Program-made: the position numbers and the translations under genes
The notes under the pieces: generated by a model
Database searches by the model: none
What the model was told of the DNA's origin: nothing
Seen by the model: only the letters and a program-made list of their open reading frames with translations
Part shown: in pieces, positions 1 to 52,986 of the stretch
How the letters are laid out: each line of letters opens with the position of its first letter
How positions within the stretch are numbered: position 1 is the stretch's first letter
Source: Deltaproteobacteria bacterium
GTDB lineage: Bacteria > Myxococcota > Myxococcia > Myxococcales > 40CM-4-68-19
Assembly: GCA_005879315.1 (NCBI GenBank)
Contig: VBLC01000056.1
Span: 1 to 52,986, forward strand
DNA length: 52,986 bases
Direction of reading: 5' to 3'

Positions 1-1
1 C

Positions 2-511
2 CTCGCTCCCAACGACGGCAACATCTGGGCGGCCAATCCGTTCTGCGCCGTACCGTCGGGCTTTCGCGTCCGCGCGGCGGGCAAGAAATATTGGGGCATC
101 TGCATCTGGGATGCTCTGGGGATCGCAGCCGCTCTCGGTGCCGACGCAATCGTCACCACGACGTGCGGCGACTGCGGCGACGTCATGACCCTCGAAGTCC
201 GCGACGGCCGCCTCGCGCGGAGCGAAGGCATCGTCCACTTCGCAATCCCCGCCCACCACTGGTGGGACAACATCGGCTTCACCTGAAGCACCATGCTGCT
301 CTTCCGGGACGAAGAGCACATCGATCGCTGGTGCCAGCCGCGCGATCTCGTGCGCGGCGAAACCATCTCGCCCGAGCAAACCTGGCGGCTCGCGCACGCC
401 TGGTACAAAGACAAGCTGAAGCCGGATTGGCGCCGCCACACGCTGGAGGAAACCGAGGCGCTGCTCCGCTCCCTCGGCCTGACCAGCGCGTTCTGGAACC
501 TGCGCGACTGA
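2..511 (+). CDS. Alkylmercury lyase (MerB)-like protein, 5'-truncated by window edge, candidate selenoprotein with in-frame UGA
   Basis: The reading frame is open from base 2 to the TGA at 509-511 except for one in-frame TGA at 284-286. Both halves read as one protein: an upstream part with GICIWDALG (Cys34, Asp37 of the visible fragment) and a downstream part beginning STMLLFRDEEH. MerB uses the triad Cys96/Asp99/Cys159 to cleave C-Hg bonds. Here the spacing Cys34-Asp37-UGA95 is 3 and 58 residues, against 3 and 60 in MerB, and the UGA falls where the second Cys is expected. A hairpin resembling a bacterial SECIS follows at once (see 293-321). The likeliest reading is that UGA encodes selenocysteine; the alternatives are a nonsense mutation (TGC to TGA) or a sequencing error. 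The N-terminus lies outside the window, so length and start are unknown. Family assignment is from remembered motifs and is fairly sure; whether it acts on mercurials is not shown. Confidence 0.75.
293..321 (+). promoter_or_regulatory. bSECIS-like hairpin downstream of in-frame UGA
   Basis: An 8-bp perfect stem pairs 297-304 (TGCTCTTC) with 311-318 (GAAGAGCA) around a 6-nt loop CGGGAC at 305-310. With C296 bulged, three more pairs form (293-295 with 319-321). The loop begins 18 nt after the UGA (284-286), and G is the second loop base. Published bacterial SECIS rules ask for a loop 16-37 nt after UGA and a G in the first two loop positions, and both are met. Function as a SelB-binding site is inferred. 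Confidence 0.55.
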
Positions 512-516
512 CTACT

Positions 517-744
517 TCAGCTTGCCCAGCTCCGGCCGTGCCCGCCTCGCGCCAGCACACGTTCGATCTGGTCCGCGTGATCGTCGCAGGCGTCGATGGT
601 CGGAAAGCCCGGCAACGGTGGTCCCGCCATCTGCGGCACGAAGGGCTTCGAGAGCTTGAAGTAGACCGTGGTCGGATTGTCCCAGTTCGCTCTTGCCGGA
701 GCTCGCGACGGCGGGTGCTTCTCTCCATGCGACTCCGCCGACAT
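517..744 (-). CDS. Small hypothetical protein (75 aa)
   Basis: A 75-residue reading frame on the minus strand whose codons end mostly in G or C, like the neighbouring real genes. It begins MSAESHGEKH and contains the segment NPTTVYFKLSKPFVPQM and a Cys-Asp-Asp-His stretch. No signal peptide, membrane segment or known domain is visible. It lies downstream of the methyltransferase gene on the same strand, with a 25-bp gap, and converges with the MerB-like gene. A longer frame on the same strand (to 769) overlaps it in another phase and looks less protein-like. It could be a genuine short gene or a gene fragment; the function is unknown. Confidence 0.4.
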   Translation of the reverse strand: MSAESHGEKHPPSRAPARANWDNPTTVYFKLSKPFVPQMAGPPLPGFPTIDACDDHADQIERVLARGGHGRSWAS

Positions 745-769
745 GAATGATATCGATCAACGGCCGCAA

Positions 770-1705
770 TCAGCAGGTGCGGCGGGCCAGCAACTTCAGG
801 ACCGCGCCGAGACCCGAAGGAGACGAGACAGGGGTGACTTCGCAGGCTTGCACGAGAAAGCCGGCTCGCTCGAACAAGGTGCGGAGGGACTTGTCGCTGA
901 AGAAGCTGAGGTGCTCGTGCAGCTTGATGACGGCGAGCGGCGGCACGATTCCGAGCTTCAAGCGGAGCGCCGTCGAATAGACGTCCAGGGCCAGCCAGAG
1001 CGGCCGCGCCCATCGGGTCCAAGTCACAGATCCCCTGCGCGCGTTCTTTTCTGGCCGCTTCATCAAGCGCGGCCGCTCCAAGGGCACTTCGGCGTAGATC
1101 CACTGCTCGCCGGATGGCGGGCCGATCTCCTCCTGGAGATCGAGCAGGAGCCTGACTGGATCCGGCTGGTGCTCGAGCACGTGACAGAGCATGACCACGT
1201 CGAATGGACGCCGCAGCATCTGTTTCTCCGTCAGCCGCACGACGCCTTCGACCGGCCTGTTGTCCGAGAAGTCGAAGAGGTATTTCTTTCGGCCCAGCTC
1301 GGGCGGAATGAACTGTCCCCGGTCGCCGCCATAATCGAGCACCTCGCCGGCGAAAGCCGCCGCGGGCAGCGACTTGCGAAGGAACTCGAGGACGTAGCCG
1401 CGGCGGAAATCGATCTCCTGTCGATCGTGCCCGAGCCCTTCGTTGAGGGCCTCCGTGTACCATGGCTCCCAGCGGTGCCGGATGGCGAAGTACTCCCTGC
1501 CGCGATAGTCGCGGTAGAGCCGCTCCATCTCGGCCTCGTCGAGGCGAAGATCGAAGAAGCGATGCCCGCATCCCGCGCATTCGGCAAGGCTGCAGCGCTG
1601 CGGAGCGGTCCACCCAACCATCTGCGCGATGAAGGGCGACGTCACCGCTGGATGGTGAAGGAGCGATCCCGAATCGCACACCAGGCAGCGGTCGACGAAA
1701 TACAT
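770..1705 (-). CDS. Class I SAM-dependent methyltransferase with N-terminal zinc-finger-like Cys pairs
   Basis: A 311-residue protein. The N-terminus carries two Cys-x2-Cys pairs (CLVC at about 7-10 and CAGC at about 43-46) as in zinc-binding methyltransferases of sugar and polysaccharide pathways. It is followed by a Rossmann-type SAM domain: the glycine-rich motif I EVLDYGGDRGQF at about 120-131 and the post-motif HVLEHQPDP at about 175-183, typical of the Methyltransf_11/23 families. The C-terminal third has LHEHLSFFSDKSLRTLFERAGF, the usual end of this group, in which a hypothetical acceptor nucleotide-sugar or lipid is C- or O-methylated. The acceptor cannot be told from sequence. No partner biosynthetic gene is visible next to it. 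Length is normal, so it is probably intact. Confidence 0.8.
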   Translation of the reverse strand: MYFVDRCLVCDSGSLLHHPAVTSPFIAQMVGWTAPQRCSLAECAGCGHRFFDLRLDEAEMERLYRDYRGREYFAIRHRWEPWYTEALNEGLGHDRQEIDFRRGYVLEFLRKSLPAAAFAGEVLDYGGDRGQFIPPELGRKKYLFDFSDNRPVEGVVRLTEKQMLRRPFDVVMLCHVLEHQPDPVRLLLDLQEEIGPPSGEQWIYAEVPLERPRLMKRPEKNARRGSVTWTRWARPLWLALDVYSTALRLKLGIVPPLAVIKLHEHLSFFSDKSLRTLFERAGFLVQACEVTPVSSPSGLGAVLKLLARRTC

Positions 1706-1825
1706 GCTCTCCGCTCTTGCACGAATCGCGACGTTTTCGAAGACGCAGGAGCAGATCCGTCAACTGGTCGCGCTCCCGCGGTGCGAGCGCCTTGCACAGT
1801 GCCGGCCCGGCGGGAGCTCGAGTCC

Positions 1826-2010
1826 TTACTGCGCGGGTCGGTTGATGTTGAAGGTATCGGCAGCGGCCTTCCAGTCCCCCGTCTCCGTCTTGCGCCAAAC
1901 GACGAGATGCTTGCCGTCGTCCTGCGCGCCGACATCAAGACGACCGTCGGCATCTACGGCCATCGACATCGAGGACTCGCGCGAGGCGCTCAAGTCGATG
2001 CCCGCCGCGC
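1826..2010 (-). pseudogene. 3' remnant of a SnoaL/DUF4440-like gene
   Basis: The minus-strand frame ending at the TAA at 1826-1828 reads DGKHLVVWRKTETGDWKAAA and then DTFNINRP, the typical last strand pair of small SnoaL-like/DUF4440 proteins (a stress-linked cone-shaped fold). Upstream of about 2010 the frame continues but stops resembling the family and runs into a terminator hairpin and a tRNA remnant, so the first two thirds of the gene are missing. Probably truncated when the neighbouring island inserted or rearranged. A complete DUF4440-containing protein lies at 12716-13585. Nothing else recognisable is seen between 1706 and 2116. Confidence 0.5.
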
Positions 2011-2109
2011 GTCTCAACGAATCAGACGACACGGACCCCGATCGGGAGCCGCCGAGCCCTTCCGGCGGTCCGGATGTTCCATCTTTGTCCCAAGCCGATG
2101 CGGGCCCAG

Positions 2110-2157
2110 GAACACCAAAGCCCCGGCTCGGAGAACCTCTCTGAAACCGGGGCCTTG
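2110..2157 (-). terminator. Candidate rho-independent terminator of the original tRNA-Gly
   Basis: On the minus strand a GC-rich stem (bases 2147-2156 with 2118-2126) encloses a loop holding a smaller GAG/CTC hairpin and is followed by CTTTGGTGTT. It lies directly downstream of the tRNA-Gly 3' fragment at 2159-2209. This is the expected arrangement if the host tRNA terminator was left behind at the far end of an integrated island. The T tract is weak. Confidence 0.5.
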
Positions 2158-2158
2158 G

Positions 2159-2209
2159 ATTGGAGCGGAACACCGGGTTCGAACCGGCGACCTTCGCCTT
2201 GGCAAGGCG
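2159..2209 (-). repeat. Left attachment site: tRNA-Gly 3' half duplicate
   Basis: Fifty-one bases identical to 8215-8265. They cover the CCA end, acceptor 3' strand, T arm, variable region and anticodon arm of tRNA-Gly(GCC). Homology stops at 2210, within the tRNA, so no functional tRNA is encoded here. Confidence 0.8.
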
Positions 2210-2291
2210 CGACGAGGATGTGCACGGCGATGCAGCGCGAGTCAACCCTGGGGAATCTCTCGCGCCGCCCTGCCCTTCCGGAGCGGCAATT

Positions 2292-2561
2292 GTGTCAGCC
2301 GATGCAGCGGAATGCAGCCCGTCTACTGACGCCGGACTGACGGAGACCTTGGTCCCACAAACGCTTGTCGGCAGCATTCCAGACGACCGCCTCTTCACCG
2401 TCAGCGAGATCGCGAAACTGCTGCAAGCCCCGAGGTCCGTCGTATACGCAGCGTGCGATCGCGGAGAACTCGAGTACATGAAGTTTGACGGCGTCGTTCA
2501 AGTCGAAGGCCGCGACCTCAAATCTTGGCTTCGCGCTACGGCGCAGCCAGTTGTGCCGTAA
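2292..2561 (+). CDS. Excisionase-like helix-turn-helix protein
   Basis: About 89 residues from the GTG at 2292; an upstream TTG at 2160 would extend the frame through the att site and is less likely. The C-terminal half reads LFTVSEIAKLLQAPRSVVYAA followed by CDRGELEYMKF and DLKSWL. This is the pattern of HTH_17/MerR-like excisionase domains: a winged helix-turn-helix ending in a short beta hairpin and a final Trp-Leu helix. Such proteins bend DNA at att sites or act as regulators of small elements. Its position about 80 bp inside the left attachment site fits a recombination directionality factor, but the integrase it would serve is absent. It could instead be a simple regulator. Confidence 0.6.
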   Translation: MSADAAECSPSTDAGLTETLVPQTLVGSIPDDRLFTVSEIAKLLQAPRSVVYAACDRGELEYMKFDGVVQVEGRDLKSWLRATAQPVVP

Positions 2562-2713
2562 CGATGGGCACCCAGGCAGCTGGCCTTCTCCGGCGGTACG
2601 ACCGGCCCTACGATCGCCGCAGAAGGGGAGCGGATGGATCGTTCCGGCCGTGACCAGACCGCAAACGAAGCCCGGGAGGACTCCAGCGATCCGCTGCTGC
2701 CCTGCTGGAGCGG

Positions 2714-5096
2714 ATGGCCCGGCCACCCGAGGCGACTCCTTCACCGGGCGCGTGGCTTGGCCGGTACCGCGTCGTCTCGCCTCTGGGCAGAGGAGGGATG
2801 GGCGAGGTCTACCGCGCGCACGATGAGCGGCTTGGCCGCGACGTAGCGGTCAAGGTGCTGCGCTCCGGCTAGCGCGCGAGCCCGGGGCTGCAGAAGCGCT
2901 TCGAGAGCGAGGCCAAGGCGGTGGGAAGCCTCAACCACCCCAACGTCGTCGCCGTGTTCGATGCAGGCGAGGAGAACGGCTGCCCCTATCTCGTCACCGA
3001 GCTCCTCGAAGGAGAAACGCTTGCGGAGCGGCTCCGCAAAGGTGCGTTCGCGCCGGCAGCCGCAGTCGAGGCGGCTCTCGGCATCGGCCGCGCCCTCGAG
3101 GCTGCGCACGCGGTCGGGGTGGTTCACCGCGACCTGAAGCCGGCCAACGTCTTTCTGACAATGGATGGCCGCATCAAGGTCCTCGATTTTGGTCTCGCGA
3201 AGTGGACGAAGGCCGAGGCCGTCTCGCGCGAGAGCACGATGCCGGGCACTCTCCTCGGCACGCCGGGATATATGTCGCCCGAGCAGGCCCGCGGTGAGGC
3301 GGCTGACGCGCGCTTGGATCTCTTCAGCGTGGGCGCGCTGCTCTACGAGATGCTCTGCGGCTCCGCGCCGTTCCGGCGCAGCTCGCCGGTCGAGGACCTG
3401 CACGCCATCCTGCACGAGGATCCGCCTCCGCTGGACGCATCGCACAGAGGCATCCCACGCAATGTCGAAACGGTCGTGCGGTGCTGCCTCGCCAAGAAGC
3501 GCGACGACCGATTCCAGTCCGCGCGCGAGGCGGTGGAGGCGCTCGCGCCGGCCGCAGGAGCATCGAGCGAAGCCCAGGCCGATCGCGCTTCGAAGAACGT
3601 GGAGGGCTCCGTGCCTCTGCCCCTGTTCGCCGAGTTGAACCGCCGGCGCGTTTTCCGCGCGCTCGTCGTCCGGGGCATCGTGGCCTTCGCCGTGCTGCAG
3701 ATCATCGAGCCGGTCATGCATGGGCTGCACTGGCCCGATGCCGTGCTCTCGTACGTGGTCGTCGCGCTCGCTGTCGGGTTCCCAGTCGTCGTCGGGCTGG
3801 CATGGGTTTTCGACGTCAAGGCCGGCCACATCGAGCGGACGGCGCCCGCGCAACCGATACGCGCGCGCCTTTTGCTCGTTCTTGTCGGCATCGGCCTGCT
3901 CGCGGCAGCGCCCGGCCTCTTCTACTATTTCGTGCTGCGCAGCCCGCAGCCTGCTCCGGCCCGCGAGCAGCTCGACTCCATCGCGGTGGTCCCCTTCGTC
4001 AACATGAGCAGCGACAAGGAGAACGAGTACTTCTCCGACGGCGTCACCGAAGAGCTGATCAACGCGCTCGCCAACATCCCGGGCTTGCGCGTCGCCTCGC
4101 GCACATCGGTGTTCGCGGTCAAGGGCAAGGGGCTCGATGCGCGCCAGATTGGCGAGAAGCTCGGCGTGAAGGCCCTGCTCGAAGGCAGCGTGCGCCGCGA
4201 GGGCAACGCCCTCCGCGTGACCGCCCAGCTCATCAACATCGCCGACGACGTGCATCTCTGGTCGCAGAGCTACGACCGGGAGCTGAAGAGCATCTTCGCC
4301 GTCGAGGACGAAATCGCCCGCTCGATCGCGCAGGCGCTGCGGCGCAGGGTGGCCGGCGGCGAGTCAGCGGCGCTGGTGAAGCCCGCCACTTCCAGTCAGG
4401 ACGCGCACGACCTCTATCTGCGCGGGCAATACTTCAAGGAAAGACGCACCCCGGACTCTCTGCGCAAGGCAACCGCCTATTTCGAGCAGGCGATCGAGAA
4501 GGATCCTGACTACGCGCTGGCCTATGTCGGCCTCGCCGATTCGGCGTCGCTCCGGGAGTTGCACGACGACGCTGCGCCCGCCTCGGCGGTACTGCCGAAG
4601 GCGAAACAGGCGGTGACGCACGCTCTCGAGCTCGACCCCGGCCTCGCGGAGGCCCACGTCACACTGGGAATCATCGCAGGGATGGATTACGACTGGGCTG
4701 CCGCGGAGCGAGCTGAGCGCAGGGCGATCGAATTGAGGCCGGAATGTGCGGAAGCACATCACTGGCTCGCATTGACGCTCGCCTTCACCGGCCGCCTGCG
4801 CGAAGCGCGCAGCGAGGCCGAGCAAGCGGTGCGGCTGGATCCCGCGTCGCTGATCCGCAACAGCGTCGTTGGACTCGTGGCGACGACGCGTTGCGCGTGG
4901 TCGAGCAGTTGGAGCTTTCGCCTGCGCCGCGCGGTTTCATCTGGGTCGCGCTCGGCGAAAAGGAGCGCGGGTACGCGCTGCTCAAGAAAGCTTGCGCCGA
5001 ACGGGACTGCGGTCGATCAAGGTCAATCCGATCTACGATTTCATGCGCTCGGACCCTGGATTCAAATCGCCCTTGAAATGCCTCCACTTCGAGTAG
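2714..5096 (+). pseudogene. Ser/Thr protein kinase with TolB-like and TPR domains, disrupted
   Basis: Translated with corrections, this is a Pkn2-type membrane kinase. From the ATG at 2714 come the ATP loop [10 protein letters not shown], the catalytic Lys in VAVKVL, HRDLKPAN, DFGLAKW and GYMSPEQARG. Two transmembrane stretches follow (about 3650-3810 and 3870-3940), then a TolB/CadC-like domain (SIAVVPFVNMSS, WSQSYDREL) and TPR repeats. Three lesions are visible. An in-frame TAG at 2870-2872 falls right after the catalytic Lys region. A frame change, probably with a deletion, lies near 4866-4885. Another frame change lies near 5010; beyond it the true C-terminus (IKVNPIYDFMRSDPGF) is read in a third frame to the stop at 5094-5096. 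A product from 2921 onward would lack the ATP loop. It is most likely dead, since sequencing errors at three sites would be needed otherwise. Confidence 0.75.
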
Positions 5097-5109
5097 CAAC
5101 TCGGACTCG

Positions 5110-6600
5110 CTAGGGTCTCACGGCGGCGCCGAAAATGTCCGGCTCCGGCGAAAGAACGTGGTTGGGATCGTATTTTCTCTTCGCCTCCGAGAAACGCCGC
5201 CAGAGCTGAGGACCGTAATGCTCCTGCCATTCGGCCGGGGAGATGACCATCGAATAGGGAGCGTAGCGCTTGCCGCCAGCGGCAGTCATCTTGGCGAGAA
5301 GTTCCCGGTTGCTGGCCAACAGAGCAGAGAGCGCGGCTTCATCACCCGGTTTCACGCTGCGGAAGAGCCAGATGGCGAACGCTTGCTCCTCGCTCGGCAC
5401 CTTGAAGAGCGGACGCGTGAAGCGACGCGAATTCAAGGGATAGCAACCGAACTGTTCGACGCCCTGGAAAGGCGTCAGACCCGACGCCTCTGGGCTGAGC
5501 GACAGGACGTTGTCCAGATATCTCCTCGTCGCCGAGGCCGGAATCCACATGGTGATGATGGGGCAGGGACGGCCAGGACCCGGAACGCCGCCCCGCGTCT
5601 CCAATTTGAACAGATAATCGCGATAAGTCATGCGCAGAAGCGGGGCGGCAGAGGCGAAGCGCAAGTCCGCTTCGAGGGCCCGGATATTCGGCTCGTCCGG
5701 CGGTGTGAAGAATTTGCCGACCTCGATGACGAATCTCCACGTCCCGCTCTGGTCGCGCAGCATTTGGCCGCGCTGGCCGTCGAAGCGACCGTCACGGGCC
5801 AACCGCAACTGGTCAGCGAGATAAGCATCCAGATCGTTGTAGGTCAGCTCAAGGTGCACGACGTGCGTCGGCGCTGGCATCAGCGGCAGGCCAGCGCGAA
5901 CGATCACACCGCACTGGCCCTGCCCCGCCAGCACCATCTCGAACAACTCGCTCTCGTGCTCGGGCGAACAGGTGACGAGACGGCCATCCCCGGTCACGAC
6001 ATCGAGGTCGGTGACGTTGTCCACCAGCGCGCCGTAGTGGGGAGTCATCAGGCCGATGCCGCCCGCATTCAGCGTGCCGCCCACCGTAATCAGCTTCAGG
6101 CATGTCCCGGGGAACAGACGCGGCGTCAGGCCCTTTGGTAGCGTGGCGTCGGCAACGACGCTCCAGAACGCGCCAGGTTGCGCATCGGCAGATCGGGGTG
6201 TGCGCACGCGGACCGCGTTCAGTGAACGTAAATCAAGCACCACACCTGCTTCGGCTTGCGTCTGTCCATAGCGCGAATGGCCGTTGCCACGGATGGCGAC
6301 CTTCAGTTTGTGCTGGTTGGCGTAACGCACCATGGCCACGATGTCCTGAACGGATCCCGGCCTGAGGACAGCTGCGGGCACGCGATGAAACATGTTGCCT
6401 TGATCCGTGGCGATCGCACGGCGGGACTCCTCATCGAGCAGCAGCTCTCCGTCGAGCTTGGGAATTTCCCGGAACGCGTGGGTTTGCGCTTGCGCCACCG
6501 TCACCCAGGAGCGATTGCGCGGATCGAATCCGACCACTGCAGACGCGCCGGCAATGGCCGCCCACTTGGAAAACTGGCGCCTGGACAAATGAGTACTCAT
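5110..6600 (-). CDS. Tat-exported FAD-binding oxidoreductase (berberine-bridge/cytokinin-dehydrogenase-like)
   Basis: A 496-residue protein starting at the ATG at 6598-6600, chosen because GGAGGAGG lies 5 bases upstream and because a signal follows directly. The N-terminus has a twin-arginine signal SRRQFSKWAAIAGASA, so the folded flavoprotein should be exported. The FAD_binding_4 domain (about 60-235) contains VLRPGSVQDIVAMVRYANQH, RGNGHSRYGQTQ and GGTLNAGGIG, as in cytokinin dehydrogenases and related oxidases. The C-terminal substrate domain ends with the berberine-bridge-type tail KYDPNHVLSPEPDIFG. The substrate is unknown. The frame continues open upstream to 7041, which could create an N-terminally extended protein that would bury the Tat signal. 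It converges with the kinase pseudogene with 13 bp between them. Confidence 0.8.
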   Translation of the reverse strand: MSTHLSRRQFSKWAAIAGASAVVGFDPRNRSWVTVAQAQTHAFREIPKLDGELLLDEESRRAIATDQGNMFHRVPAAVLRPGSVQDIVAMVRYANQHKLKVAIRGNGHSRYGQTQAEAGVVLDLRSLNAVRVRTPRSADAQPGAFWSVVADATLPKGLTPRLFPGTCLKLITVGGTLNAGGIGLMTPHYGALVDNVTDLDVVTGDGRLVTCSPEHESELFEMVLAGQGQCGVIVRAGLPLMPAPTHVVHLELTYNDLDAYLADQLRLARDGRFDGQRGQMLRDQSGTWRFVIEVGKFFTPPDEPNIRALEADLRFASAAPLLRMTYRDYLFKLETRGGVPGPGRPCPIITMWIPASATRRYLDNVLSLSPEASGLTPFQGVEQFGCYPLNSRRFTRPLFKVPSEEQAFAIWLFRSVKPGDEAALSALLASNRELLAKMTAAGGKRYAPYSMVISPAEWQEHYGPQLWRRFSEAKRKYDPNHVLSPEPDIFGAAVRP

Positions 6601-7041
6601 AGTGCCTCCTCCTCCAGCTTGGTGGACGACGGCCGTGCGAGATGTGACGCAAGTGGGAGCGGAACGCCGCGCGGCCGTCGGTCCGCTATGGGGCACACCA
6701 TTGACCAAGACTGCTACTGGACCGGCCTTAGACCTCACCGTTACACCCTTGACGCCGACGAACGCCGACTTGCGGCCGTCTTCATACTCGCGACTTATTC
6801 CTCCCAGTTTCGGTCGGTACAGGTTCGGTTGGCGTAACGTCAGGGCTGCGTGCCAGAGATCGACGAGCTGCTCCGCGTACTCCTGAACGTCGCGGGAATC
6901 CTGAAACGCTTCGAAAGCCTCACCAGTCAGGAACGTCTGTCCGTCGCGCTGAAACACAGACGCTGATCCAACCGCGAAGTTCGCTACGTACTCTTCGACG
7001 TCAAACGGCTCTCCAATCAGCTGAATTGTCCACCTTGGCAA
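6601..7041 (-). CDS. Hypothetical ORF fused in frame ahead of the FAD oxidase (probable truncated gene)
   Basis: About 147 codons beginning MPRWTIQLIGEPFDVEEYVA and containing SVFQRDGQTFLTGEAFEAF and LVDLWHAALTLRQPNLYRP. It reads like a small soluble protein for roughly its first 110 residues, then becomes low-quality sequence (GPTAARRSAPTC, HQAGGGGT) that runs without a stop into the start codon of the oxidase. The most likely explanation is a small gene that lost its 3' end and stop codon, leaving an accidental in-frame junction. Alternatively it is translated as a fusion, but a Tat signal at an internal position would not work. I do not recognise the family. Confidence 0.45.
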
Positions 7042-7079
7042 CGCCGCCCTCCCTAACGTTGAGCGTGGGAACCAGTCTG

Positions 7080-7463
7080 CTAGTCGCGCAACGCCAGTCG
7101 ATCGCGATCTGAATAGGGATCGATTTCTACGACAACCTTTTTGATGTAGACGCGCGGGCGCTTTTTCCGCGCGCTCGTCGGGACCATCGCGACAAAGCCG
7201 GCAGCCTGCATTTTGATCAACGTGCGCGTCACGTTCGGCTGGGCGCGGCCGGTCATGTGCGCGAGCTCTGCAACCGAGTGCGGCTTGCGATCGCGAATCG
7301 TCGCGAGCAGCTTGCGATTCGCTGGCGTAAGGAGGCGGACGACTGCTTCGACCGAATTGAAGCTCGGCTTGGCCGCGTCCGCAGGAGCGGGACGCTCGCC
7401 GCGAGCGACCGCCTTCATCTCTTCACGCAGTGATCTCAGGTTCTGAATCTTCGCCTTAGCCAT
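7080..7463 (-). CDS. MarR-like HTH antitoxin, TumA type
   Basis: A 127-residue protein. The ATG at 7461-7463 (MAKAKIQNL) is preferred over an upstream start that would add a basic tail read from inside the preceding gene. The central part LLTPANRKLLATIRDRKPHS followed by VAELAHMTGRAQPNVTRTLI is a winged helix-turn-helix of MarR/TrmB type, with a basic wing (SARKKRPRVY) and an acidic end. Its start overlaps the 3' end of the preceding toxin-like gene by 8 bp, the toxin-first order known for TumE-TumA pairs. It likely represses the pair through the palindrome at 7852-7870 and neutralises the toxin. Confidence 0.65.
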   Translation of the reverse strand: MAKAKIQNLRSLREEMKAVARGERPAPADAAKPSFNSVEAVVRLLTPANRKLLATIRDRKPHSVAELAHMTGRAQPNVTRTLIKMQAAGFVAMVPTSARKKRPRVYIKKVVVEIDPYSDRDRLALRD

Positions 7464-7827
7464 CGTCTTCTCCAGTCTCTTCGGCCACGACCGTCGTCGC
7501 GATGCCATGAGCCTTCAGCACGCGCTCGACCTCTTCGAAGAAGTCATCAATCAGCGTTTCTGCATCCTTGAACTTGTACGGCCGACCCTCATCGTCTTGG
7601 CTGCGATGCCGGTGGTCGGACTGCCGCGGTCGGCGCTGGAACTTCGAGCCAGCCGGCGACGGCGGGTGAGCGTTGTCGAACCCGACCAGCCGGCTGCCAT
7701 CAGGAGCGTGGAGCGTAAACGAGTACGACAACCCGTGCGGACGAGCTTCGGTGACATCGACTCGCTTGATCTCGAACTTCAGCCAGTAGCCTTTCTCCAG
7801 ATGATGAACGCGGCCATCGAACGCCAA
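7456..7827 (-). CDS. TumE-like toxin (DUF6516 family)
   Basis: A 123-residue protein beginning at the TTG at 7825-7827; no ATG or GTG in frame lies closer, and a TAG follows the only upstream ATG. Features of the TumE/DUF6516 family are the start with GYWLKFEIKRVDVTEARPHG, the central SYSFTLHAPDGSRLVGFDNAH, the linker rich in His/Arg/Gln, and YKFKDAETLIDDFFEEVERVL near the end. These small proteins are reported as toxins of type II pairs with a MarR-like partner. The downstream gene overlaps by 8 bp and encodes such a partner. The bases around the promoter are visibly AT-richer than the flanking chromosome, in keeping with horizontal transfer. Assignment is from motif memory. Confidence 0.6.
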   Translation of the reverse strand: MAFDGRVHHLEKGYWLKFEIKRVDVTEARPHGLSYSFTLHAPDGSRLVGFDNAHPPSPAGSKFQRRPRQSDHRHRSQDDEGRPYKFKDAETLIDDFFEEVERVLKAHGIATTVVAEETGEDDG

Positions 7828-7851
7828 CAGGAACTCGAGGCCCTAGTCAGT

Positions 7852-7870
7852 CATATCATGTGGTGATATG
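7852..7870. promoter_or_regulatory. Palindromic operator candidate of the toxin-antitoxin pair
   Basis: A perfect 7-bp inverted repeat CATATCA / TGATATG with a 5-bp spacer, 25 bp upstream of the toxin start, in an AT-rich stretch that could hold the promoter. This placement is typical for autoregulation by an HTH antitoxin. Confidence 0.5.
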
Positions 7871-7905
7871 ATATGTAAAATGCGAACAGTTGTCAAGGCA
7901 CTACC

Positions 7906-8140
7906 TCAGTAGTGCAGCTCGGTCGAGTGCATCCACACCGTGTTGTACGGCTGGCAGGTCGTTCCGTCGATCCAGTTCCACCACTGGCGCTGCGGTTATC
8001 CGATCGCCTCGTCGATCGCCATGTTGAACTCGTCGAAGCAATACCGGTACGCGCCGTCACTCGTGCGGCACCGAGTTGCCCTACTTGTCCGGGGGAAGCC
8101 ACATGACCGTCGCCTCGCTCTCGTTCAACGGAGGCGCTGG
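7906..8140 (-). pseudogene. Degraded gene remnant
   Basis: In one minus-strand frame ending at the TGA at 7906-7908 the translation is protein-like: YCFDEFNMAIDEAIG, then a stop, then PQRQWWNWIDGTTCQPYN and TVWMHSTELHY. Further upstream NESEATVMWLPPDK also ends in a stop. Two Cys and several Trp suggest a secreted or Cys-bridged protein, but several stops show it is broken. The family is not recognised. It sits between the toxin promoter and the tRNA-Gly terminator inside the island. Confidence 0.35.
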
Positions 8141-8161
8141 GTCCAATTGGGGTCCAGATAC

Positions 8162-8210
8162 TCAAAAGACGAGCCCCGACCTACTCGAAATTCACGAGTA
8201 AAGCCGAGGC
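8162..8210 (-). terminator. Candidate terminator of tRNA-Gly on the island side
   Basis: On the minus strand, just past the tRNA 3' end, the perfect stem TACTCG/CGAGTA (8182-8187 with 8195-8200) sits inside a partly matched outer GCC-rich stem and is followed by CTCGTCTTTT. It can terminate the tRNA transcript now that the original terminator lies 6 kb away. Confidence 0.45.
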
Positions 8211-8214
8211 ATTA

Positions 8215-8265
8215 ATTGGAGCGGAACACCGGGTTCGAACCGGCGACCTTCGCCTTGGCAAGGCG
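8215..8265 (-). repeat. Right attachment site inside tRNA-Gly
   Basis: Exact direct repeat of 2159-2209, forming the 3' half of the intact tRNA-Gly gene. It is the second boundary of the island. Confidence 0.8.
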
Positions 8266-8292
8266 ACGCTCTACCAGCTGAGCTAGTTCCGC
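8217..8292 (-). tRNA. tRNA-Gly (anticodon GCC)
   Basis: Seventy-six bases including an encoded CCA. The acceptor stem is GCGGAAC/GTTCCGC, the D arm contains AGCTCAGCTGGTAGAGC, the anticodon stem TCGCC/GGCGA holds the loop TTGCCAA (anticodon GCC), and the T arm has GGTTCGAACC. The discriminator base is U. The gene was used as an integration site: its 3' half is duplicated at 2159-2209. Confidence 0.95.
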
Positions 8293-8308
8293 GAAGCGGT
8301 CGGTTTAG

Positions 8309-8965
8309 TTAGCTGCGCTGTTCCCCAGTGTCAAGAGTGTAGAAAGCGCGCACGTACTCGATCGCCGAGGCGATCGCCGGAATCAGCGAGAAGTAGAGCA
8401 GCATGCTGCCGACCGCCTGGAAATCGGTCATCAGCGGCTGCCCGAAAAGGTAATCGATGGGGAAATGGTAATGCAGCATGAGACAGATGATCCCCGTCAG
8501 CTGCAGCGAAGTCTTCCACTTGCCGCCCTGCGAAGCGGAGATCACCAGCCCTTCGCTCACCGCGATGGTGCGCAGGCCGCTGATGAGGAATTCGCGGGCG
8601 ACGATGATCACCACCACCCAGACCGGCACGCGTCCGAGCCGCACCAGCATCACCAGCGCCGAGAGGACGATCACCTTGTCGGCGAGAGGATCGAGAAACT
8701 TCCCCAGGGTGGTCACTTTGTCCGAGACGCGCGCCAGCCATCCGTCGAGCCAGTCGCTGATCGCGGCCACCGAATAGACGGAGGCGGCGAGGAAGCTGTT
8801 GCGCCGGTTCTCGTAGGCGAGCAGCGCGAGAAAAATGGGAATCAGCGCCAGGCGACCCAGCGTCATCAAATTCGGCGCATTGAGAAGCTCGTCCCGCAGT
8901 CGCTCGCGGCGCGTCTTCTTCGGCGGAGGCGTTTGTTGAGCGACCACCAGCGCCGGCGAAGACAC
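8309..8965 (-). CDS. pgsA: CDP-diacylglycerol--glycerol-3-phosphate 3-phosphatidyltransferase
   Basis: A 218-residue integral membrane enzyme making phosphatidylglycerophosphate from CDP-diacylglycerol and glycerol 3-phosphate, the committed step to phosphatidylglycerol and cardiolipin. The CDP-alcohol phosphotransferase signature is complete: SDWLDGWLAR followed by GKFLDPLADK, giving D-x2-DG-x2-AR-x8-G-x3-D-x3-D at about residues 70-97. About five hydrophobic segments follow (LTTLGRLALIP-like start, VPVWVVVIIVAREFLISG, SLQLTGIICLML). A charged N-terminal extension (PPPKKTRRERLRDE) precedes the usual start NAPNLMTLGR. It lies 2 bp downstream of the TPR-AIM24 gene, so probably in one transcript with it and the lytic transglycosylase. 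Confidence 0.95.
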   Translation of the reverse strand: MSSPALVVAQQTPPPKKTRRERLRDELLNAPNLMTLGRLALIPIFLALLAYENRRNSFLAASVYSVAAISDWLDGWLARVSDKVTTLGKFLDPLADKVIVLSALVMLVRLGRVPVWVVVIIVAREFLISGLRTIAVSEGLVISASQGGKWKTSLQLTGIICLMLHYHFPIDYLFGQPLMTDFQAVGSMLLYFSLIPAIASAIEYVRAFYTLDTGEQRS

Positions 8966-8967
8966 AA

Positions 8968-10398
8968 CTACCTCCGCGCCGGAATGTCGAGGAGCGCGCG
9001 GCCCTCGCCGGCCAGCTCGAGCGCCACACCCATCTCCGGCGCCTCCTCGACGATCGGCACCAGCCTCGGCTGGATGAGCGGCCCGTGCCAGCCGACCAGC
9101 TGCTCCATGGGAATGCGCAGCGGCTCGCCGCGCAGCACTTCGACGGATTGGGGAAGGCCGACGGTCACCAGCAGGATGCGCCCGCGGCCGCGCAGATGGA
9201 CGAGATGCAGATCGGCGTTGCCCTTGGACGGCACGCGGCCGTTCTCGAAGACGATGCTCTCCTCGAAGGCGTAGAGGATCTCCTCCCGGAAGTAGGCGGG
9301 CTCGTCGCCCAGCTCGAGCGCGGTAAAAACCCGGCCTTCGCGGGCGATGACGAAGCGGCCCTCGCCGCTGGCCCGCAGCATGCGCCGCGCGCCGTCGCCG
9401 AAGGGCTTGTCAGTCGCCTTGCCGCGGAAGCGCTTCAGCTCCGGCTTCATGCTCACCGAGCCCCAGGAGGCGACGAGCCCATCGAGACGCGTGAGCATCT
9501 CGCCGCGCACGTGCACCAGGACCTCGCTGGGTCCGATGGCGAAGCCGCCCTCGCCGCTCGGCATGGCGAGCTTCTTCTCCGAAGTGTAGTGCGCCAGGCC
9601 TTCCGCAGCGGCCTCGGAGGGCGAGGCCGCTTCCGGCGCCGACGGCTCGGGAGCATTGACCGCGAGCCGCGCGATCGGTTGCGGTGGCGGACCCGCAGGC
9701 GAAGTCGGACCGGTCGCGACCCAGCCAGCGGGAGAAGGCGGCGCGGAAGCGTCGGCGGCAGTAGCCAGCCCCGGCGGACGCGGCATCTCGAGCGTGTCGC
9801 CCTTCTTCTTCCGCGGCGGTTCCTCGACGGCGGGCGTGAACGGCATGTCCTTGGCCAGAGCGGCGTCGGCCTCCTTCGCGACTTCGCGGACGGGCGAGTT
9901 CAGCACCGCCTGGCGCATCCGCTCGGCCATCGCTTCGTTGCCGGCTTTGAGAAACCACTCGCGCGCGCGTGCCAGCTCTCCCTTCTGCGCCAGAGCCAGC
10001 CCCAGATAGTTCTGCGCCTTCTGGTGATCGGGCGCGAGATCGAGCGCGGTCTCGAAGCAGCGCAGCGCTTCGGCGGAGGCGTTGGCCTTGAGGAAAACGA
10101 GGCCGAGATTCACGCGCAGTGTCGGATCGGCGGGATGGTCCTCGATGAGCGCGCGATAGATCTCCTCCGCGCGCGTCAGCTCCCCCAGCTTGAAGAGCGA
10201 GAGCCCGAGCAGATTGCGCGCCCGCTGGTTGCGGGGCTTGTAGCGAAGCGCTTTCTCCAGCGCGATCCGCGCCTCGGCCGGATTCCCCTGCTGGAGGAAT
10301 TCGCCGCCCGCCGCCAACGCGCGATCGAACTCCTGGTTCTCGGCGAGGTCGGAGTCGTCTTCCTCGAAGATGCCGCCTTCCTCGGTGCGGGAATCCAT
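8968..10398 (-). CDS. TPR protein with C-terminal AIM24-like domain
   Basis: A 476-residue soluble protein. The start ATG (10396-10398) overlaps the stop of the upstream transglycosylase gene (ATGA). An acidic N-terminus (EEGGIFEEDDSD) leads into about four TPR repeats (residues 20-165: EARIALEKALRYKPRNQRAR, RAEEIYRALIEDHPADP, EALRCFETALDLAPDHQKA). A Pro/Ala-rich linker follows (about 200-285). The C-terminal half (about 290-470) matches the AIM24/TIGR00266 beta-prism fold: VLVHVRGEMLTRLDGLVAS, a glycine-rich middle and VGLPQSVEVLRGEPLRIP. AIM24-like proteins are poorly understood; TPR fusion suggests a scaffold role. The coupled neighbours place it with envelope functions. Confidence 0.75.
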   Translation of the reverse strand: MDSRTEEGGIFEEDDSDLAENQEFDRALAAGGEFLQQGNPAEARIALEKALRYKPRNQRARNLLGLSLFKLGELTRAEEIYRALIEDHPADPTLRVNLGLVFLKANASAEALRCFETALDLAPDHQKAQNYLGLALAQKGELARAREWFLKAGNEAMAERMRQAVLNSPVREVAKEADAALAKDMPFTPAVEEPPRKKKGDTLEMPRPPGLATAADASAPPSPAGWVATGPTSPAGPPPQPIARLAVNAPEPSAPEAASPSEAAAEGLAHYTSEKKLAMPSGEGGFAIGPSEVLVHVRGEMLTRLDGLVASWGSVSMKPELKRFRGKATDKPFGDGARRMLRASGEGRFVIAREGRVFTALELGDEPAYFREEILYAFEESIVFENGRVPSKGNADLHLVHLRGRGRILLVTVGLPQSVEVLRGEPLRIPMEQLVGWHGPLIQPRLVPIVEEAPEMGVALELAGEGRALLDIPARR

Positions 10399-10994
10399 CA
10401 CTTCCCGGGCTCGCCGCTCTTCGACGCCACCCGCCGCGCCTCGCGCTTGAGCTGGTAGTAATAGCTCATTACCCGTTTCACGTAGGCGCGCGTCTCTTCG
10501 AAGGGAGGCACGCCGCCGTACTTCTTCACGGCATCGGGGCCGGCGTTGTAGGCGGCGAGAGTGAGCAGCATGTCGCCGTTGAACTGGTTGGCGAGCCAGC
10601 GCAAGTAGCGGGTGCCGCCCATGATGTTCTGCGCAGGATCGACCGGGTCCTGCACGTACATCTTGCCGGCGGTGTGCGGCATCAGCTGCATCAACCCGAC
10701 GGCGCCGCGGTGGGAAAGGGCCGAGGCGTCGCCCGCGCTCTCCGCCCAGATGACCGCGCGCACCAGCTCGGCGGGGATCTTGTAGAAGGCGGCGGCGCGG
10801 TCGATCTCGTCGGGCGGGGCGTCGCTGCGCTTGTCCCACCAATGATCGGCCGGCTTGCGCGGCGCCGCGCGACGGGGAGGCGGCGTGTCGTCGACATGGA
10901 GCACGCCGTCCTTGTCAGTCCACATGTGCGGCGGCGGGCGCGCAAAGGAGGGCAGCGCGCCCAGCAGCAGCACGGCGGCAAGAAAACGGACCAT
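10398..10994 (-). CDS. DUF4124-containing lytic transglycosylase (SLT domain)
   Basis: A 198-residue exported enzyme cleaving the glycan strands of murein. The start at 10994 gives a clean signal peptide (MVRFLAAVLLLGALPSFA). A short DUF4124-like segment follows (MWTDKDGVLHVDD, about 24-36). The SLT domain has the catalytic Glu85 in VIWAESAGD, then GLMQLMPHTA and TLAAYNAGPDAV, the family hallmarks. The C-terminus VKRVMSYYYQL is the usual last helix. Its stop overlaps the start of the TPR-AIM24 gene. It is divergent from nadB, with an 80-bp shared upstream region. Confidence 0.9.
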   Translation of the reverse strand: MVRFLAAVLLLGALPSFARPPPHMWTDKDGVLHVDDTPPPRRAAPRKPADHWWDKRSDAPPDEIDRAAAFYKIPAELVRAVIWAESAGDASALSHRGAVGLMQLMPHTAGKMYVQDPVDPAQNIMGGTRYLRWLANQFNGDMLLTLAAYNAGPDAVKKYGGVPPFEETRAYVKRVMSYYYQLKREARRVASKSGEPGK

Positions 10995-11073
10995 GGTCCA
11001 GATCACGATAACCCTGCGTCGATGCAGGCTGCAAATCTGCGCCCGCACCCTTTCGTCTGCTATCAGTAAACAA

Positions 11074-12693
11074 ATGCGGCAGCAGCATGATTTCCTGGTC
11101 CTGGGATCGGGCATCGCCGGTCTCTCCTTCGCGCTGCGGGCGGCCAGGCATGGGACCGTCGCGGTGCTCTCCAAGCGAGGGAGGGCCGAGACCAACACGG
11201 CCTATGCGCAGGGGGGGATCGCCGCGGTCTTTGCGCCGGGCGACAGCTTCGAGCAGCACATCCACGACACGCTGGTGGCCGGCGCAGGACTCTGCCGCGA
11301 AGACGCCGTTCGGGTCGCCGTCACGGAAGGCCCCCCGCGCGTGCGCGAGCTGATCGAGCTGGGCGCCGAGTTCACCCGCGACGCGACGCCGTTCGGCTAT
11401 CACCTCACCCGCGAGGGCGGACATTCGCAGCGCCGGGTGGTGCACGCCACCGACCTCACCGGCCACGAGGTGGAGCGGACGCTGCTCGAGGCCTGCGGCC
11501 GCGCCGGCGTGCGTTTCTTCGAGGACCACCACGCCATCGATCTGATCAGCGAAGCAAAAGTGGTCGGCGGCCGCGGCGGAGATCGCGCTCTCGGATGCTA
11601 TGCGCTCGACACCCGCAGCGGCTCCGTGGACGTTTTTCTCGCCAAGGTCGTCGTCCTCGCGACCGGCGGCGCGGGCAAGGTCTACCTCTACACGACGAAC
11701 CCCGACGTCGCGACCGGCGACGGCATCGCCATGGCCCATCGCGCCGGCGCGGCCATCGCCAACCTCGAGTTCATCCAGTTCCACCCCACCTGCCTCTACC
11801 ATCCGCAGGCGAAGAACTTCCTCATCTCCGAGGCGCTGCGCGGCGAGGGCGGGATTCTCCGCAACCGCTCCGGCGAGGCCTTCATGGAGCGCTACGACCC
11901 GCGCAAGGAGCTTGCCCCGCGCGACGTGGTGGCACGCAGCATCGACAGCGAGCTCAAGCGGCGCGGCGACGACTGCGTCTTCCTCGACATGACGCACATG
12001 ACGAAGGCGTTCCTGGTCGAGCACTTTCCGCACATCTATACGACCTGCCTCACCTTCGGCATCGACATGGCGGTCACGCCCATCCCCGTCGTCCCTGCCG
12101 CGCATTATGTCTGCGGCGGCGTGTGCACCGACTTGAATGGGCGGACCTCGATCCCGGGCCTGCTCGCCATCGGCGAGGTGGCCTGCACCGGCTTGCACGG
12201 CGCGAACCGGCTCGCCTCGAATTCGCTCCTCGAAGGCATGGTCTTCGGCCAGCGCGCCGCGGACACGGCGCGCGAGATCGCCGAGCAGGCCCCGGCGGCG
12301 CCCCGCGCGCCCGACTGGGATCCGGGCCGCGCCGTTCCTCCCGACGAGGGCGTCATCGTCAAGCAGAACTGGGAGGAGATCCGAAACCTCATGTGGAACT
12401 ACGTCGGCATCGTCCGCACCGACAAGCGGCTGGCGCGGGCGCAGCACCGGCTCGACAACCTCGTCGGCGAGATCCAGGAGTACTACTGGGGCTACCTGGT
12501 GACGCGCGACCTCCTCGAGCTGCGCAATCTGGCCGACGTGGCGCGGCTCATCGTCGCCTGCGCGCAGGAGCGCAAGGAGAGCCGCGGGCTGCACTACACC
12601 TTGTCGTGGCCGCAGAAGGACGACGCGCGCTTCCTGCGCGATACCGTCTTGATGCGCGGCAAGCCGGCGCCGGAAGCCTGGCCGCGGAGCTGA
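11074..12693 (+). CDS. nadB: L-aspartate oxidase
   Basis: A 539-residue flavoenzyme oxidising L-aspartate to iminoaspartate, the first step of de novo NAD synthesis with NadA. The start at 11074 is chosen because the FAD motif FLVLGSGIAGLSFAL follows at residues 7-21. Other family blocks are RGRAETNTAYAQGGIAAVF (35-53), the active-site region HTREGGHSQRR-like HLTREGGHSQRRVVHA (about 110-125), HPTCLY (about 235), the capping segment HYVCGGVCTDLNGRTS and GANRLASNSLLEGMVFG near 380-395. The C-terminal helical domain is complete. nadA and nadC are not in the window. It starts 80 bp from the divergent transglycosylase gene. Confidence 0.95.
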   Translation: MRQQHDFLVLGSGIAGLSFALRAARHGTVAVLSKRGRAETNTAYAQGGIAAVFAPGDSFEQHIHDTLVAGAGLCREDAVRVAVTEGPPRVRELIELGAEFTRDATPFGYHLTREGGHSQRRVVHATDLTGHEVERTLLEACGRAGVRFFEDHHAIDLISEAKVVGGRGGDRALGCYALDTRSGSVDVFLAKVVVLATGGAGKVYLYTTNPDVATGDGIAMAHRAGAAIANLEFIQFHPTCLYHPQAKNFLISEALRGEGGILRNRSGEAFMERYDPRKELAPRDVVARSIDSELKRRGDDCVFLDMTHMTKAFLVEHFPHIYTTCLTFGIDMAVTPIPVVPAAHYVCGGVCTDLNGRTSIPGLLAIGEVACTGLHGANRLASNSLLEGMVFGQRAADTAREIAEQAPAAPRAPDWDPGRAVPPDEGVIVKQNWEEIRNLMWNYVGIVRTDKRLARAQHRLDNLVGEIQEYYWGYLVTRDLLELRNLADVARLIVACAQERKESRGLHYTLSWPQKDDARFLRDTVLMRGKPAPEAWPRS

Positions 12694-12715
12694 GCGCGCT
12701 CTGCGAGGAGGTTCG

Positions 12716-13585
12716 ATGAAACGCCTGATCATGATTCTTCTCGGCATCTCTTCGGCGGCGGTTCCCGAGCCTCCTGCGCCCCGAGACGAGCGGAGCGACA
12801 CCGCAGCGATCGTGCAGCTGCTCAATCATTGGGGTGAAGCCATGTCGCGTCGCGATGCGGCGGCGCTCGGCCTGCTGCTGACCGACGACTTCACTCTCGT
12901 CAGTCCCCGCGGCCGCCTGATGCAAAAGACGGTCTATGTCAAGAACCGCGACTCGTCGGGAGTATTCATCGAGCAATCCTGGCGATTCGACGACGTCGCG
13001 GTACGCTTCTACGGAGAGACGGCGGTCGCAACGAGCCGTTACACATCGAAGTCGCAATTCAACGAGAAGCTTACCGGCGTCACTTACGACACCAGCGGCC
13101 AATACGAGCGGACGGATACCCTGGTCAAGGCGGGCGGCCGCTGGCGGGCGGCCGCGACGCAGCTCACGCCGATCGAATACCCGGGAGCGCACGCCCTCTC
13201 GGAGACGGGCGCGCTCCACGGCATCGAGGGCAACCAACTCACTTGGAGCGATTCGCCCATCTTCCCCGGCGCGCGATCGGCCGTTCTCTACGGCAAACCC
13301 TATTTTGGCGGGTACGCGCTTCGCGTCCGGCGCTCGGACGGTCACGTCGAGCAACCGCATCAGCACGAATCCGACGAGCACGTCTCGGTCATCTCCGGGG
13401 TGGTCCACATCGGTGTCGGCGAGAGCCTCGACCGCGCCGGCGCGCGGACGTTTCGCGCTGGCAGCTACGTCGTCATTCCCGCGCGCACCGTCCATTTCTC
13501 GTGGGCCGAAGGCGAGGCGGCCGAGGACGTCTACTGGACCGGTCCCGCCCCCCGCGTCGAGGCAAGACCCGCGGGCGGCAAGTAG
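12716..13585 (+). CDS. Secreted DUF4440 (SnoaL-like) plus cupin protein
   Basis: A 289-residue protein with a short signal peptide (MKRLIMILLGISSAAV). Residues 28-150 form a SnoaL/DUF4440 domain (NHWGEAMSRRDAAALGLLLTD, GRWRAAATQLTPIEYPG). Residues 165-280 form a cupin barrel with metal-ligand candidates in HQHESDEHVSVISG (three His and Glu) and the late motif IPARTVHFSWAEG. This two-domain layout is unusual and suggests a small-molecule binding or isomerase function in the envelope. It starts 22 bp after nadB with the Shine-Dalgarno GGAGG, so may be cotranscribed. The function is unknown. Confidence 0.7.
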   Translation: MKRLIMILLGISSAAVPEPPAPRDERSDTAAIVQLLNHWGEAMSRRDAAALGLLLTDDFTLVSPRGRLMQKTVYVKNRDSSGVFIEQSWRFDDVAVRFYGETAVATSRYTSKSQFNEKLTGVTYDTSGQYERTDTLVKAGGRWRAAATQLTPIEYPGAHALSETGALHGIEGNQLTWSDSPIFPGARSAVLYGKPYFGGYALRVRRSDGHVEQPHQHESDEHVSVISGVVHIGVGESLDRAGARTFRAGSYVVIPARTVHFSWAEGEAAEDVYWTGPAPRVEARPAGGK

Positions 13586-13593
13586 CCGAAGGG

Positions 13594-14313
13594 CTACGGC
13601 TTGGGCGACTCCGCGGGCTTGTTCGGTGGGCCGCCCTGCCCCTCCGTCGCCCGCTCGGGTCCTTCGTCCAGCCGCCAGTGGAAGCGCATCGCGCCGATGG
13701 CGCCGGCGATCACCAGCGTGGCCTCGGCCGGACTGAATGCGTCTGCCGGAGGCGACGGTGACTTGCCTTGCGGAGTCGCGTTGGCGACGAACTGCGACGC
13801 CTGCGGCTCGGGGAAGCGCAAGAGGTAGGCCGTCGAATACTCGTCGAGATAGGGCCAGAGCGCTCTCATCTCCGCATTGAACGGGCGCTCCCAGTGGAGG
13901 ATCCGGTCGGGCGGCTTCTCGCCCAGGCCGAGGTTGAGGGCGATGCGCCAGATGGAATTCGACTCGTTCCAGTCGTTGGCGGTCTTGTCGGGGAAATAGG
14001 TGACGGCGAAGAAGCTCGGCTGGCGGTACTCCTCGCGCATCCGCTCGAGAGTGGCCGCGGTCTGATCGGGCAGCTCGGCGCGCATCCGCGACAGCTCGCT
14101 GGCCTGGGCCTGGACGAACTCGGGCGAGAGATAGACGACGCGGACGAAGGCGCGCGTCTCCAGGCCGCTGTAGAGCGCGACCTGCCGCGTCCATTTCTTC
14201 ACCTCTGCGCCGTAGTCACCCTCCAGGTGCGGGTCGGGAAACGGCAGCGTCCGGCATGCCGTTGCGAATGCAATCATTGTGAATGCACCGATCTGTCCCG
14301 CCTTCATCCTCAT
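13594..14313 (-). CDS. Hypothetical lipoprotein (239 aa)
   Basis: The start is at 14313 (MRMKAGQIG), where ATGA overlaps the stop of pyrE; 14307 is an alternative. The N-terminus ends in the lipobox AFATAC, so it should be lipid-anchored after Cys20. The mature part is mixed alpha/beta with LETRAFVRVVYLSPEFVQAQ, FFAVTYFPDKTANDWNES and WRIALNLGLGEKPPDRI and no domain that I can name. The C-terminus is Pro/Glu rich (GPERATEGQGGPPNKP). It converges with the DUF4440-cupin gene with 8 bp between. The coupling with pyrE is probably only organisational. Confidence 0.75.
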   Translation of the reverse strand: MRMKAGQIGAFTMIAFATACRTLPFPDPHLEGDYGAEVKKWTRQVALYSGLETRAFVRVVYLSPEFVQAQASELSRMRAELPDQTAATLERMREEYRQPSFFAVTYFPDKTANDWNESNSIWRIALNLGLGEKPPDRILHWERPFNAEMRALWPYLDEYSTAYLLRFPEPQASQFVANATPQGKSPSPPADAFSPAEATLVIAGAIGAMRFHWRLDEGPERATEGQGGPPNKPAESPKP

Positions 14314-14864
14314 GGGAAGTCGCTCCGCCGGAAGAGCACATGGATCGGCACGCCCTGCCCTTCGACCGCTGCGCGGCCGCCCTCCTCGCGGTCGACCAAC
14401 GCCACGACGCCAAGGACCGCGAGCCCCTCGCCGCGGCAGCGCTCCACCGCCTTCAAGGTGCTCGCGCCGGTGGTGACCACGTCCTCCACGACGGCCACGC
14501 GCGCATGAGCGGGAAGCGCCTTCTTGCCTTCGATCCACTGCGCGGTTCCATGGCCCTTCGCTTCCTTGCGCACGTAGAAAGCGGGCATGGCCGGCGGCTG
14601 CAAGAAGCTGGTGAGCGACACGGCGCTGGAGATCGGGTCCGCCCCCATGGTGATCCCCCCCACCGCCTGCGCCGAGGGAAAGCGCGCGCGGATCTCCGCC
14701 AGGACCAACCGCCCGATCAGATAATGACCCTCGGCCGTCAGAGAGGCCTGCTTGGTGTCGATGTAGAAGTCGCTCTCGCGGCCCGACGAGAGCGTCACCT
14801 TGCGCTTCTCGTAGGCAAGCTTCTGGAGCAGCTCGAGGAGGCGCGCTCGCTCCGCTTCGCTCAT
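14310..14864 (-). CDS. pyrE: Orotate phosphoribosyltransferase
   Basis: A 184-residue enzyme that joins orotate and PRPP to give OMP in pyrimidine synthesis. The PRPP-binding loop VAVVEDVVTTGAS is at about residues 120-132. LSSGRESDFYIDTKQASLT (about 25-43) and GGITMGADPIS (68-78) are also characteristic. Length is slightly short compared with the usual 190-215 but all family blocks are present. The start overlaps the stop of the upstream hydrolase by 4 bp. Confidence 0.95.
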   Translation of the reverse strand: MSEAERARLLELLQKLAYEKRKVTLSSGRESDFYIDTKQASLTAEGHYLIGRLVLAEIRARFPSAQAVGGITMGADPISSAVSLTSFLQPPAMPAFYVRKEAKGHGTAQWIEGKKALPAHARVAVVEDVVTTGASTLKAVERCRGEGLAVLGVVALVDREEGGRAAVEGQGVPIHVLFRRSDFP

Positions 14865-15721
14865 TTCCCCGCCGCCGCCCGGGCCGTGCCGCGCGCGCGC
14901 TCGTCGAGCCAGCCGACCACGTCCTTGAAGACCTCGTCGCGCTCGGGCTCGTGGAACAGCTCGTGCAAGAGGCCGTCGTACTGCTTGAGCTGCTTGTCTT
15001 GCGAAGTGGCCGCCTCGTAGAAATCGCGGCTCGCAGCGGGATCGGCGATGGGATCGGCCCCGCCGAGGAGCAGGAGAAAAGGAGTGACGAACTCGGTCGC
15101 GCGCCGCAGCACCGTCTCCTGCGCCGCGCTCGATTCGGTGAACCAGCGCGGCGTGGCGATCTGCTGGTAGAGCGGATCGGCGCGGGTGGCGTTCTGGATG
15201 GCCACGTCGCGGGTCAGCTGCTCGGGCTTGAGCTCGTTGCGCATCGGCAGGCTGGGCAGCACCCTGCCGATCAGCTTGCCCGCCATGATCTTGAGCGGCG
15301 AGACCTGCAGCTTGAGGCGGAAATAAGGCGAGGAGAACACGACCCCGCGGACCGCATCGGGCTTGTCGAGCAGATAGCGCGCCGCGATCAGGGCGCCGTG
15401 GCTGTGGCCGACGACGAACACCGGCTTGCCGCGAGCCTGCTCCTTGACGCGGGCGAGGAACAATTCGAAGTCGGAGAGGTACTCGTCGAAGCGATCGACG
15501 TGCGCGCGCTTGCCGCCGCTCTGGCCGTGGCCGCGGCAGTCGAGGAGGTGCATGCTGTAGCCGCCCTCTTGCAGGACGCGGGTGATCTCCGAGTGCCGGC
15601 CGAGGTGCTCGGCGTAGCCGTGAATCAGCGCAACGTGCGCGGCGGGCACCTTTGCGCGGGCGACGTGCCAGAAGAGCCGCACGCCGTCGCGGGCGCTGAA
15701 GAAGCCCTCCTCGGTGAGCAT
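14861..15721 (-). CDS. Alpha/beta hydrolase of the monoacylglycerol-lipase type
   Basis: The start at 15721 (MLTEEGFFSARDG) is preferred; a GTG or ATG start 36 bases upstream would only add MVLSAKGGSLAE. The 286-residue protein has HGYAEHLGRHSE (oxyanion region), the nucleophile elbow GHSHGAL (Ser at about 108), the acid region LGGADPIAD and the late His in LLHELFHEPERD, forming a complete Ser-Asp-His triad of the lysophospholipase/monoglyceride-lipase group. The likely substrate is an acylglycerol or lysophospholipid, not provable here. Neighbour genes (pyrE, TPR lipoprotein) give no pathway hint. Confidence 0.85.
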   Translation of the reverse strand: MLTEEGFFSARDGVRLFWHVARAKVPAAHVALIHGYAEHLGRHSEITRVLQEGGYSMHLLDCRGHGQSGGKRAHVDRFDEYLSDFELFLARVKEQARGKPVFVVGHSHGALIAARYLLDKPDAVRGVVFSSPYFRLKLQVSPLKIMAGKLIGRVLPSLPMRNELKPEQLTRDVAIQNATRADPLYQQIATPRWFTESSAAQETVLRRATEFVTPFLLLLGGADPIADPAASRDFYEAATSQDKQLKQYDGLLHELFHEPERDEVFKDVVGWLDERARGTARAAAGK

Positions 15722-15772
15722 CTCGGCCAAACTACCTCCCTTCGCGCTCAAGACCACGGGAGGGCCGCGCAG

Positions 15773-17785
15773 TCAAGGAGACTGCAGCGCGCGCACTTTC
15801 TCGAGAAGCTCGGCGCGCACATTGGCGTCGCCTGGCTCGGGAAGGCGGTCTGGCGGATCGGCGGCGAAGGCCTGCGGCTGCTGCCGGCGGTCCGGTTTGC
15901 GCAGGGAGGGAACGAGCCGACCCAGCGCGCGCCGGAAGGCATCGAGGGCGTCCTCGCGGTGGCCCGCGGCCACGAGCGCATCGCCCAGGTGGCTGAGGAT
16001 CACTGGATCGTTGGGCGCCAGCTGGTCGGCGCGGCGCAGCTCGGTGAGCGCCTCCGGCGCGCGGCCCAGACGCAGAAGGCAGAAGCCGTAGGAGTCGGCG
16101 ATGGCGCCGTCGTCGGGCCGCAGCTCGACGGCGCGCGCCAGGAGCTTCTCCGCCTCGCGCAGGTCCTCGCCATTCTCCACCAGCGTGTAGCCGACGTAGT
16201 TCAAGGCGCCAGCGTGCTGCGGCTGCACCGCCAGCACCTTGCGCATCGTCGTGAGCGCCTTCTGCTTCAGACCAGCGCGATCCTGCGCGTTGCCCAGCGC
16301 ATAGAGGAGCGCATCGCTCCCGGGATGAGCGCGCGCGGCGTTGGAGATGACTTGCTCCGCTTCCAGCGCGCGGCCACCGCGGTCGAAGGCCTCGAGCAGC
16401 GCGAGCGAGACGTTCTCGTCGAGAGGATGATCGGCGAACAGCGCGCGGAGCCGCCGCATCGCTTCGGCGTTGTCGCCGCCCTTGCCTCGCGCCAGCGCGG
16501 CCTGCACGCGGACGTCGAGGAGCAGCGCGTCTGGATCCGCGCCGAGAAAAGCCGGCGAAGGCGGCTCGCCCTTGCGCGCGAGCAGCTTCTTCTCGATCTG
16601 TTCGAAGGCCGAGGATGCGTCGCGGGCGCGGCCGCGCTGTTCCATCGCCAGCGCCCGATAGAAGGAGAGCTCGGCGTGCTCCGGGTAGAGGCGCAGCGCG
16701 CCCTCGACGGCGGTCTGTGCATCGGCCGACCGATGGGCGCCGAGGAGCGGAATGGCCACGCGCAAGAGCGCGCCGGCGACCTCGCGCCGCTCCTCCTCGC
16801 GGTCGCTGCTGCCGCTCTCCGAAGGATCGATCTCGGCAGCCAGGCCGAGCAGCTTGCGCGCGTGCGCGCCCACCGTCTCGATGTCGCCCTCCTCCAGGGC
16901 GAGCCGCGCGAGCGCCGCCAGCACATCGGCGCCCTCGGGCCGCTGCGCCAGGAGCCGAAGCTGCAGCTCGCGGGCCTCGGCGAAGCGGCGGCGCGACTCG
17001 AAAAAGGTGGCCTGCGCCGAGAGAGTATCGGGGTCCGAAGGCATCGCGGCGCGCGCATGCGCGAACGCGCGCTCGGCCGCGCCGTCGTCGCGCCGCTGCG
17101 CCTGCGCGCGGGCCACGTCGACCCAGGCCGCGGCCGCCTGTTCGCGCAACCGTCCCGCCATCCACAGCGCGCTTCCCCGCGTCTCGTCGCTCTCCTCGTC
17201 GTGCTGCTGCCGATCGGCGCGCTTCTGCGCGGCGCGCGACTGCTGCGAAAGTTGCGCCGCAGCCGATTCCGCCGCGCCGGTGTCGCCCAGCGAAAGCTCG
17301 AGGCGCACCAACTCGCGGTAGGCATCGGGGTCGTCGGGATCGGCTTCGATGGAGGAGCGGAGCTGCGCACGCGCCTCGGCAGGGCGATCGCGCGCTTCGG
17401 CGATGCGCGCCAGCAAGAGGCGCGCGGGTGCATGGAAAGGGTCGAGCGAGAGCGCGGCGCGCAACTCCTCTTCGGCGTCGGAGACTCGACCCTGCTTGAG
17501 CAGCACTTCGGCGAGCACGGTGCGCAGGTGGGGCGATTCCGGATCGTAGAGGAGGGCTTCGCGCAATTCGGCGACGGCGGTGCCGTAGTCGTCGGCGCCG
17601 CGGGCGAGGAGCGCGTCGAGGTAATGCTTGTAAGCGCGGGCGCTGACGTAGCGCTGCGGCTCGAAGGAGTCGGTGGCCTCGCGGATCGCTTCCTGATCGG
17701 AACCCTGCGCGAGGCGACCAGGCCCGGCCCGCTCGTGCGCGCACGCCGCGAGCAGCAGCAGAGTTGCCGGCCTCAATAGTTGCAT
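15773..17785 (-). CDS. Large TPR-repeat lipoprotein (670 aa)
   Basis: The start at 17785 (MQLLRPATLLLLAACAHE) gives a lipobox ending at Cys15, so the protein is anchored in a membrane. The rest is a long chain of TPR repeats, for example TAVAELREALLYDPESPHLR (about 70-90), DAEEELRAALSLDPFHAPAR, TAVEGALRLYPEHAELSFYR, and a final canonical set around 510-610 (ALTTMRKVLAVQPQHAGALN, ADSYGFCLLRLGRAPEALTE). The arrangement is typical of outer-membrane-anchored TPR scaffolds. Its start overlaps the 3' end of the upstream lipoprotein gene by 13 bp, implying translational coupling with a protein that should reach the same membrane. Confidence 0.8.
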   Translation of the reverse strand: MQLLRPATLLLLAACAHERAGPGRLAQGSDQEAIREATDSFEPQRYVSARAYKHYLDALLARGADDYGTAVAELREALLYDPESPHLRTVLAEVLLKQGRVSDAEEELRAALSLDPFHAPARLLLARIAEARDRPAEARAQLRSSIEADPDDPDAYRELVRLELSLGDTGAAESAAAQLSQQSRAAQKRADRQQHDEESDETRGSALWMAGRLREQAAAAWVDVARAQAQRRDDGAAERAFAHARAAMPSDPDTLSAQATFFESRRRFAEARELQLRLLAQRPEGADVLAALARLALEEGDIETVGAHARKLLGLAAEIDPSESGSSDREEERREVAGALLRVAIPLLGAHRSADAQTAVEGALRLYPEHAELSFYRALAMEQRGRARDASSAFEQIEKKLLARKGEPPSPAFLGADPDALLLDVRVQAALARGKGGDNAEAMRRLRALFADHPLDENVSLALLEAFDRGGRALEAEQVISNAARAHPGSDALLYALGNAQDRAGLKQKALTTMRKVLAVQPQHAGALNYVGYTLVENGEDLREAEKLLARAVELRPDDGAIADSYGFCLLRLGRAPEALTELRRADQLAPNDPVILSHLGDALVAAGHREDALDAFRRALGRLVPSLRKPDRRQQPQAFAADPPDRLPEPGDANVRAELLEKVRALQSP

Positions 17786-20088
17786 GAAGACCCCGCGTTG
17801 CGCGAGTTGCAGGAATCGTGGCCGGGCCGGGGCCAGATCGTGGTCGTGGGGAGAACGGGCAGCGCGGGGAGCTGCACGGAGCTTACCCATCCGGGGCCGT
17901 TCCCGCCTCCGCCGTCGGCAACATACGCAAGGCCCCAGCTCCCGCGCTGATCGACGGCGGGCGGCGATGGCGACTGCGGACTGAACGACCCGAGTGTCAC
18001 GAGGTTGAGCATGCCGGCCGCGGACACGAGCGCCAGCGCTCCAGTGTTCTTCAAGACCAGAAGCGAACCATTCTGCATCAATACCGGCGCCGAGACCCCT
18101 GCCCCCAGCGACACCGACCAGACCGGCGATCCGCCGCTCATCTCGGACCAGGTGTAGATGGTGCCTTGATCGTCGGCGGCATGGATGTTCGTGCCATCGA
18201 AAACGGGCGAGAACGTCAACGCCGAAACTGCCGCCGGCGTAGGAAAGCCGGTTACGTCGTTCCACGCGGGGGTCACCCCCCCGCTCTTCTGAGTGCGGTG
18301 GATTTTCTTGTCGGACGATCCGCCGCCAAAAATGGCGTCGCTGGCGGGGCTGCCCGAGAGCGAGGGCGGCGCAAGCGCGGGCACCGAGCCGTTGAAGGAG
18401 ACGCTGTTCGCCGCCGATGTGTCGATGTCGGTGCCGTTCAGCTGCGGCACGGAGGTGAAGCCTCCCCCATGCGAGAAGAAGTACGTCGAACCGGCGATGC
18501 TGACGCCCTTGAGCTGGCCGCTCACGTTGTTCGCCGCGCCGAGAAGTCGGGCCGCCAGCTGCTTGCACTTGGTCGTCGCAGCTGGCTGATACTGAAAGAC
18601 AAAGGCGTTGTTCGAGACACCTGCCGTGTCCTGCGAGGTGGCAGCGACGATCGCGATTTCGGACGGTGGCGATCCAGGAGCGGTAGTGACCGCCGGCGAG
18701 GCATCCAACCCCGCGCCGGTGACTTGCGAGCAGGAATAGACCGTCCCCGTCGTTCCCGACGCGGGCGGCACGATCACGCTGAAGGTGCCGCAATGCGTGT
18801 TGCTGCCGCAGGGCGAGAGATCGCCCGACACCGAGTACAGGACGCCGGCGGAACCGGCAGCCACGTCGTGCGCGATTCCCGCCGTCACCGACGCCGACCA
18901 CGCCTGCGATCCATCGGGATTGAGCACGAAGAGGTTGGCCCCACCGCTTGGGGCCGCATCGGTCCCGACGGCCACCTGGCGCGCTCCGGCCGCACCGGGG
19001 AGGAGCGCCGGCGCTCCCGTCGCTACGCCGCGGAGCTGCGCGCGCCAGCGGACGAGCGAGACGAGCGCGAGACCGTCGCCGCTGGTCGCTCCCGCCGGCG
19101 CCTTGCCCTGCGCGACGTTGCCCACCGCGTCGGCCGCCGACGCGACGAGTTGCACGAGCGAGGTGCCGGTGACGTCGGATGTGTCGAGAGAGTCGAGCTT
19201 GGAGAGGTCGAGAGTGAAAGCGTAGTGGTGGACGGTATTCGTCGAGCTCGTGCAGGACCCGCCGTTGGAGCCGCTCTTCATCGTCAGCGTGACGGTCGCG
19301 CCCCCGCTGCTCGCGATCGCTGCAGGCGCTGCTGCGATCCCCGCGCCGCAGTCGCGGACGTCGAAAGAAATCGTGGCGCTGTCGTCGCGCAGCAAGTGGT
19401 CCGTTCCCCGGCCGCAGTGGAAAGTCGCCGATTCCGGTGGAGAGCAGACCGACAGAAGCGCGGGCAAGGCGCTCGAGTAATCGACGTGCGGGGCCGAGAC
19501 GGATGGAGGAAGAGCATCGACCAGGATCGCCCCAGGCGCGCTGCTGGCGTTCTGCGCGTTGTCCAGGGCGGTGATGGTGAAGCGCATCTGTCCTTCTCGC
19601 CCGCGTACGGCCGAAGCCGGCAAGCGGAAGTGCCATCTGCCGTCGGCGGGAGGAGGCGTGACCGGCGAGACGTCGAGGGGAGTGCCGGCTGCGACGTCGC
19701 TCGCGAATAGCCGCAGCGAAACGGAGGCCACGCCGCTGCCCGTGTCGGTCACCGAAACGGCGATCTCCACCACGGGCGCGCCGCTGCCTCCTGCAAACCA
19801 AATCTGGCCGTCCTCGCCGACGGTGCCACTGGTCAAAAGCGCGATCGCTCCGATCTGTGGCGGCGAATGGCTCATCACCCCGACGCATTCGCCGAAGCTG
19901 CAGATCTCCCCGGGCGCGCAGCCGGCGGCGCAATTGCCCGAGAGCGCGACGCACACTCCCCCGAGCGAGCAGAGCGAACCGTCGCGGCAATCGGTGTGCG
20001 CAGCGCAATTCCCATGCGCCGCCGGCTTGCAGGCGACGAGCGTCGCAAGAGCGATCCACGAGAGCCGGCCGGCGCTGCGCAGGTTCAT
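17773..20088 (-). CDS. Large Cys-containing surface lipoprotein (771 aa)
   Basis: The start at 20088 (MNLRSAGRLSWIALATLVAC) gives a lipobox Cys20. The first 60 mature residues hold a Cys-rich EGF-like module (NCAAHTDCRDGSLCSLGGVC, NCAAGCAPGEICSFGEC). Two Ig-like or cadherin-like stretches then concern ordered properties of variables (VVEIAVSVTDTGSGVASVSL, TISFDVRDCGAGIAA). The C-terminal 400 residues resemble repeated seven-to-eight-stranded propeller units (DGSQAWSASVTAGIAHD, VFDGTNIHAADDQGTIYTWS, VLMQNGSLLVLKNTGALALV), as in PQQ-like beta-propellers. It ends GHDSCNSRNAGSSCNY. Such proteins in Myxococcota are often surface-exposed. The ligand is unknown. Confidence 0.65.
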   Translation of the reverse strand: MNLRSAGRLSWIALATLVACKPAAHGNCAAHTDCRDGSLCSLGGVCVALSGNCAAGCAPGEICSFGECVGVMSHSPPQIGAIALLTSGTVGEDGQIWFAGGSGAPVVEIAVSVTDTGSGVASVSLRLFASDVAAGTPLDVSPVTPPPADGRWHFRLPASAVRGREGQMRFTITALDNAQNASSAPGAILVDALPPSVSAPHVDYSSALPALLSVCSPPESATFHCGRGTDHLLRDDSATISFDVRDCGAGIAAAPAAIASSGGATVTLTMKSGSNGGSCTSSTNTVHHYAFTLDLSKLDSLDTSDVTGTSLVQLVASAADAVGNVAQGKAPAGATSGDGLALVSLVRWRAQLRGVATGAPALLPGAAGARQVAVGTDAAPSGGANLFVLNPDGSQAWSASVTAGIAHDVAAGSAGVLYSVSGDLSPCGSNTHCGTFSVIVPPASGTTGTVYSCSQVTGAGLDASPAVTTAPGSPPSEIAIVAATSQDTAGVSNNAFVFQYQPAATTKCKQLAARLLGAANNVSGQLKGVSIAGSTYFFSHGGGFTSVPQLNGTDIDTSAANSVSFNGSVPALAPPSLSGSPASDAIFGGGSSDKKIHRTQKSGGVTPAWNDVTGFPTPAAVSALTFSPVFDGTNIHAADDQGTIYTWSEMSGGSPVWSVSLGAGVSAPVLMQNGSLLVLKNTGALALVSAAGMLNLVTLGSFSPQSPSPPAVDQRGSWGLAYVADGGGGNGPGWVSSVQLPALPVLPTTTIWPRPGHDSCNSRNAGSSCNY

Positions 20089-20101
20089 CCGTGGGTGCGC
20101 C

Positions 20102-20554
20102 TCAACGGCTCCGGCCGGCAATCTCCGCCATTTGCGCGCGGCCGGCGTCGCGCGACAGTTTCCAGGTCATCTGTCCCGACTCGTCGAAGTCGAGATCGAA
20201 CACGCCCCGCCCGGTGAGCTGCCGCATGCGCGCGGTGGCCTCGTCCTTGGGGAGACCGCTCGCTTTGCAGACGGGGTCGATGCCCACTTGACCGCCGTTC
20301 TTGCGCGCCAGCGCGATCGCCATCTCGGAGAAGTTGCGCTCGTCGTTCTCCGCCTCGATGCGGGCCCGCTTGCGGCCCATGGCGATGAGGCCGAGACCGA
20401 AGGCGCACACCGCTCCGCCAACCACCAACCCGGAGAGATCGACGAAGCCCTGCCCCTTGTCGACCAGGAAAGCCCTGATCAGCAAAAGCGCGAAGGCCCC
20501 GCCGAGGATGGCGACGAAGGCTCCGCCGATGGTGAGGATGTTGCTGGTGCGCAT
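20102..20554 (-). CDS. Small membrane protein with two TM segments and a cytosolic winged-helix-like tail
   Basis: A 150-residue protein beginning MRTSNILTIGGAFVAILG. Two hydrophobic segments (about 8-30 and 42-60) are followed by basic residues MGRKRARIEAEN and a soluble tail. The tail IALARKNGGQVGIDPVCKAS with LPKDEATARMRQLTGRGVFD looks like a winged-helix pair as in SHOCT-like or small DNA-binding modules. It starts 11 bp after the LemA gene and ends 13 bp before the start of the large lipoprotein gene, so an operon is likely. The tail DFDESGQMTWKLSR is a common end of such winged domains. Function unknown. Confidence 0.65.
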   Translation of the reverse strand: MRTSNILTIGGAFVAILGGAFALLLIRAFLVDKGQGFVDLSGLVVGGAVCAFGLGLIAMGRKRARIEAENDERNFSEMAIALARKNGGQVGIDPVCKASGLPKDEATARMRQLTGRGVFDLDFDESGQMTWKLSRDAGRAQMAEIAGRSR

Positions 20555-20565
20555 TCCCTTCGCCC

Positions 20566-21114
20566 TTATTGGAAGGAGACCTTGGGAACTGCCTTCGCTC
20601 CTGCCTCGGCCTTGAAGTAGTCCTTGTGATCGGGGAAGCCGCCGATCTTGGCCCACCAGGCGCCGGGGATGCCGCGCACGTCGGCGTTGTATTGCTGGAC
20701 GGCTTCGTTGTAACGGTTGCGCGCCACGGCCAGGCGATTCTCGGTGCCGGCCAGCTCGTCCATCAGCCGGGCGAAGTTTGCGTCGGCCTTGAGCTGCGGA
20801 TAGTTCTCCGTGAGCATCATCAGCTTGGAGATGGCGCCCTCGAACTGGTTCGCGGCCTGGATCTTGTCGGCACGCGAGCTCGCGCCGAGCATGGCCGCGC
20901 GCGCGTTGGCGATGTCGTCGAAGACGCCCTTCTCGTGCTTGGCGTAGCCCTTCACCACTTCGACGAGGTTGGGGATCAGGTCCGCGCGCCGCTGCAGCTG
21001 GCTTTCCACCTGGCTCCAGGCGGCCTCGACCTGCTGCTCCTCGTTGACGATGCGGTTGTAGCCGCAGCCGGCCAGTGCGAAGACCAGGAACGCCGTCCAC
21101 TTGCGCACGCGCAT
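20566..21114 (-). CDS. lemA: LemA family lipoprotein
   Basis: A 182-residue protein with a lipobox (VFALAGC, Cys17) and the LemA fold: YNRIVNEEQQVEAAWSQVES, LQRRADLIPNLVEVVKGY, then KLMMLTENYPQLKADANF and QQYNADVRGIPG. LemA proteins are helical membrane-anchored or periplasmic proteins whose biochemical role is unsettled. It heads a set of minus-strand genes including the small 2-TM protein just downstream. Confidence 0.9.
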   Translation of the reverse strand: MRVRKWTAFLVFALAGCGYNRIVNEEQQVEAAWSQVESQLQRRADLIPNLVEVVKGYAKHEKGVFDDIANARAAMLGASSRADKIQAANQFEGAISKLMMLTENYPQLKADANFARLMDELAGTENRLAVARNRYNEAVQQYNADVRGIPGAWWAKIGGFPDHKDYFKAEAGAKAVPKVSFQ

Positions 21115-21232
21115 TGCACGCCTCCGTCGAAGCGCGAGTCTAACATGGGGTCGCGCCAGGCGCGGCCGCCATCACCAGTCCGGCTTGGGCGCTACGCTTG
21201 TGGAGTTGCAGCTCGAGATTATGAGATGCGCT

Positions 21233-21949
21233 CTACGGGTGGGATTCGAGGTGACGTCTCACCACCTCGCGGGCGGTCACGACCGAGTCGCGCAGCGGAG
21301 TGCCTTGAGCGAGGCCGGCAGCGATGGCGCTGGCGAGCCGGCAGCCGGTGCCGCGCGCTTTCGATGCGATGCGGGGCGCCGAGAAGCGCTCCTCGCCGTC
21401 GCGGGTCACGAGGACGTCGACCGGGTCGCCCGGAAGATGTCCGCCCTTGAGCAGCACTGCGCCCGCCCCTCTGGCGAGGAGGGCGCGGGCGTCGGCGGGG
21501 CCGTCGAGGAGCAACTCCGCCTCGGAAATGTTGGGGGTGAGCAGCGCTCCCTGCGCCAGCATCAGATAGGCCTCGCGGGCGGCCGGCAGCGATCCCTTGA
21601 AGAGCGAAAGGCCGCTCGAAGAGCGCAGCACCGGGTCGACCACCGCCGGCAGACCCTTTCGCCGCTGGAGCAATTTCGCGATGGCCGCGGCGCTCCTGGC
21701 GTCGCCCACCATGCCGATCTTGATTGCGCGGACATTTTCTTCTTCCAGCAGCGCCTCGGCCATCTCGGTCAGACGGGCAGGATCGATTGGCTCGAACATG
21801 ATCGCGGCGCGAGTGGTCTGGACGGTCAGCGCGGTCAGAACGCCAAGCGGGCGGGCGCCTGCCGCCCTGACCGCCTCGGCATCGGCGAGCAGTCCCGCCG
21901 CGCCGCTCGGGTCGAGCCCGGCGAAGACGAGAACGCAAGGCGCGCTCAC
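21233..21949 (-). CDS. thiD: Hydroxymethylpyrimidine/phosphomethylpyrimidine kinase
   Basis: A 238-residue ribokinase-fold enzyme phosphorylating HMP and HMP-P for thiamine synthesis. The GTG start at 21947-21949 overlaps the stop of the preceding gene (GTGA) and is the best choice since the fold begins directly: VLVFAGLDPSGAAGLLADAE. Family blocks are LTALTVQTT, IGMVGDARS, VDPVLRSSSG, LTPNISEAELL, VLLKGGHLPGD and the anion-hole/catalytic ASKARGTGCRLASAIAAGLA near residue 205. The length is as usual. It is the third gene of the coupled thiE / amidotransferase / thiD set. Confidence 0.9.
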   Translation of the reverse strand: MSAPCVLVFAGLDPSGAAGLLADAEAVRAAGARPLGVLTALTVQTTRAAIMFEPIDPARLTEMAEALLEEENVRAIKIGMVGDARSAAAIAKLLQRRKGLPAVVDPVLRSSSGLSLFKGSLPAAREAYLMLAQGALLTPNISEAELLLDGPADARALLARGAGAVLLKGGHLPGDPVDVLVTRDGEERFSAPRIASKARGTGCRLASAIAAGLAQGTPLRDSVVTAREVVRRHLESHP

Positions 21950-22668
21950 GAGCGCGTGCTCACGACCAGCGCGCGATAGAGCGCGAGGTGCTGAGGATCG
22001 GAGAGCAGCTCCGGATGCCACTGCACGCCGATGGCGAAGCGCGCATCGCTCAGCTCGATGGCCTCGATGACGTTGTCGGGCGAGAGCGCGCTGACGTGGG
22101 CGCGGCCCGGTTCGTGGACCGCCTGGTGGTGGGTGGAGTTCACCTGGATCTCGCGGGCGCCGAGGATCTGCGCGAGCCTGGTTCCCTGCAGCACCGTCAC
22201 CGGATGACCCGGATAGCGAGGGTCGAGCTTCTGCTCGTGATCGAAGGCGCCGGGGATTTCGTCGGCGATGTCCTGGTGGAGCGTGCCGCCCGCCTCCACC
22301 GCGAGGAGCTGCATCCCGCCGCAGATGCCGAGCAAGGGGATGCCCTGCTCGAGAGCGGCGCGCAGGACGCGGAGCTCGTAATGAGTGCGGTCGGGCTTGA
22401 GCGGGCCCAGCTTGCGGTTGGGCTTGGCGCCATACATCTCGGGCGGAATGTCGAAGGCGCCGCCGGTGATGACGACGCCGTCGCAGATGGAGACGGTCTC
22501 GGCCGGCGCGTCCTCGTCCTCGCTGTAGGGAATGACGATGGGCAGTCCGCCCGCCGCGAGGACGGCGTCGGCGTAGGCCTGCTTCAGCTCGTAGCGCGGC
22601 ACCGCGGGACGGCCGACGCGAGGAGCCGTGAGGCCGACGTCGGGAGTGATGCCAATCACGGGCCTCAT
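21946..22668 (-). CDS. Class I glutamine amidotransferase-like hydrolase (peptidase C26, PuuD-like)
   Basis: A 240-residue protein: IGITPDVGLTAP start, VVITGGAFDIPPEMYG, nucleophile Cys116 in LLGICGGMQ, NSTHHQAV, and the catalytic His218/Glu220 in GVQWHPE. These are the hallmarks of gamma-glutamyl-GABA hydrolases such as PuuD, which hydrolyse gamma-glutamyl amides. Both edges overlap neighbours by 4 bp (ATGA with thiE, GTGA with thiD), so translation is tied to thiamine genes. A direct role in thiamine-related salvage is only an inference from position; generic PuuD function is equally possible. Confidence 0.85.
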   Translation of the reverse strand: MRPVIGITPDVGLTAPRVGRPAVPRYELKQAYADAVLAAGGLPIVIPYSEDEDAPAETVSICDGVVITGGAFDIPPEMYGAKPNRKLGPLKPDRTHYELRVLRAALEQGIPLLGICGGMQLLAVEAGGTLHQDIADEIPGAFDHEQKLDPRYPGHPVTVLQGTRLAQILGAREIQVNSTHHQAVHEPGRAHVSALSPDNVIEAIELSDARFAIGVQWHPELLSDPQHLALYRALVVSTRS

Positions 22669-23309
22669 GGCCCGAGGCCTCGGACCTCGGACTTCAGGCC
22701 TCGGGCAAAAGCGGCGACCATCTCACGGGTCGCTCTCTCGGGATCTCTGGCGTTGCACAGCCCGGCGATGGCCGCTGCACAGCGGGCTTCGGTTGCTGCC
22801 ACCTCCGCAGCGTTCTGCGCAGCGATTCCGCCGATTGCCACGACAGGAACCTTCGAGCGCCGCACCGCTCTGGCGAGGCCCGCAATGCCGTGGGGCGGGG
22901 GCAGCTTCGCGCCCGGTTTGCTTTGCGTGGGAAAGATGGGGCCAAAGGCGACGTAATCGGCGCCGTCCGCTTGGTCGATCTCGGCATCGGAATGCGTCGA
23001 GATGCCGATCAATGCTTCCGGCCCGAGCAGCGCGCGCGCCGCCCCGATGGGCAGATCGTCCTGCCCGAGATGCACCCCGTCGGCTTGCGCCAGTTTCGCC
23101 ACGTCAGCCCGATCATTGATCAAGAGCAGGGCTTTCCCCTCGCACAGCTGGCGCGCCCCGCGGGCAACCCCTAGAACCTCCCCCGCGGCGGCACCCTTGA
23201 GCCGCAGCTGCACCACCGCCGCGCCGCCGCGGACGAAGGCCGCGACCAGCTCGAGCGGCGGCCTGCCGGCCGAGCCGTCGACGATGGCGTAGACGCCGCG
23301 CGGAAGCAT
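22665..23309 (-). CDS. thiE: Thiamine-phosphate synthase
   Basis: A 214-residue TIM-barrel enzyme joining HMP-PP and thiazole phosphate. Characteristic blocks are YAIVDGSAG, VQLRLKGAAAGE, LLINDRADVAKLAQADGVHLGQ (split here to keep short: INDRADVA and DGVHLGQDDLP), IGISTHSDAE, ADYVAFGPIFPTQSK and VVAIGGIAAQNAAEV. The C-terminus (GLKSEVRGLGP) is encoded by a small repetitive stretch with the motif GGCCTCGG and may be an extension. No TPP riboswitch (THI box) is seen between the start and 23371. Coupled to the amidotransferase gene by a 4-bp overlap. Confidence 0.9.
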   Translation of the reverse strand: MLPRGVYAIVDGSAGRPPLELVAAFVRGGAAVVQLRLKGAAAGEVLGVARGARQLCEGKALLLINDRADVAKLAQADGVHLGQDDLPIGAARALLGPEALIGISTHSDAEIDQADGADYVAFGPIFPTQSKPGAKLPPPHGIAGLARAVRRSKVPVVAIGGIAAQNAAEVAATEARCAAAIAGLCNARDPERATREMVAAFARGLKSEVRGLGP

Positions 23310-23371
23310 GGACCTGTACGATAGCTCATGGATGTGCTATTCGCCCGCGTCCCCGCCGGAAGGAGCAAGAA

Positions 23372-23563
23372 GTGTCTGAGAAGGAAAAAGGAATCCCCGT
23401 GCAGTACATCGACCGGCGCGTCGTCGAGCGCTACATCAAGAAGGGCCTGCTCGACGAGAAGGAGTACGCGCGCTACCTGAAATCGCTCGATGACATGGCC
23501 GAGAAGGCCGGCAGCGTGGAGACGGAATTCACCTCCGTCGGTGAGCTCGGCCCCACCCGCTGA
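23372..23563 (+). CDS. Small conserved-looking hypothetical protein (63 aa)
   Basis: A 63-residue charged protein starting at GTG (23372) with the Shine-Dalgarno AAGGAG 8 bases upstream. The sequence YIDRRVVERYIKKGLLDEKE and YARYLKSLDDMAEKAGSVET is amphipathic and helical, with no Cys or TM segment. The size, start context and good codon bias support a real gene. Downstream is a strong hairpin (23568-23584) and the protease gene. Function unknown. Confidence 0.65.
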   Translation: MSEKEKGIPVQYIDRRVVERYIKKGLLDEKEYARYLKSLDDMAEKAGSVETEFTSVGELGPTR

Positions 23564-23567
23564 AGTG

Positions 23568-23590
23568 GGAGGCCTCGGGCCTCCTCAGGT
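23568..23590 (+). terminator. Candidate terminator after the 63-aa gene
   Basis: A perfect 7-bp hairpin GGAGGCC/GGCCTCC with a 3-base loop (23568-23584) is followed by TCAGGTTTT. It sits between the small gene and the protease start at 23597, so the protease may still be read through. The GGCCTCGGGCC motif resembles the repeat coding for the thiE tail. Confidence 0.35.
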
Positions 23591-23596
23591 TTTACG

Positions 23597-24910
23597 ATGT
23601 TTCTGCTCCTCTCCCTGCTGCTGGCGGCGGTTCCGCCCTCCCCGGCGCGCCGCACTCCGGTGGTCCAGGCCGTGGAGCGGATCAAGGGCGCCGTCGTCAA
23701 CATCAACGCCGAAGAGATCGTCAAAGGGGCCGTCGCCGACGACCCGTGGGCGCTCTTCTTCGGCCGCGCACGCATGCGCGACGAGGTGCGCACCTCGCTG
23801 GGCTCAGGCTTCGTCTTCGACGAGCGCGGCTACGTGCTCACCAATTACCACGTGGTCGCGCGCGGGAGCCGCATCAAGGTCGGCTTCGAGGACGGCAGCG
23901 ACTACACCGCCAAGGTCGTCGGCAGCGATCCCGGCGGCGATCTCGCCGTCCTCAAGATCGAGAGCGAGAAGAAGTTCCCGGCCGCGCCGCTCGGGTCCAG
24001 CGCCGATCTGCTCCTGGGCGAGCCGACCATCGCCATCGGCAATCCCTTCGGCCTGAACCAGAGCGTGAGCGTCGGCGTCGTTTCGGCCTTGCACCGCACG
24101 GTGCGCGCCGAGAACCGCAGCTATTACGACTTCATCCAGACCGATGCGTCGATCAATCCCGGCAACTCCGGCGGCCCCCTGCTCAACGCCGACGGCCACG
24201 TCATCGGGGTCTGCTCGGCCATCTATGCAAATGCGCAAGGGATCGGTTTTGCCATTCCCATCGACCGCGCCCTGCGGGTGGCGCGCGAGCTGCAACGGTC
24301 GGGCGAGCTCGCCGATGCCTGGTGGGGATTCGACGCCGAGAGCCTCGACAAGGAGGCCGCCGCCGCTCTCGGCGTGCGCTCGGGCGCGATGGTGACGCGC
24401 ATCGAGGACGGCTCTCCGGCGGAGAAGGCGGGCCTGCGCCGCGGCGACGCCATCGTGCGCGTGGAAAGTTCTCCGGTGCGCGACGCGGACGAGCTGCGCT
24501 TTCTTTTGCGCGACGTGCCGGTCGGAACGCGGGTGGCGCTCGGCCTGGTGCGCGCCAAGGAGAAGCTCGAGCTGGGTCTTACCGCCGTGCCGCTCACTCC
24601 CGAACGCGCTGAGAAAGCTTTCGAGATGCGCAGCGGGCTGAAGCTCGTCGAGCTCTCGGTGCGGGATGCGCGCGAGGCCGGCTACGAGACGCGCAAGCCG
24701 CTGCTCGCCATCCAGTCGGTGGAGCGCAGCTCGCTGGCGGCGCGCGCCGGTCTGCGCCGCGGCGATCTCGTCCGGGCGCTGAACAGCGTCGAGGTGGACA
24801 CGCTGCGCGACTTCCGCAAGGCTCTCTCGCAGGCGCGCAAGAGCGGCCAGGCGGTGCTGCTGGTGCAGCGGGGATATCGGCTGCAGGAATTCTCCTTCGA
24901 GCTGGGGTGA
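23597..24910 (+). CDS. Trypsin-like S1C serine protease with two PDZ domains (DegP/HtrA family)
   Basis: A 437-residue periplasmic quality-control protease. The signal peptide (MFLLLSLLLAAVPPSPA) is short. The S1C domain has the triad His85 (TNYHVV), Asp115 (GGDLAVLK) and Ser191 (NPGNSGGPL), plus GLNQSVSVGVVSAL. PDZ1 spans about 245-330 (RSGAMVTRIEDGSPAEKAGL) and PDZ2 about 345-437 (LAIQSVERSSLAARAGLRRG). The linker loop WALFFGRARMRDE matches LA loops in HtrA. The number of PDZ domains and length resemble DegP/DegQ. Convergent neighbour genes are not involved; the DUF1844 gene follows after 3 bp. Confidence 0.92.
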   Translation: MFLLLSLLLAAVPPSPARRTPVVQAVERIKGAVVNINAEEIVKGAVADDPWALFFGRARMRDEVRTSLGSGFVFDERGYVLTNYHVVARGSRIKVGFEDGSDYTAKVVGSDPGGDLAVLKIESEKKFPAAPLGSSADLLLGEPTIAIGNPFGLNQSVSVGVVSALHRTVRAENRSYYDFIQTDASINPGNSGGPLLNADGHVIGVCSAIYANAQGIGFAIPIDRALRVARELQRSGELADAWWGFDAESLDKEAAAALGVRSGAMVTRIEDGSPAEKAGLRRGDAIVRVESSPVRDADELRFLLRDVPVGTRVALGLVRAKEKLELGLTAVPLTPERAEKAFEMRSGLKLVELSVRDAREAGYETRKPLLAIQSVERSSLAARAGLRRGDLVRALNSVEVDTLRDFRKALSQARKSGQAVLLVQRGYRLQEFSFELG

Positions 24911-24913
24911 GTC

Positions 24914-25207
24914 ATGTCCGAGGAAAGGGAAGTGCCCAAGCTGGACTTCAATGCCTTCGTGCTCTCGCTCGGCTCGAGCGCCATCATCCACCTCGGCGAG
25001 GCGCCCGACCCGACGACGGGAGAGAAGATCGCCGCGAACTTCCCCATGGCGCAGCAGAGCATCGACCTGCTCGCGCTGCTCCAGGAGAAGACGCGTGGCA
25101 ATCTCAGCGCGGAGGAGGCCAAGTTCCTCGACAACATGCTCTATGACCTGCGGCTGCTCTACGTGCAGGTCTCGCAGCGGCCTGCGGGGGCTAGCAAGAA
25201 GGGCTGA
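24914..25207 (+). CDS. DUF1844 family protein
   Basis: A 97-residue protein typical of DUF1844: LDFNAFVLSLGSSAIIHLGE, then AANFPMAQQSIDLLALLQEK and LDNMLYDLRLLYVQVSQ. It is helical and lacks signals. The function is unknown. The ATG lies 3 bp after the protease stop, so it is likely cotranscribed. The 182 bp to the next gene contain nothing that I can support. Confidence 0.9.
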   Translation: MSEEREVPKLDFNAFVLSLGSSAIIHLGEAPDPTTGEKIAANFPMAQQSIDLLALLQEKTRGNLSAEEAKFLDNMLYDLRLLYVQVSQRPAGASKKG

Positions 25208-25389
25208 AGCCCAGATGTGAGCTCGCTCCTTGTCGCGCAATGGCCGCGGTCTGGACCCCCCTCGCAAACCCAGAGCGATATATCCCTTTTCAAGTCGGGG
25301 GCGTGCTCGTGGTTCTTCGCGATGTCCATGGGACCGTAGAGCACATCGATGCGCCAGGCTGGAACCTGGCGATGAGCGACGCATTCGGC

Positions 25390-26190
25390 TCATTCCTCCG
25401 CATAGAGCCCGTACTGGCGATCGCCGTTCGCGCCGGACAGGGTCCAGCCCACCGCGCAATGAGAGATGTGCACCGGGCCGAGGCCGCACTCTTCGCTGAG
25501 CAAGAACTGCAGCAGCCGGCGCGCGCGCACCGTCTCGATGCCCAGCGCCTCGGAGAGAAAGACGGTCGCGGCGGAGGTGAACTCATCGAGCGGCACGCGG
25601 CGACCCTGCTCGTCCTCGGTGGTCCCGCCGAAGATGAGATCGCTGCGGCCCAGCGAGGCGTCCATCGAGGCGAACACCAGATCGACCCGCGCCAGGCGCT
25701 GACCCTCGGCTGCAATGCGCAGCTCGCCGAAGGGCGCGCGGAAGAGGTGCGGCTCGCCGATGGCGCGAGCGAATCCGCTCAGGAGCGGACTTCCCTGGAG
25801 CCGCGCCAGCGGGGCACCGATGAGCCTTCTCGCCGCCGAACGGCGGGCCGATTCCTCGATGGCCGCGAGCCGCGCCGAAAGACCGATCTGCGGCCCGATG
25901 CGCTGGAGCAATTCGCGAAGCTCGGCCGCCGCACCCTCGTCGTCGCCGAGCGCCTCCAGCGCCGCCGCACGCTGCGCCCGCGCCCCGTCGTGCTGCGGAT
26001 CGATCGCCAACGCCTGCGCTTGCGCCAGCGCAGCGAGGCCGATCTCTCCCAGCTCGAGATGCGCGAGGCCGCGCTCGTGGGGGACCTCGGGATCGCGCGG
26101 CGCCAGCTCCTCGGCGCGCCGGTAGAGCTCGACGGCCTCGCGCGGCTTGCCGGCCTTCAGCGCCGCGCGCGCCTCCGAAAGAGGATCCAT
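25390..26190 (-). CDS. TPR protein with C-terminal unknown domain (266 aa)
   Basis: The start at 26190 (MDPLSEARAALKAGK) is preferred; a GTG at 26202 that overlaps the previous stop (GTGA) is equally possible. Residues 1-100 are three TPR-like repeats (KPREAVELYRRAEELAPRDP, LAALAQAQALAIDPQHDGAR, AAAELRELLQRIGPQ). The C-terminal 140 residues contain RIAAEGQRLARVDLVFASMD, FGGTTEDEQGRRVPLDEFTS and SEECGLGPVHISHCAVGW, including two Cys, and I do not recognise the domain. Coupled with the upstream substrate-binding lipoprotein. Confidence 0.7.
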   Translation of the reverse strand: MDPLSEARAALKAGKPREAVELYRRAEELAPRDPEVPHERGLAHLELGEIGLAALAQAQALAIDPQHDGARAQRAAALEALGDDEGAAAELRELLQRIGPQIGLSARLAAIEESARRSAARRLIGAPLARLQGSPLLSGFARAIGEPHLFRAPFGELRIAAEGQRLARVDLVFASMDASLGRSDLIFGGTTEDEQGRRVPLDEFTSAATVFLSEALGIETVRARRLLQFLLSEECGLGPVHISHCAVGWTLSGANGDRQYGLYAEE

Positions 26191-26198
26191 CGAGGCGC

Positions 26199-27236
26199 TC
26201 ACCGGATCACGCGGTCCATGCGCCGGAGCACTGCCTCGGGAATTTCCATCTGGAGCGCGGCCGCCGTGACCAGATTGAGTGTGCATGAATGCGGGACGGA
26301 CTGCTCCACCGCCAGCACGGCGGGTTGCGCGCCCTTGAGGATGAGGTCCACGAAAACCGCGGCCCGCCGCGACCAGAAGACGAAGTCGGGGACGCAGCTC
26401 ACCAGGGCTCCCGCGTCTCGCGCCTCGGGATAAGGCGAGAGGAGCGGCAGGCGGTATCGGATCGAAAGCTCGACGATGCGACCGGACTCGCGTCGGAAGA
26501 GGCCATGGTTCCCCACCAGCAGCGCTCGTGCGCCGCGGGTCTTGAAGGTTGCGAAGGCCGCTTCGAGTGCCGAGGCGTCGCGGACCTCCTCCACTTCGAG
26601 CTGCACCCCCAGCGAGGAAGCGGCGCGCCTGGTCTGCTCGAGGGTCCCTACTCCGGCTGGGTAGGTCGAATTGAAGAGATAGGCGATGGGACCATCGCCC
26701 GGTGCGAGCGCATCGAGCAGGCGAAGAAGCTCGCCACGGGCGTCCGGTCTGGGGACGACTCCGGTCGCGCTTCCTCCGGGCCGCTCGAGGCTCGCGACCA
26801 CCCCTTCCGCAATCGGGTCCGCGGACCAGAAGACGATCGGGATCGACGGTGCCGTCCGCTGCGCGATCAGCGCCTCCGTCGAGCCGGAGGCGATGATCAG
26901 CTCGACTCCGCCAGCGACCAATTCGCGCGCCCCTTTTGTGAGAGAATCCACGGCCCGGCGCACGCGCTCCGGATCGGTGCCGTATTCAACCTCGATCCTC
27001 TCCACGAAAACGATGTCTTCCCCTTCCCGGTAGCCCTGCTCGCGGAGGGCAGCGTGCAAGGCCTCTCGGCGCGGCAGACCGCGCGCCAACGAGACCTCGT
27101 CGTTGAAGGCCACGGCGAGAATGCCGATTCGATGCGCGCGAAAAGGGTCTGAAGACCGCTCGCGCGAAGGTGAGGCGGTCGCGCGGTGAAAACAGCCGCA
27201 CGCTGCCAGCAAGAGGACGACGAATCGCATCTTCAT
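26199..27236 (-). CDS. ABC-type substrate-binding lipoprotein (TrpX/ABC_sub_bind-like)
   Basis: The start at 27236 (MKMRFVVLLLAACGC) gives a lipobox with Cys13, so the protein is a periplasmic membrane-anchored binding protein of about 345 residues. The fold is type I: IGILAVAFNDEVSLARGL, ALREQGYREGEDIVFVER, ELIIASGSTEALIAQRTAPS, IPIVFWSADPIAEGVV, ATGVVPRPDARGELLRLL and LLSPYPEARDAGALVSCVPD match the BMP/TrpX group. No permease or ATPase gene lies next to it, so it is an orphan binder. It follows the MFS transporter by 9 bp. The ligand is unknown (amino acid-like ligands in characterised members). Confidence 0.8.
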   Translation of the reverse strand: MKMRFVVLLLAACGCFHRATASPSRERSSDPFRAHRIGILAVAFNDEVSLARGLPRREALHAALREQGYREGEDIVFVERIEVEYGTDPERVRRAVDSLTKGARELVAGGVELIIASGSTEALIAQRTAPSIPIVFWSADPIAEGVVASLERPGGSATGVVPRPDARGELLRLLDALAPGDGPIAYLFNSTYPAGVGTLEQTRRAASSLGVQLEVEEVRDASALEAAFATFKTRGARALLVGNHGLFRRESGRIVELSIRYRLPLLSPYPEARDAGALVSCVPDFVFWSRRAAVFVDLILKGAQPAVLAVEQSVPHSCTLNLVTAAALQMEIPEAVLRRMDRVIR

Positions 27237-27245
27237 CGATGACAA

Positions 27246-28736
27246 TCACGCTTCCGGCGGAACTGCCGTCATCTGCGCCGGCTCGCCGACGGTCGCCGAC
27301 TGGGAGGGCTGCGTAGCCGTCGGAACGTGTGGGAAGAGGAGGCTGCTCACCGCGGCCGCCGCGGCGATGCCGGAAATGATCCAGAACACCAGGCTGAGCC
27401 CCGACTGCAGCGAGGCCGCCAGCGCGCGCAGCACGGAGGGGTCCAGGCCCGCTCCGTGCGCCGGGCCAAGGAGCTGATCGGCGGCCTCGAGCGGGACCGA
27501 CCCGCCGCCCAGCAACATCGCCGTGAGAATTCCGCCGAGCGCGCCGACCGCCAGCGTCCCGCCGATGGTCCGGGCGAACATGGTGCTCGCCGTCGCCACG
27601 CCGCGCTGCCGCCACTCGACGCTGGTCTGCACTGCGATGAGCAGCGCGGTGTTGGCGAAGCCGAGTCCCACGCCGAAGAGCGCGCTCGCAACCTGCGGGA
27701 CGTGCACGCTCGCGCCGGGCTTGAGGAACAGCGCCAGCGCTGCCGCCGAGAGCGCCGAGAAAGCGAGTCCGCCGCGCACCAGCGGGCGGAAGCCGACCCG
27801 CGGAAGGATCCGCCCGGCGATGGCGCTGGAGATCGGCCAACCGATGACCATCGGCGTGATGGCGCTGCCCGCCTCCGTCGGCGTCCCGCCCAGCACGCCC
27901 TGCACATAGAGCGGCACGTAGGTGACCATGGCGATCATCCCCGCGCCGACCAGCGCGCCGCAGAGGGTCGAGACCGCCATCACCCGCGTGCGAAAGAGTT
28001 CGAGGGGGACGACCGGCTCCTTCGCCCGCCGCTCCACCGCGAAGAAGAGAGCGAGCAGCACCGCAGCCACAGGCAGGCCGATGGCGCTGGCCATCCCGGC
28101 GTGCGTTCCGATGAGCAGCGCCACCAGGCCGAACATGAGCAGCCCGGCGCCGCCGAGATCGAGCGAATGGCGCCGGTGCTCGACCTGCTCGTGAAGCGCG
28201 ACGAGCAAGAGCGCCGCGGCGGCGACACCGGCCGGCAGATTGATGAAGAAGACCCAGCGCCAGGAGAGATAGTGGACGATGACGCCGCCGAGCAGCGGAC
28301 CGATCAGCCCGGCCACGCCCCAGACCGCGCCGAAGATCCCTTGCATCCGCGACCGCTCTTCGAGGTTGTAGATGTCGCCGACGATGGTCAGCGTGGTGGG
28401 CTGCATCGCGCCCGCCCCGAGCCCCTGCAGCGCGCGAAAGGCGATGAGCGCGCCGATGCTGGGTGCCAGCCCGCTCGCCATCGATCCGACGAGAAAGATG
28501 GCGATGCCGGCGAGCAGCACCGGCTTGCGCCCGTAGAGGTCGGCGAGCTTGCCGTAGAGCGGCACCGTCACGGTCGAGGTGAGGAGGTAGCCGGTGAAGA
28601 CCCAGGAGTAGAGGTGGATGCCGCCCAGGTCGCCGACGACGGTGGGCATGGCGGTGGAAACGACGGTCATCTCCATCGCCGCCATCGAGAGGCTGAGGAG
28701 CAGCGCTGCGACGGTGAGCGGGCGGTTCGTCTTCAT
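27246..28736 (-). CDS. MFS transporter, DHA2 (EmrB/QacA) family
   Basis: A 496-residue protein with about 14 hydrophobic helices, matching 14-TM DHA2 drug/proton antiporters. Motif A is [16 protein letters not shown] after helix 2, and the motif C-like [16 protein letters not shown] lies in helix 5. The N-terminus [20 protein letters not shown], with [10 protein letters not shown], is the typical helix 1-2 region. The C-terminus is Ala/Pro rich. It likely exports lipophilic compounds. It is divergent from clpB with 58 bp between start codons and is followed by the binding-protein gene. Confidence 0.9.
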
Positions 28737-28794
28737 CGGACTCTTACGATGCCTTGTGTCTTGCCAAGGCGCGCCCGTGTCTTACGTTGGCACC

Positions 28795-31404
28795 ATGAAA
28801 TTGGACAAGTTTACGGTCAAGGCCCAAGAAGCCTTGCAGGAATCGCAGGCGGTCGCCCGCAAGCGCGACCATCAGGAGATCCTGCCCGAGCACGTGTTCG
28901 CCGCGCTGCTGGCGCAGCAGGACGGCCTGGTGCCGCCGCTGCTCCAGCGGGTGGGAGCCGACGTGCGGCTCGTCCAACAGCGGCTCGAAGACGAGCTGCG
29001 CAAGATCGCCCAGGTGCACGGCGGCGAGGGCGGACATCTGGCCCAGCGCACCCTGAAAGTGCTCGACGCCGCCGAGGAGGAGGCGGGCAAGCTCAAGGAC
29101 GAGTACACCTCGACCGAGCACATCCTCCTGGCACTGGCCGCCGAGAAACGCGGCGCCGCGGCGGAGGTCCTCAAGAGCGCAGGCGTCACCCGCGATCGGA
29201 TCCTGCAGGCGCTGACTGCCTTGCGCGGATCGCAACGGATCACCTCGCAAGATCCGGAATCGCAATACCGCGCGCTGGAGAAGTACGGGATCGATCTCAC
29301 CGAGCGCGCCCGCAAGGGACAGCTCGACCCGGTCATCGGCCGCGATGAGGAGATCCGCCGCGTCATCCAGGTGCTGAGCAGGCGCACCAAGAACAACCCG
29401 GTGCTGATCGGCGACCCCGGCGTGGGCAAGACGGCCATCGTCGAAGGGCTGGCGCGCCGCGTGGTGGACGGCGACGTGCCGGAAGGATTGAAGGACAAGC
29501 GCATCGTCGCGCTCGACATGGGGCAACTCATCGCCGGCACCAAATTCCGCGGCGAATTCGAGGAGCGGCTCAAGGCGGTCTTGAAGGAAGTCACCGCCTC
29601 CGAAGGAAAAGTCATCCTCTTCATCGACGAGCTGCACACCATCGTCGGAGCCGGCGCGGCCGAGGGCGCGATGGACGCCGGCAACATGCTCAAGCCGGCG
29701 CTGGCGCGAGGCGAGCTGCACTGCATCGGCGCGACCACGGTCAGCGAGTATCGCAAGCACATCGAGAAGGACCCGGCGCTCGAGCGGCGCTTCCAGCCGG
29801 TGATGGTGGGCGAGCCCTCCGTCGAGGACACCATCTCCATCCTCCGCGGCCTCAAGGAGCGCTACGAGCTGCACCACGGCGTGCGCATCCAGGACAGCGC
29901 CATCGTCGCCGCGGCGACGTTGAGCAACCGCTACATCACCGATCGATTCCTCCCCGACAAGGCGATCGACCTGATCGACGAAGCCGCCTCGCGGCTGCGC
30001 ATGGAGATCGACTCCATGCCGGCCGAGATGGACGAAGTGCGCCGCAAGCTGATGCAGCTGCAGATCGAGGAGCAGGCGCTGAAGAAGGAGACCGATGCTC
30101 TGAGCCGCGCCCGCCGCGACGAGATCCAGCGCGAGATCGCGCGGCTCAACGAGCAGATGAGCGGCCTCAAGGCGCACTGGGAGAACGAGAAGAAGGCCAT
30201 CCAGGCCATCCGCGCCACCAAGCAAAAGATCGAAGAGACCAACCAGCAGATGGCCGAGGCCGAGCGCAAAGGTGACCTCGGCCGCGCGGCCGAGCTGAAG
30301 TACGGCGCGCTTCCCAATCTGCAAAAAGAACTGCAGAAGCAAAATGAGCTGCTCGCCGAATTGCAGAAGCAGCGGCGCATGCTGAAGGAAGAAGTCGACG
30401 CCGAGGACGTCGCCCAGGTGGTCGCCAAGTGGACCAACATCCCCGTCAGCAAGCTGCTCGAGGCGGAGATGCAGAAGCTCGTCCACATGGAAGAGCGGCT
30501 GCGCGAGCGCGTGGTCGGCCAGGAGGAAGCGGTGCGCGCCGTCAGCAATGCCGTGCGCCGCGCGCGCAGCGGATTGCAGGACCCGAATCGGCCGATCGGT
30601 TCGTTCCTCTTCGCCGGCCCCACCGGAGTGGGCAAGACGGAGCTGGCGCGGGCGCTGGCCGGGTTCCTCTTCGACAACGAGCAGGCGCTGGTGCGGCTCG
30701 ACATGAGCGAGTACATGGAGAAGCACTCGGTGGCGCGGCTGATCGGCGCCCCGCCCGGCTATGTCGGGTACGAGGAGGGCGGCCAGCTCACCGAAGCGGT
30801 GCGGCGGCGGCCCTATACGGTGATCCTCTTCGACGAGATCGAGAAGGCGCACCGCGACGTCTTCAACGTGCTCTTGCAGATCCTCGACGACGGCCGGCTC
30901 ACCGACGGTCAGGGCCGGACCGTCGACTTCCGCAATACAGTGATCATCCTGACTTCGAACCTCGGCTCGCAGCACGTGCAGGGCGGCGATCCTGCGCAGG
31001 AGGAGAAGCGGGTGCGCGAGGCCATCCGCGCCGAGCTGCGGCCCGAGCTCTTGAACCGCATCGACGAGATCGTCGTCTTCCATTCCCTCGGCCGCGAGGA
31101 GCTGGCGCGCATCGTCGACATCCAGCTCAAGCGGCTGAGCAAGCTGCTCGAGGAGAAGCAGCTGCGGCTGGAGCTGACCGACCGTGCCAAGCAGGCGGTG
31201 GGCAAGGCCGGTTACGATCCGGTCTACGGCGCGCGGCCGCTCAAGCGCGCGCTGCAGCGGCTGGTGCTCGATCCCATGGCGATGAAGGTGCTGCAGGGCG
31301 AATTCAAGCCGGGCGATACCGTCCGCATCGACGCGGGGCCGTCCGATGACGTGCTCACTTTCTCCCGCCGCGAATCCGCGCCCCAGCAGCCGACCATCCA
31401 TTAA
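28795..31404 (+). CDS. clpB: ATP-dependent chaperone ClpB
   Basis: An 869-residue AAA+ disaggregase acting with DnaK. The start [18 protein letters not shown] matches other ClpB N-termini. Domain order: N domain (1-150), AAA1 with Walker A GDPGVGKT at about 206 and Walker [18 protein letters not shown], the ClpB-specific coiled middle domain (about 410-520, [19 protein letters not shown]), AAA2 with [14 protein letters not shown] at about 608 and [14 protein letters not shown], and the C-terminal D2-small domain ([28 protein letters not shown]). No CIRCE element and no good Shine-Dalgarno precede the ATG; a TTGCCA-N16-TACGTT promoter-like pair lies just upstream (28762-28789), so a very short leader is possible. 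Heat regulation cannot be confirmed. Confidence 0.95.
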
Positions 31405-31405
31405 G

Positions 31406-31867
31406 GTGGACCCGGCGCTGCTGCAGCGGCTCCGCGAAGAGAGCGGGCTGCGGCTCGACCGGGCCGGCAATTTCTGGCACCGCGGCACGCCCGTCACTCA
31501 CGCGCGCACGGTCGCGGTGCTGCACCAGGGAATCCATCGCGCGCCCGACGGCCGCTGGGCCACGCGCATCGGGCGGGAGTGGGCGTACCTCGAGGTGGAG
31601 GATGCGGCGCTCTTCGTCCGCCGCATCGACGGACGCCGCGCGCAGCTCGCCTCCGGCGGATGGGCGGAGATCGAATCCCTCGCCCTCGGCGCCGACGACG
31701 CGCTCTATGCCCGCATCGGCGGCGAACGGGCCCGCCTGACCCGCGCGGCGCAACTGTCGCTGTCCGACAAGCTGCGAGAAGATTCGCCCGGCAATTTCTC
31801 GGTCGAGCTCGACGGCAGCGGCTTCTCCGTCGGCCGCGATCCAGGCCCGGATCCCGTCAAGACGTGA
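31406..31867 (+). CDS. DUF1285-like protein
   Basis: About 153 residues from the GTG just after clpB (2-bp gap); an alternative ATG at 31346 would overlap clpB in another frame. The sequence LRLDRAGNFWHRGTPVTHAR, then HRAPDGRWATRIGREWAYLE and VEDAALFVRRI resembles DUF1285 proteins: beta-rich, with a conserved DRxGxWxHRG start. The end DGSGFSVGRDPGPDPVK is unremarkable. Cotranscription with clpB is likely; the role is not known. Confidence 0.6.
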   Translation: MDPALLQRLREESGLRLDRAGNFWHRGTPVTHARTVAVLHQGIHRAPDGRWATRIGREWAYLEVEDAALFVRRIDGRRAQLASGGWAEIESLALGADDALYARIGGERARLTRAAQLSLSDKLREDSPGNFSVELDGSGFSVGRDPGPDPVKT

Positions 31868-31891
31868 TGGCCAAGAGAGCGAATGTTCGGG

Positions 31892-32299
31892 TCAAGCTCG
31901 GGGACGGCGGCGGGCGATGCGCAGTCCCGAGAGCGTGCCGGCGAATCCCGCCGCGGCGCAGGCGGCGGCGAAGGCGAGCAATCCGAACAGCGGCATCCAG
32001 AAGAGATCGCGCCAGGTGGGCCGCTGCGCGCCGGGGCCGAGGGGCGCCAGATTGATCGTCAGGGCCAGCACCGCCGCAACCAGAAACGCCGCGACCACGC
32101 CGCCGGCGAGCCCAGCCAGCGGGCGCAGCTCGACGAGGAGACCGACCAGCGCGGAGACGAGGCCTACCGCGAGGAGCAGGAGCGCCAGGAACACGACGGC
32201 GCCAGGAGCGCCGGCGAGCTGAAAGATCGCAGCGGCCAGCGCCACCGCCAGAACACCGATGCTCAGCGACCAGCCGGCGGCGCGGAGACTAGAGCGCAT
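31892..32299 (-). CDS. Four-helix integral membrane protein (135 aa)
   Basis: A 135-residue protein made of about four hydrophobic helices (SLSIGVLAVALAAAIFQLAG, VVFLALLLLAVGLVSALVGL, LAGGVVAAFLVAAVLALTIN, FWMPLFGLLAFAAACAAAGF) with a basic C-terminus RIARRRPRA. A GAGG Shine-Dalgarno lies 7 bases before the ATG. No known family. It converges with the DUF1285-like gene (24 bp) and is separated from truA by the palindromic repeat at 32388-32458. Confidence 0.6.
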   Translation of the reverse strand: MRSSLRAAGWSLSIGVLAVALAAAIFQLAGAPGAVVFLALLLLAVGLVSALVGLLVELRPLAGLAGGVVAAFLVAAVLALTINLAPLGPGAQRPTWRDLFWMPLFGLLAFAAACAAAGFAGTLSGLRIARRRPRA

Positions 32300-32369
32300 C
32301 TCACAACCTCAAGCGACAAGTCTACAAGCGTAGGCGCTAGGCCCAATGCTTATCAATTAAGCCACGCTG

Positions 32370-32465
32370 AACGCCAAAGCAGAGCCCGGAAGCGGGAAAG
32401 GGAAAGGGCAGCAGGCGCGTGCCAACGCCTGCTGCCCCTTCCCTTTCCCTTTCCTTACTGGCGTT
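32370..32465. repeat. Cargo-less palindromic repeat (MITE-like copy of the S23 element ends)
   Basis: The core 32388-32458 begins GGAAGCGGGAAAGGG and ends in TTCCTTACT, the two different ends of the element at 52163-52796 joined with no gene between. It folds into a stem: GGAAAGGG-rich and CAGCAGGCG on the left pair with CGCCTGCTG and CCCTTCCCTTTCC on the right around an 8-base loop. Outside it, AACGCCA (32370-32376) and TGGCGTT (32459-32465) also pair. Between truA and the small membrane gene. Confidence 0.65.
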
Positions 32466-32477
32466 GACTGATTAGCG

Positions 32478-32500
32478 CTAAGCCGCCTTCGGCGGCGCGG
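32478..32500 (-). terminator. Weak terminator-like hairpin after truA
   Basis: GCCGCC (32482-32487) pairs with GGCGGC (32491-32496) around TTC, just past the truA stop on its strand. No T tract follows, so termination is uncertain. Confidence 0.25.
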
Positions 32501-32503
32501 AGC

Positions 32504-33271
32504 TTACTCATCGTCGTCCTCGGGAGCGGCGTTGCCCTTTGCGTAGAAGACCTCATCGAGCACGAGTCCGTGCGCTGGAGCGGTAGGACCGGCGCGCTTG
32601 CGGTCGCGGCCCTCGAGCAGCGCCGGCAGCGACCCGGGTGCGCGGCGCGCGTGGCCGACTTCGACCAGCGTGCCCACCATGTTGCGCGCCATCTGTTTCA
32701 AGAAAGCGGTCGCTTCGATGACGAAATCGATCTGCGATCCGTCTTGCAAGAGATCGAGCTTGCGCACCTCGCGAACCGTGGTCCGCGCCGGGCAGTTGGC
32801 GGCGCGCAGCGCGGAGAAGTCGTGCTTGCCGAGAAACGCGAGGGCAGCAGTGCGCATGGCTTCGAGATCGAGCGGCCGGCGGATCTCCCACACCCGGCCG
32901 CGCCGCAACGGCGACCGCACCTTCGTCTGCAGCACCGTATAGACGTACCGCTTGCCGCGGGCAGAACGGCGGGCGTCGAAATCCTCCGGCGCCTCTTCGG
33001 CGCGCACGCACGCCAGATCCTCGGGCAAAAGCGAATTGAGCCCCACCGTCCAGGCCCGCAGCGGCAGCGTCTTCTGCACGGAGAGCGACGCGACCTGTCC
33101 GCACGCGTGCACTCCGGCATCCGTCCGGCCCGCGCCGGTGACGCGCACTTCTTCGCCGCAGAGCCGCGTGACCGCCTGCTCGAGGACGCCCTGCACGCTG
33201 CGCCCGTTGGCCTGCACCTGCCAGCCGACGAAGCGCGTGCCGTCGTACTCGAGGGTGAGCTTGAGCTTCAC
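32504..33271 (-). CDS. truA: tRNA pseudouridine(38-40) synthase TruA
   Basis: A 255-residue enzyme isomerising uridines 38-40 in the anticodon arm. The active-site Asp lies in GAGRTDAGVHA (about 47-57). LEYDGTRFVGWQ at the start, RGKRYVYTV (about 104), HDFSALRAANC and FLKQMARNMVGTLVEVG (about 190-206) are further TruA motifs. The C-terminus is acidic (EDDDE). The ATG overlaps the stop of the upstream SPFH gene by 4 bp, so truA sits at the end of the SPFH operon. Confidence 0.95.
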   Translation of the reverse strand: MKLKLTLEYDGTRFVGWQVQANGRSVQGVLEQAVTRLCGEEVRVTGAGRTDAGVHACGQVASLSVQKTLPLRAWTVGLNSLLPEDLACVRAEEAPEDFDARRSARGKRYVYTVLQTKVRSPLRRGRVWEIRRPLDLEAMRTAALAFLGKHDFSALRAANCPARTTVREVRKLDLLQDGSQIDFVIEATAFLKQMARNMVGTLVEVGHARRAPGSLPALLEGRDRKRAGPTAPAHGLVLDEVFYAKGNAAPEDDDE

Positions 33272-34314
33272 TTCTTCGTGGCGGTTTCGCTCTCCGCCTC
33301 CTGCGCGCGCTCCTGTACTTTGTTGACCGCGTAGCGCGCGAGAAGGTCGTTGACGTTCATGGTCTGCAGCGCGCCGCCCTTGCCGCCCGAAGGGACGAAG
33401 ACGATCTCCTTCCCGGACAGCGCCTCCGCCACGCGCAGCTTGACCAGCGTGCGCCCGCCCGCGCCGCTCATCGCCTGGTTGGTCTTGGCCACGCCTTTGG
33501 CGTGCGCGCGCTTCTCGGCGAGGATCGCCTCGGACTCGCGCTGGGAGCTATAGAAGTCGGCGTCGGCGTGCAGCTTCACCTGCGCCAGCTGCCCCGAGGA
33601 CGTGGCGATCTTCTGGTTCACCTGCCCCTTGGCCGTCTCGAGATTGCGCAGCGTCTCCTGCTGAGCGGCGTGGCCCTCGGAGACCATCCGCTCCGCGGTC
33701 TGCTCGGCGAGCTTCTTGTCGTGGATGACCTTCTCGTATTCGGGATGGAAGTGATGCTCGCCCATGATCACCCGCTCGATGATCACCCCTTCGGGCGCGA
33801 GGACCTTGGCGAGCAGCGCGCGCGCCTGCTCTGCTTTCTCGAAGCGCTTGTCGGAGACGTAGAACTCTTCGCTGGTCATGGTGTTGAGCACGTCGCGCAC
33901 GATGCTGCGGCAGGCGGGGCGCACCAGGTTCTCCTTCACCTCCGGCGTGCTGCCGCCGACGTGCTCGAGGATGTAAGGCGCCTTGATGGTGTCGATGCGC
34001 CAGGCGACGGTCACGTCGACGGAGATGTCGTTGCCGTCGTGGGTCTTGAACTCGATGTCGTCCTTCGTCGCCCGATCGCCGGAAGTGCGCGACGCGGTCA
34101 TCTCCAGATTCTGCAAGGCGACGTTATAGACGTTCCAATCGGTGATGATGGCGGGGAAGGTATAGGTCGCCCCCGGCGGATAGGTCTCCTGTTGCACGCC
34201 CGACTTCCCGAAGATGCCGATCTTGCGGGTCAGCACTCCCACTTCGGTCGAGTCGGTGCTGTGGAAGGTGCATGCGGCGGTGAGGAGCAGAATGAGCGGC
34301 GCGCGCATGGTCAT
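33268..34314 (-). CDS. SPFH/Band 7 domain lipoprotein
   Basis: A 348-residue prohibitin-type protein. Unlike classic members it has a lipobox-type N-terminus (LILLLTAACTF, Cys15), so it is predicted to be lipid-anchored outside the cytoplasm. The SPFH core (about 25-215) has TYTFPAIITDWNVYNVALQN, DISVDVTVAWRIDTIKAPYI and VIIERVIMGEHHFHPEYEKV. A long coiled coil follows (KKLAEQTAERMVSEGHAAQQ and on), then a Gly-rich region KLRVAEALSGKEIVFVPSGG as in HflK/flotillin. SPFH proteins form large membrane rings. It is coupled to a second SPFH gene upstream and truA downstream. Confidence 0.85.
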   Translation of the reverse strand: MTMRAPLILLLTAACTFHSTDSTEVGVLTRKIGIFGKSGVQQETYPPGATYTFPAIITDWNVYNVALQNLEMTASRTSGDRATKDDIEFKTHDGNDISVDVTVAWRIDTIKAPYILEHVGGSTPEVKENLVRPACRSIVRDVLNTMTSEEFYVSDKRFEKAEQARALLAKVLAPEGVIIERVIMGEHHFHPEYEKVIHDKKLAEQTAERMVSEGHAAQQETLRNLETAKGQVNQKIATSSGQLAQVKLHADADFYSSQRESEAILAEKRAHAKGVAKTNQAMSGAGGRTLVKLRVAEALSGKEIVFVPSGGKGGALQTMNVNDLLARYAVNKVQERAQEAESETATKK

Positions 34315-35369
34315 TCCCCTTTCACGTCGAAGCGGCGGAGCAGCGTCTTCAGATCGAGCGGGTTCATTCCGCCTTCGCCATCGCTGGGCAGGACGATGAC
34401 CCGCGTGCCCTTGAGGGCCTCGGCCATGCGCAAGCCGACCATGTTCTCGCTGCCGACGCCGCGCAGCGCCTGGTTCTCCAGCTCGGTGCCCTGCGCCTCG
34501 GCCAGCTTGACCAGCAGATCGCCCTCGGCGGCCTTGGTGCGCCGGTAGAGGTCGGCCTGCGCTTCGAGCTTCTTCACCTCGGCTTCGCCGCGCGCCAGCT
34601 CGACCTGGACCGCCGCCGCGCCCTCGGCGACGATCTTGTTCTTCGCCGCCGCGGCCGACGCCGCCTTGGCCTCGGCTTCGTTCTTGTAGACGGTCTGGTC
34701 CTGGATCTTCCGCTGCTCGATGGCCGCCTGGTAGCGCTGGTCGTAGGTGTAGCGGCGGATCAGGACCTGGAGGACTTCGACGCCCTTCTCTCTGAGCTCC
34801 GTCTCCAGCGCCGCCTGCGCCTCTCGCGCCTTCTCGGTGCGCTTGTTGCCTCGATAGAAATCCTCCGCGTCCAGCTCACCGAGCGAGCGGCGCAGATCCT
34901 GCGTGGCCCGGGGGATGACCGCGCTGTCCTCGAAGAGCCGCCCCGGCCCGATGGTGGTCATCACCTTCAAGGGATCGGCCAGGCGATAGAGCACTGTGAC
35001 GTCGACCTGGACCGTGTATCCCTCGCTGGTCTGGATGTTCACGCCGGGCGCGACGCGGTGGCCTTCCAGGTCCTCGGTCCTTTCGCTGCGCGAGTTGGAG
35101 AGCTCGAGAACCTGGAGCCGCGTGGGGAAGCGATGCATCGTCTCGCCCACGCCGACGTAGTGCAGTCCCACGCCATAGACGAAGGGCTCGATGCCCTTGC
35201 CCATGCCGAACTTGATCTGCTTCACCCCGGCCTCGCCCGGGCGCACGTAGGTTGTGCACGAGTTGTAGCCGACCAGCACCACCAGGAGGCTGGCGGCGGC
35301 GATCCAGAGCAGCCGGAACCTCTTCCCCACCTGCGAGGGAAGGGTCACTCGGGGAATGTCGAACGCCAT
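34311..35369 (-). CDS. SPFH/Band 7 membrane protein
   Basis: A 352-residue protein with a single N-terminal membrane anchor (LLWIAAASLLVVLVGYNSC, about 20-39). The SPFH domain covers about 45-235: CTTYVRPGEAGVKQIKFGMG, TVQVDVTVLYRLADPLKVMT and VEVLQVLIRRYTYDQRYQAA. An Ala/Glu/Lys coiled coil (EAEAKAASAAAAKNKIVAEG) and an end similar to its partner (GLRMAEALKGTRVIVLPSDG) follow. The pair looks like HflK-HflC or stomatin pairs, but no FtsH or NfeD gene is adjacent. It overlaps its downstream partner by 4 bp and starts 1 bp after the gene for a 2-TM protein. Confidence 0.85.
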   Translation of the reverse strand: MAFDIPRVTLPSQVGKRFRLLWIAAASLLVVLVGYNSCTTYVRPGEAGVKQIKFGMGKGIEPFVYGVGLHYVGVGETMHRFPTRLQVLELSNSRSERTEDLEGHRVAPGVNIQTSEGYTVQVDVTVLYRLADPLKVMTTIGPGRLFEDSAVIPRATQDLRRSLGELDAEDFYRGNKRTEKAREAQAALETELREKGVEVLQVLIRRYTYDQRYQAAIEQRKIQDQTVYKNEAEAKAASAAAAKNKIVAEGAAAVQVELARGEAEVKKLEAQADLYRRTKAAEGDLLVKLAEAQGTELENQALRGVGSENMVGLRMAEALKGTRVIVLPSDGEGGMNPLDLKTLLRRFDVKGE

Positions 35370-35370
35370 C

Positions 35371-35997
35371 TCAACTCCTCTCGCGCCCTCTCGTGCCGCC
35401 GTTGGCCTCGGCGGTGACGGCAGGCGCCTCGGCGCGCATCTCGAGCGAGCGCGTCAATTCCGAGATCGGACGATAGGTTTCGAGGGTGCGGCTGGCCTGG
35501 CCGAGATCGCCCACCAGCTGGTCGAGCTTCTTGCCGAAGCGGCGCCGGTACCACCACAGCACGATGTCGGGGAACATCGGGCCGATGATGAGCAAGAGCG
35601 CCGGGAACCACTTCTCGTAGACGGGAATGTAAGGGATCTCGACGGCGATGATCCCGATGATGAAAGCGATCAGCGCGAAGACCCCGCGGGCGATGATGTC
35701 GCCGCCGCGCCAGATGCCGTACTCGCGCTTGGCGAGGGCGAGCTCCTCGGTGACGAGGCGGGCGTAGCGCGGAAGGAGGATGTCGTCGAGCGCGCCCCGC
35801 ACCCGCTGCCAGTAAGGAGGGTCGTCGACGCCCAGCTCGGTCAGCTGCCGCTCCATCTGGAGAAGCTCCTGCTCCGCATCGCGGCGCAGCGAGCGCTCCA
35901 CTTCCGGCGTCCATTCCTTGATGCCGGGGCGGCGCAGCTCGAACTGCTCGATGAGGAACCGGCCGATGGCGGCCAGCCCGTACTTCTCCGGGACCAT
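35371..35997 (-). CDS. Hypothetical membrane protein with two central TM helices
   Basis: A 208-residue protein. The N-terminal 95 residues are soluble and helical (PEVERSLRRDAEQELLQMER, YARLVTEELALAKREYGIWR). Two TM segments follow at about 100-120 (ARGVFALIAFIIGIIAVEIP) and 128-148 (WFPALLLIIGPMFPDIVLWW), then a basic helix (YRRRFGKKLDQLVGDLG) and a variable tail. It is the first gene of the SPFH/truA set on this strand. Its role may be to work with the two SPFH proteins, but that is inferred from position only. It is divergent from the ammonium transporter. Confidence 0.65.
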   Translation of the reverse strand: MVPEKYGLAAIGRFLIEQFELRRPGIKEWTPEVERSLRRDAEQELLQMERQLTELGVDDPPYWQRVRGALDDILLPRYARLVTEELALAKREYGIWRGGDIIARGVFALIAFIIGIIAVEIPYIPVYEKWFPALLLIIGPMFPDIVLWWYRRRFGKKLDQLVGDLGQASRTLETYRPISELTRSLEMRAEAPAVTAEANGGTRGRERS

Positions 35998-36057
35998 GAG
36001 TGATTAGTAACACGCCGGCGGCGTTGCGCCGCGAAACGCCTTTTTCTACAAAGGCGC

Positions 36058-37629
36058 ATGCTCCTTTCCATTCCTCCGCCGGTCTCGCAGGATCAATTCC
36101 AGCGGCTCGCCTCGGTGGTCGCCATCGGCTGGTGGGCGATCTGCTTCGCGCTCATCTTCTTCATGCAGAGCGGCTTCCTCTTGCTCGAGGCCGGATCGGT
36201 GCGGGCCAAGAACGCCGCGCACGTCTGCGCCAAGGTGCTCTCGCACACCGCCATCGCCACCGCCTCCTTCTGGCTGGTGGGCTTCGCCATCAAGGCTTTC
36301 GCCTGGCCCCTCTGCTACCTGATCCGCCAGGCCGGGACGGGCACCGTGCTCACGCGGCTGGACGACGCCATCACCGGCTACGTCGGCTGGACGGGCGCCT
36401 CGACCGCCTGGACGCCGTGGAGCTTCACTGCGCTCCCCGACGTCTACCTGTTCAGCTTCTTCGGCTCGCTCACCTTCTGCATCACTTCGACGGCGATCCC
36501 CGGCACGGTCTTTTCCGAGCGCTTCCGGTTCAAGGCATATCTCCTCTATGCGTTCCTTTATTCGGGGCTGGTCTATCCGATCTTCGGATTCCTCATCTGG
36601 GGAGGCGTGGGCGGATCGCCACTGCTCGACCCGCACAGTGCGTTGGTGCAGGCGATGGACCGCTGGTTCACTCCCGAGCTGACCAGCCCGCTCGGAGCGA
36701 AGCTGCAGGCTTACGGCATGGGCGCCGACGCGAGCGGCCGATATTTCTGGGCCCCCTATACCGACTATGCCGGCTCGACCGGCGTGCACGCGCTCGGGGG
36801 CATCGTGGGGCTGGTGGGCGGCTGGTACGTCGGCCCGCGCCTCGGCCGCTACCGCCGCGACGGAACGCCGCTGGCCATTCCGGCGCACAACGTCCTGCTC
36901 ACCGTCTTCGGCGCGCTCTTGCTCGCCTTCTGCTGGTTCGGATTCAACGGCGGGTCAGTGGTCGCGAACGCGGCCTCGCACCCCACTCTGGGCAAGGGCG
37001 CGGGAGCGCGCGGGCTCTATCTCGCCGACTACATCTTCAGCGACGTCTGGTGGGTCTTCGTCACCACCGCGCTCGCGGCGGCGGGCGGGACGCTGGGCGC
37101 GCTCATCGCCGGCTTCCGTCTGCACCGCGCGGCCGACCCTTTGGTCCTGGCGAATGGATTGCTCGGCGGCCTCGTCGCCATCTGCGCCTGCGTTGGATTC
37201 GCGCCGCCCGGATATGGTTTGCTGGTCGGCCTCGTCGCGGGATTTCAGTTCCCCTACACCTTCCGCTGGGTCGAGCGGACGCTGCGCATCGACGATGCCA
37301 TCGGGACCATCGCCTGCCATCTCGCCTCGGGGGTCATCGGCGGGATCATGGCGGGCATCTACGGGCAGCTCTTCTGGTGGGGCCTCTTGCCGCAGGGCTG
37401 GGTGCATCCGGGAGGCGATCTCGCCGGCGGCACGACCATCCCCACGCTCGGCATCCAGATCTGCGGCTTTCTTTCCTTGCTCGTCTATGGGCTACCCGCG
37501 GGATATTTCATCTTCAAGGTCTGCGACTGGATGGTCGGCGTTCGCTCCACTCCCGACGAGGAACGGCAGGGCCTCGACATGGCCGAGCACAACATCGAGG
37601 CCTATCCCACGGCCGAGAGCGGCGGATGA
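36058..37629 (+). CDS. amt: Ammonium transporter
   Basis: A 523-residue Amt family channel. Eleven or so TM helices are visible. Conserved signatures are GFLLLEAGSVRAKN (helix 1-2), DYAGSTGVHALGG with the Asp and the first twin-His eight residues later, and the second His in IACHLASGVIGG. These match AmtB Asp160/His168/His318 in spacing and order. It lacks the GlnK gene often paired with amt. The C-terminus DMAEHNIEAYP is the typical PII-contact tail. Its stop overlaps the start of the DCC gene (ATGA). Confidence 0.93.
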   Translation: MLLSIPPPVSQDQFQRLASVVAIGWWAICFALIFFMQSGFLLLEAGSVRAKNAAHVCAKVLSHTAIATASFWLVGFAIKAFAWPLCYLIRQAGTGTVLTRLDDAITGYVGWTGASTAWTPWSFTALPDVYLFSFFGSLTFCITSTAIPGTVFSERFRFKAYLLYAFLYSGLVYPIFGFLIWGGVGGSPLLDPHSALVQAMDRWFTPELTSPLGAKLQAYGMGADASGRYFWAPYTDYAGSTGVHALGGIVGLVGGWYVGPRLGRYRRDGTPLAIPAHNVLLTVFGALLLAFCWFGFNGGSVVANAASHPTLGKGAGARGLYLADYIFSDVWWVFVTTALAAAGGTLGALIAGFRLHRAADPLVLANGLLGGLVAICACVGFAPPGYGLLVGLVAGFQFPYTFRWVERTLRIDDAIGTIACHLASGVIGGIMAGIYGQLFWWGLLPQGWVHPGGDLAGGTTIPTLGIQICGFLSLLVYGLPAGYFIFKVCDWMVGVRSTPDEERQGLDMAEHNIEAYPTAESGG

Positions 37630-38024
37630 CCGTCGTCTACGACGCCGACTGCGGCGTCTGTCAGGCGAGCGTGGCCTGGCTGCGCAAGCGCGACCGGCGC
37701 GGCACGCTGCAGTTCGTCGGCAACGACGAGGCGCACCTTCCCGCCGGCGTGTCGCGCGAGGAGACCGAGCACACCCTGGTCGTCCTCGAGGGCGGGCGGA
37801 AGCTGGTCCGCGGCGAGGCGGTGGCTCGACTGCTGCGCGAGTTGCCGCGCTGGTCCGTCGTCGGCGCCTTGATGCGCCTGCCGGGGCTGCGGATCCTGAT
37901 GGACTTCGGCTACGACCGGGTGGCGCGAAACCGCCACCGCCTCTCCTCGGCCTTGGGCATGCGCGCCTGCGCTACTTCATCTCGGCCGCGCACTGCGGAG
38001 AGAGATCGGCCTGGTGCTCCTTGA
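37626..38024 (+). CDS. DCC-family thiol-disulfide oxidoreductase-like protein
   Basis: About 132 residues beginning VVYDADCGVCQASVAWLRKR, with the Asp-x-x-Cys-x-x-Cys signature (Cys9, Cys12) that names the DUF393/DCC family of thioredoxin-like proteins. LVRGEAVARLLRELPRW and ALMRLPGLRILMDFGYDRVA are the expected later blocks. It starts with ATG overlapping the amt stop. Its last 18 codons overlap by 53 bp the 3' end of the convergent Cys-rich-repeat gene and are atypical, so the functional end may be near residue 115. Its substrate is unknown. Confidence 0.85.
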   Translation: MTVVYDADCGVCQASVAWLRKRDRRGTLQFVGNDEAHLPAGVSREETEHTLVVLEGGRKLVRGEAVARLLRELPRWSVVGALMRLPGLRILMDFGYDRVARNRHRLSSALGMRACATSSRPRTAERDRPGAP

Positions 38025-38418
38025 GGCAGTCGAGGATGCGGCCCTCACCCGGCTTCACTTCCTTGCAGAGCTTCTCGGCATCGGCCCGGCAGGCGCGCAC
38101 CCCTTCGCGATTCTCGCGGATGCGGGAGAAGAACTCCTTGCACTCCGCCGAGATCTCATTGCGATGCTCGCGCATGCAGGCGGCGCGCTCCTTGCCGGCT
38201 TTGGCGTTGGGGCAGAGCTTGGCCAGGTCGGCCTGGCAGGACTCGGCCTCCTCGCGGAACTCGGCGCGCTCCTCCTTGCATTCCGCCGAAAGGTCCGCCT
38301 CGTGCTCCTTGAGGCAGGCGGCGATGCGGCCCTGGCCCGGCTTCACGCCGGCGCAGAGCTTGCGCGCGTCCTGCAGGCAGGGGTGAGCGGCGATCAAGAG
38401 AGCGATGAGCAGGGTCAT
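37972..38418 (-). CDS. Secreted cysteine-rich-repeat (GLG1/PF00839-type) protein
   Basis: A 148-residue protein with a short signal (MTLLIALLIAAHP) and three copies of a Cys-rich module: CLQDARKLCAGVKPGQGRIA with ACLKEHEADLSAEC, then CQADLAKLCPNAKAGKERAA with CMREHRNEISAEC, then CRADAEKLCKEVKPGEGRIL with DCLKEHQADLSPQC. The spacing Cys-x7-Cys-x12-13-Cys-x13-Cys repeats and matches the cysteine-rich repeat of the Golgi GLG1 family that is widespread in proteobacterial exported proteins. Probably disulfide-bonded in the periplasm. It is coupled by a 4-bp overlap to the E1 beta gene. Confidence 0.85.
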   Translation of the reverse strand: MTLLIALLIAAHPCLQDARKLCAGVKPGQGRIAACLKEHEADLSAECKEERAEFREEAESCQADLAKLCPNAKAGKERAACMREHRNEISAECKEFFSRIRENREGVRACRADAEKLCKEVKPGEGRILDCLKEHQADLSPQCAAEMK

Positions 38419-39476
38419 GGTTCGATCCTCGCGAGCGAGCGGATCGCTTCGGTGATGCTCGGCAATTGCGGCACCGAGGCCATCTCCAGGCTGTCGGCCA
38501 ACCCGATGCCGGGAACGTGGGCGCCGGCGAGGAGCCGCGGCGGCGCGATCAGCTCGTAGAACAGCTCCTCCACCGTCCGGCGCAAGAGGTGCTCGCCGAA
38601 GTTGGTGATCTCGGTGTCCTCATTGACGAAGAGCGCGCGGCCGGTGCGGCGCACCGACTCGGCGATGCGTTCCCAGTCGTAGGGATGGAGGCTGCGCAGG
38701 TCGATCACCTCCGCCTCGATCTCCTCGCGGGAGAGCTCCTCGGCGGCGCGGGCGCAGAGCGGCAGGGTGCGGCCGTAGCTGACCACGGTGAGATCGCGCC
38801 CGGGCCGCACGGTGCGGGCCTCACCGAAGGGAATGAAGAGGTCGGGCGTGTCCGGCCATTGCGGCTTCCACTGGCTTCGCTCGCCGAGCGGCGCGTCGAT
38901 CAATTTGCTCAGCGCCTTGTCGTCGCCGGGCTCGCCGGGGATCTCCTCGCCCGGCTGCGCGCGGACTCGCATCAACGCCTTGGGCACGAGGAAGAAGCAG
39001 GGATTCGGATCGACCACGCAGGAGAGGAGGAGCCCGTACGCGTCCTTGGGCGTGGAGGGAATGGCGATCTTGTATCCGGGAATGTGCGTCGCCGTCGCAT
39101 CGAAGGAATGGGAGTGATAGATGCTCCCGCGAATTCCCGATCCGACCGGCGTCATGATGGTCATTGGACAGTTCCAATCGCCATTGGAAGACCAATGGAT
39201 CATCCCGCCGAGCTTCAGCAGATCGATCGCGTTGAAGGCATAGTCGCAGAATTGAATCTCGGCGACGTTGCGGCAGCCGGCGAGACCCAATCCGATGCTG
39301 GCGCCGACGATGCCGCGCTCGTCCAGCGGCGAGTTCCAGGCCGTCTTGAGGCCTTGCGTGGCGGTGAAGGCGCCGCCCAGCGGCGGACCCACGTCCTCGC
39401 CGAAGATGTCGGTGACGCCGTGCCGCTCCTCGGCGACGTGCAGCGCCATGCGGATGGCCTGGACCATGTTGCTCAT
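38415..39476 (-). CDS. 2-oxoacid dehydrogenase E1 beta subunit (branched-chain type)
   Basis: A 353-residue transketolase-type pyrimidine/C-terminal domain subunit. The start MSNMVQAIRMALHVAEERHG overlaps the stop of the alpha gene. FGEDVGPPLGGAFTATQGLK, IVGASIGLGLAGCRNVAEIQF, SHSFDATATHIPGYKIAIPS, TVVSYGRTLPLCARAAEELS and the C-terminal EAEVIDLRSLHPYDWERIAE are typical of BCKDH/PDH E1 beta. The cofactor is TPP shared with the alpha subunit; the complex decarboxylates branched-chain 2-oxoacids or a related acid. E2 and E3 genes are not in the window. Substrate choice between branched-chain acids and pyruvate is uncertain. Confidence 0.9.
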   Translation of the reverse strand: MSNMVQAIRMALHVAEERHGVTDIFGEDVGPPLGGAFTATQGLKTAWNSPLDERGIVGASIGLGLAGCRNVAEIQFCDYAFNAIDLLKLGGMIHWSSNGDWNCPMTIMTPVGSGIRGSIYHSHSFDATATHIPGYKIAIPSTPKDAYGLLLSCVVDPNPCFFLVPKALMRVRAQPGEEIPGEPGDDKALSKLIDAPLGERSQWKPQWPDTPDLFIPFGEARTVRPGRDLTVVSYGRTLPLCARAAEELSREEIEAEVIDLRSLHPYDWERIAESVRRTGRALFVNEDTEITNFGEHLLRRTVEELFYELIAPPRLLAGAHVPGIGLADSLEMASVPQLPSITEAIRSLARIEP

Positions 39477-40501
39477 GGCCGTTCCCGCACCAGGTCCCGG
39501 TCGCTGAAGACATGGTCGAAGATGGTCCGCCCTTCCGGCATCGGCTCCTGCCGGACCTTGCGATGCGCCTCCTGCAGCTCGGCGGCAAAGCGGGCGCGCA
39601 ATTCCTCGATCTGCGCGCGCGTGAGCAGGCCGCGCTCTTCCAGCCGGTGCTCGAAACCCTGCAGGCAATCGGCCTCGTCGTTGACGCGATTCGCGCCCGA
39701 GGCCGAGCTGTGGCCGTAGAGCCGCGAGACGATCGCCTCCATCAGGAAAGGCCGCCGCTCGCTGCGCACGTACTCCATCGCCCCGCGCAGCTCGCGGTAG
39801 CAGATCTCCGGATCGTTGCCGTCGATCGTCTTCGATTCGATGCCGAAAGCCTTGCCGCGGTCGGAGATCCGCTTCTCGCCGTGCTGCCCCTGCCAGTGCG
39901 TCGAGATTCCCCATTTGTTGTTGGTGACGAGGATCAAGACCGGCAATGGATTTGCCGGCCGGGACGACCAGATCAGGCAGCTGGCGAAATCTCCCTCGGC
40001 CGTTCCGGCGTCGCCGCCCGTCACGATGGTGATGCCGCGCCCGCCGGCGATCCGCTTCTGGGCGATGGCCGTGCCCGGCGCCATCGCATATTGCACCTCG
40101 ATAGGGCTCGAGATGGGAACGACATTCCATTCGCGGATGGAATAATGGCCGGAGAAATTGCGCCCGCCGGTATAGGGATCGGTCGCGGTGTTCTTCATCA
40201 TCCGCAGGGAATCGATCGGGTCTGCGCCCATCGCCAGAAGCGTCGCGCTCTGCCGATAATGGAAATGGCAATAATCGTACTGCGGCCCTCTTCCTTTCTC
40301 GATGAGCAGCCCGAGCGGGACGTTGAACGCCTCCTCGCCCGGGCCGCCGATCCAGAAATAGCCGTCGCCCTGCCGGTACATCTGCATGAGCCGTTCCTCG
40401 AGCAGCCGGCCCTTGACCATCAATTCGTGCAGCTTGCGCAAGAGCTCGGGCGAGAGCTCGGTTTCGGGCGGACTGAGGACCGGTCGCAGACTGGTGCTCA
40501 C
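39473..40501 (-). CDS. 2-oxoacid dehydrogenase E1 alpha subunit (branched-chain type)
   Basis: A 342-residue TPP-binding subunit. The segment TIVTGGDAGTAEGDFASCLI, then LVTNNKWGISTH, is the TPP-binding fold (GDG-x-NN motif, here GDA-x15-30-NN), and EAIVSRLYGHSSASGANRVN includes the conserved phosphorylation-loop His. Similarity to BCKDH alpha is suggested by RNFSGHYSIREWNVVPISSP. GGPGEEAFNVPLGLLIEKG early in the protein is the usual glycine turn. It is the first gene of the alpha/beta operon. Confidence 0.9.
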   Translation of the reverse strand: MSTSLRPVLSPPETELSPELLRKLHELMVKGRLLEERLMQMYRQGDGYFWIGGPGEEAFNVPLGLLIEKGRGPQYDYCHFHYRQSATLLAMGADPIDSLRMMKNTATDPYTGGRNFSGHYSIREWNVVPISSPIEVQYAMAPGTAIAQKRIAGGRGITIVTGGDAGTAEGDFASCLIWSSRPANPLPVLILVTNNKWGISTHWQGQHGEKRISDRGKAFGIESKTIDGNDPEICYRELRGAMEYVRSERRPFLMEAIVSRLYGHSSASGANRVNDEADCLQGFEHRLEERGLLTRAQIEELRARFAAELQEAHRKVRQEPMPEGRTIFDHVFSDRDLVRERP

Positions 40502-40534
40502 GGGGCCGGTTATCTATCCCAACCGCCAGCCACT

Positions 40535-41023
40535 TCAAGGGCACTGTTGGACGCAGTGCGCGAACTCGCTCAGCTCGAGCGGCTGGGGCAGACAGACGTC
40601 GGCCACGTCGTCGAGATAGCAGCGGGAAGTGCACAGTTCCGTCGCTCCGCAAGGCGCGGGCGTCGGGCTGGCCGGCGGCTTGCCCGGGCAGGCGGCGAGC
40701 CGAACCGCCAGCGCGCCGCAGGAGTTCTGCGCCCGAGCGCCGGAGAGGCAGCTGTCGAGGAGGCCGCGGGTAAGCTCGCAGCCGGCGAAGGAAGGAACGT
40801 TGCCGGTGCAGAGGTAATGGTCGTCGGCGCAGGAGAAGTATTCGTCGAACGGCCCGCCGCAGTCGGAGGCGCGCGCCTCGAGCTCGAGCGACTTCGCCTC
40901 GTTCTGGCAGGCGGTGATCTGGTCGTCGGTCTGCGCCCGGCAGAGCCCGACGTCCTCGCAGACGCTCTCTGCGTGCGTTCCGCAGGCGATGGCGAAGAGC
41001 AAGAACAAGGAGAAGGCTTTCAT
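40535..41023 (-). CDS. Cys-rich secreted lipoprotein (162 aa)
   Basis: A 162-residue protein starting MKAFSLFLLFAIACGTHAES with a lipobox at Cys14. The mature chain has about 15 Cys in spaced pairs (VCEDVGLCRAQ, CADDHYLCTG, CGATELCTSRCYLDD, HCVQQCP), suggesting a disulfide-rich fold. It contains no named domain. It follows the porin gene by 10 bp and is the last gene of that set, and converges on nothing (the next gene, E1 alpha, begins 33 bp away in the same direction). Possibly a surface or envelope component. Confidence 0.7.
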   Translation of the reverse strand: MKAFSLFLLFAIACGTHAESVCEDVGLCRAQTDDQITACQNEAKSLELEARASDCGGPFDEYFSCADDHYLCTGNVPSFAGCELTRGLLDSCLSGARAQNSCGALAVRLAACPGKPPASPTPAPCGATELCTSRCYLDDVADVCLPQPLELSEFAHCVQQCP

Positions 41024-41033
41024 CGGCTCCTCC

Positions 41034-42314
41034 TCAGAAAGCGACGTGCACCAGCGCGGTGAAGACGTGGATGGGCCCGCGGTCGCGGTTCATGGCCGGA
41101 TTGATCACCGGCTGGTAGTGGGCGCTGGCGGAGATCTCCCTGGAGAGCGCGGCGCGATAGTACACCTCGCCGAGGATCTCCGGCCCGTACCGGAGCCTGC
41201 CGTCGCCGATGATGAAGCCGTAGCCGCCGGCGGCCAGATAGCGGCGGTGGAGGTTGGAGAGGCCGCTGATCACCATCGCCGCGCCGGCCTCGTCTTCCGG
41301 TCTCCGCCAGCGCTCGCCGGACTGGATCGCGCCGAAGGCCAGCGAGCGATCGATCTCGGTGAAGGCCCAGGTCTCGTTCTGCCCGTCGTTCCAGCTGCCG
41401 CGGATGAAGGCGCCGGCGCCCGGGCCGATCTCCAGATTGGCGCTGGCGGCGAATCCATGCTTGGTGCGGCCGAAGGCGCGGCTGGCGGTGATGTCGGGAT
41501 TCGGGTTCTCGAGCGCCAGCCGGTAGCTGCCCATGCGAGCGTCGTTGAGGAAGACGAGAGCGCGCGCCGCGCCTTTGCGGCCGCCGATGGCGAATCGGCC
41601 CTCGAGCTCGGCGACCAGGCCGCGCGCTTTGTCAATGCGGAACTCCATCGGCATGAGGTTGGCGTACTGCGGCTCGAGGAAGATGCCGCCGCGCAGCGAC
41701 CACCAGTCGACGGAGAGGTCCGCCGCCGCGCCCCAGGTATAGCCGCGCGTGTCGGCCGGATAGTCGTATGCGCCGGAGGCCCACAAGCCCCAGCTCATGA
41801 AACGCGTGTGCGGATCGTTCGAGTAAGGAACGTTGTCGACGAAGTCGGTGGTCGCCACCTTGCCAATGCTGATGACGAGAGCGTCGCGGTCGCGCGCGCC
41901 GGCCAGCTGGTTCGGTCCGCTCTCCAAGGAGACGCTGCCTCCGCCGAGTCCGAAGGTCTGGCGGAAAAAGAGCCGCGCGGGCAGCACCGCCGGCTTGGGA
42001 TTGCCGACGCGATACACCTCCCCGCTCGGGAAGGCCGCGACGCCGACCGTGAGGCTGAGCCCGGTGCCGCCGCTCAGCTCCGGCTGGAAGTAGAGCTCGC
42101 CGCCGCGCCAGGGCCGCACGCCGGCAAAGAGATCGGTGACGATGGAGGTTGCCGACTCGGCGTCGGTGCGCATGCTGTTCTTGCCCGAGTACGCCGCGTC
42201 GAAGGCGGGGTGGGCCTGGATGGCGACGGTCGACTGGAAGTGCAGGTTGACGCGCTCCTCTTCCGCGCGAGCGGCCAGCGCGCAGAGAGCGAGCACGATC
42301 GACCAGCGCATCAC
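41034..42314 (-). CDS. Carbohydrate-selective porin (OprB-like) outer-membrane protein
   Basis: A 426-residue protein with a signal peptide (MMRWSIVLALCALAARA) and a predicted beta-barrel: many alternating amphipathic strands such as LNFHFQSTVAIQ-like VNLHFQSTVAIQAHPAF, GGELYFQPELSGGTGLSLTV, YTWGAAADLSVDWWSLRGGI, GFAASANLEIGPGAGAFIRG and the final strand GPIHVFTALVHVAF ending in Phe. OprB-type features are SMRTDAESATSIVTDLFAGV and WSSLRGG-like aromatic patterns. It likely passes sugars or other small solutes. It overlaps the upstream Ala/Pro-rich gene by 4 bp. Confidence 0.8.
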   Translation of the reverse strand: MMRWSIVLALCALAARAEEERVNLHFQSTVAIQAHPAFDAAYSGKNSMRTDAESATSIVTDLFAGVRPWRGGELYFQPELSGGTGLSLTVGVAAFPSGEVYRVGNPKPAVLPARLFFRQTFGLGGGSVSLESGPNQLAGARDRDALVISIGKVATTDFVDNVPYSNDPHTRFMSWGLWASGAYDYPADTRGYTWGAAADLSVDWWSLRGGIFLEPQYANLMPMEFRIDKARGLVAELEGRFAIGGRKGAARALVFLNDARMGSYRLALENPNPDITASRAFGRTKHGFAASANLEIGPGAGAFIRGSWNDGQNETWAFTEIDRSLAFGAIQSGERWRRPEDEAGAAMVISGLSNLHRRYLAAGGYGFIIGDGRLRYGPEILGEVYYRAALSREISASAHYQPVINPAMNRDRGPIHVFTALVHVAF

Positions 42315-43327
42315 GCACGCCCTGGTTCGGGTTGCGCGGGCTGCCCTTCCGCCGGCTTCTCCTCAGCGGGCGGCGGCGGCGTCTCTGGAACGGCCGGCGC
42401 CTCGGCGGCCGGCGCGGTCTCCCTGCCCGCGCTGATGACGTGCTGTCCGGGCTTGGGGGGCCGCGGCGTGTTCGTCGAAGCCAGCACTGCCAGCTCGACG
42501 TAGCGGTCGAGCTGGGTCCAGGCGAGGAGGCGATCCGTCTCGTCCGCCATCCCCTCGTACAGATCCGCCGGCAGCGGCTGGTCGGCCCAGGCCTCGGCGT
42601 AGGTGTCGTAAAGCTTGTGCACGAATTCCGTCGCGCGGCGCGCTTCCTCGAGAACTTCGCGGTCGGCGCGCCAGGGGCCGGGGGATCGGCGCGGCAGCGC
42701 GGCGCGGCGCACGGTGGCGACGTTGCGGCGATAACTGAGCGCGGCCTTGGCGAGATCCGGCGCGGCGGCGAGCAGCCTTGCGCGCAACTCGAGGCGGGGA
42801 GAGACAGGCTGCGGGCCATCGGTTGCGGCCGGCTTCTCCTCTGCAGCGGGTGCAGGCTCCGCCGCCGGCTTCTCCTCGGCGGGCGCGGCTTCGGCAGCGG
42901 GCGCCGCCTCGGGGGCAGCTTCGGCCGCTTTCTCTTCGCTGCCCGGCGGCGGCGAGGAGATCTCCTTCTTCTCCGCCGCCGCCAGCTGCGCCAGCGCGAG
43001 CGGCAGATCGCGGAGGAAGCGCTGCACATCGAAGCCCTGCCCGCCTTCGTAGAGCCGCGCCAGCGCTGTCGCTACCCGCTCGAGCGCGCCCGAGCGGAGC
43101 TGCTCCATCGAGCGGGGAAAGTCATGGAAGAGACGTCGCTGCGTGTCGAGCTTGTGGTAGAGCCGCTCGGCGAAAGCGAGCGCGGAGACGGCCTGCTCCA
43201 CGTCGCGGCGGATGGCGTCCCGCAGCGGCGTCCATCCGCCGCCGCTGCCTTGCGGACGCGGTCCGGACGGCGCGCCAGGCTGCCCGGGCCTTTGCGGCTG
43301 ACCCTTTCCCCGCTGCTTTCTCGCCAA
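42311..43327 (-). CDS. Ala/Pro/Glu-rich hypothetical protein (338 aa)
   Basis: The start is TTG at 43325-43327, with GGAGG 5 bases upstream; the next ATGs are internal. It begins ARKQRGKGQPQRPGQPGAPS, is basic, and then has a helical block (LRDAIRRDVEQAVSALAFAE, LYHKLDTQRRLFHDFPRSM). A low-complexity spacer follows at about 145-195 of repeated AAPAAEAAPAEEKPAAEPAP. A second helical block (ATEFVHKLYDTYAEAWADQP, DRYVELAVLASTN) precedes another Pro/Glu-rich tail. It lacks a signal peptide and a known domain. It starts the operon that includes the porin and the Cys-rich lipoprotein. Confidence 0.6.
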   Translation of the reverse strand: MARKQRGKGQPQRPGQPGAPSGPRPQGSGGGWTPLRDAIRRDVEQAVSALAFAERLYHKLDTQRRLFHDFPRSMEQLRSGALERVATALARLYEGGQGFDVQRFLRDLPLALAQLAAAEKKEISSPPPGSEEKAAEAAPEAAPAAEAAPAEEKPAAEPAPAAEEKPAATDGPQPVSPRLELRARLLAAAPDLAKAALSYRRNVATVRRAALPRRSPGPWRADREVLEEARRATEFVHKLYDTYAEAWADQPLPADLYEGMADETDRLLAWTQLDRYVELAVLASTNTPRPPKPGQHVISAGRETAPAAEAPAVPETPPPPAEEKPAEGQPAQPEPGRA

Positions 43328-43423
43328 GGAAACCTCCAGCGATCGCCCCTTCAAGCGGAAACGGCGCCGGAAGGCAAGCGTCAGTTGCGATCTTTTTCGC
43401 GGGCGTGTGTTAATGCGCCTGCC

Positions 43424-43915
43424 ATGCCCAACATCCGGCCTTACGCGCCCAGGGACTGGCCGCACTTCCTCGAGCTCGAGCTGGAGACGCAGCTGGAGGC
43501 GCTGGGAGATTCCACCGAGGAGGAGCGCAAGACGCTGCGCGAGCGGCTGCCGGCTCTCCTCGATGTTCGCAAGGGGATGGCCCGCTCCGGGCCGCGCACT
43601 CCCGGCGTGCAGCTCTGGGTGCTGGAGAACGAGCGCGGCGAATTCATCGGCCATCTCTGGCTGAGCGAGCGCGACGATGCCGTGCACGGCACTCGCACGC
43701 TGCAGGTGACGAGCATGGGCGTGGTGCGGGCCGAGCGCGGCAAAGGCTACGGCCGCCTCTTGATGCAAAAGGCCGAGCAGGAGGGGCGGGCGCGCGGCAT
43801 CGAAGTGATCGAGCTGGAAGTGGCCGGGAACAACCGACGCGCGCGCGACCTCTACAAGGACCTCGGCTACGAGACCGTTCGCAGGACGATGCTCAAGCGC
43901 CTGCGCGGCGTCTGA
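43424..43915 (+). CDS. GNAT family N-acetyltransferase
   Basis: A 163-residue acetyl-CoA-dependent transferase. The acetyl-CoA binding motif MGVVRAERGKGYGRLLMQKA (Q/R-x2-G-x-G/A) lies at about 102-121 and the beta6-beta7 end ELEVAGNNRRARDLYKDLGY is at about 131-150. The start is the ATG at 43424 (MPNIRPYAPRDWPHF). The substrate is unknown; it may acetylate an amino group on a small molecule or protein. Divergent from the Ala/Pro-rich gene. Confidence 0.9.
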   Translation: MPNIRPYAPRDWPHFLELELETQLEALGDSTEEERKTLRERLPALLDVRKGMARSGPRTPGVQLWVLENERGEFIGHLWLSERDDAVHGTRTLQVTSMGVVRAERGKGYGRLLMQKAEQEGRARGIEVIELEVAGNNRRARDLYKDLGYETVRRTMLKRLRGV

Positions 43916-43923
43916 CCCGGGCG

Positions 43924-44736
43924 CTATCCGCCGAACAGCCGCAGCGCATTGCCGGAGAGGATCCTCTCTTCGTCCTCGGGCGGCAGCTTCAATGCTCGCA
44001 GCGCGCGCAGCTCGCGGTCCCAGGCATACGGGAGGTTGGGGAAGTCGGTGCCGTAGAGAATCCGGCCCGGATGGCGGCGCAGGATCTCCACGTCGGGCCC
44101 GCCGGGAAAGTAGCCGCAGATGGCCATGGTGGTGTCGAGATGGAGATTGGGGTGGTCCGGCAGCATCGCCTCGAACTGGTCGGACTGATCGAACCCGAGG
44201 TGCGGCACGATGGCGATCGCGTCCGGATGCCGCTGCAGCGCGCGGCGCAGCCGATCGGCGCCCGAGAACTGCTTCACGTCGATTCCGTACCCCGACGAGG
44301 CGGGCTCCGGCCCGCAGTGGATCACCACCGGCTTGCGATGTCGCGCGGAGGCGCGCCAGATCGCGTCCATGCGCGGATCATCCGGCGCGACGCGCATGAC
44401 GTGGCTGTGGATCTTCACGCCGCGAAAGTTTGCGCTCAAAGCTTCTTCGAGAATCTCTTCCGCGCCTTCCTCGCCGGGAAAGACGGTGCAGCAGGGGATC
44501 ACGCTGGGGTGCCGCGCCGCGATCTGCGCGGTGAAGTCATTCAGCGCCCGCGCCATGCCCGGCTTGTGCGCGTAAGGCAGCGCCACCATCCGGTCGATGC
44601 CGCCCGCCCGCAGCTTCGCCACGCATTCGTCCACCCCGATGCGGTGCTCGATCGACCAGGCGTGCTCGTCGAACCAGCGGCGGACGGCCTGCGCCAGGCG
44701 GTCGGGAAAGAGATGGACGTGCGCGTCGATCACCAT
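43924..44736 (-). CDS. Amidohydrolase family (Amidohydro_2) metal-dependent hydrolase
   Basis: A 270-residue TIM-barrel hydrolase. The N-terminal metal-binding IDAHVHLF (His6, His8), the central KIHSHVMRV and HCGPEPASSGY, VPHLGFDQSDQFEAM, and the C-terminal YGTDFPNLPY (Asp as base) define the Amidohydro_2/ACMSD-like group. These enzymes hydrolyse or decarboxylate ring compounds or amides. It converges with the GNAT gene with 8 bp between. The substrate is not determinable. Confidence 0.88.
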   Translation of the reverse strand: MVIDAHVHLFPDRLAQAVRRWFDEHAWSIEHRIGVDECVAKLRAGGIDRMVALPYAHKPGMARALNDFTAQIAARHPSVIPCCTVFPGEEGAEEILEEALSANFRGVKIHSHVMRVAPDDPRMDAIWRASARHRKPVVIHCGPEPASSGYGIDVKQFSGADRLRRALQRHPDAIAIVPHLGFDQSDQFEAMLPDHPNLHLDTTMAICGYFPGGPDVEILRRHPGRILYGTDFPNLPYAWDRELRALRALKLPPEDEERILSGNALRLFGG

Positions 44737-44780
44737 GCGGCGTTACCCGCCGACCACCCTGCGGCGTTGCCCGCCGAGGT

Positions 44781-46334
44781 TCATGAGCCGGTGGCGCGGT
44801 CGTCCCTCGGCGCGCGGAAGCCGAAGATGGAACGGATGCGCGAGAGCAGGTTGGAAGTCTCCTTCTCGACCGCGGGCGGGGCCTCTTCGGAGCGGGCCTG
44901 GTCGAGCGCCATCCGCCGGCGGGCGATCACCTCGGCGAGCCGCTCCGCCAGCTCTGGTTCGCGCGAGAGGATCCGCTCGAAGGCGTCGCGGTCCACCGCC
45001 AGGAGCGCGGCATCGCCCAGCGCAACGACGGTGGCGGTGCGCGGCTCGCCGGTGAGCACGCTCATCTCGCCGAAGAGAGCGCCGCGGCCCAGGCGCGCCA
45101 CCTCCCTCTCGCCGGCGTCGATGCGCACTCGCACCAGGACCTCGCCGCGCGCCACCAGATAGAGCGTGTCGCCCTGCTCGCCCTGGCGGACGATCGCCTG
45201 TCCTGGACCATACTCGACGAAGCGCGCCCGCTCGGTCAGCACCTTGCGCGCCTCGACCGAGAGCGCCTGGACGAAGTCGATGCGGCCGAGCAGATCCTCC
45301 GCCTCGGCAGCATGCTCGCGGCGGCGGCGCTCTTCCGACTCCTGCGCGCGCTCGCGGAAGCTGAGCTGCGTCTGCGGATAGGGCATGTCGATCCCGGCGC
45401 GGCGCAGCGCGTACCAGATTGCCTCGTTCATCTGATCGATCGCGGCCCGCTCGACGTGAAACCCCTCGGTGTGCAGCTTGATGCGATAGCTCTGCCCGGT
45501 CTCGGTGAAGGCGGCGAGCTGCACCTCCGGCTCAGGCTGCTGCAGCACCAAGGGGCAGGAGCGCACCGCGTCGCGCAGCGCCGCCTTGGCCCTCGCCGGC
45601 GAGACGTCGAGATCGACGGCGACCATCAGCTCGATCACGTCGGTGTTCTGCGGCCGCATGTGGTTGACCACCACCTCGCGGCTGATCAGGCTGTTGGGGA
45701 CGAGCAGCTCGTCCTCGTCGATGGTGATCAGGCGCGTCGAGCGCCAGCCCATCTCCATCACCCGGCCCGTGTACTTCCCGAACGAGACCCACTCGCCCGG
45801 CTCGAAAGGCTCCTCGGCGTTGAGGGTCAGACCGGCGAAGAGATTGCCCAGCGTTTCTTGAAGCGCGAAGCCGAGCACCACCGAGAGCAGCGCGCTGGTG
45901 GCGACGAGGCTGCTCAAGTCGAACTTGTACTCCATGCGCAGCACCACCGCCGCGCAGAGGAAGGTCAAGCCCCAGACCGAGAGGCTGCGGACGATGCGCG
46001 ACATTCCCTGCCGGCCGCGCGCCCGCAAGAATGCAAAGAGCAGCGAGTCGCCCAACCGCAGCACGCCGACCGCGCCGAAGAACTTGGCCGCAGCGTCGAC
46101 GCCGTGGGCGATGGCCGGATGGACGGCGCCGCCCCAGAAGAAGCCGGCGATGCGCGCAGCCAGATAGAGGAAGAGCAGCCGCTGCGGCGCGCCCAGCTCC
46201 TGGAAGAATTGCCGGAGCGGCGAGCTCCTCGTCCTGGTGGCCAGTCTCCGCCGCTGCAGGGCGACGAAGAGGAGCAGCGCGAGCGCGACCAGAAAGCTGG
46301 TCATTTCCTGGGCGGAGGCGGGCACGTTTCCCAT
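44781..46334 (-). CDS. MscS-family mechanosensitive channel with C-terminal cyclic nucleotide-binding domain
   Basis: A 517-residue protein. Several N-terminal TM segments precede the MscS pore helix region, SSLVATSALLSVVLGFALQE with TLGNLFAGL (about 140-168), and then the MscS beta domain (GEWVSFGKYTGRVMEMGWRS, VPNSLISREVVVNHM). The last 150 residues (about 345-480) form a CAP/cNMP domain: FVQALSVEARKVLTERARFV, GPGQAIVRQGEQGDTLYLVA, LGRGALFGEMSVLTGEPRTA. Such fusions are known but uncommon; the channel may be gated by cyclic nucleotide as well as tension. It is divergent from the MltF-like gene. Confidence 0.88.
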   Translation of the reverse strand: MGNVPASAQEMTSFLVALALLLFVALQRRRLATRTRSSPLRQFFQELGAPQRLLFLYLAARIAGFFWGGAVHPAIAHGVDAAAKFFGAVGVLRLGDSLLFAFLRARGRQGMSRIVRSLSVWGLTFLCAAVVLRMEYKFDLSSLVATSALLSVVLGFALQETLGNLFAGLTLNAEEPFEPGEWVSFGKYTGRVMEMGWRSTRLITIDEDELLVPNSLISREVVVNHMRPQNTDVIELMVAVDLDVSPARAKAALRDAVRSCPLVLQQPEPEVQLAAFTETGQSYRIKLHTEGFHVERAAIDQMNEAIWYALRRAGIDMPYPQTQLSFRERAQESEERRRREHAAEAEDLLGRIDFVQALSVEARKVLTERARFVEYGPGQAIVRQGEQGDTLYLVARGEVLVRVRIDAGEREVARLGRGALFGEMSVLTGEPRTATVVALGDAALLAVDRDAFERILSREPELAERLAEVIARRRMALDQARSEEAPPAVEKETSNLLSRIRSIFGFRAPRDDRATGS

Positions 46335-46409
46335 GCTCGCCTCTCGCGGAGGGTGAGCGCAAGATGTGCGCTTGACCGGTCCGGCAGAGGACCCCTACCG
46401 TCAGGGGAC

Positions 46410-47873
46410 ATGCCCCTGCTCTCTCTTCTTCTCGCGCTGGCGCAGGACGTGCCGCCTGTCCCCAGCCAGGGTGCGCACCTCGCAGCCGCGGAGGCTGGCG
46501 ACGACAAGGAGGATGCCGCGCCGGAAGGGATCGTCTCGCGCGCCTCGGGACGCCCCGACCATCCGCGCTCGCTGGAGGAGATCGTCAAGAGCGGCTACCT
46601 CCGCGTCCTCACCCGCAACAACGACACCAGCTTCTTCATCTATCGCGGCCACCGCATGGGCTTCGATTACGAGCTGGGCAAGAGGCTGGCGCAGCACCTC
46701 GGCATCCGCGTCGACATGATCGTCACGCAGAGCTGGAGCGAGATGGTGCCGGCGCTGCTCAAGGGCGAAGGAGACGTCATCGCCGCTGAAGTAACCGTCA
46801 CCGAGGAACGCAAGAAGCAGGTCCTTTTCGCCGAGCCCTGGGGCCATACCCGCGAAGTCGTGGTGTGGAAGGACGGCAGCCCGGAGATCAAATCTGCGGA
46901 GGAGCTCTCCGGAAAGGACGTGCACGTGCGGCGCGGCTCGAGCTACTGGCAGACGCTGCTCGAGCTCAACGGCAAGCTCCGCGCCGAGGGCAAGCCTGAG
47001 ATCATCCTCCAGGCGGCGCCCGACGACTGGGAGACCGACACCATCCTCGAGGCCGTTTCGAAGGGCGAGATCGTCTACACCGTCGCCGACGAGCTCCTCG
47101 CCAACCTCCACAGCGCCTACTGGGACAACCTCGTGCTGGGGCCGAAGGTGAGCGCCGAACGGGACTTGGCCTGGGCCGTCCGGCAGGGCGACCTGCCCCT
47201 CAAGAAGGCCATCGACGACGTCTTCCGCGAGGAGCGGCGCAAGCCCGAATTCAACGTCCTGCGGAAGAAATATTTCGAGGCCGAGCGCACTCTGAAGAAG
47301 GAGCGCAAGGACAAGTTCTACGCCTCGGAGACCGGCACGCTCAGCGCCTACGACCCGCTGGTGCGCAAGTACGCCGAGCAGCACGGATTCGATTGGCGGC
47401 TGGTGGCGGCGCAGATCTACCAGGAGAGCCGCTTCGATCCGCAGCGCAAGAGCTGGGTGGGCGCGCAGGGGCTCCTGCAGATCATGCCCGCTACCGCGAA
47501 GGGGCTGGGCATCACCGACCCGACCGATCCGGAACAGTCGATCCGGGGCGGCTTGAAGTACATGCAGCAGCTCTCCGACCACTACAAGGACGTCGTCGAT
47601 CCGATCGACCGCTACCGTTTCGCGCTCGCCGCGTACAACACCGGCCTCGGCCACATCGACGACGCGCGCCGGCTGGCCAGGCGCGCCGGGGCGGACGCGA
47701 CCGTCTGGCGCAACGTGGCGCCGTGGGTCTTGAAGCTCTCCGACAAGAAGTACGCGAGCAAAGCGCGCTACGGCTTCTGCCGCGGCAGCGAGCCGGTCGA
47801 TTACGTGCGCCACATCGACGAGCGCTACGCCGGCTACGCCCAGCTCGTGCCGCTGCAGTCGCACAGGCAGTAG
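46410..47873 (+). CDS. MltF-like membrane-bound lytic transglycosylase
   Basis: A 487-residue periplasmic enzyme. A short signal (MPLLSLLLALAQ) is followed by an acidic spacer. The SBP_bac_3-like domain (about 55-290) has LRVLTRNNDTSFFIYRGHRM, GFDYELGKRLAQHLGIRVDM and EGDVIAAEVTVTEERKKQVL, as in MltF. The SLT domain (about 315-480) has the catalytic Glu in YQESRFDPQRKSWVGAQGLL, QIMPATAKGLGI and FALAAYNTGLGHIDDARRL. The whole matches MltF (SBP3 plus SLT). A Shine-Dalgarno-like AGGGGA precedes the ATG, and a TTGACC-N18-TACCGT promoter-like pair lies just ahead of it. Confidence 0.92.
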   Translation: MPLLSLLLALAQDVPPVPSQGAHLAAAEAGDDKEDAAPEGIVSRASGRPDHPRSLEEIVKSGYLRVLTRNNDTSFFIYRGHRMGFDYELGKRLAQHLGIRVDMIVTQSWSEMVPALLKGEGDVIAAEVTVTEERKKQVLFAEPWGHTREVVVWKDGSPEIKSAEELSGKDVHVRRGSSYWQTLLELNGKLRAEGKPEIILQAAPDDWETDTILEAVSKGEIVYTVADELLANLHSAYWDNLVLGPKVSAERDLAWAVRQGDLPLKKAIDDVFREERRKPEFNVLRKKYFEAERTLKKERKDKFYASETGTLSAYDPLVRKYAEQHGFDWRLVAAQIYQESRFDPQRKSWVGAQGLLQIMPATAKGLGITDPTDPEQSIRGGLKYMQQLSDHYKDVVDPIDRYRFALAAYNTGLGHIDDARRLARRAGADATVWRNVAPWVLKLSDKKYASKARYGFCRGSEPVDYVRHIDERYAGYAQLVPLQSHRQ

Positions 47874-47924
47874 CGGACAATTTGTCGCACCCCCAAAGCG
47901 GCGGCGGCGCTTAAGTTCGGGCCG

Positions 47925-49319
47925 ATGGCAGCGTCCACGCGAGCGCTGTTTGTCTCCTTCCTGGCAGTCGTGGCGGCCTTCATCGGCTCGACCATCTGGG
48001 CGCAGCAGGTGGCGCGCCGCATCGACGAGGATGCGCTTTTGATCTCCCGCGCCGCCGCGCCTGGCATCGAGGTGATGTCCGGCCTGCGCGCCGAGCTGCG
48101 CGCCCTCGAGCTCGAGGTGCTGCGCGCCGCCGACACAGGTGAGGGGGCGCGGGTGAACGACTCGCGCATCCGCATCGATGCGTTGATGGCCCGCGCGCTC
48201 GCGCTGCCGAGCGACGCGCGCGAATCGCGGCTGCTCGGCCGGCTGCAGGCCGAGATGCGCGCGCTCGACGTAGCTGCCGAGCGGGCGCTGGAGCAGGCGC
48301 GGGCCGGCCACGTCCAGACAGCGCACGAGACGCTCGGCGCGCAGGTGAGACCGCGGGGCGATGCCGCCGCCGATCTGGCGCGCCAGTTGGTCGAATACGA
48401 CGCGCAGCTCGCCGCCGAGGCTGCGCGCCGCATCGAGAGCGCGCGGGCGCGAGCCAACCGCTTCGCTTACCAGCTCGACGCGCTTTCTGCGCTGTTGGCA
48501 TTGGTGGCGGCCGGGCTGGCCCTGCGCGCCGTCCGGCAGGTGCAGCGCGTGCAGGACGAGCACCGCGCCGAGGTCGAACGCAAGGCCGAGGAGCTGGAGC
48601 AATTCGCCGGGCGCGTCGCCCACGACGTGCTCAGTCCGCTCGGGGCGGTGTCGCTCTCGCTCGGCCTGGCGCAGCAGAGCGCGACGTCTACGGTCAAAGA
48701 TGCGCTGGCGCGCGGCCAGCAGAGCCTCGGCCGCGTACGCCGCATCGTCGATGGGCTGCTCGAGTTCGCCCGCGCCGGCGCCCGGCCTGAGGCGGGAGCG
48801 CGCGCAGAAGTGCAGCCGACCGTCACGGGGCTGGAGCAGGAGATCCGGCCCTTCGCGGTGAAACACGGCGCCGCGCTGCGCATCGAGCCGCCACCAGCGT
48901 GTTCGGTCGCATGCAGCCAAGGGGTGTTGCTCAGCCTCCTCTCGAATCTGATGACCAACGCGATCAAGCACCTGGGCGACAGCACGCGGCGCGAGGTCGA
49001 GCTGCGCGTCAAACGGCAGCGCGGCCGCGTGCTCTTCGAAGTGGAGGACAGCGGGCCGGGGATTCCAGCGAATCTGGGCGAGCGGATTTTCGAACCTTAC
49101 GTGCGCGGACCCAAGGCGGGAACGCCGGGCATCGGCCTCGGCCTCGCCACCGTCAAGCGGCTGGTCGAGTCGCACGGCGGATCCGTGGGTGTCCGCGCCG
49201 CGCCGCGAGCTGGGGCGCTGTTCTGGTTCGAGCTCGATGAGTCAGTGCTGCCCGAGGAAATCCTGCCGCCGCCCGGCGAGAGTGAGCGAGCACGGGGCAT
49301 CGTCGCCACTTCGGCTTGA
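47925..49319 (+). CDS. Sensor histidine kinase (orphan)
   Basis: A 464-residue sensor. TM1 lies at about 7-27 (ALFVSFLAVVAAFIGSTIW), a helical periplasmic region at 30-180, and TM2 at about 185-203 (LDALSALLALVAAGLAL). The H box is FAGRVAHDVLSPLG with phospho-acceptor His233. The HATPase shows LMTNAIKH (N box), VEDSGPGIP (G1), GTPGIGLGLATVKRLVESHG (G2) and the final strand FWFELDES. No response regulator is adjacent, so the partner is unknown. No HAMP motif is recognised. The next gene is rpsO. Confidence 0.9.
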   Translation: MAASTRALFVSFLAVVAAFIGSTIWAQQVARRIDEDALLISRAAAPGIEVMSGLRAELRALELEVLRAADTGEGARVNDSRIRIDALMARALALPSDARESRLLGRLQAEMRALDVAAERALEQARAGHVQTAHETLGAQVRPRGDAAADLARQLVEYDAQLAAEAARRIESARARANRFAYQLDALSALLALVAAGLALRAVRQVQRVQDEHRAEVERKAEELEQFAGRVAHDVLSPLGAVSLSLGLAQQSATSTVKDALARGQQSLGRVRRIVDGLLEFARAGARPEAGARAEVQPTVTGLEQEIRPFAVKHGAALRIEPPPACSVACSQGVLLSLLSNLMTNAIKHLGDSTRREVELRVKRQRGRVLFEVEDSGPGIPANLGERIFEPYVRGPKAGTPGIGLGLATVKRLVESHGGSVGVRAAPRAGALFWFELDESVLPEEILPPPGESERARGIVATSA

Positions 49320-49437
49320 CCTGTAGAGTCGAGGCCTGTAGTTTCTCGCGCCCTTCGGGCAATTCCGCCCGGATTGCAGCGCCTGCTCGCCCTCCCGCCT
49401 GGCCGGCGGAGGAGCGGGGGGAATCGAAGGAAGCGGG

Positions 49438-49719
49438 ATGTCGCAAGGCCCTTTGCATTACGAGAACATCAAGCCCTCGGTCGTCGAGAAGTACCGCACC
49501 CACGAGCGCGACACCGGCTCGCCCGAGGTGCAGGTCGCCCTTCTCACCGAGCGCATCCATTACCTGACCGAGCATTTCAAGACTCACAAGAAGGACCACC
49601 ACTCGCGGCGCGGCCTGCTCAAGCTGGTCGGCCAGCGGCGGCGGCTCCTCGACTACCTGAAGACCAGGGACACGACCCGTTACCGGAAGCTGATCGACGG
49701 GCTGGGAATTCGCAAATGA
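49438..49719 (+). CDS. rpsO: 30S ribosomal protein S15
   Basis: A 93-residue protein, with the S15 core [20 protein letters not shown] (about 25-44), [19 protein letters not shown] (about 43-61) and [20 protein letters not shown] near the end. It binds the central domain of 16S rRNA. The leader (49320-49437) carries several GC-rich hairpins that could serve S15 autoregulation, though I cannot confirm it. pnp follows, as in many bacteria. Confidence 0.97.
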
Positions 49720-49720
49720 A

Positions 49721-49758
49721 CGAGGGCCGCGTCAGAATCGGCGCGGCTCGTTTGTTGT
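49721..49758 (+). terminator. Rho-independent terminator or attenuator after rpsO
   Basis: A bulged stem CGAG-gg-CCGCG (49721-49731) pairs with CGCGGCTCG (49742-49750) and is followed by TTTGTTGT. It starts two bases after the rpsO stop. Confidence 0.55.
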
Positions 49759-49924
49759 AGAACTGTAGAAGGTGCCCGAGCCCGGAGGCGAAGGCACTCA
49801 AATGAGCGGGTTGTACCCGGGAGCCGCCGGGACCCTCATCGGAGCAGCGAAACGCGGTTTCGCTCCTGCGATCAGGATCCAACGGTCCCCGGATCCAACC
49901 CTGACAAAACGAGCAGTGAAGCGA

Positions 49925-49944
49925 GCGCGGACCAGAGTCCGCGC
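49925..49944 (+). promoter_or_regulatory. Hairpin in the pnp leader
   Basis: A perfect 8-bp stem GCGCGGAC/GTCCGCGC with a CAGA tetraloop ends just before the pnp Shine-Dalgarno AAAGGA. In Escherichia coli, RNase III cleavage of a leader stem-loop plus PNPase binding autoregulates pnp. Whether this hairpin has the same role is inference. Confidence 0.4.
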
Positions 49945-49959
49945 GAAAGGACTTTGCAC

Positions 49960-52137
49960 ATGGCAGTTCCAAACACGGTCACCGCGCGCGTCGGCAACCA
50001 GAACATCTCCATCGAAACAGGAAAGCTCGCCAAGCAGGCCGACGGATCGGTCGTGCTGCGCGCGGGCGACAGCATGGTCCTGGTGACGGCGGTTTCGCAG
50101 AGGGAGCCCAAGCTCGGGTTCGATTTCTTTCCGCTCACGGTCGATTACCAGGAGCGGCTCAGCGCCGCCGGCCGCATCCCGGGCAGCTTCTTCCGCCGCG
50201 AAGGCAGGTTGACCGAGCGCGAGACGCTCATCTCGCGGCTGATCGACCGCAGCCTGCGGCCCCTCTTTCCCGAGGGCTATCAGAACGACACGCAGGTCAT
50301 CGCCACCGTCTTCTCCGCCGACAATCAGTACGACACCGACGTGCTGGCGCTGACCGGCGCCTCCTTCGCGATGGCGGTCTCGGACATCCCCTTTCCCTTC
50401 CAGTTCGCCGGCGTGCGGGTGGGCCGGGTGGCAGGGAGCTTCATCGCCAATCCCAGCGAGACGGAGCGCGACCAGTCGGACATCGACATCATCATGGCCG
50501 CGAACCGCGACTCGATCTTCATGGTCGAAGGCGGCGGCAAGGAAGTCGATGAGAACACGATGATCGAAGCGCTCCTCTTCGGCCAGCGCGCCATCGAGCC
50601 GCTTCTGCAGGCGCAAGAGCAGATGGCCAAGGCGGTGGCGGCGGCGAAGCGCAAGTTCGAAAAGGTGCCGTTGGCCGAAGGCGTTGCCGCCCGGGTGCGC
50701 GAGATCGCCCTCGAGCGCGTGCGAAAGGCCTATGCGCAGGACGAGAAGCACGACCGGTACGGGCAGCTCTCGCAGATCAAGAAGGAGGTGGTGCTCGAGC
50801 TCTGCGACGTCGGCCGGCCCTACGCGGGCAAGGAGAAAGACGTCAAGCAGGCCTTCGAGGACCTCAAGTACGAATACATGCGGCGGATGATCACCCACGA
50901 GAACCGCCGCATCGGCGGCCGCGGCACGACGCAGATCCGCAACATCACCTGCGAGGTGGGCCTGTTGGCGCGCGCGCACGGCTCGGCGCTCTTCACCCGC
51001 GGCGAGACCCAGGGTCTGGTGACGACGACGCTGGGCACCTCCGACGACGAGCAGCGGATGGAGTCGCTCAAGGGCCAGTCGTTCCGCAAGTTCATGATGC
51101 ACTACAACTTCCCGCCCTACTCCGTCGGCGAAGTGAAGCCGCTGCGCGGAGCGGGCCGGCGCGAGATCGGCCACGGCATCCTCGCCGAGCGGGCGCTGCG
51201 CGCGGTGCTGCCGGCCGACGACAAGTTCCCCTACACCATCCGCGTCGTCAGCGACATTCTCGAGAGCAACGGCAGCTCCTCGATGGCCACCGTCTGCGGC
51301 GGCTGCCTGAGCTTGATGGACGCAGGCGTGCCCATCTCCGCGCCGATCGCGGGCATCGCCATGGGACTGATCAAGGAGGAGGACAAGATCGCCATCCTCT
51401 CCGACATCCTCGGCGACGAAGACCACCTCGGCGACATGGACTTCAAGGTGTGCGGCAGCGGCAAGGGCATCACCTCCATCCAGATGGACATCAAGATCAC
51501 CGGAGTCGACAAGCAGATCCTCACCTCCGCGCTGGCGCAGGCGCGCGAGGGCCGGCTGCACATCCTCAAGGAGATGGCCAAGGCCATCGCCACGCCGAGG
51601 GCGGACATCTCCAAGTACGCGCCGAAGATCACCACCATCCGGATTCCGGTGTCGCGCATCAAGGACGTCATCGGCCCCGGCGGAAAGGTCATCAAGGACA
51701 TCATCGCCCGCACCGGCGCCACCATCGACATCGAGGACGACGGCTCGGTGGCGATCGCCTCGCCCAACAGCGAGGGCGTCGAGCAGGCGATCAAGATGAT
51801 CCGCGCGCTCACGCAGGAGGCGGAGGTGGGCAAGACCTATCTCGGCACCGTCCGGCGGATCATGGAGTTCGGCGCCTTCGTCGAGATCTTCCCCGGCACC
51901 GACGGGCTGGTGCACATCTCCGATCTCGCCAACTCGCGGGTGAAGAAGGTCGAGGACGTGCTCAAGGAAGGCGACGAGGTGCTGGTCAAGGTGGTCTCGG
52001 TCGATCGCTCCGGAAAGATCCGCCTCTCTCGCAAGGAAGCCCTGGCCGAACAGGGCGGAGGCGATGGCAAGCACGGCGGCGGCCAGCACGGCGGCGGCCA
52101 GCAGCAGGCCGCGCCGCCGTCGGTGCCGAAGGCTTAG
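49960..52137 (+). CDS. pnp: Polyribonucleotide nucleotidyltransferase (PNPase)
   Basis: A 725-residue phosphorolytic exoribonuclease. The ATG at 49960 is preferred to the TTG two codons earlier, with AAAGGA 8 bases upstream. RNase PH domain 1 (about 10-220) has [20 protein letters not shown], then [16 protein letters not shown]. RNase PH domain 2 (about 330-540) has [38 protein letters not shown] and [16 protein letters not shown]. The KH domain is at about 560-620 ([18 protein letters not shown]) and S1 at about 623-695 ([20 protein letters not shown]). The C-terminal tail is His/Gly/Gln-rich ([14 protein letters not shown]), an unusual extension. Confidence 0.97.
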
Positions 52138-52162
52138 CCGCAATGCCGATCGGTCGATGGCA

Positions 52163-52245
52163 GTAGGGAAGGGGAAAGGGAAAGGGATGCAGGCGCGCGC
52201 CAACGCCTGACGGCGTTGTCACTGGCGCCTGCATTTGGGGAAAGA
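52163..52245 (+). repeat. Left inverted terminal repeat of the S23 element
   Basis: Begins AGTAGGGAAGGGGAAAGGG, holds GCAGGCGCGCGCCAACGCCT and ends GCATTTGGGGAAAGAAAA. It also folds on itself (CAGGCG with CGCCTG). Starts about 26 bases after the pnp stop, so it lies in the pnp 3' untranslated region. Confidence 0.65.
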
Positions 52246-52292
52246 AAAAAGCGCCTGCGCCTTCGGCGCCACTGCTTCTCGGGATTCCAGTC

Positions 52293-52348
52293 GTTCGTCA
52301 TCGCCGGCTCCTCGCTCCGCTTTTTGAGAGGAGCCGGCGATGACGAAC
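52293..52348 (+). promoter_or_regulatory. Perfect 21-bp inverted repeat sequestering the S23 ribosome binding site and start
   Basis: Bases 52293-52313 and 52328-52348 are exact reverse complements around a 14-base loop containing CTTTTT. The right arm holds GAGGAG (the Shine-Dalgarno) and the ATG at 52340-52342. In RNA both would be inside a very stable stem, so translation should be off unless an activator or another structure intervenes, or unless only a leader starting after 52313 is made. Confidence 0.7.
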
Positions 52349-52699
52349 TTTGGAAATCTTCCCTTTGAGAAACTGATCGCTTACCAAGAGGCTCGCAAAC
52401 TGCTCGAGGCGATGCGGGAGGCGGCCATCAGCGACGGTCGCCTGCGCGATCAAGCCGTGCGGGCCGCGACCAGCGTCTGTTTGAACATCTCCGAAGGAGC
52501 TGGACGGGCGGGTTCCGCCGACAAGGCTCGAGTCTATGCGATTGCCCGCGGCGAGAATTGTGAAGCGGCCGCAGCCCTCGACATCGCGCTGGCGGCCGGG
52601 ACCTGCAAACAAGAGCCTGCCCGGCGGGCACTTCTGCACGCGCGCGCCGTGCATGCCCTGCTCTCGGGGCTCATCCGCCGGTTTGGGATCTGCGGATGA
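52340..52699 (+). CDS. Four-helix-bundle protein of the S23/IVP (23S rRNA intervening sequence) family
   Basis: A 119-residue helical protein: LPFEKLIAYQEARKLLEAMR (helix 1), GRLRDQAVRAATSVCLNISE with GAGR (helix 2 and the signature N-I-S-E-G), KARVYAIARGENCEAAAALD (helix 3) and a last helix ARRALLHARAVHALLSGLIR. IVP proteins are known from 23S rRNA intervening sequences in Leptospira and Coxiella, and the fold is related to Avd of diversity-generating retroelements. Here the gene is not in an rRNA but in a small inverted-repeat element. Its start lies in the 21-bp stem described above. Confidence 0.85.
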   Translation: MTNFGNLPFEKLIAYQEARKLLEAMREAAISDGRLRDQAVRAATSVCLNISEGAGRAGSADKARVYAIARGENCEAAAALDIALAAGTCKQEPARRALLHARAVHALLSGLIRRFGICG

Positions 52700-52716
52700 G
52701 ACCCGACCGGAGGGCA

Positions 52717-52796
52717 TTTTCTTTCCCAAATGCAGGCGCCAGTGACAACGCCGCAGGCGTTGGCACGCGCCTGCTGCCCCTTCCCTTTCCCGCTTC
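52717..52796 (-). repeat. Right inverted terminal repeat of the S23 element
   Basis: Reads, on the minus strand, GGAAGCGGGAAAGGG at the outer end, then CAGCAGGCGCGTGCCAACGC and GGCGTTGTCACTGGCG towards the gene. The outer end differs from the left ITR but equals the left side of the solo copy at 32388. Confidence 0.65.
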
Positions 52797-52843
52797 CAGG
52801 CTCATCCTTGCCTGCCCCGGCTCACTGGTGCGAGGCTTGAGCC

Positions 52844-52986
52844 ATGAAGCTCGTCAATCTGCTCGTCCTCATACTCGGCCTCGCCGCCCTCGCGTTCGCG
52901 GTCAAGTACGCGCTCCAGGGAACCACGGGCGATCCCGCCGGCGTGAGCCGCCCCAAGCGACAGCTCGACAACGTCCGCTCGCGAGC
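52844..52986 (+). CDS. Partial small membrane protein, cut by window end
   Basis: From the ATG at 52844 the frame reads MKLVNLLVLILGLAALAFAV followed by KYALQGTTGDPAGVSRPKRQ and runs off the end. A single N-terminal TM segment is clear, and the rest is basic. The window shows 47 residues. The family is not recognised. Confidence 0.55.
   Translation, partial: MKLVNLLVLILGLAALAFAVKYALQGTTGDPAGVSRPKRQLDNVRSR

Follow-up and report, generated by a model that had tools for sequence, protein, structure and literature searches.

The gene at the beginning of the window (the whole stretch of DNA that was analysed, 52,986 bases) probably encodes a selenoprotein of the MerB superfamily with MerB-like chemistry, acting on an organomercurial or a related organometal, and the probability of this joint reading can be put at roughly 0.75. 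Its parts are of different strength. Judged from the sequence comparisons given below, the UGA at 284-286 is very probably decoded as selenocysteine (Sec), and the function that we consider most likely is the cleavage of organomercurials, held with clearly lower confidence. We infer all three elements, namely the selenium in the protein, the MerB-like working of the active site and the organomercurial substrate; mercury is suggested by the chemistry of the family. A sequence-only reading of the window had already proposed a candidate Sec-containing MerB homologue here, and the conservation of the TGA, the selection acting after it, the SECIS element and the Sec machinery agree with this proposal.

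The open frame at 2-511 of the forward strand is interrupted solely by the TGA at 284-286 and is terminated by the TGA at 509-511. When the internal TGA was read through, the product matched PF03243 (MerB) far above the gathering cut-off of 27 bits (Table 1), in line with the earlier description of a single in-frame UGA splitting an alkylmercury-lyase-like frame. In the PF03243 scan of the window's genome this was the only locus detected (E 2.2e-27), and it contained exactly one internal TGA. Since the window is a complete contig, the gene lacks its 5' end, a truncation which the sequence-only reading had not noted; approx. 60 N-terminal codons are missing in comparison with the full-length homologue L019, to which the fragment is 81% identical at the protein level. 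The equivalents of Cys96 and Asp99, claimed to lie upstream of the UGA, are indeed present there. Elsewhere in the window, an in-frame TAG was observed at 2870-2872 (+) within a Ser/Thr protein kinase gene (frame 2750-5113), shortly past the VAVKVL lysine motif, and it may reflect a sequencing error, decay or something else.

Table 1. Features of the Sec-containing MerB-family gene in the window, and the loci carrying two TGA codons in other genomes.
Feature	Position	Strand	Remarks
3' part of Sec-containing MerB-family gene (predicted)	2..511	+	169 residues and stop; PF03243 105.7 bits
Cys34 of the fragment, equivalent of MerB Cys96	101..103	+	homologue and PDB profile alignments
Asp37 of the fragment, equivalent of MerB Asp99	110..112	+	homologue and PDB profile alignments
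Cys55 of the fragment, equivalent of MerB Cys117	164..166	+	homologue and PDB profile alignments
In-frame TGA, putative Sec, MerB Cys159 column	284..286	+	homologue alignment; alignment to 3f2g and 5c17
bSECIS hairpin (putative)	297..318	+	5' arm 297-304, loop CGGGAC 305-310, 3' arm 311-318; pairing, loop codons, covariation
Terminal TGA, real stop	509..511	+	close relatives L019-L021 end there with TGA or TAG
Double-TGA loci L096, L097, L098, L099, L155			genomes G850, G971, G695, G794, G712

Homologues were collected by a PF03243 search of about 990 genomes (195 of the window's phylum, 395 Gemmatimonadota and 396 Acidobacteriota). Among the aligned homologues of the three phyla the column of Cys159 was occupied by TGA in 77 sequences, and those without TGA had Cys in 30 cases and Trp in one, so that Cys is found in the UGA column of relatives, the check which the sequence-only reading had proposed. 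Exactly one TGA was present in 74 of the 116 PF03243 hits. The TGA form occurred in 4/195 genomes of the window's phylum, 51/395 of Gemmatimonadota and 19/396 of Acidobacteriota, and TGA stands in the Sec column of every one of the four close relatives of the window gene (70-81% identical, from Gemmatimonadota and Acidobacteriota). The Cys96 and Asp99 columns of the homologue alignment are nearly invariant across the Sec clade. In the single Trp sequence (L091, genome G758) the Sec codon is replaced by TGG and the Cys96 residue by Ser, and this sequence may come from a lineage in which a TGA to TGG change abolished catalysis. A Cys clade with Asp99 replaced by Cys, giving C-x-x-C at 96-99, was also observed (L050, L051, L053, L054, L056, L062, L070, L088, L093, L117 and the plasmid loci L292 and L293); several of its members come from genomes without SelA.

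The residues of the MerB mechanism are Cys96, Asp99 and Cys159 (PMC4525700, PMC8261052). In order to place the Sec column relative to these, we relied on the PDB profile alignment and not on the homologue alignment or the tree. The latter two include a reference MerB row. A profile of 29 relatives matched MerB2 (5c17) with an E value of 5e-23 and MerB (3f2g) with 6e-12, and the Sec column was aligned to Cys159 in 3f2g, which is the C160S mutant of MerB, and to the Cys of MerB2 (5c17). With wild type MerB, in which Cys159 is followed by Cys160, the alignment of the Sec column wavered by one residue. Since the family has a single Cys or Sec at this place, and since of the two MerB cysteines it is Cys159 that is indispensable (PMC8261052), the Sec column was taken to correspond to Cys159. 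Thus the earlier assignment of the UGA to the second catalytic Cys is upheld by the profile alignment. All 29 members of alignment A3 match PF03243. In the window gene the codon standing at the Cys159 position is TGA, in register, which we read as the substitution of one active-site residue within a retained fold. The AlphaFold model was of middling quality (pLDDT 68.7, pTM 0.61, and below 50 in the Sec loop), and with this middling model the 11 best PDB matches of Foldseek were all MerB or MerB2. The N-terminal region appeared winged-helix-like, with weak matches to GntR and similar proteins, as in MerB.

Compared with the known systems, the family of the window protein shares with MerB (plasmid R831b; PDB 1s6l, 3f0o, 3f2f) and MerB2 (5c17) the PF03243 superfamily, the winged-helix-like N-terminal region, the Cys96-Asp99-(Cys/Sec)159 set and the equivalent of Cys117. 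It differs from MerB in having Sec in place of Cys159, in an identity of about 17-20%, and apparently also in the position of the gene, which seems to stand by itself, no mer operon having been seen around it. The window protein stayed far below the cut-offs of the canonical MerB equivalog models (24.6 bits against 193 for NF009710 and 16.7 against 200 for NF033555) and of the SaoL model NF040728 (26.9 bits against 140), which its relatives also match weakly (25.5 bits for L019). SaoL is the one MerB-like selenoprotein in reviews, with the motif CU (PMC9312934, PMC13188914), and it resembles the window protein in being a MerB-like protein with one Sec. In contrast to SaoL, the window family has F-T-U-x-x-x-x-F-R-S-E, where the Sec is not preceded by Cys; the two are set apart by the NCBIfam model and by the two reviews, and no sao genes were noticed nearby. 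By these models and motifs, the window family is neither canonical MerB nor SaoL. No description of this Sec-containing MerB-like family was found in the open-access papers searched. In its decoding the window gene is comparable with that of FdhA, a bacterial bSECIS selenoprotein having an in-frame UGA, a hairpin just downstream and SelB-dependent decoding; FdhA, however, is an oxidoreductase, while the window family has a non-redox organometal lyase fold.

The strongest competing explanation, which we regard as a minority possibility of real weight, accepts the Sec-containing MerB-fold protein but gives it a substrate other than an organomercurial, either another organometal or organometalloid, or a soft metal captured without lyase activity. 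It is consistent with the scores under the MerB equivalog cut-offs, with the replacement of Asp99 by Cys in the sister Cys clade, with the binding of Cu(II) by the D99S variant of MerB (PMC8261052), and with the name given to SaoL, which is 'organometallic lyase' and does not refer to organomercurials (PMC13188914). The solitary position of the gene points in the same direction: around the single-Sec genes (about 30 loci) there was no recurrent neighbour family, and no mer gene was among the 25 commonest of the 120 Pfam families detected in 92 neighbour proteins, the upstream side of the window gene lying beyond the contig end. Pyr_redox_2 was found in 2 of the 92 neighbour proteins. Against this explanation stand the near invariance of Cys96 and Asp99 in the Sec clade and the fact that merB without merA is common anyway, being present in many genomes (PMC8261052).

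Turning to the decoding of the UGA, the 8-bp hairpin reported in the sequence-only reading, with its loop beginning 18 nt after the TGA and a G at loop position 2, was found exactly as described. Taken alone it is modest evidence, since the amino-acid sequence already predisposes to a stem of this kind, an equal or longer one being obtained with 17% of the synonymous recodings of the window peptide. Across the homologues the evidence is strong. The loop started 18 nt after the TGA in all 76 TGA sequences, each of which also has a G within the first two loop positions, as the bSECIS rule demands, and the four loop-proximal pairs were formed in 76, 75, 76 and 76 of the 76, compared with 14, 14, 18 and 18 of the 30 Cys sequences. 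The loop reads CGGTCG in 64/76. The GGUC of the Escherichia coli fdhF loop is contained within this common loop, CGGUCG. The codons of the loop are strongly biased (Arg is CGG in 67/70 cases, compared with 403/1394 in the remainder of these genes, p 6e-31; Ser is TCG in 65/71, compared with 280/753, p 5e-20) and the covariation at pairs 18:31 and 17:32 exceeds that in all 2000 shuffles. As the sequences are related, neither the shuffle figures nor the Fisher p-values can be read as exact probabilities. Pair 18:31 was formed in 71/71 distinct sequences, as C-G, G-C, T-A or T-G, and pair 17:32 exchanges T-A (38) for C-G (18).

The Sec machinery is largely present in the window's genome. SelA was detected with 485.6 bits (cut-off 267.9) and SelB with 300.1 bits (cut-off 242), and a SelD was identified by similarity (G000:C78, L253:11740-12870, minus strand), whose own catalytic site, HGSGU, is written with a TGA. 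Two FdhA genes (molybdopterin oxidoreductases) carry TGA in the motif ARVUHGPTVASL (G000:C5, L210, and G000:C101, L211). No tRNA-Sec was found in this genome above the Rfam cut-off among the 150 of 650 candidates scored, nothing convincing was returned by two sequence patterns, and ARAGORN gave none around selA and selB and on 1.5 of the 4.4 Mb. The assembly is a draft, 97.6% complete in 125 contigs, and we ascribe the missing tRNA to this or to the restricted reach of the search. Thus the expectation of sel genes was borne out for SelA, SelB and SelD, with three TGA-containing selenoprotein genes besides that of the window (the two FdhA and SelD itself), and not for tRNA-Sec. Across the genomes tested, SelA was present in 41/43 of those with the TGA form as against 34/46 of those without it (p 0.008), an association kept to a moderate strength by the wide occurrence of SelA in these phyla. 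In the close Cys clade with VTYTCSTMLVF, four of the five tested genomes had no SelA, which is the expectation if the interchange of Sec and Cys accompanies the loss of the machinery.

The unlocated tRNA-Sec, together with the TGG in the Sec column of L091, could be taken to mean that a variant code or a suppressor tRNA inserts Trp or Cys at the UGA. This is very improbable, since the normal terminator of the gene is itself TGA, the SelA, SelB and SelD proteins are present, TGA occupies the known Sec positions of the FdhA and SelD genes in this genome, the hairpin fits the bSECIS rules, and the TGG copy L091 has lost Cys96 as well. Hardly more credible is a true stop at the UGA, which would leave a truncated protein and a separate small protein from the ATG at 293, where a 72-codon ORF begins: the PF03243 match crosses the TGA ungapped, the truncation would delete the catalytic position, the start codon is not conserved in the diverged homologues, and the Cys forms read straight through. 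The part of the gene 3' of the TGA gave dN/dS values of 0.14-0.31 between the window and its relatives, indicating that it is under purifying selection as protein. The fragmented assembly and the cutting of the gene by the contig end would suit a nonsense mutation or a sequencing error in a decayed merB, but with the TGA, not TGC or TGT, kept in 77 homologues of three phyla, exactly one TGA in most of the hits, a low dN/dS downstream, and constrained loop codons and stem, this is the least probable explanation of all. Column conservation, hairpin pairing, loop codons, dN/dS and covariation led us to reject a pseudogene, a split ORF and a variant code, and decoding of the UGA as Sec is the preferred reading.

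Five genes of Acidobacteriota (Table 1) contain TGA in each of the two columns of the Hg-binding cysteines, Cys96 and Cys159, and keep Asp99. PF03243 was matched by all four members scanned (41.5 bits for L099). A separate hairpin follows each of the two TGA codons; the one after the first TGA is GCCCTT-CGTGC-AAGGGC in most of these genes, and in L155 matched changes (GTCC/GGAC) preserve the pairing. The loop of the double-TGA group is TGGTCA, coding for Trp-Ser in place of Arg-Ser, and the GGTC is kept in spite of this change, which indicates that the RNA and not the peptide is conserved. In genome G794 the double-Sec gene is located directly upstream of selA-selD-selB on the same strand (L171:2746-9245, minus strand), and each of the three products exceeds its cut-off, SelA with 539.5 bits, SelD with 351 and SelB with 284.5. 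SelA was found in four of the five double-TGA genomes and was not found in the fifth. The SelD of G794 beside the double-Sec gene carries an AhpD-like domain at its C-terminus (scoring over the cut-off of TIGR00778), and a second selA lies elsewhere in that genome (C23). A tentative and less likely extension would be a widespread Sec-dependent organometal lyase family whose substrate is not, or not only, mercury, together with a double-Sec lineage working with two selenolates and one Asp.

As regards its descent, the window gene groups in the tree (support 100/99) with L019-L022 of Gemmatimonadota and Acidobacteriota, apart from the members of its own phylum. When L019-L021 and L024-L027 were compared, it was 70-81% identical to the genes of the two other phyla and 31-51% identical to those of its own. 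This cross-phylum grouping points to horizontal transfer, by which the window gene was likely acquired. No relative of the Sec MerB-like gene was found among viral contigs. On plasmids three distant relatives were detected (29-37% identity) and no Sec form, the two relatives which were translated (an unannotated one from Paraburkholderia and one from Sphingomonas) being Cys forms.

The mechanism we propose is as follows. SelB, with the bacterial SECIS hairpin just downstream, would decode the UGA at 284-286 as Sec, which would occupy the place of the catalytic Cys159 alongside the conserved Cys96 and Asp99. The selenolate and the thiolate of Cys96 would capture the organomercurial as in the protonolysis by MerB, Asp99 would protonate the carbon, the hydrocarbon would be released, and Hg(II) would then be handed on.

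The breakdown of methylmercury by MerB is a main biological route of mercury detoxification. A large survey of MerB was filtered for Cys at positions 96, 117 and 159 (PMC8261052), thus a Sec form was excluded by design, or would be annotated as truncated. In that survey of 2020 MerB was recorded in one Gemmatimonadetes genome and in no genome of Acidobacteria (PMC8261052), in contrast to the 51/395 and 19/396 genomes of these phyla in which the TGA form was found here. Dozens of soil and water bacteria share the in-frame TGA arrangement, and gene surveys based on cysteine would miss them. If the enzyme is active, it would provide a natural test of the role of a selenolate in the cleavage of the Hg-C bond, and this would apply with even more force to the double-Sec lineage.
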